This document shows positions 1 through 64,000 of a stretch of 64,000 nt of DNA, one piece after another (positions within the stretch are counted from its first letter, which is position 1; every line of letters begins with the position of its first letter). The position numbers and the translations under genes are program-made. The notes below the pieces were generated by a model. That model was not told where the DNA came from. It searched no databases and saw nothing but the letters and a program-made list of their open reading frames with translations. The stretch comes from Verrucomicrobiota bacterium (GTDB lineage: Bacteria; Verrucomicrobiota; Verrucomicrobiia; Limisphaerales; SIBE01), in NCBI GenBank assembly GCA_016871515.1, contig VHDE01000007.1, positions 1 through 64,000 of the forward strand, given 5' to 3'.

Positions 1-54
1 TCTGCAATTGGCCGTTGCCATCGCTCGCACGCTCACTTATCAACAGAACGATCG

Positions 55-915
55 ATGGAAACGAACGAGCTTTCGCATGTCCGGTGCGATCTTTGCGGCG
101 CCGATGACAGCCAGCGTGTCCTCGAAAAGGAAGGCGCCTGCTACGCCGAATGCAAGCGTTGCGGATTTATTTACGCGCACCCACGGATCAATGATCCAGA
201 AGCCTTCAACGAAGAAATCTTTCAGGAACGATTGCAAACATACGTGCAAAAGAATTACTCGGCGAAAAAGCAACGGGATTATCGGCGCGAATTGCGTCGA
301 TTGGAACCGTTCCGGCAAAACAACCGGCTTCTCGAAATTGGCAGCAACGTGGGCGGCTTTCTCTTTCAGGCCCGTCAACTCAATTGGTCGCCAATCGGGC
401 TTGAACCGGTCGTCGCTTGTGCGCGTTATGGATGCGAACAGCGCGGACTGAACATCATCGCAAGCACTTTGGAGGAGGCCAGCCTTCCAGACGACCACTT
501 CGACGCGGTTTATTCGAACGCTGTCTTTGAGCACCTCGCCGCGCCCAGTGTTTGTTTTCAATCCGCGTTCCGAGTGCTAAGGCCGGGCGGTGCACTGTAT
601 GTCGACACGGTCAATTACGCTTGTTGCACGCGCGAATATTTAGGGGCGGGTTGGAAACTGCTCAAGCCGCGCGAACATTTGAGCTTATACACTCCTGCTA
701 CTTTGCGGGCGTTTTGTGAAAAGGCTGGCTTTGAAGTCCTGCGCATGCAAACGAACGGTGTCCGTTTCCGAACGAATGAAGATCGAAAACTGCGCGGCCT
801 GGGCCGGCTTCGGGAAGAACTGGCAAAATTTCCGATCAGCCTGGCCTGCCGTTTTACTTTGAAGGGCGACAGTATCACCGTCCTCGCGCGCAAGCCTTCC
901 GCGTCAAGCCGCTAG
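55..915 (+). CDS. class I SAM-dependent methyltransferase with N-terminal zinc-ribbon-like CxxC motifs
   Basis: 286 aa ORF; N-terminal CDLCGADD and CKRCGF; LEIGSNVGGFL motif I; HFDAVYSNAVFEHL and VLRPGGALYVDT methyltransferase motifs. Confidence 0.85.
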   Translation: METNELSHVRCDLCGADDSQRVLEKEGACYAECKRCGFIYAHPRINDPEAFNEEIFQERLQTYVQKNYSAKKQRDYRRELRRLEPFRQNNRLLEIGSNVGGFLFQARQLNWSPIGLEPVVACARYGCEQRGLNIIASTLEEASLPDDHFDAVYSNAVFEHLAAPSVCFQSAFRVLRPGGALYVDTVNYACCTREYLGAGWKLLKPREHLSLYTPATLRAFCEKAGFEVLRMQTNGVRFRTNEDRKLRGLGRLREELAKFPISLACRFTLKGDSITVLARKPSASSR

Positions 916-936
916 CCCCCAGTACGTGAATGCTTG

Positions 937-1050
937 GCGTAACGCAGACTTTCAGTCTGCCGTATCGCCGATTTGCAATCGGCAGACCGTCCGCACGTTC
1001 GGAGATGCCCGAACTAGCGGGCGATCCGCAGAATACAATTCTGCGCTACG
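937..1050. repeat. multi-hairpin intergenic repeat, family A copy 1
   Basis: GTAACGCAGACTttcAGTCTGC, GCCGATTtgcAATCGGC, GTTCGG...CCGAAC and GCAGAATacaATTCTGC hairpins in series; related copies near 8950, 26468 and 50428. Confidence 0.85.
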
Positions 1051-1196
1051 ACATGGCATCGCTAAACACGTACTTAGGAGGGTGTTAATGAAAGGCTTGG
1101 GCCGGAGCGCCGAGGAGTGCGCGAATTCTCCTTGCTGGTGTCGTGTTGCGGAGTAAAACGCCTTTGGCTCGTTCATATCGACACATAGGAAACATT

Positions 1197-1741
1197 ATGA
1201 AAACACTCTCACGATTCGCTCCGCGATACCTCCGCGTTTCATTAACTCTTGTGACCTGCGCCGGAGTCATTGGCTGGCTGGCGCTTGCCCAGAATCCTTC
1301 TTCCAAATCGAAGCCCAATGCTGCTGGAAACATCAAGAAGGTTCACCGACTCGGTTTGGCTGCGGGAGACTTGCTTCTGGAGAGCATTCGGAACTTTATC
1401 CGCGACCAGAAAATTACCGATGGCGCGGTCCTAACGGGAATCGGTTCGCTGAGCGAGTGCCGCCTGCATTGGCCGAAAGAGCCAACCTATCCACCGGAAG
1501 ATGTCTTCCATACTTTCAAAGGGGCTCTGGAAATCGCCGCGATTCAAGAATCATCGCCGATGGAGAACCTCACCTGCACATCATGCTGGCCGAGAAAGGC
1601 GACGCCCGGAGCATTGGCGGGCATTTGGAAGATGGCTCCAAGGTGCTGTACCTCGCTGAGATTACGATTGCCGAGTTTGACGGTCCGCCCATGACGCGAC
1701 GGCCGAATCAGCAGAATGTAAGGATGCTTCAAGTCAAGTGA
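1197..1741 (+). pseudogene. PPC/DUF296-domain protein with N-terminal signal segment, frameshifted
   Basis: KKVHRLGLAAGDLLLESIRNFI...GALEIAAIQ in frame 3 continues as RIIADGEPHLHIMLAEKGDARSIGGHLEDGSKVLYLAEITIAEF in frame 2; shift near 1548. Confidence 0.75.
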
Positions 1742-1796
1742 TCCCCGGTTGTGCTTGCGGACATTGTCGAAGCGCGCACTGGGACCCTGAACCGTG

Positions 1797-1873
1797 CTGT
1801 AGCGGCGTCTCGGAAGAGCGCCGCAAACTCGGTAGTTTGGAAATGACGGCGCTCTTCCGAGACGCCGCTACAG
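1797..1873. repeat. palindromic repeat, family B copy 1 (27-bp perfect inverted arms)
   Basis: CTGTAGCGGCGTCTCGGAAGAGCGCCG ... CGGCGCTCTTCCGAGACGCCGCTACAG; second copy at 53335..53412 in opposite orientation with related loop. Confidence 0.9.
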
Positions 1874-1885
1874 GGAAGCCGAAGC

Positions 1886-4147
1886 TTAGAACGCAGCCTT
1901 TTCTGACGGGGCGACTTCGAGCCCCCGTCGCTTCAGCAGCGGGCGGATATCCGGATCGCTGCCGCGAAAATTGCGGAACAGCGTCATTGCTTCCTGGCTG
2001 CCGCCGCGCGAAAGCAAAGTGCGCCGGAAGTGATCGCCGTTGGCGCGGGTCAATCCGCCGTTTTGTTTGAACCATTCCACACTGTCCGCGTCCAGGACTT
2101 CGCTCCAGATGTAAGAATAGTATCCAGCCGAGTAGCCGCTGGAAAAAATGTGCGAGAAGTAAGTCGTGCGATAACGTGGCGGCACAGGGGCAAAAGCGAC
2201 GCCTGCTCTCTTCAGCGCGGCAGCCTCGAATGCGAGCACATCAGCAGGAACTTCATCCGCCTTCAACTGGTGCCAAGCCTGGTCCAGCAACGCCGCAGCC
2301 AGGTATTCCGTTGTGGCAAACCCTTGATTGAATTTTTCTGCGGCAAGCACTTTCTCGAATAGTCTGGCGGGGATCGGTTCGCCCGTTTGGTGATGCTTCG
2401 CGTAATTCTTCAATACCTCCGGCCACGAAGCCCACATCTCGTTTACTTGAGACGGGTATTCCACGAAATCGCGCGGGACAGTTGTTCCACTAAAGCGAGG
2501 ATACCGGACGTTCGAGAACATGCCGTGCAAGGCATGGCCGAATTCATGGAACATCGTGCGCACTTCATCCCAAGTGAGCAGCGTCGGTTGGCCCGCCGGC
2601 GGTTTCGGCACATTTTGATGATTGGCGACAACCGGCTTCCTGTTGAACAGTCCGGCTTGCGGCACGTAGGCATTCATCCAGGCGCCCCCACGCTTGGATG
2701 GCCGCGCGTAAAGGTCCGCGATAAACACCGCGAGCGGCTCAGCGTCCGCATCGAAGACTTCGAACACACGCACGTCTTCTTGATAAATGGGAAGGTCCTT
2801 GCGTTCCTTGAAACTCAGGCCGTAAAGCTTGCCGGCCGCATAGAAAACGCCTTCGGTCAAAACGCTGTTCATTTCAAAGTAAGGCCTCAACTCCGATTCA
2901 TCGAAGGCGTACCGTTGGCGGCGAACTTTCTCGGAGTAAAATGCCCAATCCCACGGCGCGAGCTGGAATTTCCCGCCTTCCCGGTCGATCAAAGCTTGCA
3001 TATCAGCAGCCTCGCGCCGCGCGTTGGCCACAGCGGGCGGAGCAAGTTCAGCCAGCAATTTATTCACGGCCGCGACTGTTTTGGCGGTTTGCTCTGCGAG
3101 TTGATAAGCGGCGTGAGTCTCGTAACCGAGCAACGCAGCGCGTTCCGCGCGCAAGCGCGCCATGCGCGCGACCAGCGAGCGATTGTCAAATTCGCCGCCG
3201 CGATTGCCGCGCACGATTGAAGCTTCGAATAACTTCTGACGCGTCGCGCGATCTTCGAGCGTGGCGAGGCTCGGTTGCCCCGTCGTATTTTGCAGACGCA
3301 ACAGATACTTCCCTTCCTTGCCGTCCGCTTTCGCTGCCGCCGCGGCTGTTTTGATCGCTTCTTCGGACAATCCTTTCAAGGCCGAGAGATCATCGGCGAG
3401 AATCGACGATGCATTAACTTCCTTTAGCACACTTTGAGAAAAAGTGGTTGAGAGCGTCGCCAGTTCAGCATTGAAGCCTTTGAGCTTTTCTTTGTCGGCG
3501 TCAGAAAGCTTCGCCCCTGCACGGACGAAATCGAGATAGTACCGTTCGAGCAAGCGCTTTGATTCGGCGTCCAACCCAAGTCGATCCGGCTTTTCATGCA
3601 AAGATTCAACGCGGGCGAAGAGCCGCGGATCAAGCAAAATGGCGTCGCTGTGCGCGGCAAGTTTTGGCGCCATCTCTTTCTCGACTTTCTGAATGTCGGG
3701 ATTGGTGTGCGCGGCAGCCAGATTGCCGAAAAGACGATGAACGCGCGAGAGCAATTGTCCGGAACGTTCGAGGGCAACGACCGTATTCTCGAAGGTCGCA
3801 GCTTCCGAGCGATTGGCAATCTCGTTCACTTCTTTCAACGCCTCTTCCATTCCTCGTTCCAGCGCCGACGCGAAGTGCTCGTTCTTGACGCGATCGAACG
3901 GCGGGAATTGATAAGGCAACGCGCTTTCAGCCAGGAGCGGATTGTTCGCAGTGGAGAGAACCTCGGCAGCGTTGGGTGAGGTTTGAAGTCGTGCCATCAT
4001 GAGAGCAACAATGAAAGCGAACAGCGCCAGCGTAAGCCGCGACCATTCAATTGAATTCCAGTGTAACATGACAGTGACAATAAACGCGAAGAACGTCATT
4101 GACGAAGAAAAAAGGTGTCTGCCGATTGCGCCGCTTGTTTCCGACAC
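1886..4147 (-). CDS. M3 family oligopeptidase / peptidyl-dipeptidase (likely start nearer 4069)
   Basis: HEFGHALHGMFS zinc-protease motif, ALPPFDRVKNEHFASALERGMEEAL-type N-terminus, M3 C-terminal motifs. Confidence 0.92.
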   Translation of the reverse strand: MSETSGAIGRHLFSSSMTFFAFIVTVMLHWNSIEWSRLTLALFAFIVALMMARLQTSPNAAEVLSTANNPLLAESALPYQFPPFDRVKNEHFASALERGMEEALKEVNEIANRSEAATFENTVVALERSGQLLSRVHRLFGNLAAAHTNPDIQKVEKEMAPKLAAHSDAILLDPRLFARVESLHEKPDRLGLDAESKRLLERYYLDFVRAGAKLSDADKEKLKGFNAELATLSTTFSQSVLKEVNASSILADDLSALKGLSEEAIKTAAAAAKADGKEGKYLLRLQNTTGQPSLATLEDRATRQKLFEASIVRGNRGGEFDNRSLVARMARLRAERAALLGYETHAAYQLAEQTAKTVAAVNKLLAELAPPAVANARREAADMQALIDREGGKFQLAPWDWAFYSEKVRRQRYAFDESELRPYFEMNSVLTEGVFYAAGKLYGLSFKERKDLPIYQEDVRVFEVFDADAEPLAVFIADLYARPSKRGGAWMNAYVPQAGLFNRKPVVANHQNVPKPPAGQPTLLTWDEVRTMFHEFGHALHGMFSNVRYPRFSGTTVPRDFVEYPSQVNEMWASWPEVLKNYAKHHQTGEPIPARLFEKVLAAEKFNQGFATTEYLAAALLDQAWHQLKADEVPADVLAFEAAALKRAGVAFAPVPPRYRTTYFSHIFSSGYSAGYYSYIWSEVLDADSVEWFKQNGGLTRANGDHFRRTLLSRGGSQEAMTLFRNFRGSDPDIRPLLKRRGLEVAPSEKAAF

Positions 4148-4195
4148 ATCCCTCTTGCCGGATGCGCTCGCTTTGGAGAAAGTCCAACCCGATTT

Positions 4196-5452
4196 ATGAT
4201 AAAACCCTTTTCTATTGCCGTCCTCATCTTAGTTGAAGCTGTCTCGATCACGACCTTGGCTACAGTGAACCTGGACCACGATTGGCCGGCGTGGCGCGGA
4301 CCGACAGGCAACGGCCTCGCCGCAGCTAACCAGAGTCCACCCGTCCGCTGGAGCGAAACAGAGAATGTTCTCTGGAAGACGGCGATTCCGGGCCGTGGGC
4401 ACAGTTCGCCGACGATCGTAGGCGAGCGCGTTTACGTGGCGACGGCAGATTTGGAAAAGCAAACGCAATCCATGCTGGCGCTCGATCGGCGAAGCGGCAA
4501 AGAAGTCTGGCAGGCAATCGTTCACCAGGGCCAACTGAGCAGTGGCGGGCATCGCAACAGCTCCGAGGCGTCCTCGACAGCCGCGTCCGACGGCGAACGC
4601 CTTTACATTAATTTTTTGAATGCGGGCGCGATCCATACCACAGCGCTCGACATGAATGGCAAAAAGATTTGGCAACAGAAAATCTGCGACTTCGTCCGGC
4701 ATCAAGGGTTCGGCTCCTCACCGTTCGTTTATGGTTCGCTGGTGCTCGTGACTGGGGACCATCGAGGCGGCGGGACAATCGCGGCTTTGGATCGCGCCAC
4801 AGGACGCGTCGTTTGGACTCAATCCCGGCCGAAGATTCCCAATTACACTTCGCCTGCTGTTATCCGGGCGGACGGGCGCGAACAGATGGTTCTCGCAGGT
4901 TGCAACCTCATTTCCAGCTTCGATCCTCAGACAGGCAAGAAACTCTGGGAGATTGACGGTTCCACAGAAGAATGCGTGATCTCGATGGTCACGGACGGCG
5001 AGCGAGTCTTCGCAAGCGGCGGTTATCCAAGAAACCACACTGTGGCAGTCCTGGCCGATGGTTCTGGCAAGATCGCCTGGCAAAATGGTTCCCGCATCTA
5101 CGTCCCTTCGCCAATCGTCAAGGACGGATACCTCTATGGAATAATGGACGCCGGCTTCGCGGTTTGTTGGAAAGCCGACACAGGCCAGGAGATGTGGAAG
5201 ATCCGTTTGGGCGGTGACTTCTTCGCATCACCGGCGATGGCGGGCAACCGCATCTACGCCTCGAATGTGTCGGGGAAAACTTTTGTCTTTGACGCCACTC
5301 CCGAAGCCTTCAAGAGCGTCGCCGAAAATCAGCTTGGCGACGAAGCCTTCGCTTCACCAGCAATCTGCGGCGGTCGCCTTTACCTTCGTGTCGCAAAGAA
5401 AGGGGACACACGCGAGGAATTCCTCTACTGCATCGGAGATGCGACGCGTTAG
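4196..5452 (+). CDS. PQQ-like beta-propeller repeat protein (BamB/WD40-like), secreted
   Basis: Repeated ALDRxxGKxxW / IAALDRATGRVVWTQ blades; signal-like N-terminus. Confidence 0.85.
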   Translation: MIKPFSIAVLILVEAVSITTLATVNLDHDWPAWRGPTGNGLAAANQSPPVRWSETENVLWKTAIPGRGHSSPTIVGERVYVATADLEKQTQSMLALDRRSGKEVWQAIVHQGQLSSGGHRNSSEASSTAASDGERLYINFLNAGAIHTTALDMNGKKIWQQKICDFVRHQGFGSSPFVYGSLVLVTGDHRGGGTIAALDRATGRVVWTQSRPKIPNYTSPAVIRADGREQMVLAGCNLISSFDPQTGKKLWEIDGSTEECVISMVTDGERVFASGGYPRNHTVAVLADGSGKIAWQNGSRIYVPSPIVKDGYLYGIMDAGFAVCWKADTGQEMWKIRLGGDFFASPAMAGNRIYASNVSGKTFVFDATPEAFKSVAENQLGDEAFASPAICGGRLYLRVAKKGDTREEFLYCIGDATR

Positions 5453-5460
5453 AGGCCCCT

Positions 5461-5715
5461 CACTCATGGCGATTCGATGGCGCGCACGGACAGCATCCCA
5501 AGATCGTCGGAGAACAAAAATGTGGTGTCCGGCAAATGCCCGGATGGGAAAACGCCAATGGCGAATTTGCGGATTCACGGTTTGAACCGTTCGGTCCGCT
5601 GCCGCGCGATTGGCGCCGATGGGACGGTCATTACGTTATCGGCGATCAGGTCGCGCTCGCTTACACGGTGCTTGGGACGAAAATCTACGAGCAGCCAACA
5701 ATCGAGTTCTCTTGA
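5461..5715 (+). pseudogene. orphan fragment of a larger heme-binding/DUF6797-like protein (family name from memory)
   Basis: Open frame without ATG: HSWRFDGAHGQHPKIVGEQKCGVRQMPGWENANGEFADSRFEPFGPLPRDWRRWDGHYVIGDQVALAYTVLGTKIYEQPTIEFS*; starts abruptly after the preceding gene. Confidence 0.4.
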
Positions 5716-5818
5716 AGTTAGCTAAAGGCGTTCCCGCCTCTTTGTTTCGGGTCGTGATTTGGCAAGGTTCGCCAACGAATCAGATCATGTCCACGGAAGG
5801 CTTTCATGAGTGCTAAGT

Positions 5819-6322
5819 CTAAGAAGCCTTTTTCTCGTCGAGCATCACGATCCGGAGTCCTCCCGACGGTTGCACAGGCTGTGTGAAGTTTTCGAGAAGA
5901 CTTGAATTTGCGGGTTGAGCGGCAGGAGCCGGGACAGTGGAAGGTGCGGCAGGTTCCAACGCGGAACGCAAAGCGCCTTCGACCAATTGCGAGCAGTGAA
6001 TCTTCATCGGCGGCAGCGGGCCGAGGTCGCCGGAAAGTTCTTCGCCGGTCAGCGACAACGCTTCTTCGATCGTTTTGCCACGGATCATCTCGGTCGCGAG
6101 GCTGGCGACAGCGATGGCCGTTTCACAGCCGAACGACTGGAAGGTGGCGCGATCAATCACTTTCTTGCCGTTTTCTTCTTTGAATTTGACCCACATGCGA
6201 AGCATCTCGCCGCATTGCGAGTTGCCGACGGCGCCCACGGCGTCGGCGGCCTCCATTTCGCCCATGTTCTTCGGATTCCGAATGGCTTCCGAGATGCGTT
6301 GTTGGAGATCGTTGTCGTTCAT
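5819..6322 (-). CDS. NifU-like iron-sulfur cluster assembly scaffold
   Basis: NSQCGEMLRMWVKF, FQSFGCETAIAVASLATEMIRGKTIEEAL, IHCSQLVEGALRSAL conserved Cys motifs of IscU/NifU N-domain. Confidence 0.85.
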   Translation of the reverse strand: MNDNDLQQRISEAIRNPKNMGEMEAADAVGAVGNSQCGEMLRMWVKFKEENGKKVIDRATFQSFGCETAIAVASLATEMIRGKTIEEALSLTGEELSGDLGPLPPMKIHCSQLVEGALRSALEPAAPSTVPAPAAQPANSSLLENFTQPVQPSGGLRIVMLDEKKAS

Positions 6323-6924
6323 CGCTCAGCTGGTGTCGTTGCCGTGCTGGCTGGTTCAAGGCGATAGCGCGGGACGTTTTGATCGACCTCTTGAGACCAC
6401 GCGTCAATACCGCCGCGCAGGCACCGCACATTTGTGAAGCCGTGTCCGAGAAAGTACGCGGCTGCATCCAGCGCGTATTTCCCTTGATGATCGATAATCA
6501 CAAACGCTTCATCGCGCGGCCAGCGGGCCATAATTTCTTGCATGCTCGGCTGCGACATCAGCACAGAACCTTCGATCCGCACGGCTTCGAATTCTTCGCG
6601 CGACCGCACATCGAGCAATTTCAGCCGTGGATTGCGGGTTCGAAGTTCCGCGAGCTCGCTGTGAGAAATGAGAATTTGCGCGTCCTGTTCGTGGCTGGAT
6701 TGGATGTGCTTGAGGACTTCGGCAACGTTGAGGCTGTTGTTGCGGCTGCAGAGTTGTTCGAGAGTTTCGCTTGGCTGAAACGCACAGCTGCTGCAACCGC
6801 CAATATGATAACGGCGGAAAAGCGCCCGCTGGGCTCCCGGATAAGCATCGAGAACTTCGCGCATGGTGCTCTGCGATGTAATGGGTGCGTTGGTTGCAGT
6901 CATGCGATTAATGGCGGCTGGCAA
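6319..6924 (-). CDS. DUF1858-like N-terminal domain fused to rhodanese domain
   Basis: VLDAYPGAQRALFRRYHIGGCSSCAFQPSETLEQLC followed by LLDVRSREEFEAVRIEGS and LRGGIDAW. Confidence 0.75.
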   Translation of the reverse strand: MPAAINRMTATNAPITSQSTMREVLDAYPGAQRALFRRYHIGGCSSCAFQPSETLEQLCSRNNSLNVAEVLKHIQSSHEQDAQILISHSELAELRTRNPRLKLLDVRSREEFEAVRIEGSVLMSQPSMQEIMARWPRDEAFVIIDHQGKYALDAAAYFLGHGFTNVRCLRGGIDAWSQEVDQNVPRYRLEPASTATTPAER

Positions 6925-8176
6925 AGAACTTTTGGATTTCCTTAAGCACCTCGACCAAGCGGTCCACTTCGGCTTGCGTATTGTACAAATAAAAGCTCGC
7001 CCGCGCCGTCGCCTCGACGCCGAGCTTTTTCATTAACGGTTGATTGCAATGATGGCCGCCGCGCAACGCGACGCCACATTGGTCGGCGACAGTCACGAGA
7101 TCATGAGCATGCACGTCGGCCGTGAGAAAACTGACCACGCCCGCGCGTCCGATATGCGGCCCCAAAAGGCGGACGTTTTTCAGACGCGCTAATTCTTCGT
7201 ACGCGTAAGCGGCCAGTTCATGGTCGTGCTGCGCGATCTGTTCGCGGCCGATGCCATCCAGATAATCCATGGCCGCGTGCAAACCGATGACGCCGCTGAT
7301 GTGAGGCGTCCCTGCTTCAAACTTATGAGGCACTTTATTCCAGGTGCTTTGTTGAAAATCGACGCTGGAAATCATGTCGCCGCCGCCCTCGTACGGAGGA
7401 GTCGCTTCGAGCTTTTCGAACCGGCCGTAAAGAACCCCGATGCCAGTTGGCCCACACATTTTATGGCCTGAAAAAGCGAGGAAGTCGCAACCGATTTCCT
7501 GGACATCGATTCGGCAATGCCCGGCGCTTTGCGCGGCATCAACCAGTGTCAAGGCGCCGACCCTGCGCGCCCTCGCACACAGTTCCATCACAGGATTCAC
7601 CGTGCCGAGCGTGTTAGAGATGTGCGTCATTGCGAACAGTTTCACGTCCGTGGTCAGCCATTCATCGAGATGATTCAAGTCGAGCAAACCGTTCTCGACG
7701 TTGATCGGCAGATAAATCAGCTCCGCGCCCACGCGCTGCGCCAAGAGCTGCCATGGGACGATGTTGCTGTGGTGCTCCATCTCCGTGAGCAGGATTTTGT
7801 CGCCAGCCTTGACGTATTTGTTGCCCCACGCTTGCGCGATCAGGTTAATCGCTTCGGTCGTTCCGCGGGTGAATACGATTTCCTCGGCGCGTTTGGCATT
7901 GATGAAGCGGGCCACGCGCTTGCGGCTCGCTTCATAGGCTGCGCTGGCGCGGTTGCTCAGTTCGTGAACGCCGCGATGGACGTTTGCATTGTCAGTCTCG
8001 TAATAATGACGCAATGCGTCAATTACCTGCTTTGGTTTCTGAGTAGTGGCCGCGTTGTCGAAGTAAATCAATGGCCGGCCATGCACTCTTTGATGAAGAA
8101 TCGGAAAGTCTTCGCGCAGCGCAGCCCAATCGACTTTTTTGCTCTGCAGTGGCGTTATTTGAACATCTTCGTTCAT
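6908..8176 (-). CDS. sufS: cysteine desulfurase SufS
   Basis: VDWAALREDFPILHQRVHGRPLIYFDNAATTQKPKQV; FLAFSGHKMCGPTGIGVLYG; RGGHHCNQPLMKKLG. Start taken at MNEDVQ because the upstream ORF extension reads through a repeat. Confidence 0.95.
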   Translation of the reverse strand: MNEDVQITPLQSKKVDWAALREDFPILHQRVHGRPLIYFDNAATTQKPKQVIDALRHYYETDNANVHRGVHELSNRASAAYEASRKRVARFINAKRAEEIVFTRGTTEAINLIAQAWGNKYVKAGDKILLTEMEHHSNIVPWQLLAQRVGAELIYLPINVENGLLDLNHLDEWLTTDVKLFAMTHISNTLGTVNPVMELCARARRVGALTLVDAAQSAGHCRIDVQEIGCDFLAFSGHKMCGPTGIGVLYGRFEKLEATPPYEGGGDMISSVDFQQSTWNKVPHKFEAGTPHISGVIGLHAAMDYLDGIGREQIAQHDHELAAYAYEELARLKNVRLLGPHIGRAGVVSFLTADVHAHDLVTVADQCGVALRGGHHCNQPLMKKLGVEATARASFYLYNTQAEVDRLVEVLKEIQKFFASRH

Positions 8177-8206
8177 AACCGCGTTCCCCGTTCGCTGATC
8201 GCAAGC

Positions 8207-8343
8207 ATGAACCGACGACGGAGCGCGGACATTCCTGTCCGCAGCAGCTCTCGACATTCCAGACCGCCGCAGACGGGTCCAGGGTATTCCGCCAGATGGA
8301 CATTGCTGCGGACAGGAATGTCCGCGCTCCGTCGCAGGTTCAT
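8207..8343. repeat. palindromic repeat, family D copy 1
   Basis: Arms ATGAACCGACGACGGAGCGCGGACATTCCTGTCCGCAGCA and TGCTGCGGACAGGAATGTCCGCGCTCCGTCGCAGGTTCAT, each with its own hairpin. Confidence 0.9.
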
Positions 8344-8367
8344 AAAGAAGGCCAGAGTTTTCACGGC

Positions 8368-8928
8368 TTAATAAAGGCCAAGTTGAAGCTTGGCCGCGTC
8401 CGACATCATCGCTTGATTCCAAGGAGGTTCCCAGACAAGTTCGACATTGACGTCGTCAATGCCTTCGATGGAAAGCAATTTGTTCTGCACATCCTGGCGC
8501 AGGTACTCGCCCATGCCGCAACCTGGCGCGGTAAGGGTCATTTTCACGTCGACGTGGTTTCCCGGACCATCTGATTGCGGCGCGACTCGGCAATCATAGA
8601 TCAGACCGAGATCGACGATGTTAACCGGAATCTCGGGGTCATAGCAGGTCCGCATCTGATTCCAAATCTCTTTCTCCAATTGTTCCGGGGTAGCCGGTTC
8701 TCCACCGAGCGCAGCGACGGGTGCAACGGCTGTTTCCTTTCCGAGCGCGTCGGCATCCTTGCCGTCGATGCGGAACATGTTTCCGTTGACGATGACAGTG
8801 TAGCTGCCGCCCAACGATTGAGTGATGTACGCGGATTCACCTTTCTGAAGCGTCACTTTCGTGCCCGCCGGAATCACGACTGCATCACAATCGCGCGTTA
8901 ATGTAATGGGTTCGTCCATTTGCATCAC
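8368..8928 (-). CDS. sufT: SufT-type Fe-S assembly protein (MIP18/DUF59)
   Basis: LTRDCDAVVIPAGTKVTLQKGESAYITQSLGGSYTV N-domain plus DPEIPVNIVDLGLIYDC and APGCGMGEYLRQDV. Confidence 0.88.
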   Translation of the reverse strand: MMQMDEPITLTRDCDAVVIPAGTKVTLQKGESAYITQSLGGSYTVIVNGNMFRIDGKDADALGKETAVAPVAALGGEPATPEQLEKEIWNQMRTCYDPEIPVNIVDLGLIYDCRVAPQSDGPGNHVDVKMTLTAPGCGMGEYLRQDVQNKLLSIEGIDDVNVELVWEPPWNQAMMSDAAKLQLGLY

Positions 8929-8948
8929 AAACCATTCCTCGCGGCGCG

Positions 8949-9073
8949 GAGTTTTACTCTGTTGTATCGCCGGCTTGCAGCCGGCAGTGTGTCCTCATTA
9001 TCGAGCGGCATCGATTGTGCGACGGCGCAGCAGACTCAACGTCTGCGATACGGCAGAGTGAAACTCTGCGTTA
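8949..9073. repeat. multi-hairpin intergenic repeat, family A copy 2
   Basis: GCCGGCTtgcAGCCGGC, GCAGACtcaacGTCTGC and GCAGAGTgaaACTCTGC hairpins with GTATCGC/GCGATAC linkers. Confidence 0.8.
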
Positions 9074-9091
9074 CCGCTTCAGACATCGATT

Positions 9092-9538
9092 TCATTCTGT
9101 CGAAACGGGTTCCGTTTCGCCTTCGATCGCCGCGACGACGGCGTGCCACGGCAAGATCGCGCATTTGACGCGTGCGGGAAATTTATGGACGCCGGCGAAC
9201 ACGGCGAGTTTTCCGATGTCGTCACCGTTGACTTTTCCCGTGGTCACCATGTTGTGCACATCGTCGAAGAGCCGTTTCACTTGTTCCTTGTCCTTGCCTT
9301 TCAAACTGTCCGTGAGCAAAGACGCGGACGCTTTTGAAATGGCACAGCCCGAGCCTTGAAAACTGATGTCTTTGATCACATCGCCATCCATCAAGAGGTA
9401 CATCACGACTTGATCGCCGCAAAGCGGGTTTTTGCCGTGCGCGACACGATTGGCGTTGCGCATTTTCAGAAAGTTCCGCGGGCTTTTACTGTGATCGAGA
9501 ATCACTTGTTGATAAAGGTCGCCGAGATCGTCGAACAT
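9092..9538 (-). CDS. sufU: SUF system scaffold SufU
   Basis: LYQQVILDHSKSPRNFLKM, NPLCGDQVVMYL, ISFQGSGCAISKASASLLTDSLKGK, RVKCAILPWHAV; start at MFDDLGDLYQ. Confidence 0.92.
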   Translation of the reverse strand: MFDDLGDLYQQVILDHSKSPRNFLKMRNANRVAHGKNPLCGDQVVMYLLMDGDVIKDISFQGSGCAISKASASLLTDSLKGKDKEQVKRLFDDVHNMVTTGKVNGDDIGKLAVFAGVHKFPARVKCAILPWHAVVAAIEGETEPVSTE

Positions 9539-9552
9539 AAAGCAGAGCCTTT

Positions 9553-10932
9553 CTAGTGTTTCTCCGCGATCTGCGGATTTTGTTCGAGGCGTTGCCAGAT
9601 CAATTGATCGAGTTCTTCCCTGGCCGCGCGGCATTTGACGCGGTCGATGATTTCGCCAGCGAACGCGTGAATCAACATTCGGCGCGCTGTATCGAGGCCG
9701 ATACCGCGAGCTCGAAGATAAAAGATCGACTCTTCATTCAGTTGTCCGATCGTGGCGCCGTGAGTGCACTTGACGTCGTCGGCGTAAATCTCCAATTGCG
9801 GTTTCGTATCGATCGTGGCGCTGTCTGACAGCAAGAGGTTCTTATTCGTTTGTTTGGCGTCCGTTTTCTGCGCTTCCGGTTGGACCAAGATTCGCCCGTG
9901 AAAAACGCCTCGCGAGCGGCCATCGAGAATGCCGTTGAAGTACTCGTGGCTGTTACAGTGCGGCTTCGCATGTTCCACAATCATGTGGTGATCGGCTAAT
10001 TGGTCCCCTTTGGTGAGATAAAGTCCGTTGAGCACGCAGTCGATCCCTTCACCAGCGAGAGAAGTCCGGATGTTATCTCGCGCCAGGCGCGCGCCAGTCA
10101 CAATGGAGTGCGAAGTGAAATTAGCGTTCCGGCCAATTTGGGCATGGATCGTGGCAATATGAAAGGCTTGGGAACTTTCGTCTTGAAATTTGCAATGCTC
10201 GATCACTGCTCCTTCTCCAACAACCAACTCAGTGACCGCATTGGTCACGTAAGAATTCTCGACGGTGCTAACGTGGGTTTCGAGGACCGTCATGCTGCTC
10301 CCCTTTTCGGCGATGAACAGGTTGCGGGGATGTGAGGCCGCGCCGGGCTCGCTCGCGGTGGAAATGAAGAGCAAGTGAACAGGATCTTCCAATACGGTAT
10401 TGGCGGGAAGAAAAAGAAAAGCGCCATCGAGGAAGAACGCCGTGTTCAACGCAGCGAAGGCATTGTCTTCACCGGAGGCATAGTTGGCGAGGTGCTTCTC
10501 GATCCGCGCGGAATCGCTGTTCAGTGCCCGAGCGAGGCTGGTTATTTTCGCGCCGTTGCTGATCGGCAAAATTGCCGAAAGCTCCTCAGAAAAATGGCCG
10601 TTGATGAATACCAAACGATGGGCCTTTAATCCAGCAAACGTGAATTGCTGGACGCCTTGGGCCGTGATTCCGTCGCGCGAGTATTCCGAGACCGGCTTGA
10701 AGGGCAGCTTGACGATCGGGGCGACATTGGTGAACCGCCAATCTTCATCGTGCGGGGTTGGAAAGCCAAGTTCGGCAAAGCGAGCCATGCCCGCCTTGCG
10801 AATTGGGAAAACCCACGCCGGCGCCGCCAGCCGGTTTTGCTCGAACCGTTCGAAGCTGGCCAAGTACGGATTTGCTGCCGGCGTCTCACGGGTTTGTGGG
10901 GCTTGAATCATGATGTCGAGGTTCGAATCCAT
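9553..10932 (-). CDS. sufD: Fe-S cluster assembly protein SufD
   Basis: C-terminal KTDAKQTNKNLLLSDSATIDTKPQLEIYADDVKCTHGATIGQLNEESIFYLRARGI. Confidence 0.95.
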   Translation of the reverse strand: MDSNLDIMIQAPQTRETPAANPYLASFERFEQNRLAAPAWVFPIRKAGMARFAELGFPTPHDEDWRFTNVAPIVKLPFKPVSEYSRDGITAQGVQQFTFAGLKAHRLVFINGHFSEELSAILPISNGAKITSLARALNSDSARIEKHLANYASGEDNAFAALNTAFFLDGAFLFLPANTVLEDPVHLLFISTASEPGAASHPRNLFIAEKGSSMTVLETHVSTVENSYVTNAVTELVVGEGAVIEHCKFQDESSQAFHIATIHAQIGRNANFTSHSIVTGARLARDNIRTSLAGEGIDCVLNGLYLTKGDQLADHHMIVEHAKPHCNSHEYFNGILDGRSRGVFHGRILVQPEAQKTDAKQTNKNLLLSDSATIDTKPQLEIYADDVKCTHGATIGQLNEESIFYLRARGIGLDTARRMLIHAFAGEIIDRVKCRAAREELDQLIWQRLEQNPQIAEKH

Positions 10933-10941
10933 CTGTGGTTT

Positions 10942-11691
10942 TCAGGCTGCTTCTTTGATCAGCCAATCGTAACCTTTCTCTTCCAGTTCGAGCGCAAGCT
11001 CCCGGCTGCCTGATCGCACAATCCTTCCGTCATACAAAACATGGACGTAATCCGGCACAATGTAATTGAGCAGACGTTGATAGTGGGTGATTAAAAGTTG
11101 CGCGTTGTCGGGCCGCTTCAATTTGTTCACGCCTCCCGACACGATCCTTAAGGCGTCGATGTCGAGCCCGGAATCGGTTTCATCCAGAATGGCCAGCTTC
11201 GGTTCGAGAACGGCCATTTGAAAAATTTCGTTGCGCTTTTTCTCGCCGCCGGAAAAGCCTTCGTTCACCGGACGTTTCAGCAGGTCTTCGCTAAGGTCGA
11301 GCAACTTCATCTTCTCTTTGACGAGCGTTAGAAATTCGATGGCATCGAGTTCCGGCAAACCCTTCGATTTGCGAATTTCATTCAAGGCTGCTTTTAAGAA
11401 GTAGGTGCTGTTAACGCCAGGTATCTCGACCGGATATTGGAAGGCCAAAAAGACGCCCTCGCGCGCGCGTTCTTCGGGATCCATTTCGAGCAGGTCTTTT
11501 CCATCATAGAGCACTTCGCCTGTCGAGATGCTGTAGCCATCGCGGCCAGCCAGGACTTGCGCGAGCGTGCTCTTGCCGCTGCCGTTTGGTCCCATCACGG
11601 CGTGGACCTCTCCGGCTTGAATTACAAGATTGATGCCCTTGAGAATCTGTTTGCCGTCCACTCCGGCGTGTAAATTTTTGATTTCTAACAT
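10942..11691 (-). CDS. sufC: Fe-S cluster assembly ATPase SufC
   Basis: MGPNGSGKSTLAQVLAGR Walker A, FSGGEKKRNEIFQMAVLEPKLAILDETDSGLDIDAL; start at MLEIKNLHAG. Confidence 0.96.
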   Translation of the reverse strand: MLEIKNLHAGVDGKQILKGINLVIQAGEVHAVMGPNGSGKSTLAQVLAGRDGYSISTGEVLYDGKDLLEMDPEERAREGVFLAFQYPVEIPGVNSTYFLKAALNEIRKSKGLPELDAIEFLTLVKEKMKLLDLSEDLLKRPVNEGFSGGEKKRNEIFQMAVLEPKLAILDETDSGLDIDALRIVSGGVNKLKRPDNAQLLITHYQRLLNYIVPDYVHVLYDGRIVRSGSRELALELEEKGYDWLIKEAA

Positions 11692-11779
11692 AAATAAGAA
11701 TAACAACTCTCCGTAATCTCTGCGGTGGTGAATCAATGTTAGTGCGAATGCTCAATGTTCGAGCTCGCGCGCGGTGGCG

Positions 11780-13228
11780 TCAACCGACACTGCCCTCCAG
11801 GCTAACCCCAAGTAATTTCTGGGCTTCGACCGCAAATTCCATAGGCAGTTGCTTGAAGACCTCTTTGCAATAGCCGTTGACAATCATGTTGACGGCGTCC
11901 TGGGTCGAAAGACCGCGCTGGTTGCAATAAAAGATTTGGTCCTCGCCAATCTTCGAGGTAGTAGCTTCGTGTTCGACCTGAGCCGATGTGTTCTTAACCT
12001 CGATGTAAGGGAAGGTATGCGCGCCGCATTTGTTCCCCAAAAGCAATGAATCGCATTGCGAAAAATTCCGGGCGTTGGTTGCGCCCTTCAATATTTTCAC
12101 CAAACCGCGATAGCTGTTTTGCCCGCGTCCAGCAGAGATTCCCTTCGAAACGATTGTGCTGCGCGTGTTCTTCCCTACGTGGACCATTTTGGTTCCCGTA
12201 TCAGCTTGTTGATAATTGTTGGTCAGCGCCACGGAATAGAATTCGCCGATCGAATTGTCCCCTTGAAGGATGACGCTCGGATATTTCCACGTAATGGCGG
12301 AGCCAGTTTCGACCTGAGTCCATGATATTTTTGAATTAACTCCTTTGGCCAGTCCCCTTTTGGTGACGAAATTGTAAATGCCTCCTTTACCGTGTTCGTC
12401 ACCAGGATACCAATTCTGCACCGTCGAGTATTTAATCTCGGCGCGATCATTTGTAAATAGCTCAACCACAGCAGCATGCAGCTGATTCTCGTCTCGCATC
12501 GGCGCCGTGCAGCCTTCCAGATAACTGACATAACTGGCTTCTTCAGCGACGATTAAAGTGCGCTCGAACTGCCCTGTATTGGCAGCGTTAATACGAAAGT
12601 ACGTCGACAGTTCCATCGGACACCGGACGCCCTTTGGAATGAAACAAAATGAGCCGTCGCTGAAGACGGCTGAATTCAATGCGGCGTAAAAATTGTCGGT
12701 GTACGGCACGACTGAACCCAGATATTTTTTGATGAGATCTGGATGTTCCTGAACCGCTTCGCTAAACGAGCAGAAGATAACTCCCTTTTCCGCGAGCTTT
12801 TCCTTGAAGGTGGTTCCAACCGAAACACTATCGAATACGGCGTCCACAGCCACGCCCGCCAATCGCTCACGCTCTCGCAATGGAATGCCCAGTTTTTCGT
12901 ACGTTTCCAAAAGTTTCGGATCTACTTCATCCAAGCTCTTCGGGCCATCGCCGCGCTTTTTCGGCGCCGAGTAATAGATGATTTTCTGAAAATCTATCGG
13001 CGGATATTTAACCTGCGGCCATGTGGGTGGCGTCATGGTGAGCCAATGACGAAACGCCTTTAGGCGCCACTCGAGGAGGAATTCAGGCTCGTTCTTTTTC
13101 TTCGAAATCAGCCGAATGATATCTTCGTTCAAGCCCGGCGGAGCGGACTCGGTTTCAACGTCGGTGACAAAACCGTATTTGTATTCCTTCGAAACGAATC
13201 CCTCAATTGTCTCCGTTGCTGTGCTCAT
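11780..13228 (-). CDS. sufB: Fe-S cluster assembly protein SufB
   Basis: [86 protein letters not shown]. Confidence 0.97.
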
Positions 13229-13240
13229 TTCTCAAAGTGT

Positions 13241-13687
13241 TTATTGTTTCTTGCCCGCAGCGCAGCGATTGCACACTCCGCGAACCGAGACCTCGAAATG
13301 CTCGACGGTGAATCCTTCGGGAAGCTGCACTGGGGGAGCTTCGAGGTTGCCGGCGAGGCCAATGTCATAAACTCCGCCGCAATCGCTACAATAAAAATGG
13401 CAATGTTCTTTCATGTTTGGACAAAACCGCGTGGCGCCGCGGTCCACGTTGACTTGTCGAACGAGTCCACACTTTACCAGAGCGTCGAGGCAATTATAGA
13501 CCGTTGCGATGGAGATATCAGGCATCTGCGGCTTCGCACGCAAGAAAACTTCCTCAGCGGTTGGATGATCTCGTTTTGCCAGCAACACGCCGTAAACATG
13601 TTCGCGCTGAGCTGTGGACCGGAACCCGCTCGTGGCGAGCCGCTCATTTAATTCTTTGGCAATTCTAGATTCTCCGGCGAAATCCAT
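13241..13687 (-). CDS. Fur-family transcriptional regulator (Fur/PerR-like)
   Basis: ISIATVYNCLDALVKCGLVRQV helix-turn-helix; HCHFYCSDCGGVYDI and VCNRCAAGK zinc CxxC pairs. Confidence 0.9.
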   Translation of the reverse strand: MDFAGESRIAKELNERLATSGFRSTAQREHVYGVLLAKRDHPTAEEVFLRAKPQMPDISIATVYNCLDALVKCGLVRQVNVDRGATRFCPNMKEHCHFYCSDCGGVYDIGLAGNLEAPPVQLPEGFTVEHFEVSVRGVCNRCAAGKKQ

Positions 13688-13849
13688 GGCAAAAACCTAG
13701 TAACCTTTCCGCCCACTGTCAATACTTGGAATAATTCTAAATCTCATAAAGGGGTTTAGGAGCCTTGTTGCTCTGTTGCTCTTCCACTGCCGAGGTCGCC
13801 GGAGGCCCATGATGTTCTGTTCCACGTGGAACTCCATAGCGATAGCACG

Positions 13850-15772
13850 TTAAGATCTCTCGCTTGCTTTAGCGGGTTCCGTATTCGCTCGAGGAGCGCG
13901 CTTCATCCAAACCATTACAAGCGCAATGTCCGCCGGGGACACACCCGAGATTCGAGAAGCTTGGCCTATGGTCGTAGGACGAACATTTTCCAGCTTTTGG
14001 CGCGCTTCAACGCGCAAGCTTGGAATCTCGGCGTAGTTCAACCAGACTGGTATCCTCTTCTCTTCCATTTTCTTAAACTTTGCCACATCCATGTCCTGTC
14101 GAGCAATATAGCCTTCATATTTCACTGCGATCTCGACCTGCTGGATCTCTTCGGCAGTTAGTGAGGCATTTGGGTCCGGAAGATCGCTGTAGCTGATCTC
14201 AGGTCGCCGCAGCATCTGTAGCAGACTGACGCCAGCAGACCGTTTCTGTTGAAGTTGTCCAATCTCATGCTCAATCGCAGCCCGCTTCGCGACGAGCTTC
14301 TCAAAGTTCCGCGAAGGTAAAAGGCCGATTTCATACCCGAGCGGGGAGAGACGCAGGTCTGCATTATCTTGTCGCAGCAAGAGGCGATACTCCGCGCGCG
14401 AAGTAAACATTCGGTAGGGTTCGACGGTACCCTTTGTGATCAAATCATCGATTAGCACTCCGATGTAAGCTTGATCGCGGCGCAAGACGATTGGGTCCTG
14501 GCCTTGCGAACGCCTTGCCGCATTGATCCCGGCGATCAATCCCTGCGCACCAGCTTCTTCGTATCCCGATGTCCCATTGATTTGGCCCGCCAGGAAAAGG
14601 TTTCGGCAAACTTTTGTTTCCAGCGAGGAACAGAGCTGGGTCGGGAAGGCGAAATCATACTCGACGGCATAGGCCGGTCGCATGATTTCCGCGTTCTCGC
14701 AACCGACGATCGTCTTGATCAAATCGACCTGCACTTCGAAAGGCAAACAGGTCGAAAACCCGTTGACATAAATCTCGTCTGTGGCGATGCCCTCGGGTTC
14801 GAGAAATATCTGATGCCGCTCCTTGTCTGGGAATTTGACGATCTTATCCTCAATGGACGGACAGTACCGCGGTCCGACGCCTTCGATTACGCCGGAATAC
14901 ATCGGCGACTTGTGAAGATTCTGTCGAATCAGTGTCGCAGTCGATTCGGTCGTGAAAGTGATATAGCAGGGGAGCTGGCCGTTAATTTGATCCAGAATAG
15001 AACCGGGCGGGTAATGGCTGCTCGGTTGCGAATGGGTGTGCGTACCCGGCCGTTGTTCCACGTGGAACAAATCGTCCTTCCAAAAACTAAAAAACGGAAC
15101 CGGCTCATCTCCCGGCTGAATCTCAGTTTTCGAGAAGTCTATCGAACGGCGGAGCAGGCGAGGCGGAGTTCCCGTCTTTAGGCGGCCTAGTTGAAGTCCG
15201 ACCTCCTGTAGCGACCCTGACAATCCCATGGCGGCGGACTCGCCTGCTCTGCCGCCGGACTGCTGGGCTGCTCCGATATGCATCAGGCCACGCAAAAACG
15301 TCCCCGTCGTGACGACCACGGTTGTGCCATGATAGCGAACTCCCAAGGTCGTTTCGACGCCAGACACTTGCCCACCGTCATGGACCAACTTCGCGGCTTG
15401 GCCCTGCTTTAAATCGAGGTTTGGCTCACGTTCGCAAATCCACTTTAAACGAAACTGATACGCCTTTTTATCACACTGCGCGCGCGGCGCCCAAACTGAC
15501 GGTCCTTTCTTAGTGTTGAGCATCCGGAACTGAAGCCCCGTCATGTCGGTCGCCTTTCCCATCTCCCCTCCGAGCGCATCGATCTCGCGAGTGAGATGGC
15601 CCTTGGCCAATCCGCCTATCGCAGGATTGCACGACATTTGCCCCACGGTGTCGACATTGATCGAAAGAAGCAAAGTTTGGCAACCTATGCGAGCAGCCGC
15701 CAACGCTGCTTCTACGCCCGCATGCCCAGCACCAACGACAATTACGTCGTAACGTTTCGGATAATCAAACAT
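13850..15772 (-). CDS. mnmG: tRNA uridine-5-carboxymethylaminomethyl modification enzyme MnmG (GidA)
   Basis: YDVIVVGAGHAGVEAALAAARIGCQTLLLSINVDTVGQMSCNPAIGGLAKGHLTREIDALGG; start at MFDYPKRY. Confidence 0.96.
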   Translation of the reverse strand: MFDYPKRYDVIVVGAGHAGVEAALAAARIGCQTLLLSINVDTVGQMSCNPAIGGLAKGHLTREIDALGGEMGKATDMTGLQFRMLNTKKGPSVWAPRAQCDKKAYQFRLKWICEREPNLDLKQGQAAKLVHDGGQVSGVETTLGVRYHGTTVVVTTGTFLRGLMHIGAAQQSGGRAGESAAMGLSGSLQEVGLQLGRLKTGTPPRLLRRSIDFSKTEIQPGDEPVPFFSFWKDDLFHVEQRPGTHTHSQPSSHYPPGSILDQINGQLPCYITFTTESTATLIRQNLHKSPMYSGVIEGVGPRYCPSIEDKIVKFPDKERHQIFLEPEGIATDEIYVNGFSTCLPFEVQVDLIKTIVGCENAEIMRPAYAVEYDFAFPTQLCSSLETKVCRNLFLAGQINGTSGYEEAGAQGLIAGINAARRSQGQDPIVLRRDQAYIGVLIDDLITKGTVEPYRMFTSRAEYRLLLRQDNADLRLSPLGYEIGLLPSRNFEKLVAKRAAIEHEIGQLQQKRSAGVSLLQMLRRPEISYSDLPDPNASLTAEEIQQVEIAVKYEGYIARQDMDVAKFKKMEEKRIPVWLNYAEIPSLRVEARQKLENVRPTTIGQASRISGVSPADIALVMVWMKRAPRANTEPAKASERS

Positions 15773-15785
15773 GTCAGCCACGAAA

Positions 15786-17390
15786 CTAAACGCACTCGTA
15801 CGTCGCAGCAAATGGCGTTTGGCCTCGGTGCTTCCGAATACCCCGATCAGCATTGGCGGCGAGATGTTCGCATATCTTAAAAACCGGCTCGAACTCGGCG
15901 TGCGCTCCGATCCCACTGGCAATCTGTGCCGACGTAAGCCGATGTCCCCTTTTCTCCTTGAGATAACTCAGCACCTTGAGCTGCAGCGCAATGACAGCAC
16001 CGGCCGCCTTCTTGCCAGCTTCTACCCCTGGCTGATGATACGCATTAACGTTGATCAACGATGCGTACAATCCGACCGCTCTCTCGTAAAGTGCGATCAG
16101 CACGCCAATCGCAAATGGTGTCACCGACTCGATTGTGATCGTAATTGATTCCCGGTCTTTTTCATAAAGGGCTTGCCGAGTGCCAAACAAAAAACCGCTC
16201 AAATAATCACCCGACGTTACATTCGGCTCAACCAGCAGCGATTCTGTTTCGCGGTCTTTCAGTACCTCAATAAAAGTCACAAAGAAGTTATGTAAACCTT
16301 CTCTAAGTTGTTGTAAATAAGCATGTTGATCGGTTGACCCCTTGTTGCCGTACACCGCGATGCCTTGATTGACAATCTCACGGCTCAAACTTAATTCCTT
16401 TCCAAGTGACTCCATAAGAAGTTGTTGCAAATATTTCGAAAAGAGTTCGAGGCGATCTTTGTAAGGCAAGACGACCATGTCTTTGGCGCCTTTGCCGTTC
16501 CCGACGTAGTACCACATCAAGGCTAACTGGGCGGCCGGATTCGATTCCACAGAAGCTTGCCGCGTGACCTCGTCACAGGCTTTTGCCCCAGCCAACATTC
16601 CTCCTATATCCAATCCCTGCAAAGCGGCTGGCAACAGTCCAACTGCTGAAAGTTCGCTGGTTCGCCCGCCAACCCAATCCCACATAGGAAACTGCTTTAA
16701 CCAGCCGCCGTTTTTGGCGACGTTGTCCAGTTCGCTGCCGCTGCCAGTCACCGCCACAGCATGCGACTCAAACTTCAGCCCGGCCTTCTCGTAGGCAGCC
16801 TTCGCTTCCAACATCCCGTTACGCGTTTCCTTAGTCCCTCCGGATTTTGAGATCACGATGCACAACGTTTGTCCTAGCTTGCTCGAAAGTTTTGCCAGGA
16901 CCTTGTCAATCCCATCCGGATCGGTGTTATCGAAAAAATGGACATCGAGCTTGTCCTTCGCCGGATGCCCCAAAGCATTAGAAACAAATTGCGGCCCCAG
17001 CGCAGAACCGCCAATTCCGATCACAAGCAGGTTTTTGAACGCCCCTTTGGCGCCTTGGACCGTTCCGGAGTGGACTGCAGAAGCGAAAGTCTTGATCGAT
17101 TCAACAGTCTCCTCGATCTCACGCCGAATCGCTGCCGCAGGCGCGAGTGCCGGGTTCCGCAGCCAATAATGCCCCACCATTCTATTCTCGTCAGGATTGG
17201 CGATCGCACCCTTCTCCAGTTCAGCCATGGCCTCGAATGCCTTGCATGTTTTTGATTGCATCGAGGCGAAGTAATCGTCGGCAAAGTTCATTCGGCTGAG
17301 ATCAATCGACAGCCGCAAGGTAGGAAATTCGGCATAGTACTTTTGAAAGCGCGTCCAAAGCTGTTCGTTCGTGAATTTCATAAGAGTCAA
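15786..17390 (-). CDS. pgi: glucose-6-phosphate isomerase
   Basis: [74 protein letters not shown]. Confidence 0.92.
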
Positions 17391-17417
17391 GAAACCGCTG
17401 GATTAAAACACGAAATC

Positions 17418-17788
17418 TTAGAATTTGGAAGGAAAGTAATTGGGGAGCGGCTCGATGATTTTGAGCTTCACCAGCAAGACGATCAGCGGCGTATAACCGA
17501 CTGAGATGGGCAAATCCTTGATAAGATCTTTCGCGAGTACGATGAAGATAGGTTTGTGAGGGCCATCTTCGCTCCCTTCTGCATTAGAACGAGACCGAGA
17601 ACGTTGGTCAGCCAATAACCAATAACAAAGCTGGCCGTGGATGCCGAGGCGCTGAAGAGGCTGACGATCCAGGCGAAAGCGAACGCCAATGGAACATTCA
17701 CAAACAGATCGTTCCACCACGAAAGAGGCGACAGCAGAAAGCCAACTAAAGCCAGCAGGCCACCTTTCACTCTTCGGTTTGCATCCAT
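17418..17788 (-). pseudogene. small membrane protein, frameshifted
   Basis: MDANRRVKGGLLALVGFLLSPLSWWNDLFVNVPLAFAFAWIVSLF...LVLMQKG in one frame and SEDGPHKPIFIVLAKDLIKDLPISVGYTPLIVLLVKLKIIEPLPNYFPSKF in another; switch at the CCC run 17574..17576. Confidence 0.65.
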
Positions 17789-18015
17789 ACAACGCCGCCG
17801 CGGCTTGCTTCGATGGCAGCTCGGATCGGGCGCTGAAGGTAGTCGGGAGGAGATCGGCGCGTCAAGCGCTGTTCAAAACATCAAAACATCGAGTGGTTCG
17901 TCATCCGCCAGAGCTCTCGGTAGGCTCCGTAAATCCGTAAACCGGTGTCATTGACAATCCGTCATACTTTCGGTTAGGTGCTAGGGCATCCGGTGTATTC
18001 AGCAAAGAGAAACCG

Positions 18016-18729
18016 ATGTCTATGACCGCTCAAGAAATCCTCGCTGAAATTAAGCCGCTCGGCAGTGAGAGCTACAAAAGGATGCTCTTCAAGAACTATG
18101 GCGTTAAGGAGCCCTGCTTCGGTGTTAAGATCGGCGCCCTGAAAAAAATCCAGAAACGCATCAAGAAGGATTATCAGCTGGCGCTCGATCTGTATGACAG
18201 GGGCAATTACGACGCGATGGGATTGATCGCCGATGACGCCCGCATGACAAAGAAAGATTTGCGGCGTTGGGCGGGCAAAGCGTACGCCGGCGCCCGGCCC
18301 GGATCGACCGTCGCTTGGGTCGCCGCTGGAAGTCCTCACGGACGCGAGCTGGCACTCGAATGGATCGAATCGCCCAAACCTCTCGTCGCGTGGGCTGGTT
18401 GGGCGACATTGAGCAGTCTCGTGGCGCTAAAGCCAGACGCTGAGCTCGACTTGGCCGAGTTGAGGCGGTGGTTGCAGCGCGCGCAAAAGACGATTCACAA
18501 TCACAAGGCGCCGGACGCCGTGCGATATGGTATGAACTAGTTTATCATCGCCGTAGGAAGCTATGTGCAATCGCTCACTGAATTTGCCATCCACACGGGA
18601 GAAGCCATCGGCTCCGTGACCGCGCACATCGGCAATAACAATTGCGAGGTCTTCTTCGCCCCCGATTACATCGGCAAAGTGCAAAAGAACGGGTCGATTG
18701 GAAAGAAGCGCAAGACGGTGAAGTGTTGA
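18016..18729 (+). pseudogene. DNA alkylation repair (AlkD-like HEAT) protein interrupted by in-frame TAG at 18538
   Basis: AlkD-like ORF 18016..18540; the same frame continues after TAG as FIIAVGSYVQSLTEFAIHTGEAIGSVTAHIGNNNCEVFFAPDYIGKVQKNGSIGKKRKTVKC* to 18729. Confidence 0.8.
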
Positions 18730-19189
18730 CCGAGCCATTTTGACAGACCGGGGCCGCCAGGATTCCAAAAGCAGCAGGTTGCGCCGACGCCCACCGCAAA
18801 TATAGTGCTGTTGCTCAAAGAGAAGGCGGTCGCAGGGAGGTTTGTTTTGGGAACGTTTCAGAAAATTAAGACCGCCTTCCCAACAAACCGCATCAGTTGA
18901 TTCCCAAGCGGATCTTGGCCGGCCAACGGTACACCGCAGTGTGCGAAGCCAAGCCATCGGCGGCAGGGTGCGATTAAAACCTCGGGTCCGGAGCGCTGCG
19001 TTTAGGCGCGTTTACGTTGCAGAAACGCACGCAGAGTTGAAACGTTCCGAAGACTTCCGAGCCGTTGGGCAATTTCACGTTCTGCAGCGTAAACCCGTAA
19101 ACGCTGTGCTCCCGAATCGACAGATTCAATCCCACCCGCAGCAGTATTGCGGTTTTGACAGGCCGATAGCGTGCTGGCATGGTACCGCC

Positions 19190-20128
19190 ATGACGAAGTT
19201 TCTTGGGTCCCTCTTACTCGCGGCAATTGTTGTTCCAGCTTTGGCGAGCGAACCAGTGCCAGATTTTAAGCTCGTGGACGTGAACTCAAATTCCGCTCGC
19301 GGCATGAGCGAGGTTTCTCCACGCGATTACGTTCTCCAAGTTTCCGGGTATTACTTTGGCGCGGCGGGGTGAGGTTACTGCCGTGCCCAGTTTGGGTACC
19401 TCGACGCCATCCAGTCCGAACTAAGAACCGCGAACACCGATCTGAATATCGAGATTCTCGGCGTTAACCAAATCAGCGACGCGTCGGCCAATTCGCTCGC
19501 CGTAGCCGGTCGCACCATCCCCTGGCTGCAGGACACGGTGGAGCAAACGGTCTGGGTCAATTGGGAAGTCGAATATCGCGATGTCCAAATACTCGATTCC
19601 CAGAATCGCGTTTACGCCGTGTTCAATTTGACCCGTAACGATTTGGCCATAGAAAGTAATCGCGAGATTCTGAAGCAAATGTTTTTGGCCGCAGCCAAGA
19701 TTGTAGATTCGGACAAGGACCGGCTTCCGGACGACTGGGAGTTGCGCTATTTCAACAAGCTTTCGGGAAATCCGGCAGATGATCCCGACAGTGATGGCGC
19801 CGACAATTTCACAGAGTTTGCCTTTGGAACAAACCCAAACGACGCGAAATCGCGCTCATCATTTCAACCACGGCTTGTTCGGAACGGACAGCAAAGTCTC
19901 CTAACGGTTCCCTTCCGCCGTCGAGCTGGCGGAGGAATCAATTACATCGCCGAAGTCTCGGCCGATTTTAAGAATTGGACCCGCAGCTCGACCGAGATCA
20001 CAGCGGCATCAATCAAGCTTCTGTTTGATGGGACAGGAACTTCGCAAGCGACTTACTCGCTCAAGAAGCCGGCCGAGGCTCAACCCTATTCGTTCGTTCG
20101 AATCAGAGCGCTGCCGGCAGTCCAGTAA
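19190..20128 (+). CDS. candidate selenoprotein: secreted thioredoxin-like (selenoprotein P N-domain-like) protein with C-terminal Ca-binding-type Asp repeats, in-frame TGA at 19370..19372
   Basis: Frame open from ATG 19190 through TGA to 20128: signal MTKFLGSLLLAAIVVPALASE; VPDFKLVDVN; SGYYFGAAG-(TGA)-GYCRAQFGYLDAIQSEL; IEILGVNQ; RTIPWLQD; EVEYRDVQILD; DSDKDRLPDDWELRYFNKLSGNPADDPDSDGADNFTEFAFGTNP. Confidence 0.7.
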
Positions 20129-20153
20129 CACACTGTCCTATCACGTCTAGAGC

Positions 20154-20253
20154 GTTTCTCGAAACAGATTACCGAATAGGTAGGGCAAACCTGCTGCTTT
20201 GCCGGAAACGCGGCAGCGTTTCCCTACCTATTCGGTAATCTGTTTCGAGAAAC
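20154..20253. repeat. palindromic repeat, family C copy 1 (32-bp perfect inverted arms)
   Basis: GTTTCTCGAAACAGATTACCGAATAGGTAGGG ... CCCTACCTATTCGGTAATCTGTTTCGAGAAAC between convergent genes. Confidence 0.92.
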
Positions 20254-20260
20254 CCTCTAA

Positions 20261-21808
20261 TCACTTCGTTGAAGCGTCGCGGATGAACTTGGCCAGATCT
20301 GCCTTTTGCTTTTTTAGATCGGGCAAGTTGAGATACATCATGTGACCCGCCGTGTAATCATCCATAACAACATTCTTGGACAACGCAGGGTCAACATCGA
20401 GATGGTTGAAAGTGTAACGAGTGGCAAAATACGGCGTGGCCAAGTCGTAGTAGCCGTTTGATACGTGGACCTTCAAAAAGGGATTGCGTGTCAGACTTTC
20501 CGCGAGCGTCTCGGCCACATTAACGTAGCTGTTTCCGCTGCCCCAGTTCCACGGGTTCACGCTGCCGGTAAGGATTTCATAAATGAGGTCGCTCTCGAAT
20601 TTCAGTTCTGTTCGGATGTAATGATTAAACGTCGAGGTGTAAGCGCTGAAAATCGCTTCGCCGCTCGGATCATATTCCATGTTATTTGCGAGGCGATCGC
20701 GCACGTATCCCTTGTAACGGCTGTCAAACCTTCCCACCACTCGGCCTTCTTCGCGCAGAAGTTCTTCGGCAAAACGCCCGATGCTGATGCGAAGGTCGGA
20801 ACGATCCACGAACGTCTCCGAGAGCCCGGTGAAACGCGCCACTTGCTTGGCAATTTCCTGATGCTTATCGCGCGGCAGCGAGGTTCCTTGCAAAAGCGCG
20901 CTGTTGTAATCGGTGACAGTGAAGGCTTCCGCTTTGCCCAATACCTCGGACAGTGACAACCGCTGTAATTCCGGTGGAAGCTTCTTGTGGTACCAAGCCG
21001 TCGCCGTATAGGTCGGCAAATAGAGCAGATAAGGCAAATCATTGCCCGCTGCGAAGCGGATGGTTTGGAAATTCAGGACCGTGGAGACCAGCATGATCCC
21101 GTTCACGTTCATACGATGGCGTTCGCGCAGTTCACCAGATAGCCCGGCCGCTCGAGTTGTCCCGTAACTTTCGCCGATGATGAATTTTGGCGAAAGCCAG
21201 CGCGTGTTGCGCGTGGTGTACAGGCGAATGAACTCCGCCACCGAACGCAAATCCTCCTCGACACCGTGAAACTTTCTCGCGTCATCCGGCTTCGCAGCGC
21301 GGCTATAACCCGTGCTGACCGGATCGATGAAGACAAGATCGGTTTCGTCAAGCAGAGAGAATTCGTTATCGACGAGCTGATACGGCGGCGGAAGCGGACT
21401 GCCGTCGTCCTCCAATCGAACGCGCCGCGGTCCGAGCAACCCCAAATGCATCCAAACCGAGGAAGATCCGGGACCACCGTTAAATGAAAACGTGACCGGA
21501 CGTTTGGACAATTCACCGGCGTTATCCTTGCTGTAGGCAATGTAAAAAATGTCGGCCGTTGTTTTATTGTCGCGGTCGCGGAGTTGAATGGTGCCAGCTC
21601 TTGCGGTGTAGTCGATTTTTTGTCCGCCAATAACCAAACTATGTTTGGTCTCGACCTTTTTCTCGTCGGAATCGCCTTCTTTCTTTTTAGGTGGGTCGCT
21701 CGGTTTGTCAGCCGGTTTGGCCGCCTCATCAGCCGCCGCAAATACGAGGAGACCACCCAGTGCAGGGAACAAAACCGTCAGCAATATTCTCTTGCGCATG
21801 GCGAGCAA
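20261..21808 (-). CDS. S10 family serine carboxypeptidase-like peptidase
   Basis: FSFNGGPGSSSVWMHLGLLGPRRV; FIIGESYGTTRAAGLSGEL; VSNGYYDLATPYFATRYT; AGHMMY. Confidence 0.9.
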   Translation of the reverse strand: MLAMRKRILLTVLFPALGGLLVFAAADEAAKPADKPSDPPKKKEGDSDEKKVETKHSLVIGGQKIDYTARAGTIQLRDRDNKTTADIFYIAYSKDNAGELSKRPVTFSFNGGPGSSSVWMHLGLLGPRRVRLEDDGSPLPPPYQLVDNEFSLLDETDLVFIDPVSTGYSRAAKPDDARKFHGVEEDLRSVAEFIRLYTTRNTRWLSPKFIIGESYGTTRAAGLSGELRERHRMNVNGIMLVSTVLNFQTIRFAAGNDLPYLLYLPTYTATAWYHKKLPPELQRLSLSEVLGKAEAFTVTDYNSALLQGTSLPRDKHQEIAKQVARFTGLSETFVDRSDLRISIGRFAEELLREEGRVVGRFDSRYKGYVRDRLANNMEYDPSGEAIFSAYTSTFNHYIRTELKFESDLIYEILTGSVNPWNWGSGNSYVNVAETLAESLTRNPFLKVHVSNGYYDLATPYFATRYTFNHLDVDPALSKNVVMDDYTAGHMMYLNLPDLKKQKADLAKFIRDASTK

Positions 21809-21922
21809 GGCTGCCCGCAGAATGCTTCGTTGGCAAATCGAAAGCTAGGCATCGCAAGGGGACCGGGATGGTTCATGCCCGTGGTTGAACAGCCGCTTTG
21901 CTCGGACACCTCCCAGCACGCG

Positions 21923-22315
21923 TTATGTCCGCGCCACAAACATCTGACCCAGGAAGTAGCCGCACCAAACAGCCGCCAGGCAAAGCGTAACCGAGAGACA
22001 AATGTTTGCGGCTGCGAATATCCATTCGCCACGCTGCGCCAAATGCAGCGTCTGTACGCTGAACGCGGCAAACGTTGTGTATCCGCCGAGGATTCCGATC
22101 ATTAAAAAATCTCGGACGGCTGGGATTATCCGAGGCGGGACCAGATCCGGGCTCAACGCCGCAATCAAGCCAATCAGAAACGACCCTGAAACGTTAACGA
22201 TCAGCGTTCCAAAAGGAAATGCGTCGCCCAGCCGATGCGTCATTGCCTGGGAAAGCCAAAAGCGTCCCATCCCACCTATCGCGCTGCCCAGACCAATCCA
22301 AAAGTAAGTGGCCAT
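21923..22315 (-). CDS. crcB: fluoride ion transporter CrcB
   Basis: GSAIGGMGRFWLSQAM; FPFGTLIVNVSGSFLIGLI; LMIGILGGYTTFAAFSVQTL. Confidence 0.9.
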   Translation of the reverse strand: MATYFWIGLGSAIGGMGRFWLSQAMTHRLGDAFPFGTLIVNVSGSFLIGLIAALSPDLVPPRIIPAVRDFLMIGILGGYTTFAAFSVQTLHLAQRGEWIFAAANICLSVTLCLAAVWCGYFLGQMFVART

Positions 22316-22422
22316 TTGCATTCTTCGTAGTTTCGCTGTGAAGCTGCGGTAAACCAATCCGCTGTTGTTGATGTTCGCTCGGCTGCCGGCCTGCCTTATA
22401 AGCATCGCTGCGGTGCAGCAGT

Positions 22423-23379
22423 TCAGATCTGAAAATCAGACCGGCCAATGTCGCGGTCACGCTTGCTCAAGACCTTCACATTGACTTCCTCGTAAAGGAC
22501 GAGGGAATGCGGCGGCACGCTGTGCATGAGAAACACGTTCGCACCAATGGTGCTCCCGGCTCCAATGACCGTTTCGCCGCCGACAATTGTCGCTCCAGCG
22601 TAGATTGTCACATTGTCCTCGACCGTCGGATGCCGCTTCTGTCCCCGCAATTGCTGGCCGCCCGACAATGAGCGCGCGACTAAGCCGACGCCTTGGTACA
22701 TCTTGACGTGGTTGCCGATAGCGCATGTTTCGCCAATCGTCGTACCGGTGCAATGATCGACGAAAAAATGCGAACCAATGCGCGCTCCGGGATGCAAATC
22801 CATTCCGGTCCGTCCATGAGCCCACTCGGTCATGATGCGCGGGATAAGCGCGATTTCTTGAAGATATAGCTCGTGTGCCATGCGCTGCACGGCGATTCCT
22901 TCAACGAACGGATAAGCAACAATGACCTCCTCCTTGCTGAGCGCGGCCGGATCGCCATTGTAGGCCGCTTCGGCATCGGTTTGCAGCAACTCGCGAATCT
23001 TTGGCAATTTGCCGAGGAAGTTGCATGTCAGCTCGTGCGCCACGCTCCTGAGTTCACTTTTGCTCAGCTTTCCAGCCGGCTTATATTCCAAACTTTTGTA
23101 AATCTCGTCTTCCAGGCGTCCCATCACTGAGTCCATGAGATTAGCTGTCTCCATCTTGATTTCAGACGAATGGATTGGCTTGTCGTCAAAGAAACCCGGG
23201 AACAGAAGCCGCAGCAGATCGACTGTAATCAAGCCAATCGCGCTCTTGGAAGGCAGATTGACGCCGTCGAGGTGATTGATGCCTCCAACCCGGGCGTACG
23301 AAGCCACCAACTGGCTCGTGAGCTCGGTTACCGTCGTCTTCATTCGAACACTATTACGAAAGGGAATTGTGAAAGGCAA
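22423..23379 (-). CDS. cysE: serine O-acetyltransferase (EpsC/CysE type)
   Basis: GMDLHPGARIGSHFFVDHCTGTTIGETCAIGNHVKMYQGVGLVARS left-handed beta-helix; HPTVEDNVTIYAGATIVGGETVIG. Confidence 0.85.
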   Translation of the reverse strand: MPFTIPFRNSVRMKTTVTELTSQLVASYARVGGINHLDGVNLPSKSAIGLITVDLLRLLFPGFFDDKPIHSSEIKMETANLMDSVMGRLEDEIYKSLEYKPAGKLSKSELRSVAHELTCNFLGKLPKIRELLQTDAEAAYNGDPAALSKEEVIVAYPFVEGIAVQRMAHELYLQEIALIPRIMTEWAHGRTGMDLHPGARIGSHFFVDHCTGTTIGETCAIGNHVKMYQGVGLVARSLSGGQQLRGQKRHPTVEDNVTIYAGATIVGGETVIGAGSTIGANVFLMHSVPPHSLVLYEEVNVKVLSKRDRDIGRSDFQI

Positions 23380-23413
23380 GGAATGTGAAGATCGTCATGA
23401 ACCTGGCGCATAA

Positions 23414-23526
23414 AGCCCCTCCCCATGAACCTGAACTTGGTAGGGCGGCGTTGCTGCGCCGCCGCGATTGCTGTTCGCAGGCTGCGGAGCACCGCAGCCC
23501 TACCTTCAGGTTCATGAGGAGGGGCT
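23414..23526. repeat. palindromic repeat, family F copy 1
   Basis: AGCCCCTCCCCATGAACCTGAA...TAGGGC ... GCCCTACCTTCAGGTTCATGAGGAGGGGCT. Confidence 0.85.
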
Positions 23527-23676
23527 GCTTTTTGCCTGCGCCAGCCACAGTTCACAAGCAGGTTCATGGAAAGCACGAGATGCGTTTAGGATTAAGGCAT
23601 GCTTGTTCTTTGACTTACCAGTCTCAGCCGCTATCGTTCGGTAAGATGTCATTTCGCCAGAGGAATTTCTCAGAAT

Positions 23677-26472
23677 ATGACGAATAGAAATGGACCAAGT
23701 CATCTGAACCTTGCGTTTGCGGAGGCTTTGTACGCCGACTTCTTGCGCGATCCATCTTCCGTTCCTGAAGATTGGCGGGGCTATTTTGAAGCGATGGAAA
23801 ACGGCGAACGCCAGCCGCCGCAAATGGCGCCTTCATTCCGCCCACGCAGTTTGTTTGATCCCGCTAACGGCAAAGCCGAGGTGTCTGGCACAACTGAAGT
23901 GACAGGTTTTGGTCTGCAAGACCGCGTGGATCAGCTCATTCGCGCCTACCGCACACGCGGCCATATGATCGCATCGATCGATCCTTTAACGATGGTGCGT
24001 CCTTGCCCTCCGGAACTGGACCCAGCCTTCTACGGTTTTACCGAAGCCGACCTGGACCGCCGATTCTCGTGCGAGACGGTGCACAGCGGCGGTCCATTGT
24101 CGTTGCGCGAGATTTTGCAACGCTTGCGCAATACCTATTGCCGCTCGATCGGCGTCGAATACATGCATATCGACGATTTATCCGTGCGCCGATGGATGCA
24201 GCGGCGGATGGAGTTCACCGAGAATCACACGCAGTTATCACGCAAAGAACAGATTCGCATTTTAACCCGCCTGACCGACGCGGTTACGTTCGAGGAATTC
24301 ATCCGCAAGAAGTTCATCGGCGCAAAAAGTTTTTCTCTCGAAGGTTCGGAAAGTTTGATTCCGCTTCTCGACTTAGCGATCGAGAAAGCAGGCGAACAGG
24401 GCATTCGTCAAATCGTCATGGGGATGGCGCATCGCGGGCGGCTGAATGTGCTCGCGAATATCCTCGGCAAAAGCCCGCGGCAAATCTTCCGCGAATTTGC
24501 CGATGCCGATCCCCACCTCTATACGGGGCGAGGCGATGTCAAATATCATTTAGGCCACCATTCGGAATGGAGAACATCGTCGGGCGGCAAGATTTATCTG
24601 TTCATGTGCTTTAATCCAAGCCACCTCGAATTCGTGAACCCGGTGGCTCTCGGACGAATGCGCGCCAAGATGGATCGCGAGGGTGACGCCGAACGCGAAC
24701 GCGGCATGGTCATCCTGATTCACGGTGATGCCGCATTTCCTGGTCAAGGAGTAGTGCAGGAGACACTCAATTTAAGCCAGCTGCGTGGTTATTCCGTGGG
24801 CGGCACGCTGCATGTGATCGTCAACAATCAAATTGGCTTTACCACTTCCTCATCCGAAGCACGGTCGAGCACATATGCCACCGACGTTGCCAAGCTGCTC
24901 CCAGTTCCGATTTTTCACGTGAACGGTGAAGACCCCGAAGCGGTGGCCCAAGTCGTCCGATTGGCGCTCGATTTTCGCAAGCAATTCAAGAGCGACGTTG
25001 TTATCGATATGTACGGCTATCGCCAGCTTGGCCACAATGAAGGGGATGAACCTTCCTTCACCCAACCGGTTTTGTATCGCGCAATCGAGAAGCGAAAGCC
25101 AGTGCGTGAAGGTTACCTGGATCATCTGCTCCGTCTCGGCGGTGTCACGCGCGAGGAAGCGGATGAAATCGCCGAACGCCGACGCGCCAATTTGGAAAAC
25201 GAATTGTCCGAATCACGGCGCGAGACATACAAGTTTCCCCCCAAAGAGCTGGAAGGCATTTGGAAGGGATACTGCGGCGGTCCGGAATCCGAGGTGGAAG
25301 ATAGACCAACGGGTGTCGAGAAAGCGAGACTGGCACAGTTACTCCAGAAGCAGACTGAATTTCCGGAAAAGTTTCATCCTCACCCCAAACTCACTAAGTT
25401 TCTGGAAGCGCGCCGCACCATGGCCAAAGGTGAACAATCGCTGGATTGGTCAGCGGCCGAAGCTCTCGCGTTCGCCAGTTTGGTGGCCGAAGGCTATCGC
25501 GTTCGTTTGAGCGGCCAAGACTGCGGACGCGGCACATTCAGCCAGCGGCACGCAGTTCTCCATGACTTTGAAGACGGTCATACGTTTGTCCCGCTGCAAC
25601 ACGTCTCTTCAGACCAAGCTCCCGTAGAGATTACTAACAGTCCTCTTTCCGAAGTCGGCGTCCTCGGTTTTGAATACGGCTTTAGCCTCGATTGGCCCGA
25701 AGGTCTGATCCTGTGGGAAGCGCAATTTGGCGACTTCTGGAATGTTGCGCAAGTGATCGTCGATCAATTCATCGTCAGCGCCGAAGACAAATGGCATCGA
25801 CTGAGCGGCATTGTGTTGTTGCTTCCGCATGGTTTCGAGGGTCAGGGGCCCGAGCATTCAAGCGCGAGGCTGGAACGGTTTCTAATGTTGGGCGCCGAAG
25901 ATAATATTCAGGTCGTTTATCCGAGCACTCCCGCGCAATACTTCCACTGTCTGCGACGACAAGTCATCCGTCGGTGGCGAAAACCGCTCGTGATCATGAC
26001 GCCCAAAAGTCTGCTGCGACACCCGAAGGTCGTCTCCAGTTTGGAACAATGCGCGCAAGGAAAATTCCAACGCGTCATTTCGGATTCCTCGGAACGAGAC
26101 CCAAGACCGATTCGCCAGATCATTCTTTGCACCGGAAAAATCTATTACGAATTGGAAGCGCAACGTGATGAACTGAAACGCGATGACGTTGCTGTGTTGC
26201 GTTTAGAACAGCTCTATCCATTGCCGAAGGATGAATTGAACGCCGCATTGCAACGTTATGCCGATGGGACTCCTGTTGTCTGGGTTCAGGAAGAGCCGGA
26301 AAATATGGGTGCGTGGCGCTTCTTGCGGGTTAAGTTGGGAACAAGATTGTTCGATCGATTCCCCTTCTCCAGTGTTTCGCGTCCCGCGTCGGCCAGTCCC
26401 GCAACAGGCTCGTTCAACAGCCACAAACATGAGCAAGCCAGATTGCTGGCGGAAGCATTTCAGAAGCGGTAA
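23677..26472 (+). CDS. sucA: 2-oxoglutarate dehydrogenase E1 component
   Basis: [104 protein letters not shown]. Confidence 0.97.
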
Positions 26473-26497
26473 CGCAGACTTAAGAATCTGCGTTACC
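26468..26497. repeat. short hairpin repeat, family A copy 3, overlapping sucA stop codon
   Basis: GGTAACGCAGA CTTAAGAA TCTGCGTTACC; the TAA at 26470..26472 is the sucA stop. Confidence 0.85.
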
Positions 26498-26514
26498 AAT
26501 AGGAACGGAATCGT

Positions 26515-27765
26515 ATGGCCATCGAATTGAAAGTTCCCTCAGTGGGTGAATCGATTAACGAAGTCGAAATCGGCGAGTGGCGGAAAGCCAAAGGCGACTC
26601 GGTTCAAAAAGACGAGACCGTCGCCGTGCTCGAATCCGAAAAGGCAACCGTCGAGTTACCGTCCCCATTCACCGGCACGGTTGGCGATATTCTCAAACGC
26701 AAGGGAGAAACGGCTACCATCGGCGAAGTCATCGGCTACATTGAGCAAGCTGGCAAGCAAGCGGAAGCCAAGTCGGCCGAGCAAATCCAACAAGGCGGCA
26801 TTCCGACCGGAGTTCAACCTCGTGTTATGCCCGCCGCTCAACGCGCGTTGGCCGAGCACGGCATCCAAGCTGAAGCCGTCAAGCCAACGGGCCCAGGCGA
26901 ACGGCTTCTGAAGGAGGATGTGATGCGCCATGTTGAAGCCAAGTCTGCAGCTGCTGAGCCCAAACGCGCCGACGTCATTCAAAAGCCTGGCGAACCGCTT
27001 CCTGCGCGTCCCAAAACCACACACTCAACCCCGTCTTCCGCGGCTAAGGCCACGACTTCCACGGACCGCGAAGAAGAGGTGGTGCCAATGAGCCGGCTGC
27101 GCCGGACCTTGGCGGAGCGACTTGTCGAAGCCCAACACAATGCAGCGCTCCTCACAACTTTCAATGAGATCGACATGTCGGAAGGGATGGCTCTGCGCAG
27201 GCATTACGGCGAAGCGTTCCAGGCCAAGTACGGCCTCAAACTCGGGTTCATGTCATTCTTTGTAAAGGCGGCCATCGACGCGCTCAAAGCGGTGCCGCAG
27301 GTCAACGCCGAGATTCGCGGCACTGACATCGTCTATCACAATTACTACGACATCGGCGTCGCGATTGGCGGCGGCAAAGGCTTGGTCGTGCCGGTGCTTC
27401 GCAATGCGGAACGAATGAGCTTCGCCGAAATTGAAATTGCTATCAGCGATTTCGCCAGGCGCGCGAAAGAAAACAAACTGAAGCTGGAAGAACTTCAGGG
27501 CGGCACATTCACGATTAGCAACGGCGGTGTTTATGGATCGCTGCTTTCAACGCCGATCATCAATCCTCCGCAGAGCGGCATTTTGGGAATGCACACAATT
27601 CAAGAGCGGCCCGTGGCGCGCGACGGCGCGGTTGTCATCCGTCCAATGATGTACGTCGCGCTGACCTACGATCACCGTATTGTGGATGGGCGCGAGGGCG
27701 TGACGTTCTTGAAGCGGATCAAAGAAGTAATCGAGAATCCAGCCAGGATGTTGATCGAGGTTTGA
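26515..27765 (+). CDS. sucB: dihydrolipoamide succinyltransferase E2
   Basis: lipoyl domain DETVAVLESEKATVELPSPFTGTV; E2 catalytic YDHRIVDGREGVTFLKRIKEVIENP. Confidence 0.95.
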   Translation: MAIELKVPSVGESINEVEIGEWRKAKGDSVQKDETVAVLESEKATVELPSPFTGTVGDILKRKGETATIGEVIGYIEQAGKQAEAKSAEQIQQGGIPTGVQPRVMPAAQRALAEHGIQAEAVKPTGPGERLLKEDVMRHVEAKSAAAEPKRADVIQKPGEPLPARPKTTHSTPSSAAKATTSTDREEEVVPMSRLRRTLAERLVEAQHNAALLTTFNEIDMSEGMALRRHYGEAFQAKYGLKLGFMSFFVKAAIDALKAVPQVNAEIRGTDIVYHNYYDIGVAIGGGKGLVVPVLRNAERMSFAEIEIAISDFARRAKENKLKLEELQGGTFTISNGGVYGSLLSTPIINPPQSGILGMHTIQERPVARDGAVVIRPMMYVALTYDHRIVDGREGVTFLKRIKEVIENPARMLIEV

Positions 27766-27775
27766 ACTTCGGCAA

Positions 27776-27853
27776 TCGGAGCGCGGACCGCAGAGTCCGC
27801 GAGCGGAACAATCACAAGCCAATAACGCGCGGACTCGGCGGCCCGCGCTCCGA
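27776..27853. repeat. palindromic repeat, family D copy 2
   Basis: ATCGGAGCGCGGACCGCAGAGTCCGCG ... CGCGGACTCGGCGGCCCGCGCTCCGAT between sucB and lpd. Confidence 0.85.
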
Positions 27854-27885
27854 TAAGCTAGCGGCAATTCTTTGGGTTTAATTGT

Positions 27886-29277
27886 ATGGCACAGAATGAA
27901 CATGATCTCGTTATCATTGGCGCGGGTCCGGGCGGCTATGTCGCGGCGATCCGCGGAGCGCAACTCGGATTCAATGCAGCGTGCGTCGAGAAAGAACCTC
28001 TCCTCGGTGGAACTTGCCTTCGCGTCGGTTGCATTCCCAGTAAAGCGCTTCTCGAATCGACCGAACTTTACGTCGAAGCAAAAGGAAAACTCGGCGAGCA
28101 TGGCATCCGCGTTGGCAGCGTCGAAGTTGACTTGCAGAGCTTGCTGCGCAGGAAAGAGAAAGTTGTCAGCACGCTAACCAAAGGGATCGACGGTCTATTC
28201 AAGAAGCACAAGATCACGCGTTACGTCGGCCATGGAAGAATTGACGGGCCGGGCAAGGTAATGGTGGAGCAAACGGATGCGGCGATTGAGCTTCGCGCAA
28301 AACATATTCTCATTGCAACCGGCAGCAAGTCCAGCAACCTGCCCGGCGTGGCCATCGATGGAAATCGGATTGGAACCAGCACGGAAGCGCTGGCTTATCC
28401 GGCGGTTCCTGAACATTTAGTGATCATTGGCGCAGGGTACATCGGTCTCGAACTCGGTTCGGTCTGGCGGCGTCTCGGATCGAAAGTCACCGTGCTGGAA
28501 TACCTCAACCGGATTTTGCCAGGCATGGACAGTGAAATCGCCACAGAAGCCCAAAAGATTTTTGAGAAGCAAGGTTTTCGATTTCGACTGGGCGCAAAAG
28601 TGACGGCGGCACGCGTCGAAGGCGATCAATGCATCGTCGAATGCGAAGGATCAGAACGCGTCGCGTGCGATCGTGTCTTGGTCGCGGTCGGACGAGCTCC
28701 TAACACAGATCGTCTGGGACTCGAATCCGTCAACATTCAACTCGATTCCAAAGGGCGCATTCCAGTTGACGAATATTTTGCCACTCCAGTGCCCGGCATC
28801 TATGCGATTGGCGACGTCATCCGCGGCCCGATGCTCGCGCACAAAGCTGAGGAGGAAGGAATCGCTTGTGTGGAATATTTGGCGACCGGTTTTGGGCACG
28901 TGGACTACAATTCGATCCCGGGCGTCGTTTATACCGAGCCAGAGATCGCGTCGGTGGGTAGGACCGAAGAGCAATTGAAAGAGGAAAAGGTCGAGTTTAA
29001 GAAAGGTGTCTTTCCTTTTCTAGCCAACGGACGCGCGCGTGCGCTGCACAAAACAGAAGGACGGGTGAAAGTTCTTGCGGACGCCAAGACCGATCGCGTC
29101 CTCGGAGTTCACATTCTTGGGCCTCGCGCGGGTGATCTCATCGCCGAAGCCGCGGTGGCGATGGCCTTTGGGGCAAGCAGTGAAGACTTAGCTCGCGCGT
29201 CACACGCGCACCCGACACTCGCTGAAGCAATTAAAGAAGCGGCCTTGGGCGTAGCCGGACAAGCGATTCATTTCTGA
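27886..29277 (+). CDS. lpdA: dihydrolipoyl dehydrogenase
   Basis: [56 protein letters not shown]. Confidence 0.96.
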
Positions 29278-29294
29278 GGACAGGCCGGCAGGTT

Positions 29295-29370
29295 TTGGAG
29301 CGCGGCAGTCCTCTGCCGCTTTGGAGTAAAGCGCACCCCTGAAAAGCGGCAGAGGACTGCTGCACTCCAA
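29295..29370. repeat. palindromic repeat, family E
   Basis: TTGGAGCGCGGCAGTCCTCTGCCGC ... GCGGCAGAGGACTGCTGCACTCCAA; each arm contains GCGGCAG/CTGCCGC-type hairpin. Confidence 0.85.
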
Positions 29371-29430
29371 GACGCTGTCGCGCCGGATGAAGACCACCAT
29401 TTCATCTCACCGCGGCGTAAACCAAGAACT

Positions 29431-29450
29431 GGACAGGCGGGACGCCTGTC

Positions 29451-29451
<1 letters not shown>
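29431..29451. repeat. short hairpin repeat, family G copy 1
   Basis: GGACAGGC GGGAC GCCTGTCC; abuts reverse-strand stop codon of 29451..30491. Confidence 0.85.
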
Positions 29452-30491
<1,040 letters not shown>

Positions 30492-30603
30492 AGGCGATGT
30501 AGTTAGACCGAGATGACTGGGCCAAGCAATGCCAAACTGCGCAGTTCGGCGCAACTTAACTTAGCGCAACTTGTTCGCAGATTGCACCCATGAACCATTT
30601 CGC

Positions 30604-30685
30604 TGGCAGGGCGGCGTGGCTGCGCCGCTGGCATCGCGCGTTTGATAAGGCGTCGCAGCAACGTCGCAGCAACGCCGCCCTGCCA
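30604..30685. repeat. palindromic repeat, family F-like copy 2
   Basis: GGCAGGGCGGCGTGGCTGCGCCGC ... ACGCCGCCCTGCC with CCATGAACC / ATCATGGGG flanks resembling 23414..23526. Confidence 0.7.
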
Positions 30686-30943
30686 TGAGATCATGGGGAA
30701 GCTTTACCTCGCGAAGTAATCCGGCCTCCGGATGGCCATCGGCGGGGTGCGATCGGCGACACGATCGCTTCGAGCCATCTCGAAAGCGAAACGAATTGGC
30801 GCCGGGCCGAGATCGTTGGAACGGCCATTGGAAGAACGCCTCGAATTGTTCAAGGGCGATTTCGGAAGCGGCTATCGTGTTCGACGCCGAGTTCGCAGGC
30901 AACGTCAAGGGCGGCAAGTTTCAGCCAGCAATTCTCGTTATCA

Positions 30944-31018
30944 GAGCGCGGACCGCTGAGTCCCCGCTGTTTTCGCTTTTTGCGTTTGTTTGACTCGCGG
31001 ACTCGGCGGTCCGCGCTC
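30944..31018. repeat. palindromic repeat, family D copy 3
   Basis: GAGCGCGGACCGCTGAGTCC ... GGACTCGGCGGTCCGCGCTC. Confidence 0.88.
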
Positions 31019-31104
31019 CCGTCATGAGAGTTGCATCCTTTCTTCCGGCTTGCATGGTCGCGCGGAATTCGATTTTCTATGGCGCACGCACAAAATCTCA
31101 AATT

Positions 31105-32247
31105 ATGAAACCACTTCGCATTGGATTGATTGGCTACGGTTTTATGGGCCGGGCGCACTCGAATGGCTTCCGCAAGGTCAACAATTTTTTCGACCTCGAA
31201 TATCAACCGGTTCTCAAGGCCATCTGCGCCCGCAGTGAAGACAAGGCCAAATCCTTCGCCGCGAAATGGGGTTATGAATCCATTGAGACCGACTGGCGAA
31301 AGTTGGTCGAGCGCGAAGACATCGACTTGATCGACATTTGCACGCCGAACAATACCCATGCCGAAATCGCGCTCGCCGCGGCCAAGGCTGGCAAGATGAT
31401 CCTCTGCGAAAAGCCGCTCTCGATGAACGGTCCCGAAGGCGAAAAGATGGTCAAGGCCATCGAAAAATCCGGTGTGCCGAACATGGTTTGGTACAATTAC
31501 CGGCGCGTCCCCGCGGTCACTTTGGCCAAACAATTGATCGATGAAGGCAAACTTGGCCGCATCTTCCATTATCGCGCAAAGTTTCTTCAAGATTGGACGA
31601 TCAGTCCGGAATTGCCGCAAGGCGGCACTGCCCTCTGGCGGCTCGATGTTAAAGCAGCCGGCAGTGGCGTGACCGGTGATTTGCTCGCGCATTGCATCGA
31701 TACAGCCATCTGGTTGAACGGGAGTTTTGACAAAGTCAACGCCATGACCGAAACCTTCATCAAGGAACGCAAGCACAACATCACTGGCAAAGTGGAGAAG
31801 GTCGGCATTGATGATGCCTGCGCGTTTCTGGCCCGTTTCAGCAATGGTTCGCTGGCGACATTTGAATCGACCCGTTACGCACGGGGGCACAAGGCGCTTT
31901 ACACCTTCGAGATCAATGGCGAGCACGCCTCGATCTTCTGGGATTTGCACGACCTTCATCGGCTGCAATATTTCGATCACCGCGACCAGGGTATTGTGCG
32001 CGGCTGGCGGTCGATCCATGTGACGGATGGTGACCACCCTTATATGGGAAACTGGTGGGTGCCGGGTTTGCAAATCGGCTACGAACACACGTTCGTTCAT
32101 CAAGTCGCGGATTTCTTGCGCGGCCTGGGCAACGAGAAACCGGCCAGCCCAACGTTCCGTGACGCTCTCGAGACCCAGTACGTTTGCGACGCGGTTTTGA
32201 AATCCGCCAAGAGCGGGCGTTGGGAAAAGGTGAAGAAACTAAAATGA
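31105..32247 (+). CDS. Gfo/Idh/MocA family oxidoreductase
   Basis: [54 protein letters not shown]. Confidence 0.92.
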
Positions 32248-32294
32248 ATTTTTTTGACGCGTGGTGCGTCTTGAAAAAGATTAATACGATACCT

Positions 32295-32705
32295 ATGTCA
32301 AAACGCATTGTGATCGCCGGCATCAGTTCTTTGATGATTTCGCTCAACGCTTTTGCCGCCGACCCCGATATCAGCAAGTTGCCGCCGGCTGCCAAACAGA
32401 CCGGAATGACCTACGATAAGGACATCAAACCCCTTTTCGAAAAGTCCTGCCTCAAATGTCATGGCCCAGAAAAGCCCAAGAGCAAATATCGCGTCGATAG
32501 CCGCGAAGCCGCAATTAAAGGCGGGAGCAGCGACGAGGCGGCCGTCATTCCAGGAAAGAGCGAGAAAAGCCCGCTCGTCCTCTACGTGGCAGACCTTGTC
32601 GAAGAAATGGAAATGCCTCCCAAAGACAAGCGCGACCAATATCCTCCATTGAAGCCCGAACAGATTGGGCTCATTCGCGCTTGGATCGATCAAGGCGCAA
32701 AATAA
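32295..32705 (+). CDS. secreted c-type cytochrome, planctomycete/verrucomicrobial PSC type
   Basis: signal peptide; MTYDKDIKPLFEKSCLKCHGPEKPKSKYRVDSREAAIKGG; MPPKDKRDQYPPLKPEQIGLIRAWIDQGA. Confidence 0.9.
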   Translation: MSKRIVIAGISSLMISLNAFAADPDISKLPPAAKQTGMTYDKDIKPLFEKSCLKCHGPEKPKSKYRVDSREAAIKGGSSDEAAVIPGKSEKSPLVLYVADLVEEMEMPPKDKRDQYPPLKPEQIGLIRAWIDQGAK

Positions 32706-32837
32706 CAAGCCGCCCTTTTGTGGGTGCCACCGGCCGGGACAAACGCAAGTCCGCGTCTGCCTTCGTCATTCCATCGAGTTGATTTTCCGGTTGGTTAACT
32801 TCCAGACCGAGACGCCAGGAATAGGGGACAGCAAATT

Positions 32838-32876
32838 CACGAACTCGGGAACGATAATCATGTTCCTGAGTTTGTG
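32838..32876 (+). terminator. possible RNA hairpin with two G-U wobbles, downstream of cytochrome gene
   Basis: CACGAACTCGGGAAC gataatcat GTTCCTGAGTTTGTG, 15-bp stem only if G-U pairs allowed on + transcript; no clear U-run. Confidence 0.35.
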
Positions 32877-32989
32877 AGTGCTGCTGTGTGTTTTGTTTTA
32901 AGTCTGCTTTCTGGGCCGAGCCTCTGTCTTAGCCTGTCCGCTTTTCGGACACGGCTCTTTCCCTCTGTGACGGTGGGAAAGATCGTCTT

Positions 32990-33235
32990 CTAGTTGGCGC
33001 CGCTATTCTTAATCAGCGTTGCGCCATGGGTCTTGAGATAGTTTTCGACCGTCTGAATTCGCTCCAGCTTAACCGGAACACCCTTTTGCTTTAGATGGGC
33101 CAGCCGCCGGTAATGGGTCAAGCTTTTCCCCATGGCAACTATCTCGATATGAGAGTCTTCCAGTTTCCAGACCTGCCCTTTTTCGAGCTGGATCGCAGCG
33201 AGTCGATTCTTTAATTTCATATTCAAACAGACCAA
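32990..33235 (-). CDS. conserved-looking small protein of unknown function (81 aa)
   Basis: MKLKNRLAAIQLEKGQVWKLEDSHIEIVAMGKSLTHYRRLAHLKQKGVPVKLERIQTVENYLKTHGATL; coherent basic/amphipathic composition. Confidence 0.6.
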   Translation of the reverse strand: MVCLNMKLKNRLAAIQLEKGQVWKLEDSHIEIVAMGKSLTHYRRLAHLKQKGVPVKLERIQTVENYLKTHGATLIKNSGAN

Positions 33236-33260
33236 AAGGTCGTCAAAAGGTTCAAAGAAG

Positions 33261-33644
33261 TCAATTCCCGCGCTTCAATGGCCACTGGGAAGCCACTAAA
33301 CCCTTGTACCCGCCGATGAGCGAATAAACGTTGCGATAGCCCATTCTTTGAGCGGCGTCTGCAGTCAGAACGGACCGATAACCCCCACCGCAATACATAA
33401 TAATCTCTGTGTTTGGATCGGGAAAACGAGCTTCCAAATCACGCTCCAAGATTCCCTTGCCCAGATGGATAGCTTCCGTGGCATGTCCGCTTTGCCATTC
33501 ATGATCTTCGCGCACATCCAACAGAATAGCCTTGGGGTTCGCCGCCAGCCGTGCCCGCGCCTGCTCGATAGAAATCTCGTTCACATGAGGGCGCGCTTCA
33601 TTGACCAGTTTCAGAAAGCCAGGCGAATGATCCATAGCCAACAA
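33261..33644 (-). CDS. rhodanese-like domain protein
   Basis: AILLDVREDHEWQSGHATEAIHLGKGILERDLEARFPDPNTEIIMYCGGGYRSVLTADAAQRMGYRNVYSLIGGYKGL. Confidence 0.9.
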   Translation of the reverse strand: MLAMDHSPGFLKLVNEARPHVNEISIEQARARLAANPKAILLDVREDHEWQSGHATEAIHLGKGILERDLEARFPDPNTEIIMYCGGGYRSVLTADAAQRMGYRNVYSLIGGYKGLVASQWPLKRGN

Positions 33645-33722
33645 CTTAGTGCGGTTCGACGGACGGTCAACGAAATTTCCCGTTGCCAGAGCAAACCTAT
33701 CGGTTGCAGCATAACCGCAGAA

Positions 33723-34114
33723 TGGATGTAAAAAATCTGAGCGATGTGCCGGCTTTCATTACGAAAGACGGCTCCGAAATTCGGGAACTGCTGGCTCACC
33801 GCAACTCGATTATCCGTCATCAAAGCCTCGCCGAAGCCCGAATTCCTCCCGGCCGCAGCACTCAAGAACATTATCATCCAAAGGCCGAAGAGATATATTA
33901 CATTGTGGCCGGAACCGGTCGCATGCGGATTGAGGACGAATGCCAAGATGTGAAACCTGGCGATGCCATCGCGATTCCGCCGAGGAAAAGGCATAAGATT
34001 TGGAATACGGGCCGCGACACATTGAAGTTCCTCTGTTGTTGCGCGCCAGCCTACGAGCACGAGGACACGATTATTACCGAGAATGAAACCGAAGAATGTT
34101 CGACTGTTCATTAA
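33723..34114 (+). CDS. cupin domain protein
   Basis: PPGRSTQEHYHPKAEEIYYIVAGTGRMRIEDECQDVKPGDAIAIPPRKRHKIWN. Confidence 0.88.
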
Positions 34115-34340
34115 GCCCTACTGCGGCTGGTGCCACGAAGCGATCGATTGGCTTGACGATCGAGGCATTCAATACGAGACCTTGGATGTCATTTCCGATC
34201 CCGTCGCGCGGCGCGAGATGCTGGAACTTTCGGGCCAAACTTTGGCGCCGGTGATCGATGTCGATGGCGAGATTCTGGCCGACTTTGACACCGATCAGTT
34301 GGAAGTCTTTTGGAACAAGCTCAGCCAGGCGCCGGGTTGA
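34083..34340 (+). CDS. glutaredoxin family protein
   Basis: VRLFIKPYCGWCHEAIDWLDDRGIQYETLDV; TLAPVIDVDGEILADFDTDQL. Confidence 0.88.
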   Translation: MKPKNVRLFIKPYCGWCHEAIDWLDDRGIQYETLDVISDPVARREMLELSGQTLAPVIDVDGEILADFDTDQLEVFWNKLSQAPG

Positions 34341-34352
34341 TTTATGACATAT

Positions 34353-34448
34353 CTCGAAACAGATTTTCGGAAAGGTGGAGCAAACCTGCGGGTTTGCTGG
34401 AAACGCGGCAGCGTTTCCCTACCTTTCCAGAAATCTATTTCGAGAAAC
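34353..34448. repeat. palindromic repeat, family C copy 2
   Basis: CTCGAAACAGATTTTCGGAAAGGTGGAGCAAACC ... GGAAACGCGGCAGCGTTTCCCTACCTTTCCAGAAATCTATTTCGAG. Confidence 0.85.
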
Positions 34449-34453
34449 AATCT

Positions 34454-35353
34454 ATGACCAAGATTGAAGAAAACGCCGCTGGCCGTCCGCGCTTGCCAGA
34501 TTGGTTGCGACTCAAGCTGCCGAGCAGCGATACGTTCTTTCAAACGCGAAGCCTTCTCATCGACTTAAGGCTGCACACCGTTTGTGAAAGTGCTAAGTGT
34601 CCCAATCACTGGGAATGCTGGAGCAAAGGGACGGCGACTTTCATGATTGCTGGAGACCGCTGTACGCGGGCTTGTGGGTTTTGCGCGGTTACGACGGCCA
34701 AGCCTTTCGCGTTGGAGATGGACGAACCAAGCCGTGTTGCCGAAGCGACCCGGCGCATGAAGCTGAAACATGTCGTGATTACGGCCGTAGCGCGGGACGA
34801 TCTAGCAGACGGCGGGGCGGACCACTTTCGCCGGACCATCGAGGCCGTCCGCGAGGCCAATCCTGGAATTGTTATCGAGGTTTTGGTCCCCGATTTTCTC
34901 GAGAAAGAAAATGCCATCGATTGTGTGTTGTCGGCCAATCCGGAGATTTTCAACCACAACCTCGAGACGGTCCGCCGGCTGACACCGACGGTCCGTTCGC
35001 GTGCGACTTATGATCGCTCGCTCAATGTGCTGGCCAAGGTTAAAGCGAAGCGCGGTGATAAAACCTACACGAAGTCCGGTCTAATGCTCGGCCTTGGCGA
35101 GACGGAGGAAGAATTATTCGAGAGCATGCAAGATTTGCGAGCGGTAGGTTGCGATATCTTGACGCTCGGCCAATACCTTCAACCAACTCTGAAACACTTG
35201 CCGGTGGTCGAATTCATTCATCCCGCAGCCTTTGCCAACTACAAAGAGGTCGCGGAGAAGATGGGATTTTCGCATGTCGCCAGCGGACCAATGGTGCGCA
35301 GTTCCTATCACGCGGAAGAATTTCAGCTGCGGCGAAGTAACGCAGCTGCCTGA
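34454..35353 (+). CDS. lipA: lipoyl synthase
   Basis: VCESAKCPNHWECWSKGTATFMIAGDRCTRACGFCAV; TYTKSGLMLGLGETEEEL; VASGPMVRSSYHAEEF. Confidence 0.96.
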   Translation: MTKIEENAAGRPRLPDWLRLKLPSSDTFFQTRSLLIDLRLHTVCESAKCPNHWECWSKGTATFMIAGDRCTRACGFCAVTTAKPFALEMDEPSRVAEATRRMKLKHVVITAVARDDLADGGADHFRRTIEAVREANPGIVIEVLVPDFLEKENAIDCVLSANPEIFNHNLETVRRLTPTVRSRATYDRSLNVLAKVKAKRGDKTYTKSGLMLGLGETEEELFESMQDLRAVGCDILTLGQYLQPTLKHLPVVEFIHPAAFANYKEVAEKMGFSHVASGPMVRSSYHAEEFQLRRSNAAA

Positions 35354-35561
35354 ACCGCGTTTCATTTCATTCCGTCTTTCGCTTCAATCCTTCACTGACT
35401 TAACGGAAACCGCAACAACGCTGCTGCTTGCCGCATACGCGCATCAGTCGTGCATAATGGCCAATCCGCTGAGGTTGGGCGAACATGAATCCTAGACCTG
35501 CAGCCGATACCCGACTCCATGGACGGTCTTGATCCACTCTGGAGTTTGGACATTTGCTCAG

Positions 35562-35603
35562 GCAATCCCAACGGGATTGCAATCATTTCAGCCCGTTGGG
35601 ATG
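35562..35603. repeat. short inverted repeat
   Basis: CAATCCCAACGGGATTG and downstream CCCGTTGGGATG. Confidence 0.6.
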
Positions 35604-35687
35604 ACAGTGCCGCCTGCCCAACCCTAGCTGCTTTTCTCGTGAAGCGACTCGACATTTGCTGGCGAGGGGTTTGAGATTCGTCGGGCT

Positions 35688-36491
35688 ATGAATGATTTCA
35701 TCGCACATAACCGGCAGGCGTGGGATGAGCGCGTTCGCCGCCGCGATCGGTACATTGACACGGCGACGGAAGCCGACTTCAGGAATCCTCTGGGCGTTGT
35801 CGATCCATGCGGCTGGTTGGGCGGAGAGGTAGCAGGCAAGCGTTTGCTTTGTCTCGCTGCAGGAGGAGGACGGCACAGCGTGTTGTTTGCGACCGCCGGC
35901 GCCAAAGTCACGGTGGTTGATCTTAGTCCGAAGATGTTGGAACTGGATCGAAGAGTGGCTGCTGAACGGAAGCTGAGCATTCAAGTAGTCGAGACTTCAA
36001 TGGATAACTTGTCAGCATTCGCGGAAGCGAGCTTTGACATTGTGATCCAGCCCGTCAGCACGTGTTATGTCGGGGACATTGGTGCGGTATATCGTGAGGT
36101 GGCGCGCGTGATTGCTCCCGGCGGCATTTACATCAGTCAACACAAGCAACCCGTCAATCTGCAGGCGGACGTTGTTCCATCGTCGCGAGGATACTTGCTT
36201 AACGAGCCCTATTACCGCACCGGCCTGTTGCCTCCAGCAGTCGAAGGAAGTTGGCACAGGGAATCAGGAACCGTGGAATTCTTGCATCGCTGGGACCAGC
36301 TTCTTGGCGGCCTGTGCCGGAGCGGATTTGTCATTGAAGATGTGGCTGAACCGCGCCATGCGAATCCGCAAGCGGAGCCCGGCAGCTTCGCGCATCGGAG
36401 TTGTTACGTGCCGCCTTACATCAAACTAAAAGCGAGGCGACAGAGTGAGCGCGTCCAGCCCGTCGAAAAGAAGATTTGGAAGCCTGGTTGA
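35688..36491 (+). CDS. class I SAM-dependent methyltransferase
   Basis: LLCLAAGGGRHSVLFATAGAKVTVVDLSPKMLELDRR; FDIVIQPVSTCYVGDIGAVYREVARVIAPGGIYIS. Confidence 0.88.
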   Translation: MNDFIAHNRQAWDERVRRRDRYIDTATEADFRNPLGVVDPCGWLGGEVAGKRLLCLAAGGGRHSVLFATAGAKVTVVDLSPKMLELDRRVAAERKLSIQVVETSMDNLSAFAEASFDIVIQPVSTCYVGDIGAVYREVARVIAPGGIYISQHKQPVNLQADVVPSSRGYLLNEPYYRTGLLPPAVEGSWHRESGTVEFLHRWDQLLGGLCRSGFVIEDVAEPRHANPQAEPGSFAHRSCYVPPYIKLKARRQSERVQPVEKKIWKPG

Positions 36492-36540
36492 GTGGCGGCT
36501 CAATGGAGCCTGCCAGCGGATGCCCGCATGAACATTTGGT

Positions 36541-36563
36541 AGGACAGCGCGTCCCGCCTGTCC
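36541..36563. repeat. short hairpin repeat, family G
   Basis: AGGACAGCGCGTCCCGCCTGTCCT. Confidence 0.75.
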
Positions 36564-36721
36564 TGCTGCGACGCAAGGTTCGTGGGGAGAAGTAAAGGCG
36601 CATGTTTATCGGGTTGGCTCCTCCCCCCAGCCCTCTCCTCGCTCGCGAAGAGAGGGAGAAGGCTCGTTGCATCCCGCCGACTTAATTTCTGTTCTTTCAT
36701 TCACAAGTTAACGTTCCGCCC

Positions 36722-37154
36722 GTGGCGGTGACTTTAAATTCATCCTCGGGCGGAAGCGCGGCCGCGGATTTGATGATGGCCCGTTCTTCGAAGGCTCAGG
36801 TGAAAACCACTACGAAACGGCACGAAGCTCTTCGTCAGCATGTCCAGTCATTGCTGGCCTGCCGGCGATGTCCGCGCATGCTAAAGCCGGTCGTTTCGGG
36901 TGGAGCTGTGCTGAGCAAAGTCATGTTGATCGGTCAAGCGCCGGGTGCGAAGGAGCCGGTGCTGGGCAAGCCGTTTGCCTGGACGGCCGGACGAACGCTG
37001 TTCCGGTGGTTCCACGAAGCGGCTTCCATTACGATTTGATTCCACTGCCCCATCCGTCGGGCGCGTCGACATGGCCTCAGGTCGAGCCTGGCAAAACGTT
37101 GTTAAAGCGCGCGCTCCAATTAATTGCCATGCATCCAGCGATCACGGCGACGGT
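36722..37154 (+). pseudogene. uracil-DNA glycosylase family gene with large internal deletion
   Basis: CRRCPRMLKPVVSGGAVLSKVMLIGQAPGAKEPVLGKPFAWTAGRTLFRWFHEA joined out of frame to HYDLIPLPHPSGASTWPQVEPGKTLLKRALQLIAMHPAI. Confidence 0.75.
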
Positions 37155-37972
37155 GCCGATTCAACCGGTTGAACCGTGCTTGCATAACGACGCAGGTACT
37201 TGAGCGCGACCACCAGGTCCTTCGGGCGTGGAGCGGCTATGGTCACGAGGCGTCCCGTCGCTGGACGATTAATGGAGAGCTGTTCAGCATGAAGCGCGAC
37301 CCGATTGATCAAGGGCCTTTCCACTGCTTTGGGCTTGAGCCGGTATTCGGACTTCAAACTCGAGAGCAAAAGCGGCTTGCCGCCATACAGCGAATCGCCA
37401 ACCACTGGGACCCCGGAATGTTGCAGATGGACGCGGATCTGGTGGGTTCGGCCGGTTGCAGGCCGGCATTGTATCAAGGTAAAACCGGAGAAGCGTTCCA
37501 AGACTTCAAAGTGAGTGAGCGTTTTCTTGCCGCGCTTCGAATCAATACGCATCAAACCGATCTTCACTGGGTGCGGCGCCAACTTCGCTTCCACCGAAAA
37601 GGAAAGTTCCTTGGGCGTTCGATGCACAAGCGCAACATAGACCTTCTCCGGTTTGTCTGTGCCAAATTGGTTCGCGAGCGAGATCAATGTGGGCTTATCT
37701 TTCGCCAAGAGAATCACACCAGTGGTTTCGAAGTCTAGCCGGTGTGCATTCGCCAAGTAGCTTACGCCGCGGTCCCGCGCCCAAGGCGCTCCCCGAGCGA
37801 TGTCGCGGTGGAGGAGCTTCATCAAGTTTGGCCGTTCCGCATCGTAACGGTCCGGCGAAGTGAGAAGGCGGCTCGGCTTGTTCAAGGCGAGCAGATGATC
37901 ATCTTCGAACAGGACTGGAATCTCCCAGAATTCGCGCGTCGAAGGCGACGAGAGTTTGATGATCGCAGTCAT
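37142..37972 (-). CDS. RluA-family pseudouridine synthase
   Basis: VLFEDDHLLALNKPSRLLTSPD; VSYLANAHRLDFETTGVILLAKDK; CRPATGRTHQIRVHLQHSGVPVVGDSLYGG. Confidence 0.93.
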   Translation of the reverse strand: MTAIIKLSSPSTREFWEIPVLFEDDHLLALNKPSRLLTSPDRYDAERPNLMKLLHRDIARGAPWARDRGVSYLANAHRLDFETTGVILLAKDKPTLISLANQFGTDKPEKVYVALVHRTPKELSFSVEAKLAPHPVKIGLMRIDSKRGKKTLTHFEVLERFSGFTLIQCRPATGRTHQIRVHLQHSGVPVVGDSLYGGKPLLLSSLKSEYRLKPKAVERPLINRVALHAEQLSINRPATGRLVTIAAPRPKDLVVALKYLRRYASTVQPVESAPSP

Positions 37973-38019
37973 CGATTGCTCCTAGCGGGTCCCGCCTGTC
38001 CCATGCACCACAAGACCAT

Positions 38020-38041
38020 TAGGACAGTCGGGACGCCTGTC
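38020..38041. repeat. short hairpin repeat, family G
   Basis: GGACAGTCGGGACGCCTGTCC, preceded by GGGTCCCGCCTGTCCC. Confidence 0.75.
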
Positions 38042-38052
38042 CTGCGAAACGC

Positions 38053-39738
38053 CTAATTGGCAGCTTTGTTCTCGGTCTTGTCGGTTGGCAAAATGATTTG
38101 AGCCAATTCGCGCTCTTTGCGGAGCCATTCACTAAACGCCTCGTACTGCCGCGATCTTCGCAAATCAGCCAGGAAATCCGGCAATTCCTCTTTCACGCGG
38201 GCGTCGGAGACGGGCACCTTGGCCTGCAAACGAACAATGAACCCACCATCACTGGCCTGGGTGAAGCTGCTCAATTTCCCGGGCGAGAGGGCAAACGCGG
38301 AATTCTTTAGAGAGGGCAAACTATTGCGATATGGTAATTCGGGCAGGACAGTTGTTTTCTGCGAGAATGGCGGCAGATCAATGGAGGTAAAGTTCGCTTC
38401 GGCGACCGCAGCCGAGAAAGCTTTGCCCTGGGCCAAAGCATTCGTGATCGAGTTGTACAATTCGTTGCCGGCGTTGCTCACTAATTCGCGGACCTTATTT
38501 CTGCGGAAATCTTCCTCGACTTTGGCGCGAATGCTGTCCAACGGTGGCAACGAACTAGGAATTCTTTTGTTCCACCCAATAAGATAAACGCTCTCTTCAC
38601 CCACGATCGGCTGTTCGTAAACAGGCTCCTGAGGACTGAGACTAAAAGCGGCTTGTGAAAAAGTCAGCGGCACTTTTAGGTTCGGCGGCTCCTCATTTTG
38701 GCCAAATGGTTCAGTGATTTGCGAGAGGAGGCCCTCGGCCGCGGCCAAATTCGCCAGATTGTTCGTCTGCGGCGGCAAGGCTATTAACTTGTTCGCAAAG
38801 TCGATGGCTTTCTTGTGCGCTTCGGTTAACCCAAGAGTCTGGCGAATCTCGTCCCGAATCTTTTGTTTCGCTGCGTCGGGTGTCATCGGCTGATTGTTGG
38901 CATCGACGAACGAGTTCGTCCCGCGCTGCTGATAGGTTGCTTCGACGATTTGGTGGATGTTCGTCATTTGACTCAGCTTTTGGTCCGCTTCGGCCAAATG
39001 ATTTGTGGCATCGAATTTGACGTAACTCACTTGAATGCGTTCCGGGTCCCGGTAAGACGCGGCATTATTTGTATAAAACGTCGCCAACGCGGTTGGGTCC
39101 ATCGTGACGGCTGAGAGATAATTTGAGGAGGAAAGAAAGACGGCTTCCGTGTCCACTTGCTCGTGTTCGCGACGATAAATGGCTTCGGCTTCTTGAGGGG
39201 TGACCAGTTTGCCGCTCAGACCGGCGACGTTGATTAGATGTTGGATGCCAACCTCGTGACGAACGAAGCGTTCGAAATCCTTTTGGGAGAGCCTGCCTTC
39301 CGGCAACGTATTCTTGATGAAATTCTCGTAAGCATCTTTGCGAAACGTCTTCCGCTCGCGATCCTGGAACGCCTCGACGATCCAATCCGCGGCAGCCTTT
39401 TCGCTGACCCTCACATCGAGCTCTTTCAGCTTCTCGGTGAGCAAGAGACGATTGCGTGTTTCCTGCTCCATGATCCCAAGCTGGCGGGTTGCTTCGTCAT
39501 TTTCCGGCCAGCGTCCGTAACTGAAGAGATAACGCAGGTGCGCCTCCCGATAGACATCGAGATACTCGTCGCGTGTGATGGGGCGACCGTTGATCGACCC
39601 GACGGGTTCGGTGCCGGAAGTCTTGCGCGCGAATGGATTCTGTTGATTCGGGCTAAAGAAAGCGACGAAACTAATGATCGTGACCGCACTGATAAATATC
39701 CAAAGCCACTTCTGATGACGGCGAATACTCGCAAACAT
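38053..39738 (-). CDS. SurA/PpiD-like peptidylprolyl isomerase-related membrane-anchored protein
   Basis: single N-terminal TM WLWIFISAVTIISFVAFF; VGSINGRPITRDEYLDVYREAHLRYL; SurA_N-like helices and C-terminal PPIase-like region. Confidence 0.75.
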   Translation of the reverse strand: MFASIRRHQKWLWIFISAVTIISFVAFFSPNQQNPFARKTSGTEPVGSINGRPITRDEYLDVYREAHLRYLFSYGRWPENDEATRQLGIMEQETRNRLLLTEKLKELDVRVSEKAAADWIVEAFQDRERKTFRKDAYENFIKNTLPEGRLSQKDFERFVRHEVGIQHLINVAGLSGKLVTPQEAEAIYRREHEQVDTEAVFLSSSNYLSAVTMDPTALATFYTNNAASYRDPERIQVSYVKFDATNHLAEADQKLSQMTNIHQIVEATYQQRGTNSFVDANNQPMTPDAAKQKIRDEIRQTLGLTEAHKKAIDFANKLIALPPQTNNLANLAAAEGLLSQITEPFGQNEEPPNLKVPLTFSQAAFSLSPQEPVYEQPIVGEESVYLIGWNKRIPSSLPPLDSIRAKVEEDFRRNKVRELVSNAGNELYNSITNALAQGKAFSAAVAEANFTSIDLPPFSQKTTVLPELPYRNSLPSLKNSAFALSPGKLSSFTQASDGGFIVRLQAKVPVSDARVKEELPDFLADLRRSRQYEAFSEWLRKERELAQIILPTDKTENKAAN

Positions 39739-39857
39739 ACTGGTTGTCCAAAAATAATTAAGCCCCGCACCCTACTCGCTCTCACTGAGCATGGTCAAAC
39801 GGAAAAACAAATCCAACTTTACAACGCGCCAGGGCTTATGTAACGCTGCACCTGCGT

Positions 39858-40247
39858 ATGATCATCCTCAAATGGACCGCCTGTTTGCTCGCGATGTTGG
39901 TCTTATCCGGCTGTTCCACGACCATAACAACAAACCTCACGCCATCCAAACATGTTCGGAATGCCAACGGCCTTTACCTCTTTGAAGTCGCGTTAGACAG
40001 CAACCAACAGACTTTGCGCAAAGAGACGATCAAACCGTACGTCGTGATCGGTTTCGACAAGTACCCGATGGTTCCTGCGCCCGTTTTGAAGAATCGCTGG
40101 GAGACGCTGGTCGGGCCGATACCGGCCGATCGGACTCACGTGAATTACCGTTACAAGTTCGATTACGAGTACAACCGGTTTCCTCAACGCGGATCCAGCA
40201 GCAAGCTCTCGCCGCCTTACCAATTGGAAATCATCGATAAGCAATAA
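39858..40247 (+). CDS. putative lipoprotein of unknown function
   Basis: lipobox VLSGCSTT after hydrophobic segment; 129 aa. Confidence 0.6.
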   Translation: MIILKWTACLLAMLVLSGCSTTITTNLTPSKHVRNANGLYLFEVALDSNQQTLRKETIKPYVVIGFDKYPMVPAPVLKNRWETLVGPIPADRTHVNYRYKFDYEYNRFPQRGSSSKLSPPYQLEIIDKQ

Positions 40248-40402
40248 CGCAGAGGCGCAGAGAGGCAAAGGCGCCAAGCTTTGAACCAAAGCGGTTGAGA
40301 AAGACTCGTTTGTTGCCGCTCACCGATTGGGTGAGTTTCGATTCCTGTTCGGTTCAATTCTTTGAGTCTTTGTGTCCCTTTGTGTCCTTGCGCCTTTGCG
40401 TT
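40246..40402. repeat. imperfect inverted repeat of the AACGCAGAGGCGC type
   Basis: AACGCAGAGGCGCAG ... TTGCGCCTTTGCGTT. Confidence 0.55.
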
Positions 40403-40430
40403 AAGTTAAGTCTAAATCTAAATGCCGGAT

Positions 40431-41957
40431 TTAAGCTGAAGCAAGAGATGCACTGGAGCGCGCTGCCGCCAGCTCCTCCTCAAAATCGACAATTTCTTTA
40501 ATCTGCATCAGGAACCAGCGGTCAATTTTGCTGAGCGCAAAGATTTCTTCGAGATTGAACCCGGCGCGGAAGGCATGGCGGATAAAGAAGATTCGCTCGG
40601 CGTTTGGCACGCTCAATTTTCGGGTAATCACATCGCGCGGAAGGATTGCGCGATCCTCATAAACTTCGTTGCCAATGCGCCAAGGTTTGCCATCGCCGCC
40701 CAAACCGCTGCGGCCTATCTCGAGCGAGCGCAAACATTTCTGCAGAGACTCCTTGAAGGTCCGCCCGATGGCCATCGCTTCGCCGACCGATTTCATTTGT
40801 GTGTTTAAGGTCGGATCAGCTTGAGGAAACTTTTCAAAGGCAAACCGCGGAATCTTGGTAACTACATAGTCGATAGTTGGCTCAAAGCTGGCGGGTGTTT
40901 CGCGTGTGATGTCGTTCTTGATTTCGTCGAGCATGTAACCGACAGCCAACTTCGCGGCAATCTTGGCAATCGGAAACCCAGTCGCCTTGGAAGCGAGGGC
41001 CGAGGAACGCGAAACTCGCGGGTTCATCTCGATGATGACCATCCGCCCGTTATCCGGATTAACGGCAAATTGAATATTGGAACCGCCGGTCTCGACGCCA
41101 ATCTCGCGAATGACCGCAAACGAGGCGTCGCGCATGATCTGATATTCCTTGTCCGTCAACGTCTGGATCGGCGCGACGGTTATGGAATCGCCCGTGTGAA
41201 CCCCCATCGGATCAAAGTTCTCAATCGAACAAATGATCACGCAGTTGTCCGCCTTGTCTCGCATGACCTCCATTTCGTATTCCTTCCAGCCCAGCAACGA
41301 TTCTTCGACCAGAATTTCTGAGACCGGCGAAAGTTCGAGGCCGCGCTTGGCCAATTCGTCAAACTCTTCGCGATTGTAAGCAATACCGCCTCCGGTGCCG
41401 CCCAGAGTAAAGGCGGGCCGAATGATCAGTGGAAACCGGCCAATCTTTTCCGCAACGTCGCGCGCTTCGTTAAGATTGTGCGCTGTGCCGCTGATCGGCA
41501 CATCCAAACCGATCTTGATCATCCGTTCCTTGAAGATTTGCCGGTCTTCACCTCGCTCAATTGCTTGGGCGTTGGCGCCGATCATTTCGATTTGGTATTT
41601 CTCCAGCGCACCAGACCGGAAGAGCGCCATCGCGGTATTCAAAGCCGTTTGCCCGCCCAAAGTTGGCAGAAGAACGAGCTTGCCTTGCGCACCGAGACGC
41701 TTCAGTTCTGCAACTTCGCGCGCAATGATTTTTTCGACGCATTCCGGAGTAATCGGTTCGATATATGTGCGATCGGCGAATTCCGGGTCCGTCATGATTG
41801 TGGCCGGATTGGAATTGACCAGAACGACCCGGTAATTCTCCTCTTTTAGCGCCTTGCACGCTTGCGTCCCGGAATAATCAAACTCGCAGGCCTGGCCAAT
41901 AATGATCGGTCCGGCGCCTATGATTAGAACTGAATGAATGTCCGTGCGTCTCGGCAT
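40431..41957 (-). CDS. carB: carbamoyl-phosphate synthase large chain, N-terminal half only
   Basis: [85 protein letters not shown]; ends at [32 protein letters not shown]. Confidence 0.9.
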
Positions 41958-42160
41958 AAAATGCAGGGAGACTTTAGGCATTCCCGCATTCTTGTCATTT
42001 GTTTTCTTCGGCGGCAAACGCGTTCCCTTCGCGTTCCCTAGCTGGCGAAGCCAATCTGCAATGCAATCCAGTTGGTGACCCCCTTTGCAGTCCAATCGCG
42101 ACACTAAACAGTTCGGACTTCGCTCGCGCCGCGACGGCGCAGCGCCATTCCTCCACCTCG

Positions 42161-42823
42161 CTAATGTTGCGCGAGAAGTCTCACCAAGCGAATTCCTATC
42201 AGCACGGCCATGACTAAGAACGACGCCCCAGAAAAGTGTGACATGCGCACGAGCGTCTTTGTCGAAAACTTCCCGTGTCCGAGCGAGACAACAAAACTCA
42301 GAAAGATAAACCAGGCAAAGGCGCCGGCGGACATTCCAATCACGCACGCACCCTTGCTCGGCCAGGTGTCCTCAATCCATTCGTGTGAAATAAAACTGGC
42401 TGACAACGTGATCCAAAAGAGCAGAACCGTCGGATTCCCCAGCACACGCACAAATCCGATCATGAAGGCTGTGTGCGGATGCAGCCGATGTTCAACGCGC
42501 TCCAGGCTTTTGCCCGTGACAGGCAGTTCTTTGATCAAAAGATACTTGATGCCTAGATAAACCATCACCAGGAAGCTCAGCAGCTCAATGGCGGCGCGGA
42601 TCAAACGCGAGGTGAACAACCCGGAAAAACCAGCGAAGGCGACGCTGCAATAGATGAAGTCCATCGCGATGGCGCCCAACCCTATCAGAGCGGCCCATCG
42701 AAAGCCGCGCGTCGCGCCTTCGTTCAGGATGGTGATGTTGATCGGCCCTACCGGAATCGAGATAAGAAAGCCAGCCACCAACCCGATGATGCTGGCCATC
42801 AACAGTTCAGAAACTTCGGCCAT
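42161..42823 (-). CDS. LysE/RhtB-family translocator
   Basis: [50 protein letters not shown]; six hydrophobic segments. Confidence 0.8.
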
Positions 42824-42828
42824 GCCCT

Positions 42829-43680
42829 TTATCGTTCCATTTCAGCCGAATCGTCCTCGTCCTCGTCCTCGATTTCATGGCGCATCCGACGCGAGATGCG
42901 TGGTCGAACAAACCCGTAAATCAGGTAAGCCGTAAAAAGCGCCGGCAGCACAAAAGGCAGAATCTTATCGCGGAGCACGAGCAAGAAACCAATGAACAAA
43001 ATGGCAATGACCATCTTGGTGAAGGGCCTGGTTGCACGAAGGTCGAGATTTTTGAAGGAAGGATACTTTCGTTCGCTGACCATCATGAACGAGACGAAAA
43101 GCAGGATGCACGGCAAAATGTAGCGCCAAGTTCCCTTGGCGAAATCGCGATCCTCCCACCACATAATGAACCATGTTAGTGACGCCACGAGGCCAGCCGC
43201 CGCCGGAATCGGGAAGCCCAGAAACTCCTTGCCTCCTCCTGTTCCAGCCATCGCTGCCAGGCAGTTGAACCGGGCCAGCCGCAGCGCACCGCAGATTAAG
43301 TAAATCGACGCAATGAACCAGCCGATTTCGGGATGATTCACAAAGACATCCTTCAAAACAATGCGATGCACCAAAAAGGCCGGCGCCGCGCCGAACGAGA
43401 TTAAGTCGGCCAAAGAATCGAACTCGCGCCCGAATGGGCTTTCCGATCCCCCCATCCGCGCCGCGCGTCCATCCAATAAATCGAAGATGCAAGCCAGGAA
43501 AATGAAAAAGAGCGCATTCTTAATCGCCGGAAAAAAAATCGCCGGATCGCTGATGTCTGCTTCGACGATCTTAGTTAAGGCCACAAATCCGCAGAACAAA
43601 TTCCCTGCCGTCATCAGGTTCGGCAGAAAATAGATTCTCAGTTTGGACGAATCGGTTCCCGGAATCGACTGGATTGTCAT
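42829..43680 (-). CDS. pssA: CDP-diacylglycerol-serine O-phosphatidyltransferase
   Basis: FLPNLMTAGNLFCGFVAL; CIFDLLDGRAARMGGSESPFGREFDSLADLISFGAAPAFL. Confidence 0.93.
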   Translation of the reverse strand: MTIQSIPGTDSSKLRIYFLPNLMTAGNLFCGFVALTKIVEADISDPAIFFPAIKNALFFIFLACIFDLLDGRAARMGGSESPFGREFDSLADLISFGAAPAFLVHRIVLKDVFVNHPEIGWFIASIYLICGALRLARFNCLAAMAGTGGGKEFLGFPIPAAAGLVASLTWFIMWWEDRDFAKGTWRYILPCILLFVSFMMVSERKYPSFKNLDLRATRPFTKMVIAILFIGFLLVLRDKILPFVLPALFTAYLIYGFVRPRISRRMRHEIEDEDEDDSAEMER

Positions 43681-43687
43681 AGCCTCG

Positions 43688-44374
43688 TCAGTTGCGTGTC
43701 GCCATCACGGTTTCGCCGCCGGTCACTTTATCTCCTAACTTCACCGCGATCCGTGTGGTAAGCGGCAGGTAAAGGTCCACGCGCGAACCGAAGCGAATCA
43801 GGCTGATCCGTTCACCGCGCTCCACAACGTCGCCGGCACTCGCCCATGGAACAATTCTGCGCGCCAAAAGGCCGGCAATGAGACGAACGGCGATCTTCTC
43901 GCTAGGTTGTTCGCTGGACTCAAACCCAATCAGGACGTTTTCATTTTGAGAACTGCATTCGGGCTTCATCGCATTGATAAATTTTCCGGGGCAATGTCTC
44001 AGGTAAGCGATCTGCCCAGCCACGGGCGCGTTCTGCACGTGAACGTCAAACACGGAGAGAAAAATGGAAATGCGCCGGCAGGGACCTCCAATAAACTCAT
44101 TTTCGGACGTCTCATCGATGATGTCCACTTTGCCGTGGGCCGGAGAAACGATTGCTTGAGTATTCTTCGGAACCTTCGGATCGGGGTCGCGGAAAAAGTT
44201 CAGCGAGAACAGCGCAAAGAGAACCCACAACACGATCAACGTTGTCGCTATCGCCGCGACAATCGATCCAATAATAGTCGCCAGCACTCCGCCCGCGATT
44301 GACACTATCAAAAGGATTAGAGTCCAGAGGATGAGTCGCATCCCCGCTTGTCTGGCTTTTCCTTTGTGCTTCAT
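43688..44374 (-). CDS. psd: phosphatidylserine decarboxylase
   Basis: FFRDPDPKVPKNTQAIVSPAHGKVDII; ISIFLSVFDVHVQNAPVAGQI; ISLIRFGSRVDLYLP cleavage-site region. Confidence 0.92.
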   Translation of the reverse strand: MKHKGKARQAGMRLILWTLILLIVSIAGGVLATIIGSIVAAIATTLIVLWVLFALFSLNFFRDPDPKVPKNTQAIVSPAHGKVDIIDETSENEFIGGPCRRISIFLSVFDVHVQNAPVAGQIAYLRHCPGKFINAMKPECSSQNENVLIGFESSEQPSEKIAVRLIAGLLARRIVPWASAGDVVERGERISLIRFGSRVDLYLPLTTRIAVKLGDKVTGGETVMATRN

Positions 44375-44773
44375 ACCCTATTGTAACTCAATCTGCTCTC
44401 TGAAACATCCCGCTGCTTTGAATTAGGTGTTTGCTCCGCTAGAACTGCCCATCGATCATGCCCGCATCGTCCATATAACCGTTCATAGCGGAAGTATTGT
44501 GCCGCTCGCTTTGAAGTCAACGCTCGGCTGGGAAAGTCTCCAAGTCAATCTTAACGCAGACCGACGATCGCGCATTAAGGTCGAGTGGAATCCGACAGCT
44601 CCGCCAGCCTGCGGCCTAGATCGCGCGAGCCATGGATTAAGCGCCAAGCTTGCAGGTTTTTTGCAGAAGCCAATCGCGTGTCCCGGGCTTTTCATTTTCG
44701 CGACGGAGCAAGTCTGGGGATTCCTTGCGCGTGGACACCGTTGAGCACCCGGATAAGGCCGCTCGAGGCATCT

Positions 44774-44900
44774 CGTAGCGGCAGGCATCCTGCCCGGCGG
44801 ACCACGCGTGCGAGCTAGAATGCCGCATCCGCGCTTCAAGCGTTGTTCCGGGCGGCAAGATGCGCGCCCCCTACGGCAGGCAGGATGCCCGCCGCTACGG
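44774..44900. repeat. palindromic repeat, family H
   Basis: CGTAGCGGCAGGCATCCTGCC ... GGCAGGCAGGATGCCCGCCGCTACGG. Confidence 0.75.
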
Positions 44901-45034
44901 ACAGCTTCCAGATGCACTGGACAAAATGGGAGCCGAAATGAGAACCGTGAGATCCGGATCCGTCCTTGTCCGGACGCCTCCGAACCGCTACCCTCCGTTC
45001 TCGGGTGAAAAGGCTGAAAAAGCATTGAAAAAGC

Positions 45035-46756
45035 ATGAAAGCTTGGGCCTCTCTATTCCTTTTCCTTTGCGTTGTCTTCAAAGCCGCGGCAGCCGCGGAT
45101 TCACAGCGCCCAAACATCCTTTTTTGTTTTGCGGACGATTGGGGCCGTTACGCGAGCATTTATGCAACGGTCGAGTCGCGTCCATCACCGAACCAAGTCG
45201 TTCGGACGCCAACCATCGATCAGATCGCCCGGCGCGGTGTGTTATTCAAAAACACGTTCGTCGGTTCGCCCTCTTGCACGCCCTGCCGCAGCGCGTTGTT
45301 GTCGGGGCGGTACTTCTTTAACACTGGCCGCGGGGCGATCCTCAGTGGTGCGGTGTGGGATTCGAATATTCCGAGCTGGCCGCTGCTGCTCAAACACGCG
45401 GGCTACCACATCGGCAAAGCATTCAAAGTCTGGAGTCCAGGCACACCAGCCGACGCACCGTATGGCGGGCAAACGCACGCCTATCAAAAGGCCGGAAATC
45501 TCTTCAATAATTTCTCCGAGAACGCGACAAAAATGGTGCGCGAAGGAATGACGTTCGAGGCCGCCAAACAACGGATGCTCGATCAAGTGCGCGACAACTT
45601 CGCCGCCTTCCTCACGGAACGAAAGCCAGGACAACCATTCTGCTTCTGGTTTGGTCCGACGCTCACGCATCGCACTTGGCAGAAAGGTTCAGGCAAAGCG
45701 CTTTGGAACATCGAACCCGATTCGCTCAAGGGCAAGCTGCCGAAATTTCTGCCCGATGTCGCCGAAGTGCGCCAAGATGTAGCCGATTATCTCGGTGAGG
45801 TACAGGCGTTGGACGCAGGCATCGCCGTCCTTATTAAAGAGCTCGAGATAGCCGGAGAACTCGACCGCACGATCGTTGTGCTGAGCGGCGATCATGGCAT
45901 GCCCGGTGTGCCCGGCGGAAAATGTAACCTTTCTGATTTCGGCGCCGGCGTATCTCTCGTCGCCGCTGGACCGGGCATTAAGCCTGGCCGCGTTGTGGAC
46001 GATTTCGTTTGGTTGCCTGACCTTGCGCCGACATTCCTCGAACTCAGTGGCGCGAAACTTCCAGCCGGGATGAACGCCCGCAGTCTTTTGTCTGTGCTGC
46101 ATTCCGAAAAGTCCGGCCAAGTGGACCCGACTCGCACATCGGTTGTCACAGGACGCGAACGCCATGTCGGGGCGGCCCGCGAAGGGAACCTGCCCTATCC
46201 GCAGCGGGCTTTGCGGACACACGATTTCCTTTACATCCGTAACTTCAAGGAAGACCGCTGGCCTATGGGCAGTCCCAAGACTGTGACCCCCACAACGGCG
46301 CCGACGACCAGCGAACTCGAAAATGAGACCTATGCGGCATTCGCAGACATGGACGCCAGCCCGACGAAGGCGTGGCTCATCGCGCATCGCAATGACCCCG
46401 AGTGGAAATGGCACTATGACTTCGCCTTTGGAAAACGTCCCGCCGAAGAACTTTACGATCTCCGCAACGATCCCGATCAAGTGAAGAATCTCGCGGCTGA
46501 TCCCGCCTTCAGTGTGAAAAAAAAGGAACTCGCGGCACAGTTGATCAAGATTCTTGTTGATGCTGGTGACCCGCGTGTTACCGGCGATGGCTCAACCTTT
46601 GACAAGCCTCCATTCGTCGAAGCGCCAAATCAGCCCACGGCCATCGTTTTTCCAGGCGCAGCTTGGGAAGAAACTAGTCCGCAATCGCAGGCGATTAATC
46701 CAGAGAAACTGCAACGCGCTATCGCCCATCTCGAGGATTCGGTCACTGGATGCTGA
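45035..46756 (+). CDS. sulfatase, with serine-hydrolase-like fragment at extreme C-terminus
   Basis: RPNILFCFADDWGR; FVGSPSCTPCRSALLSGRY sulfatase signature; VVLSGDHGMPG; C-terminal FPGAAWEETSPQSQAINPEKLQRAIAHLEDSVTGC. Confidence 0.88.
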   Translation: MKAWASLFLFLCVVFKAAAAADSQRPNILFCFADDWGRYASIYATVESRPSPNQVVRTPTIDQIARRGVLFKNTFVGSPSCTPCRSALLSGRYFFNTGRGAILSGAVWDSNIPSWPLLLKHAGYHIGKAFKVWSPGTPADAPYGGQTHAYQKAGNLFNNFSENATKMVREGMTFEAAKQRMLDQVRDNFAAFLTERKPGQPFCFWFGPTLTHRTWQKGSGKALWNIEPDSLKGKLPKFLPDVAEVRQDVADYLGEVQALDAGIAVLIKELEIAGELDRTIVVLSGDHGMPGVPGGKCNLSDFGAGVSLVAAGPGIKPGRVVDDFVWLPDLAPTFLELSGAKLPAGMNARSLLSVLHSEKSGQVDPTRTSVVTGRERHVGAAREGNLPYPQRALRTHDFLYIRNFKEDRWPMGSPKTVTPTTAPTTSELENETYAAFADMDASPTKAWLIAHRNDPEWKWHYDFAFGKRPAEELYDLRNDPDQVKNLAADPAFSVKKKELAAQLIKILVDAGDPRVTGDGSTFDKPPFVEAPNQPTAIVFPGAAWEETSPQSQAINPEKLQRAIAHLEDSVTGC

Positions 46757-47013
46757 ACGAGGGCAGATGGAATGGCCGGCCGCTAATCTCTGCGGAATGG
46801 ATGCCCGCAGCAAATCCCGCGACCACTGACGCTGCTAACGCAGAGGCAACTCGAGAACTGAAGGCAAGGAGCTCCGGTTGCGCTGTTCGGTTCCACAAGA
46901 TGCCTTGGCTCAAGGCGGGCTCTCCATTTATGGCGCCGAATGCGGCCGTTATCCGGCATCGCCGGCAGTCATTGTCGAATGGTAATCGCTGGTTTGCTTG
47001 GTCTCAGCAGTAG
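46741..47013 (+). pseudogene. remnant of beta-lactamase-family serine hydrolase
   Basis: WMLNEGRWNGRPLISAEWMPAANPAT in a different frame immediately after the sulfatase-fused fragment. Confidence 0.5.
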
Positions 47014-47057
47014 AAAAGCTCGTGACAACGCACTGATTTTGCCGACGCTTATCGGCT

Positions 47058-47294
47058 ATGAAGAATCAATCTGTCCAATCGACCACCGCGATGTTCCTGG
47101 CCGCGATTACCGTCAGCGTTTTTGTCGGCTGCGCTAGCCCGCACGGTCAGTCCAAGACTCTTTCTGGCGAGGAGATGCGTGCTCTCTATCCTCGCGAGTA
47201 TCTGGATTCATTGGATCCATGGGAACGCCAAGGCGTGGAACGCAGAATGATTGAGGACGACCTTAAACAGAGAGAGCGCGAGAGACGCCGATAA
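47058..47294 (+). CDS. small putative lipoprotein
   Basis: signal with lipobox FVGCASPHG; charged C-terminus. Confidence 0.6.
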   Translation: MKNQSVQSTTAMFLAAITVSVFVGCASPHGQSKTLSGEEMRALYPREYLDSLDPWERQGVERRMIEDDLKQRERERRR

Positions 47295-47540
47295 CATTAG
47301 TGCCAAACCAGCCGATGGCCTCTGAATGACAAGGAGCGCGAGCACGTAGCGGTTTCAATCGAGCGTTCTTGGCGCTCCTCGTCATCGGTCAGCTTGGTCG
47401 TTCGTGGCCCGTCAACCAATCAAAACACTTGCGGCGTTGCGCTGGTTTGCACTTAACTTCGAATCAATCAGCACGGAACTGGAAAGTTCCGTGACCGGCG
47501 GACAAAGAATGTCTGCTTTACGATTACGTGGGAAGTCATC

Positions 47541-50411
47541 ATGGACATTATCGAAAACCTAAGAAGAACGGTTCTGCGCGACCTTGTCTTCATTGCCGCC
47601 GTCAGCCTAACCGGTCTGGCACTTACCACCTCCGCTCAAGTGACAACGGCCCCAACGCGAGAACCAATCGTCGCACCGCAACACATCGCACCGGCTGGTC
47701 TTGATCCTGGCGAACTGTTGATAAGCGAATTGAATTGCGTGGCCTGTCATCAAGCTCAGTCGGCCATCAAAGCGCGCCTGGCCTCTCGAACTTCTCCGCT
47801 TCTCGGCGAATCTGGGTTGAGGATAACCCCCCAATATCTGCGAGCGTTCCTCCAGGATCCACATCGAGAAAAACCTGGCACGACCATGCCCGATGTCTTG
47901 CATGGAATGAACGAATCTCAGAAGGCGGAAACTGTCGAGAATCTCGTCCACTTTCTTGTATCACTGGACAAAAGGCCGGCCGCTGATCCCATAGGCGCCG
48001 ATCACTTCAAAATCCAGCAAGGCCGGACACTCTATCATCAAGTCGGTTGCGTCGCATGCCATGCGCCGGACGAACCGGCCGAGGCTTTGCGGCCAAAACC
48101 ATCAGCGCTCGATGACGAAGCGCCCGTCAAGACGAGTTCGGCAGACTTGGAGAATCTGAAAAGCACTTCGGCGCCCCTCGGCAATCTCGCGAAAAAAACA
48201 ACCGTCGAACAATTGACTCAGTTCCTTCTCGACCCGCTGAAAACGCGACCGTCCGGACGAATGCCTTCATTGAATCTCGACCAAGGCGAGGCCACAGCCA
48301 TCGCGATGTATCTGCTCCGCGATCAGGCCAACTCAACTAACACGGGCAGTCGGGCGCAACGCATAAAAGGCGTCAGTTACCAGTACTTTCAGGCGCAGTT
48401 CAACGATTCGCCTAATTTCGACCGGCTGCGCGTTAACGCGACGGGCTTCGCCGATCACTTCACGCTGGCTGTGCGCAAGCGCAATTCCAACTTTGGACTC
48501 CGTTTCAGCGGCTTCCTGAATGTGCCGACCGAAGGAATCTACACGTTTTATACCGAGTCGGATGACGGCTCCCGGCTTTACATTGGCGATAAGTTGGTCG
48601 TGCAGAACGATGGCATGCACGCGCCGCAAGAGCGATCCGGAAAAATCGGGCTCAAAGCGGGCGAGCATCCCATCCTCGTCACCTATTTCAATGGCGGCGG
48701 TGGCGCGGAACTGAAAGTTTCGTACGAAGCACCCGGTTTGTCTAAGCGCGAGATTCCCGCATCGGCACTTTCGCATATTGGCCAGCCGATGTATCCGGTC
48801 GGTGAAGAAAAGCTTGCCGTCGATGCCGTGAAAGCCAGCCGTGGCAAAGAACTTTTCAGCTCGCTCGGTTGCGCCGCTTGCCATCAAGTTGGTGGAGTCA
48901 TGATCGCGTCCTCTCCGGTGACGAAGGCATTGAACTCTCTTGATGCCGAAAAGCCAGACGGTTGCCTCGGAGCTCGGCCCGGACAAGGCCTTCCTCGTTT
49001 TTCGTTCAGCGATTCTCAGCGCGCAGTCCTTCGGAACACGCTTCAGCGCGTTGAAACACTGACACAGTCTGTCGACGCGAAAGCACAAATCAACCGGACC
49101 ATGGCAGCGTTGAATTGTTTTGCCTGCCACTCGCGCGACGGCATCGGCGGCCCGGAACGAACGCGCTCCGAATATTTCGGCGTCATTGGCGAAGCCGATC
49201 TCGGTGACGAAGGCCGAATCCCGCCGCATCTCACGAAAGTCGGCGACAAGCTCAAGCCCGAATGGCTGCGCGAAGTGCTATTAAGAAGCGGAAAGGTTCG
49301 GCCGTACATGGCCACACGCATGCCGCGGTTCGGCGACGCGAATGTCGGGCACTTGCTGACCGCATTTGAGCAGGCGGATAATTCGAAAGAACTCAAAGTC
49401 CTAGCTGAAGCATCTGCGCGAGATGCAAAGTTCGGCCGGAAACTCGTTGGACGCGAAGGTCTGACCTGCATTTCCTGCCACACATTTGGCAAATACAAAT
49501 CTTTGGGAGTTCCCGCGATGGACCTGACACAAATGGCCAAACGTTTGCAGAAGGATTGGTTTCAGCGTTACTTGCTCGATCCGGTTTCGTTGCGTCCCGG
49601 CACACGCATGCCGACATTTTGGCCGGAAGGAAAAGCTGCGAATAAGGAAATCTTCGATGGCGATACCGACCGCCAAATCAACGCGATCTGGGCTTACCTC
49701 TCGCGAGGCGCGGAAGCGGAAGTTCCCGATGGCTTAATTCAGGCGAAGCTGGAATTGGTCGTCGAAAAGGAAGCAACGATCTATCGGAATTTCATCGAGG
49801 GCGCCGGCTCGCGGGCGATTGGTGTTGGCTACCCGGAGAAAGCGAATCTGGCCTTCGACGCCAATAATGTGAGGCTTGCTCTTGTTTGGCAGGGGGCCTT
49901 CATTGATGCATCGCGGCATCGGAGTGATCGCGGTGTCGGATTCGAGCCGCCGCTCGGCAATCAAGTAACGCAAATGCCGCCCGGGCCATCGTTCGCGATT
50001 TTGGCAGACGCCAACGCTCCCTGGCCCGAAGTTGCAGGCAAAAAGGGCGGTTACCGTATGCAAGGCTATCGGTTGGATGAGAAACGACGGCCGACGTTCC
50101 TCTATTCGTTCGGAGAGGTGCAGATCGAAGATTATCCCGTTGGTCGCGCCGGCGAAGTCGATCCTGAATTGGTTCGCACGCTGACGCTTCATTCGGACAA
50201 GCCGATCGAGAATCTGTATTTCCGCGCCGCGGTAGGTTCCAAGATGGAAGAAAAGGATGGCGGCTACGCTGTTGATGGACGAATGACAATTAAGTTGACT
50301 AACTCCGGCGCTAAACCGGTCGTGCGGCAAAGCAATGGACGCTCCGAATTATTGGTTCCAGTCGTGTTCAACCTGAAGAACGCACAAATCGTGGAAGAGT
50401 TTCTTTGGTGA
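47541..50411 (+). CDS. secreted multiheme c-type cytochrome with embedded PA14 domain
   Basis: Five CxxCH motifs: CVACH, CVACH, CAACH, CFACH, CISCH; PA14-like [42 protein letters not shown]. Confidence 0.88.
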
Positions 50412-50427
50412 ACCAACTCATCCATCG

Positions 50428-50471
50428 TAACGCAGAGTTTCACTCTGCTGTATCGCCGACTTGCAGTCGGC
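50428..50471. repeat. double-hairpin repeat, family A copy 4
   Basis: GTAACGCAGAGTttcACTCTGC-TGTATC-GCCGACTtgcAGTCGGC. Confidence 0.88.
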
Positions 50472-50518
50472 GGCATTTCGATCCGGCCAACGCTTCCGCA
50501 ACCACTGCGAAATCGATT

Positions 50519-50560
50519 ATGATTATGATTAGGATTAGGATTAGGATTAAGATTGCGACG
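50519..50560 (+). repeat. hexanucleotide microsatellite (ATTATG/ATTAGG/ATTAAG)
   Basis: ATG ATT ATG ATT AGG ATT AGG ATT AGG ATT AAG ATT encodes [12 protein letters not shown]. Confidence 0.9.
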
Positions 50561-52057
50561 TACGCCTGGACGATCATTTGCGCCATCGCAGCGTTCAGCG
50601 TCACAACCCATGTAACTTCGTTCGCCGCGTCTGACATCGCTGCCGCAGAAAGCCGATATTATCAAATCGTGACAGTTCCGGTTCCTCAAGGAATTCTTCT
50701 CGAAGCGGGCGCTCTCCAAGTGATGCCGAACGGTCAGTTGGCTGCGTCGACACGGATTGGGGACATCTACATGATCGACGGCGCTTTCGACAATCCGCCG
50801 GTCAACGCGAAGTTTCGCCAGTTCGCGAGTGGTTTGCATGAGGTGCTCGGACTGGCGTTGCGCGATGGCTGGCTTTATGCCACGCAACGTGGCGAGTTTA
50901 CCCGCATGAAGGACCTCGATGGCGACGGTCGCGCCGATTTGTTTGAAACCGTCTGCGATGGTTGGGGCATCACGGGCGATTATCACGAATACGCGTTCGG
51001 CTCGAAGTTCGACAAAGACGGCAACATTTGGGTTGTCCTTTGTCTGACTGGTTCGTTCACCAGCGAAATAGAATTTCGCGGGTGGTGCTTGAGAATTACA
51101 CCTGAAGGCAAAGCGATTCCGACTTGCAGCGGACTTCGTTCTCCCGGCGGCATTGGGGCGAATTCGGTTGGAGACATGTTTTACACGGATAATCAAGGGC
51201 CATGGAACGGCGCTTGTGCTTTGAAACATCTTGAACCCGGTGGGTTTGTCGGCAACCCCTCGGGCAACATGTGGTACAAATTGGCGGACGTGATGGGCAA
51301 ACGGCCACGCGATCCGAAGAGCGGCAGCCGAATGCATATCGAGGCGAAGCAAATCCCCGAGTTGGTTCCTCCTGCCATCTTGTTTCCTTACCCGGCGGCT
51401 GGCCAATCTAAGATGGGCCAGTCCGCCAGCGGGATCGTTTACGATTCGACAGCTGGAAAGTTTGGACCTTTCCAAAACCAACTCTTTGTCGGCGATCAAA
51501 CCCACAGCACGGTGATGCGCGTTTATCTCGAGAAAGTCAACGGACGTTACCAAGGCGCTTGCTTTCCTTTCCGGCAGGGATTCGCGTCCGGGAATCTGGC
51601 GCTGGAATTCGGACCCGATGCTTCGCTGGTCGTGTATGGAACTGATCGCGGCTGGGGCGCGCGCGGCGGCAAACCCTTCGCGCTGCAGCGATTAGTTTGG
51701 AGCGGGCAGACTCCGTTTGAAATCCACGAAATGCGAGCCAAGCCAGACGGTTTCGAACTTACTTTTACACAACCGGTGGATCCTGCGACGATTGCGGCAC
51801 CGAGTTCGTATCGCTTGGAAACCTACACTTACATCTATCAAAGCAACTACGGCAGCCCGGAAGTGGATAAAACCACGCCGGCCATCAAGAACATTGTAGC
51901 GGGCAAAGATGGCCGGAGTGCGCGGCTTTTCATTGAAGGCTTGCAAGAAGGACACGTGCATGAACTGCACTTGCCTGGCGTGCGCTCGATCAGCGGAGAA
52001 CCGCTGTTGCATCCCGCGGCGTACTACACAATGAATTACATGCCACCGCAGCCGTAG
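50519..52057 (+). CDS. sorbosone/glucose-dehydrogenase-like beta-propeller protein, secreted
   Basis: [63 protein letters not shown]; start placed at ATG 50519 after repeat. Confidence 0.8.
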
Positions 52058-52077
52058 CCACGCTGCTTATCTGTCTA

Positions 52078-52160
52078 GAGGGTTTCTCGAAACAGATTTC
52101 CGGTTAGCCAGGGCTGGTTTCCCTGCCTACCTATCCGGAAATCTGTTTCGAGAAACCCTC
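52078..52160. repeat. palindromic repeat, family C copy 3 (26-bp perfect inverted arms)
   Basis: GAGGGTTTCTCGAAACAGATTTCCGG ... CCGGAAATCTGTTTCGAGAAACCCTC between convergent genes. Confidence 0.92.
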
Positions 52161-52163
52161 GAT

Positions 52164-53480
52164 TTACGGAATTGATTGCTCCAGCGGTCCATAAATATGG
52201 ATGGCAAAGGGATCGAATTCGTCCTTTACCCAGTTCTTTTCGGCCGCCACAAACCTGTCTTCGCCCAGAACAAAAACCGCGCCTTTCAATGGTTGCGGCG
52301 ATTGAAAACTGTAAGTGTGTTTCTTGGGAGTATTGTTAATAGCGACCACGTAATCTCCGCTGGGAACTTGCTTGTTCCCATGCTTCACCCTTAACAGCAC
52401 AGAGGTAATACTGCTTTCAAGGGCCGCATTAAAACGAATGGCCGGGTCCTCGAAGCGATGGACCAGCGGCCACCAGAGGTGTTCGGCCTGGAAGAGCGGC
52501 AGGTAATCGTTCAGCTCGCTGACAACCCGCTTCAGCGCTTCCCATGTCTCGGGGTGCTCGGACATTCTCCAGGCGTTCGCATCATTGAACGCGTAATAGA
52601 AAATCCCGTTGGCCCGCATCGCGAGCGCGCAATAGGTCATGCAGCGCAATTCTTCATAAGTCGGCGGACGAAAGTTTTTCTCTTCGGCAACCAACTCTTT
52701 GTAATAGGTCCAATCGAAGGCCTGGATCACGGCAATCAACGGTTTCTTCTTGCCAAGCGCCAGGCGAGTCATTCGCACATGTTGCTGGAAATTGGCCAGC
52801 GGCAACCACGGAATTGGATAGCGATCGACCATCATGATGTCGGTGATGTTCGCGTACTGAAGCGAGGCGTAGCCGTTATACACCACCAGGGCCGTTGGCT
52901 TGCGGCCGGGCAGGTTCTTGATGAAACGATTGGCAGCAATTACATCCTCGGGTGAAATGCCGTTAAGGTCCGGCTCGTCCACGACGTACCACGCCCACAA
53001 TGCCGGGTGCGCATCGGAGGCAGCAACCGTGCGCCGGGCAATCGCCGCGTTGAACCCGCTCCCAGCCGAAGTGTTCGGTGAGGCTAAAACCTTGAGACCA
53101 AGTTCGTCTGCCGCATCGAGGTAATCCTTGTCCGCAGAACCGGCAACCGTGTTAAATCTGGCGTCGCGAACGACGCGCAAATCATTTGTCGTCGCGACGG
53201 AATAGATGCCGATGGGATAGAATGGAATCGCGCTCCGGCAACCTGTCCCGAGCGCAAGAGTGATACTCAGGCACAGAATCAAAAGGATTGGAGCATTCGT
53301 AATGGCGATGCAACGGGCTCCGGCAATCGCTTTCCTGCAGCGGCGTCTCGGAAGAGCGCCGCCATTTCTAAGCCACCCGAGTTTGCGGCGCTCTTCCGAG
53401 ACGCCGCTACAGTGCGGTTCGTGTGCGCAATGCGAAGGCCAGTGCGTAGTTTGACGATTGTTCTGTTTCAACGTTGCCAT
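52164..53480 (-). CDS. putative lipoprotein, glycoside-hydrolase/TIM-barrel-like, unknown function (true start probably within 53270..53310)
   Basis: lipobox-like LSITLALGTGCRS; ALWAWYVVDEPD, IMMVDRYPIPW, AMRANGIFYYAFNDA resemble GH-like barrel proteins; ORF N-terminus reads through repeat B. Confidence 0.55.
   Translation of the reverse strand: MATLKQNNRQTTHWPSHCAHEPHCSGVSEERRKLGWLRNGGALPRRRCRKAIAGARCIAITNAPILLILCLSITLALGTGCRSAIPFYPIGIYSVATTNDLRVVRDARFNTVAGSADKDYLDAADELGLKVLASPNTSAGSGFNAAIARRTVAASDAHPALWAWYVVDEPDLNGISPEDVIAANRFIKNLPGRKPTALVVYNGYASLQYANITDIMMVDRYPIPWLPLANFQQHVRMTRLALGKKKPLIAVIQAFDWTYYKELVAEEKNFRPPTYEELRCMTYCALAMRANGIFYYAFNDANAWRMSEHPETWEALKRVVSELNDYLPLFQAEHLWWPLVHRFEDPAIRFNAALESSITSVLLRVKHGNKQVPSGDYVVAINNTPKKHTYSFQSPQPLKGAVFVLGEDRFVAAEKNWVKDEFDPFAIHIYGPLEQSIP
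53335..53412. repeat. palindromic repeat, family B copy 2
   Basis: CTGCAGCGGCGTCTCGGAAGAGCGCCGC ... GCGGCGCTCTTCCGAGACGCCGCTACAG. Confidence 0.9.
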
Positions 53481-53628
53481 TTGTTTGGTCGAGATTACGC
53501 CAAGGTGGCAGTGTCCGAGTCAAACAAAAGTTCTGGTTTGGGATTTGAATTGAACGCTTGAACACCAAGACCGCGAAGTCCGCAAAGTGAGGCAACCGCT
53601 TCCGGCGGCAACGAGTTGACAAATCAAT

Positions 53629-54789
53629 TCAATTCACGAGCCGATACCAATTATCCCTCTGGCGAGCTTCGTATCCGAGATCCTCGATCAGCCGTTGCAT
53701 GTCGGCGATTCCCATGCGAAACGTCGTTCCGGCCTGCGATACGACGTTCTCCTCGATCATAATGCTCCCAAGATCATTGGCCCCAAACTTGAGCGCGATT
53801 TGGCCTATCTCTTGTCCTTGCGTGACCCACGAACTCTGAATGTTCGGGATATTGTCGAGATAAATCCGGCTTAGCGCTTGCATCCGCAGATACTCGTGGG
53901 CGCCGACGGTTGGCGCTCGCAACTTCGTGTTCTCAGCTTGAAACGTCCAAGCGATGAATGCGGTGAAACCACCGGTCTTGTCCTGCTGCGCGCGCACGCG
54001 TTCGAGATGTTCGATGCGTTCCTCGACCGTTTCGACGTGGCCGAACATCATCGTGGCCGTCGAGTTCAGACCAAGACGATGCGCCACATCCATCACTTCG
54101 AGCCAGTCATCGCTCAGGGCTTTCAACGGCGAAATGCGTTTCCGTACTCGGTCCACGAGGATTTCCCCGCCTCCTCCAGGAATCGAACCAAGCCCAGCTT
54201 TGACAAATTGAGAGATGATTTCGTCGAGCGACAATTGGAAGACTTCCCGGAAATGGATGAATTCGCTCGGGCTGAACCCGTGAATGTTTATTTGCGGGAA
54301 CTTGCCTTTAATGTGCGACAGCAAATCGACATACCACTGCAAGGTCAGTTTAGGATGATGCCCGCCCTGCATCAGAATCTGTGTCCCGCCGAGCGCCACC
54401 GTCTCTTCGATTTTGCGATCGATTTCGTCATGCGAAATCACATAAGCGTCGTCGTCGCCTTCGACACGATAGAACGCGCAGAACTTGCAATAAACATTGC
54501 AAACGTTCGTGTAGTTGACATTGCGGTCAACGATGTAGGTCACGATGTCGTTGCCGCGACCTTCATAAGCTTGAGCTTTTGCCAGAGAACGACGCCGATC
54601 CGCGAGCGCCCCCAATTCCTCCAAAGGAAGTTGATACAACCGGCGAGCCTCAGTCTGATCGATCCGTCCGCCATCCCAAACCTTGCCCAATAAACTTGCC
54701 AGCGACGCGTCGTAAATCATGGGGAGCCGCCATTCGCTATGCGCACGGCATGTAGTCCCGGCTTCAGCCGGCGCGATGGCAATCCGCAA
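53629..54789 (-). CDS. mqnC: cyclic dehypoxanthinyl futalosine synthase (radical SAM, menaquinone futalosine pathway)
   Basis: NVNYTNVCNVYCKFCAFYRVEGDDDAYV; GGTQILMQGGHHPKLTLQWYVDLL; GLGSIPGGGGEILVDRVRKRISP; TATMMFGHVET. Confidence 0.9.
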   Translation of the reverse strand: MRIAIAPAEAGTTCRAHSEWRLPMIYDASLASLLGKVWDGGRIDQTEARRLYQLPLEELGALADRRRSLAKAQAYEGRGNDIVTYIVDRNVNYTNVCNVYCKFCAFYRVEGDDDAYVISHDEIDRKIEETVALGGTQILMQGGHHPKLTLQWYVDLLSHIKGKFPQINIHGFSPSEFIHFREVFQLSLDEIISQFVKAGLGSIPGGGGEILVDRVRKRISPLKALSDDWLEVMDVAHRLGLNSTATMMFGHVETVEERIEHLERVRAQQDKTGGFTAFIAWTFQAENTKLRAPTVGAHEYLRMQALSRIYLDNIPNIQSSWVTQGQEIGQIALKFGANDLGSIMIEENVVSQAGTTFRMGIADMQRLIEDLGYEARQRDNWYRLVN

Positions 54790-54838
54790 ATCCGCTTCGC
54801 GGCCAGCAAATGCTGCCCCGAAGTCTGCCAGGCGCCGC

Positions 54839-55702
<864 letters not shown>

Positions 55703-56345
55703 TGAGCGGCCTTTCTCACGAACATCGGTTTAAGCAGTTGACGGAGATTACGAGGTGCTCGCGACTTTGACCATACTTTTCAGTTACTTTTCATGTGTGT
55801 GCGAATTGCGCCAAAAGTTTTGTTACCCGGGAGGGGTTGAAATGAGTGGGGAAAAGATACGTTGCGCCATCAGCTACCCATTCGTGGCAGTGTGTGGGAA
55901 CAAGGAGTTCCCGGATGGCTGGAAGTCGATACGGTGGCGTTGTGCGGGGGAAGCACGGCCGGTGTTCATGACCCGAAGCCGGCCCAACAAAAAGGACGAT
56001 AACGCGCATGTGGAGGAGAAAAACTGGACCCATTTCCGGCATGCATAGGACAGATAGGAGTCAGGTCTCAATAATCAGTTGGGGTCACATCTCTGCATTT
56101 GCATTTGACACTTCCGGCAACTCGCCCATCTGTTTTCGCACGCAATCGTCCGGCTCGACCGCGCGGCAAGACGACAAAGGCGCGTCCCAATCTCGCACGC
56201 AATCTGCAAAATGCATAGATGTGACTCTATCGAGGACCGGGAGTTCTTTGCGATCTTCGCGGGCTTGGTGTTCAGTTAGGAATAATCAGGCTGTCGACTG
56301 TCGTTTCGAAAGCCCATAAGGCAACTAAAGATTACAGAAAGACCT

Positions 56346-56759
56346 TCACCGCACATTCAGCACCACCGCGTTCGGGTGCGCAGGGTTCGGCACGAGCCGG
56401 CCATTCACGCAATCCACGAATAGATCGGTGCTTTCAAGCGCAGTTTGGCCGATCAATACTTCGTCGCCCAAGACAAGGCAATCTTCGTAAGTCAGTCGCC
56501 CTTCCAGATCGATCCGCACCGGTTCGGTGACATCAACCTCTTCAGAACGTCCGTCGGCGTACTTTGCATGCCGATGATAGGCAGTACTGAGGCCAAGCTG
56601 TTGCCTGACCTTGTCGGGCAACACACACCGGACAGCGCCAGTGTCAACCATTGCTTCAACTTCTAACGAACGCACTTGGTCGAGTCTGATCAATCCGCGC
56701 CGTTGCATCGACTCGTCCGCAGCATTCGTGAGCCGCACCTTTACTCGCACTTCACCCAT
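56346..56759 (-). CDS. clan AA (retropepsin-like) aspartic protease
   Basis: VEAMVDTGAVRCVLPDKVRQQLGL; CLVLGDEVLIGQTALESTDLFVD; start at MGEVRVKV. Confidence 0.85.
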   Translation of the reverse strand: MGEVRVKVRLTNAADESMQRRGLIRLDQVRSLEVEAMVDTGAVRCVLPDKVRQQLGLSTAYHRHAKYADGRSEEVDVTEPVRIDLEGRLTYEDCLVLGDEVLIGQTALESTDLFVDCVNGRLVPNPAHPNAVVLNVR

Positions 56760-57001
56760 ATCTTCCTCCTTTAATGGAATTCCAGCCCAAACGTGAATTA
56801 GCCGGCGGCTCATTTTCATAAGATCGGCACAATGTAGTCTCAATGCTGGCAGAATTGAACTCTTCTTTTTCGGTTTTCTGAAATTCGTGTTTTTCGCGTA
56901 TTTCGTGGTTCTTAATCGCGGTTTCTTCGAATCCAAACTGCCGAACTTCAACCGCAGCGAGGGACGACGCATCTCCGCTGTCTGAAATGCATCGGGCCGC
57001 C

Positions 57002-57021
57002 GACAGGCGGGACGCGCTGTC
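57002..57021. repeat. short hairpin repeat, family G
   Basis: GACAGGCGGGACGCGCTGTC. Confidence 0.7.
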
Positions 57022-57041
57022 CTACGAGACAAACATCGAAT

Positions 57042-58574
57042 TCATACTTCATTCAAGTGCCGCGACTGCCGCTTAAGTCTAGCGATTTCGAGCGGTCGCT
57101 GGACAACTTCAGGCGCGTTTGTCAGATGCTCTCGTAAAAAACTCGGTTTGTCCGAGTGCCCGCCTCGTTGGTAGTCTCTCCATAGAATCTGCGCCGTCTC
57201 GAATTTATCCTGGCTGAGCTGTTCGGTCAGAAAATCAAACACGAGCTCGGTCAATCGGATCAGCGCGATGCCATCCCGACGCCCAACTTGCGAATGAAGC
57301 CAGTCGCTGAAGCGCAGGAAAGCTTGGAATGGTGAGTTGGAATCCTTCCAAAGCAACGGCGCGGTTTCCACGAAGTTGCCGCTGTTCGCCACCAGGTCCC
57401 AATAACGCGCGAACCGTCGCATGCGTTGCATCTCAGCGAAGCTGATCGATTTGTTCTGCAGAATTTCATAGGGCGGCGTGTCGCTATAAACCATGCCCCA
57501 TTCAGCATCGTGGCGTACAATCGGCGTGCCCCGCAGCCGCTTGAGAATCCCAACTTGAATTTCCTGCGGACGCAACGCCACCAGTTGATCAAAGCCGCGC
57601 CCGAAACTTTCGACCGTTTCACCCGGCAAACCGACGATTAAGTCAGCATGAATGTGAACGCCTGTTTGCTCGCGCAGGAAGCGGAAGTTTTCCGCGAGTT
57701 TGTGATAGTTCTGCCGGCGCTTGATTCGATGGGAAACTTCGTCGTTGAATGTCTGAATTCCGATTTCGAATTGCAGTGCGCCCGCCGGGAACTTCGCAAT
57801 CGGCTCGCGCAATGCCTCGGGCAACCGATCCGGAATCATTTCAAAATGCAGAAACAGCCCAGGACGATAGCGTTCGTAGAAAAAATCGAGGATTGCCCGG
57901 CTTGTGTTCAAATTCAAATTGAAGGTTCGATCGACAAACTTGAAGTGGGTCACGCCGCGATCGAGCAATCTTTCCAGCTTCGCTAAGAAATTCGCTATCG
58001 GGAATTGCCGCACTGGCACATCCAGCGACGACAGACAGAATTCGCAAGTGAACGGACAACCGCGCGAAGCTTCGATGTAAATGACGCGATGAGCGATATC
58101 CTTATCATCGTAAAAATCGTAAGGGAGAATGAGGCGGTTTAGGTCGGGCAATTCGGCCGGAATTATTTTCGACGGCGGTCTCGCTCCTTCCAGCAACCCC
58201 TGGCAAAGCTCTGCAAACTTGAAATCAGCTTCCCCCGCGATCACATAGTCAGCCAAACGAACAATCGATTGGTCCTGAAACTCATAACTGACCTCGGGTC
58301 CGCCAACCACAACCATGATCTCGGGCTGAACTCGTTTCAGCATTGTTACCACTTCGGTGCTTAGCGTGGCGTTCCAGATATAGACGCCCAGCCCAATGAT
58401 TTTGGGTTTGTGCGCAACAAGAACTTCAACGACGTCGGCGGGACGTTGTTTGATGTCGAATTCGACGATGGAAGCTTGATTCTGCAGAGGGCCAAGATTC
58501 GCCATGAGATACCGCAAGCCGAAGGCCGCGTGGATGTACTTGGCATTAAACGTGGTTAAGACGATATTGGCCAT
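57042..58574 (-). CDS. B12-binding domain / radical SAM protein
   Basis: [32 protein letters not shown]-type; [44 protein letters not shown]. Confidence 0.9.
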
Positions 58575-58772
58575 GATGATAGTTAAGCCGACATGGATAG
58601 TATTTCAAAACAGGGCAGAAACCAAGCTTGGCTCTGCCGCAGAACCTGTTCAGAAACACAAGTCGCTATCCGTCCATCCTATAGGTTGTGTTCAGCGATT
58701 CCACAAAACGCAATAGGTTGTGGTTTTTCGACTTTACTTGGTCGGCCGGTTCCTTTTTCCTCTAGCTAGACA

Positions 58773-61700
58773 ATGTATTTAAAGAATTTGACAGTTTTAG
58801 GATTTAAGTCTTTCGCGGATAAGACCTCTCTCAACTTTTTGCCGGGAGTCTCCGCTATTGTTGGGCCCAATGGATGTGGCAAATCCAATGTTTCCGACGC
58901 CATCCGCTGGGTCCTGGGTGAGCAATCCGCTAAGGCATTACGTGGCGGCGAAATGGCCGATGTCATATTCAATGGAACAGACGGGCGCAAGCCGTTGGGG
59001 ATGGCCGAAGTTTCGTTGACAATTGGCGACGTCGATGCAGCGCATCTTACGGCTGCGGGTGTCGAGATGGCATTTAATGAGGTGACGCTGACGCGCCGGA
59101 TTTTTCGCGACGGTGGGAGTGAATACTTCATCAATAAGACACCCTGCCGGTTGAAGGATATTCAGCAGCTGTTTATGGGGACGGGCGTTGGGCGAACCAG
59201 CTACAGCATCATGGCGCAGGGAAACATTACGCAGATCATCTCGAGCAAGCCCGAAGATCGTCGGATGGTTTTTGAAGAGGCCGCGGGCATTACGAAATAC
59301 AAAGCGCAAAAGAAAGAAGCGTTGCGCAAACTCGAATACACCGATCAGAACTTGCTGCGCGTCTCCGATTTGATCCGCGAGGTAAAACGGCAAATTGGCT
59401 CGCTGCAACGACAGGCCGGCAAGGCGCGACGTTACAAGCAATTGATGCTGGAATTGCAACACCTCGACACCCAACTCGCCCGGCATCAGTTCGACGTGCT
59501 GCAATCATCGATTCGCGAGCGGCAATCCGCTCTCGAAAAGGTGCGGGTTGAAATTGAAGTTTGTTCGGAAAGCGTTCTCCGAGGCGAAGAGGAAGTCACG
59601 CAACTCCGGTCCTTGCTCTCGGAACTGGAACAACATATCCATCGCACCGAGCAACAGGGTCACGAATTGAAAGGCCAGATCGACCGGCACGAGGGCCGAA
59701 TTCACTTTAACGAAGAACGGCTGCGGGAGCTTGATCTGCAAAATGCCAAAGCCCACAGCGACATCACCCAGGGAGAAGAGCGGCGTCTCGCGGCGGAGGA
59801 CGAATTCAAAACCGTCACGGAACGTCTGAACCGATCGAACGAAGCTCTCGAACAAAATCGGCAGCGTTTGACGGTCAAGAGAGCAGCGCTTCAATCCATC
59901 GAAAGAGATCTGGCGGCGAATCAAGAAGCCGTGCGAAAAACCCAGGCCGATGCTTTCGCCTCGGCGCAACAGTTAACGCGCGTCCGCAACGAAATCAACG
60001 CGCTCGATTTGCAGAAGCAAGGCAACGTCGTCCGTCTCGAAAAACTTTCGGCTGAGAAAATCCAATTGGAAGAAGAACGCAGCCGGCTAGAGACAAAGTT
60101 GCAAGAGTTCGCCGCCACGGTTGAAGCTGAAAAACTGAACGCCCAAACAAGTCGCAGTTCTGTCGAAGAACGACAGCAACGGCTTCGCGAAATCCAGCAC
60201 GAGTTAAACGGTGCGACACAAGAATTGGATGGCCTCTTGCGTTCTCAAGCGGAACGCCGTTCTCGCCTGAACGTTCTCGAACAGCTGCAATCGGAATACG
60301 AAGGGTTCAGCGCCGGTTCGCTGGCCGCGCTCAAAGGCGCGCGCAATGTTCTCGGTTCGCTGACCGATCGAATTCGCGTGCCCGACGCTTACATCGCAGC
60401 TATTGAGGCGGCGCTGGGGCATCATTTGCAATTGGTCTTGACCGAGCAGCCGGAGTCCGCACAGGAGATTTTGGCGAATTTGCAGGCCAATAAAAAAGGG
60501 CGCGCCAGCATCGCGGCATTGACGCTTCTGAAACCCGGTGATGCGCCTTCGAGCCAGCTTGCCGAGAGCGCCGATACGAGCGGCAGTCAGCCCGCGCAGG
60601 GAATTGCCGCGTTGAGCGTTGTCGAGGCAGACGAGTCGATCCTGCCATTGGTCAGAAGTCTGCTCGAGCGGACGCGCATTGCTGCTGACTTGCGTGCCGC
60701 GACTGATCTGTGGCAAGCCGCGCAAGGTCAATTTGATTTCGTTACGTTGGCTGGCGAGGTGTTGACACGACACGGCATTTACACCGGCGGCTCCGGCAGT
60801 GGAACCGGCACAACGCCCGCCTCAGTCCTCGGACGCAAAAATCAAATTGCCGAATTAAGTGCGGCCATCGCGCAACTGCAGGAGCAAATTCAGGAGGCCA
60901 GCCGGCGCAAAGGCGCGTTGCAAAGCGAGCAAACGGTTTTGCAGGCCTCCTTGCAGCAGGCGCAAAGTGAATTGCGCAGCCAGGAAGTCGCCATCGCCAC
61001 TCGGCAGGGTGAGTTTAACGCATTGCAAAACTCGCTGCGCTCTCTGCACCAGAAAATTGACACAGTCGTTTACGAAATCCAAAGCCTCGCGGCTCAGGAA
61101 TCCGAAGGTTCGCAGAAGCGCGATGGCTTGGCCGCGCAAGTTGGGGCGTTGGAAAGCCGCGAATTGGCTCTGCAGGATCAATTGGCGGAATTGAATTCAG
61201 CGCTCGAGGGGCTGCGGCAACAGCGCGAAGCGGCCAATTCAGAACTGACTGAAACGAAAATCGCGCTCGCGGCCGAAGAGCAGCTCTGCGCGTCATTCCG
61301 GCAGCAAGTCCAATCCCTGCGCGAGCGTCTTCAAGAACTGCAACGCATGCTCGATCAACGCCGGGCCGAGACGGCTTCGTTTGTCAACCGTCGCGCCCAG
61401 CTGGAAATGGAGATGGAAGATTCGCGCCGGAAGATTGCTTCGCTGCAACACGAACGGGAGCAGGTCAACGCGCAGCTCGCCGAACTCGGAGCTCAAAAAG
61501 ACAGTCAAGAAAGCGAGATTGTCTCTCGCGAGGAAAGCTTGCGAGCCCAACGCCATCGCCTCGCCGAGCTTCAGCAGCAACGCGGCGGATTCGAAGTGGA
61601 ACTCGCGCAGAAAAACATGAGTGTGCAAAACTTGCGGCAGCGCATTCACGAAAAATATCAAGTCAGCCTCGACGATGTCCGCAGCGAATGCATTACCATC

Positions 61701-62552
61701 ACTATCGCCGATGAAGGCCCCCCGAAAGTGCAAACGCTCTCGCCAGAAGAAATGGCGGCGAGTGGCGCGGCCACGGATTGGAACGCGGTAGCGGAGCAGG
61801 TAGCAGCCTTGCAAAAGCGCTTGGATGAAATGGGGCCGGTCAATCTCGTCGCCATCGAGGAGTACGAGGAGACTGAGCAACGATACCAGTTCCTCACCAA
61901 GCAGCACGATGACTTGCAGAACGCCAAACAACAATTGCTGGACGTTATCAATCGCATCAACGCGCAAACCAAAGAAATGTTTTCGGAAACGTTCCAGAAG
62001 ATTCGCGAGAACTTCCGCAACTTGTTTACCGAAGTCTTCGGCGGTGGAAAGGCGGATTTGCTGTTGGTCGATGAAGGTGATGTCCTGGAAAGCGGCATCG
62101 ATATCATGGCTCGCCCGCCTGGAAAGCAGTTGCAGAGCATTTCACTTCTCTCAGGCGGTGAACAGACCATGACCGCCGTTGCGCTGCTGTTTTCGATTTA
62201 CCAGGTCAAGCCGAGTCCGTTTTGCGTCTTGGACGAGCTCGATGCGCCGCTCGACGAGTCAAACATCAACCGATTTATCCGCGTCTTGCAGCGATTCCTG
62301 GCGCACTCGCAGTTCATCATCATCACGCATAACAAACGAACCATCGGCATGGCTGACGTGCTATATGGCGTAACGATGCAAGAGCAAGGCGTCAGCAAGA
62401 TTGTCAGCGTAAAATTCCACAAGGCCGAGGAAGTGGTGACCGATCACACACCGGCCCCGCTTGTTCCGCCTCCGTCGGTCCCGCTTGTCGAGGTCGAGGA
62501 AGACAAATTGCAGAGTCGCGAAGATACCCTTGAAGTCGTGATGGCCAAATAG
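58773..62552 (+). CDS. smc: chromosome segregation protein SMC
   Basis: MYLKNLTVLGFKSFADKTSLNFLPGVSAIVGPNGCGKSNVSDAIRWVLGEQSAKALRG; coiled coils; LLSGGEQTMTAVALLFSIYQVKPSPFCVLDELDAPLDESNINRF. Confidence 0.97.
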   Translation: MYLKNLTVLGFKSFADKTSLNFLPGVSAIVGPNGCGKSNVSDAIRWVLGEQSAKALRGGEMADVIFNGTDGRKPLGMAEVSLTIGDVDAAHLTAAGVEMAFNEVTLTRRIFRDGGSEYFINKTPCRLKDIQQLFMGTGVGRTSYSIMAQGNITQIISSKPEDRRMVFEEAAGITKYKAQKKEALRKLEYTDQNLLRVSDLIREVKRQIGSLQRQAGKARRYKQLMLELQHLDTQLARHQFDVLQSSIRERQSALEKVRVEIEVCSESVLRGEEEVTQLRSLLSELEQHIHRTEQQGHELKGQIDRHEGRIHFNEERLRELDLQNAKAHSDITQGEERRLAAEDEFKTVTERLNRSNEALEQNRQRLTVKRAALQSIERDLAANQEAVRKTQADAFASAQQLTRVRNEINALDLQKQGNVVRLEKLSAEKIQLEEERSRLETKLQEFAATVEAEKLNAQTSRSSVEERQQRLREIQHELNGATQELDGLLRSQAERRSRLNVLEQLQSEYEGFSAGSLAALKGARNVLGSLTDRIRVPDAYIAAIEAALGHHLQLVLTEQPESAQEILANLQANKKGRASIAALTLLKPGDAPSSQLAESADTSGSQPAQGIAALSVVEADESILPLVRSLLERTRIAADLRAATDLWQAAQGQFDFVTLAGEVLTRHGIYTGGSGSGTGTTPASVLGRKNQIAELSAAIAQLQEQIQEASRRKGALQSEQTVLQASLQQAQSELRSQEVAIATRQGEFNALQNSLRSLHQKIDTVVYEIQSLAAQESEGSQKRDGLAAQVGALESRELALQDQLAELNSALEGLRQQREAANSELTETKIALAAEEQLCASFRQQVQSLRERLQELQRMLDQRRAETASFVNRRAQLEMEMEDSRRKIASLQHEREQVNAQLAELGAQKDSQESEIVSREESLRAQRHRLAELQQQRGGFEVELAQKNMSVQNLRQRIHEKYQVSLDDVRSECITITIADEGPPKVQTLSPEEMAASGAATDWNAVAEQVAALQKRLDEMGPVNLVAIEEYEETEQRYQFLTKQHDDLQNAKQQLLDVINRINAQTKEMFSETFQKIRENFRNLFTEVFGGGKADLLLVDEGDVLESGIDIMARPPGKQLQSISLLSGGEQTMTAVALLFSIYQVKPSPFCVLDELDAPLDESNINRFIRVLQRFLAHSQFIIITHNKRTIGMADVLYGVTMQEQGVSKIVSVKFHKAEEVVTDHTPAPLVPPPSVPLVEVEEDKLQSREDTLEVVMAK

Positions 62553-62789
62553 CGAGGGCGGGATTAATACCGCGCGCCGTCGCCCTTTTGAGTTTCGAGA
62601 CCCCCGGCAGTCTCACCTTCTGCCGCGTGAACGCTGCGGTCCACTGACCGACAGTTTTAATCGCACCCGTGGGCACCCGTGGGCAGCGTTGCCATTGCGT
62701 CCGTTTGAAAAAAGTCCGACATTGCTCATAAAGATCGGCGCTGCCAAAAGGGCGGCCAAAGTTTTGATTTCAATACCGATGAGTGCCCA

Positions 62790-64000
62790 TTGAAATTGTT
62801 GATTGTCCATTATCATCTTCGGCCCGGCGGGATTCGGCGGATTATCGAATCAGCGACGCCACATCTGGTGACTCAACATAAGCCCGCCATCGAAGAAGTG
62901 ATTCTCGCGACCGGCGAAGCTAAGGATCGAGAGTGGGTTTCGGATTTTGCAAAATGCTTGGCCCCCTTGTCCCTGCGGCTCCTCCCATGTCACGCGTTCA
63001 ATTACATTTCCGAACAGCGCGGCAGCGCGCCAAAGATTCGAGGCCAAATTCGCAGAGCGATAAGCAACCTTCTGGACTCTCATGAATCCTGGCTGGTCTG
63101 GTTTCACAACCCTGGCGTGGGACGGAACTTGATTCTGGTTCGCGAACTCGCCCGCGCTTGCGACGGCCGGCGCTGTTCCGTTGTCTTCCACCATCACGAC
63201 TGGTGGTTCGATAATCGCTGGCAGCGTTGGCCGGAGATGCGACGCTCCCAATTTAGAACTCTGGGCCAGGTCGCAAGCGCGATTTTTCCCGCGGGCCGCA
63301 ATTTCAAGCATGCTACCATCAATAGAGCCGATGCGACTTCGTTGCGAAGCGGTCTAAGCGCGCGAACGCATTGGCTCCCCAATCTCACCGAACGCGGCCG
63401 TCCCGTGTCAAAGCAGGCCGCTCAAAGCGCTCGCCGATGGTTGCAGGAGATATTTGGGATTAAAGAAGGGCCAATTTGGATTCTGCCTGGCCGCCTCTTG
63501 CGCCGAAAGAACGTTGCGGAAGCCATCTTGCTGACACGCTGGTTGCGGCCGGAAGCGTGGCTCATTACAACGGGCGGCATCAGTTCGGCTCAAGAGCAAG
63601 CCTATGGCGAAAGGTTGAAATCGTTAATTGAAAAATTCAACTGGCCGGTCCGTTTGGGCATCCTCGAAGGAAATCAAAAGGGCAAGCCGTCCGTCGCTTC
63701 ACTTATCGCCTTGAGTGAGTCTGTTCTTTTGACCTCGGTCCAGGAGGGTTTTGGTTTGCCGTATCTCGAAGCAATCGCCGCTGATCGTCCGTTGATTGCG
63801 AGGAGGATTCCGAACGTGATGCCAGATTTGTTGGATATAGGCTTCGTCTTTCCGTACACGTACCAGGAAATCCGTATTCCGCCGCACTTATTTGATCTCC
63901 GTGCCGAGCGGAGGCGGCAGGACGTTCTATTTCGGACGTGGCGCAGCCACCTGCCGAGGTCCTGCCGGCAAAATGTCCAGAAACCTGATTGGTTGGAGAG
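62790..64000 (+). CDS. glycosyltransferase (GT4-like), 3'-truncated by window end, TTG start proposed
   Basis: Uninterrupted frame LKLLIVHYHLRPGGIRRIIESATPHL...GPIWILPGRLLRRKNVAEAILLTRWLRPEAWLITTGG...VLLTSVQEGFGLPYLEAIAADRPLIARRIPNVMPDLL; absent from ATG-only ORF track. Confidence 0.75.
   Translation, partial: MKLLIVHYHLRPGGIRRIIESATPHLVTQHKPAIEEVILATGEAKDREWVSDFAKCLAPLSLRLLPCHAFNYISEQRGSAPKIRGQIRRAISNLLDSHESWLVWFHNPGVGRNLILVRELARACDGRRCSVVFHHHDWWFDNRWQRWPEMRRSQFRTLGQVASAIFPAGRNFKHATINRADATSLRSGLSARTHWLPNLTERGRPVSKQAAQSARRWLQEIFGIKEGPIWILPGRLLRRKNVAEAILLTRWLRPEAWLITTGGISSAQEQAYGERLKSLIEKFNWPVRLGILEGNQKGKPSVASLIALSESVLLTSVQEGFGLPYLEAIAADRPLIARRIPNVMPDLLDIGFVFPYTYQEIRIPPHLFDLRAERRRQDVLFRTWRSHLPRSCRQNVQKPDWLE

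Follow-up and report, generated by a model that had tools for sequence, protein, structure and literature searches.

A UGA-containing thioredoxin-fold gene of the TUGYCR redoxin family in a member of the Verrucomicrobiota very probably encodes an exported-type selenoprotein

We analysed a stretch of 64,000 nucleotides from a Verrucomicrobiota bacterium (the window, in what follows) and conclude with high confidence that it carries a genuine selenoprotein gene, in which an in-frame UGA is read as selenocysteine (Sec) and whose product belongs to the NCBIfam TUGYCR redoxin family. The product is probably a thiol/selenol oxidoreductase that is exported and acts outside the cytoplasm. A preliminary description of this DNA had proposed that the product is exported, carries Sec in the UxxC motif of a thioredoxin fold and has a calcium-binding, Asp-rich tail, and the tests that we ran support that proposal. 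It had also presented the protein as previously unannotated, which proved wrong: profile NF053656 spans exactly this domain and already names it a (seleno)protein. Hence, the family is not new. Our literature searches found no paper describing the TUGYCR family, and a 2026 review on prokaryotic selenoproteins does not mention accession NF053656 in its main text. New here are covariation in the hairpin that follows the UGA, a Cys-containing homologue paired with loss of the Sec machinery, and a sister family that forms a bridge to the SelP_N domain.

Results

A single reading frame is interrupted only by one TGA

Translation confirmed that one frame, opening with the ATG at 19190 and closing with a TAA whose last base is 20128, is broken by a single TGA and by nothing else (Table 1). 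As noted earlier, automatic ORF calling halves the gene; with Table-11 calling we reproduced the two fragments, 18842..19372 and 19538..20128. A hydrophobic N-terminus, which in the window protein is a short segment ending in ALAS, is also present in homologues in an alignment of 18 rows. The Asp-rich segment, which in the window protein reads DSDKDRLPDDW...DPDSDGADN, contains an Asp ladder that is invariant among the members of the same alignment; 6 of the 18 match TSP3_bac (PF18884; best 1.1e-6), and the window protein has no match of its own. Stretches similar to residues 217-312 end many large open frames in relatives.

Table 1. Features of the predicted selenoprotein gene, in window coordinates
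Feature	Position	Strand	Remarks
Whole selenoprotein gene	19190..20128	+	312 codons and TAA stop; TGA at codon 61, very probably read as Sec
Probable Sec-type signal peptide MTKFLGSLLLAAIVVPALAS	19190..19249	+	By inspection: basic N-end, hydrophobic core, AxA-like site
Thioredoxin-fold domain, NCBIfam NF053656 redoxin_TUGYCR	19256..19693	+	204 bits against a cut-off of 100; 198 bits in the genome search
Predicted Sec codon UGA (U61), position 1 of the motif U61-G-Y-C64	19370..19372	+	U or C in 18/18 aligned members
Cys64 codon TGC, second redox position of UxxC	19379..19381	+	Invariant in 18 members
Predicted bSECIS hairpin GUGCCCA-GUU-UGGGUAC	19383..19399	+	7 bp; loop 17 nt past UGA
Asp-rich, TSP3-type putative Ca-binding segment (DSDKDRLPDDW...DPDSDGADNFTE)	19706..19816	+	Residues 173-209
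C-terminal region of Verrucomicrobiota exoprotein type (FRRRAG..., DGTG..., FVRIRA)	19838..20125	+	Residues 217-312; family-conserved

Directly past the gene, at 20148-20259, lies a 112-bp palindrome with 56-nt arms that are 88% complementary and have no spacer. It is one of some tens of genomic copies of a dispersed repeat that resembles a MITE or REP-type element; others on this contig lie near 34352, 52073 and 65511. A search against Rfam gave no match anywhere in the window.

The gene belongs to the TUGYCR redoxin family

NF053656 ("TUGYCR motif thioredoxin fold (seleno)protein", NCBIfam release 20.0) is the sole NCBIfam profile that the window protein matches above a cut-off. The match covers residues 23-168 and the full profile (positions 1-146 of 146), including the UxxC motif and the R that follows it. 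The differences are not important: in place of T-U-G-Y-C-R the window protein has G-U-G-Y-C-R, and its domain is followed by a TSP3-type tail. We searched 293 genomes of the same order using the family cut-off of 100 bits, and identified 18 homologues, spread over six family-level groups, all of which match the profile. At the position of codon 61, 17 of these have TGA and one, from genome G409, has TGC (Cys). Each of the 17 has exactly one TGA in frame, and the eighteenth has no stop. Since TGA and, once, TGC occupy the same codon, the open frame that continues across the TGA is not due to chance. The U/C column and C64 are both invariant in the alignment, such that a check proposed at the outset, for homologues with U or C at the Sec column, came out positive in 18/18 members. 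Purifying selection acts both ahead of the TGA and past it: for the pairs compared, wherever dS could be estimated, dN/dS was 0.04-0.33 in the part preceding the TGA, in the remainder of the domain and in the tail. In a phylum-wide sample of 390 genomes we found no further member above the NF053656 cut-off; hence, within this sample, the family looks confined to the order.

Gene neighbours vary among lineages, a few repeated cases apart, and a neighbourhood that is not conserved offers no clue to the substrate. The only recurrent neighbours beyond the nearest relatives, both recognised by inspection, are a glgC-like gene (ADP-glucose pyrophosphorylase), just downstream of which the gene is often found in group f94 (L121, L124, L128), and a convergent purQ-like gene, upstream of which it lies in group f133 (L125, L126).

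A covarying SECIS hairpin follows the UGA

In all 17 Sec genes, a stem beginning 10 nt past the UGA can form, with the sequence GUGCCCA-GUU-UGGGUAC or a variant of it. A published model of the bacterial SECIS element calls for a loop of 3-9 nt, a stem of 4-16 bp, a G in the first two loop bases, a spacing of 16-37 nt and an energy of at most -7.5 kcal/mol (PMC13188914). The window hairpin, with its 3-nt loop GUU (G then U) and an energy of -8.5 kcal/mol, conforms to every one of these rules. Among the other members, the loop is 5 nt long in two, which have lost the top A-U pair; one stem contains an A-C mismatch internally, and two variants richer in A/U miss the value of -7.5 kcal/mol.

Because the stem sits within codons, we recoded every gene 5000 times with synonymous codons and used these sequences as a null. 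Over the 17 sequences, 116 of 119 pairs (97.5%) are formed, whereas the recoded sets average 73.6 and never exceed 88, a contrast that is inflated by relatedness since the null treats the sequences as independent. As a control that retains relatedness, we slid the structure along the sequences; pairing was then only 21-50%, versus 97.5% for the real structure. Three stem pairs have changed on both sides, i.e. the changes are compensatory. In the Cys homologue, 3 of 7 pairs are formed, close to its own null mean of 3.35, indicating that the hairpin has been lost. By the same rules, 72 of the 1970 TGA triplets in the window (~3.7%) come with a hairpin whose energy is -7.5 kcal/mol or lower. A hairpin by itself would therefore count for little, and the weight of the evidence lies in its conservation and covariation.

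The host genome encodes a complete Sec machinery

The host genome is a 5.73 Mb draft in 246 contigs, estimated to be 92% complete. It has a tRNA-Sec gene that scores 61.7 bits, over a cut-off of 47; ARAGORN also calls this gene tRNA-SeC and gives TCA as its anticodon. We detected selB (325 bits) and, on the same contig, selD (364 bits). The ORF adjoining selB on its upstream side carries SelA sequence; selA was identified from this sequence and its position beside selB, without a profile search. Thus, selA, selB, selC and selD are all present, as a selD-selA-selB cluster and a tRNA-Sec(UCA), which answers the check on selABCD raised in the preliminary description. With the conserved hairpin, the 17 TGA homologues and this complete machinery, the reading of the TGA as Sec is very strongly supported. 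Of the observations that the preliminary description had listed as counting against Sec (missing selABCD, homologues without Cys or Sec, a codon other than TGA), we found none.

The host selD gene itself has an in-frame TGA (L017 1531-1533, contig C146), within SCAGU, and past it a strong hairpin of 9 bp whose loop is GUG; hence, the gene studied here is apparently not the only one in which the organism uses Sec. A genome from the same family as the window genome (G001, 90% complete) also has selB and a TGA-bearing selD, with no tRNA-Sec match clearly beyond the level of tRNA-Ser and no TUGYCR gene.

The Cys homologue coincides with apparent loss of the Sec machinery

In G409, which is 96% complete, selB and selD were not found at the thresholds used, and there was no clear match to tRNA-Sec: the best score was 47.3 bits, level with the 48.3 bits that a tRNA-Ser in the window's own genome scores against the tRNA-Sec model. 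Four genomes from the family of G409 that have the TGA form (G463, G492, G512 and G530) have selB, selD and a tRNA-Sec scoring 57-67 bits. A Cys codon together with loss of the machinery is the pattern that Sec decoding would predict, and supports it; as a single event, it does not prove it.

The genomes that carry the gene are drafts. A thresholded search for selB gave no match in the TGA-form drafts G003, G456 and G507 (60-66% complete) and G532 (88%). In one genome with the TGA form of the sister family described below (G455, 93% complete), selB, selD and tRNA-Sec were all not found. In two other genomes of that family (G487 and G527), selB and tRNA-Sec are on one contig, and we propose that the G455 draft may lack both markers through one missing contig.

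Discussion

Activity of the product

The comparative data show Sec decoding; export, redox chemistry and calcium binding are predicted here from sequence. The ribosome very probably reads the UGA at 19370-19372 as Sec by means of SelB, tRNA-Sec and the SECIS hairpin at 19383-19399, and the predicted signal peptide would then direct export of the product. U61 would be the attacking selenolate and C64 the resolving thiol, and outside the cytoplasm the thioredoxin-fold domain (similar to AhpC/TSA, TlpA and SelP_N) would reduce a substrate that is in its oxidised form. Calcium may be bound by the TSP3-type tail, which would probably stabilise the protein or tether it in the envelope. By inspection, the protein differs from thioredoxins in having a YRDV segment at the position of the cis-Pro segment. 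AlphaFold2 models, built from three sequences each, had a pLDDT of 34 for the whole protein and 49 for the redox domain alone, and are too weak to confirm the fold. A search of PDB sequences gave no usable relative of the redox domain.

The same gene, with the same Sec decoding, could instead encode an exported peroxidase, in which U61 would reduce peroxides in the manner of glutathione peroxidase or peroxiredoxin and C64 would act in resolution. We regard this as possible, albeit distinctly the less probable activity. Among Pfam families, AhpC-TSA (PF00578) has matches in the largest number of members (13/18, best 1.7e-5), with Redoxin (PF08534) next, at six, as many as match TSP3_bac. This similarity to AhpC-TSA and Redoxin is a remote thioredoxin-fold resemblance over the UxxC region, and the window protein itself scores under the curated cut-off. 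The UxxC motif, moreover, is more typical of disulfide oxidoreductases, which speaks against a peroxidase.

Relationship to selenoprotein P

The preliminary description had likened the protein to selenoprotein P (SelP). Taken literally, this would mean that its domain has a common ancestor with the N-terminal domain of animal SelP, and a related extracellular redox or selenium-binding role. The link runs through a sister family in the same order (the f82 group, alignment A4), an exported-looking redoxin with U or C in a GYUSYC or WCxxC motif. Compared with the TUGYCR family, it gives an hhalign probability of 99.1 over 147 columns, with the U/C positions in register. All nine sister-family members examined match SelP_N (PF04592; best 1.4e-10, some above the curated cut-off). 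However, they match AhpC-TSA (4.2e-10) and Redoxin (1.7e-9) about as well, and SelP_N matches neither the window protein nor any of the 18 TUGYCR members. A class-wide search with SelP_N gave no match anywhere, but as its controls were equally silent, it carries no information on this point. The window protein resembles SelP in the position of UxxC, but has one TGA only and lacks the Sec-rich C-terminal region.

The two bacterial families also differ from each other: they are about 23% identical, and the sister family lacks the TSP3 segment and has another SECIS-like hairpin, CCAGAU-CGUGA-AUCUGG. GYUSYC is found in three genomes (L134, L138, L140) and WCxxC in their relatives; the Sec genes of this family carry the SECIS-like hairpin and the Cys genes do not.

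Hence, the resemblance noted at the outset stands in part: the sister family does match SelP_N, and the window protein and its own family do not. We consider that the resemblance probably reflects a real relationship within the thioredoxin superfamily, outside SelP proper. That the TUGYCR and sister families are bacterial relatives of the SelP redox domain in particular, with a similar role, seems unlikely to us.

Decoding of the UGA

The remaining alternatives concern the TGA itself, and both are rejected on the comparative data. That it is a true stop, in a decayed gene or between two separate genes, would accord with the split that standard ORF calling makes; this is very improbable given the same TGA in 17 homologues from six family-level groups, the covarying hairpin, and an open frame under purifying selection past the TGA. 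An error of sequencing or assembly, for TGC, TGT or TGG, might be suspected in a draft of 246 contigs, but 17 assemblies agree on TGA at this codon, which makes an error more improbable still.

Implications

Reading the UGA as Sec corrects the gene model at a locus where automatic ORF calling halves the gene. The SECIS element is backed by compensatory changes, and of the two forms of the gene, Sec and Cys, the latter occurs in a lineage that has apparently lost the machinery for Sec. A redox protein that contains Sec, is predicted to be exported and has a putative calcium-binding tail is thus placed on record for a phylum in which we found little written on selenoproteins. The possible link to the SelP domain is now open to a test by structure or by phylogenetic tree; were it true, these families would represent a bacterial extracellular Sec redox domain that was either the source of the SelP domain or arose in parallel with it.
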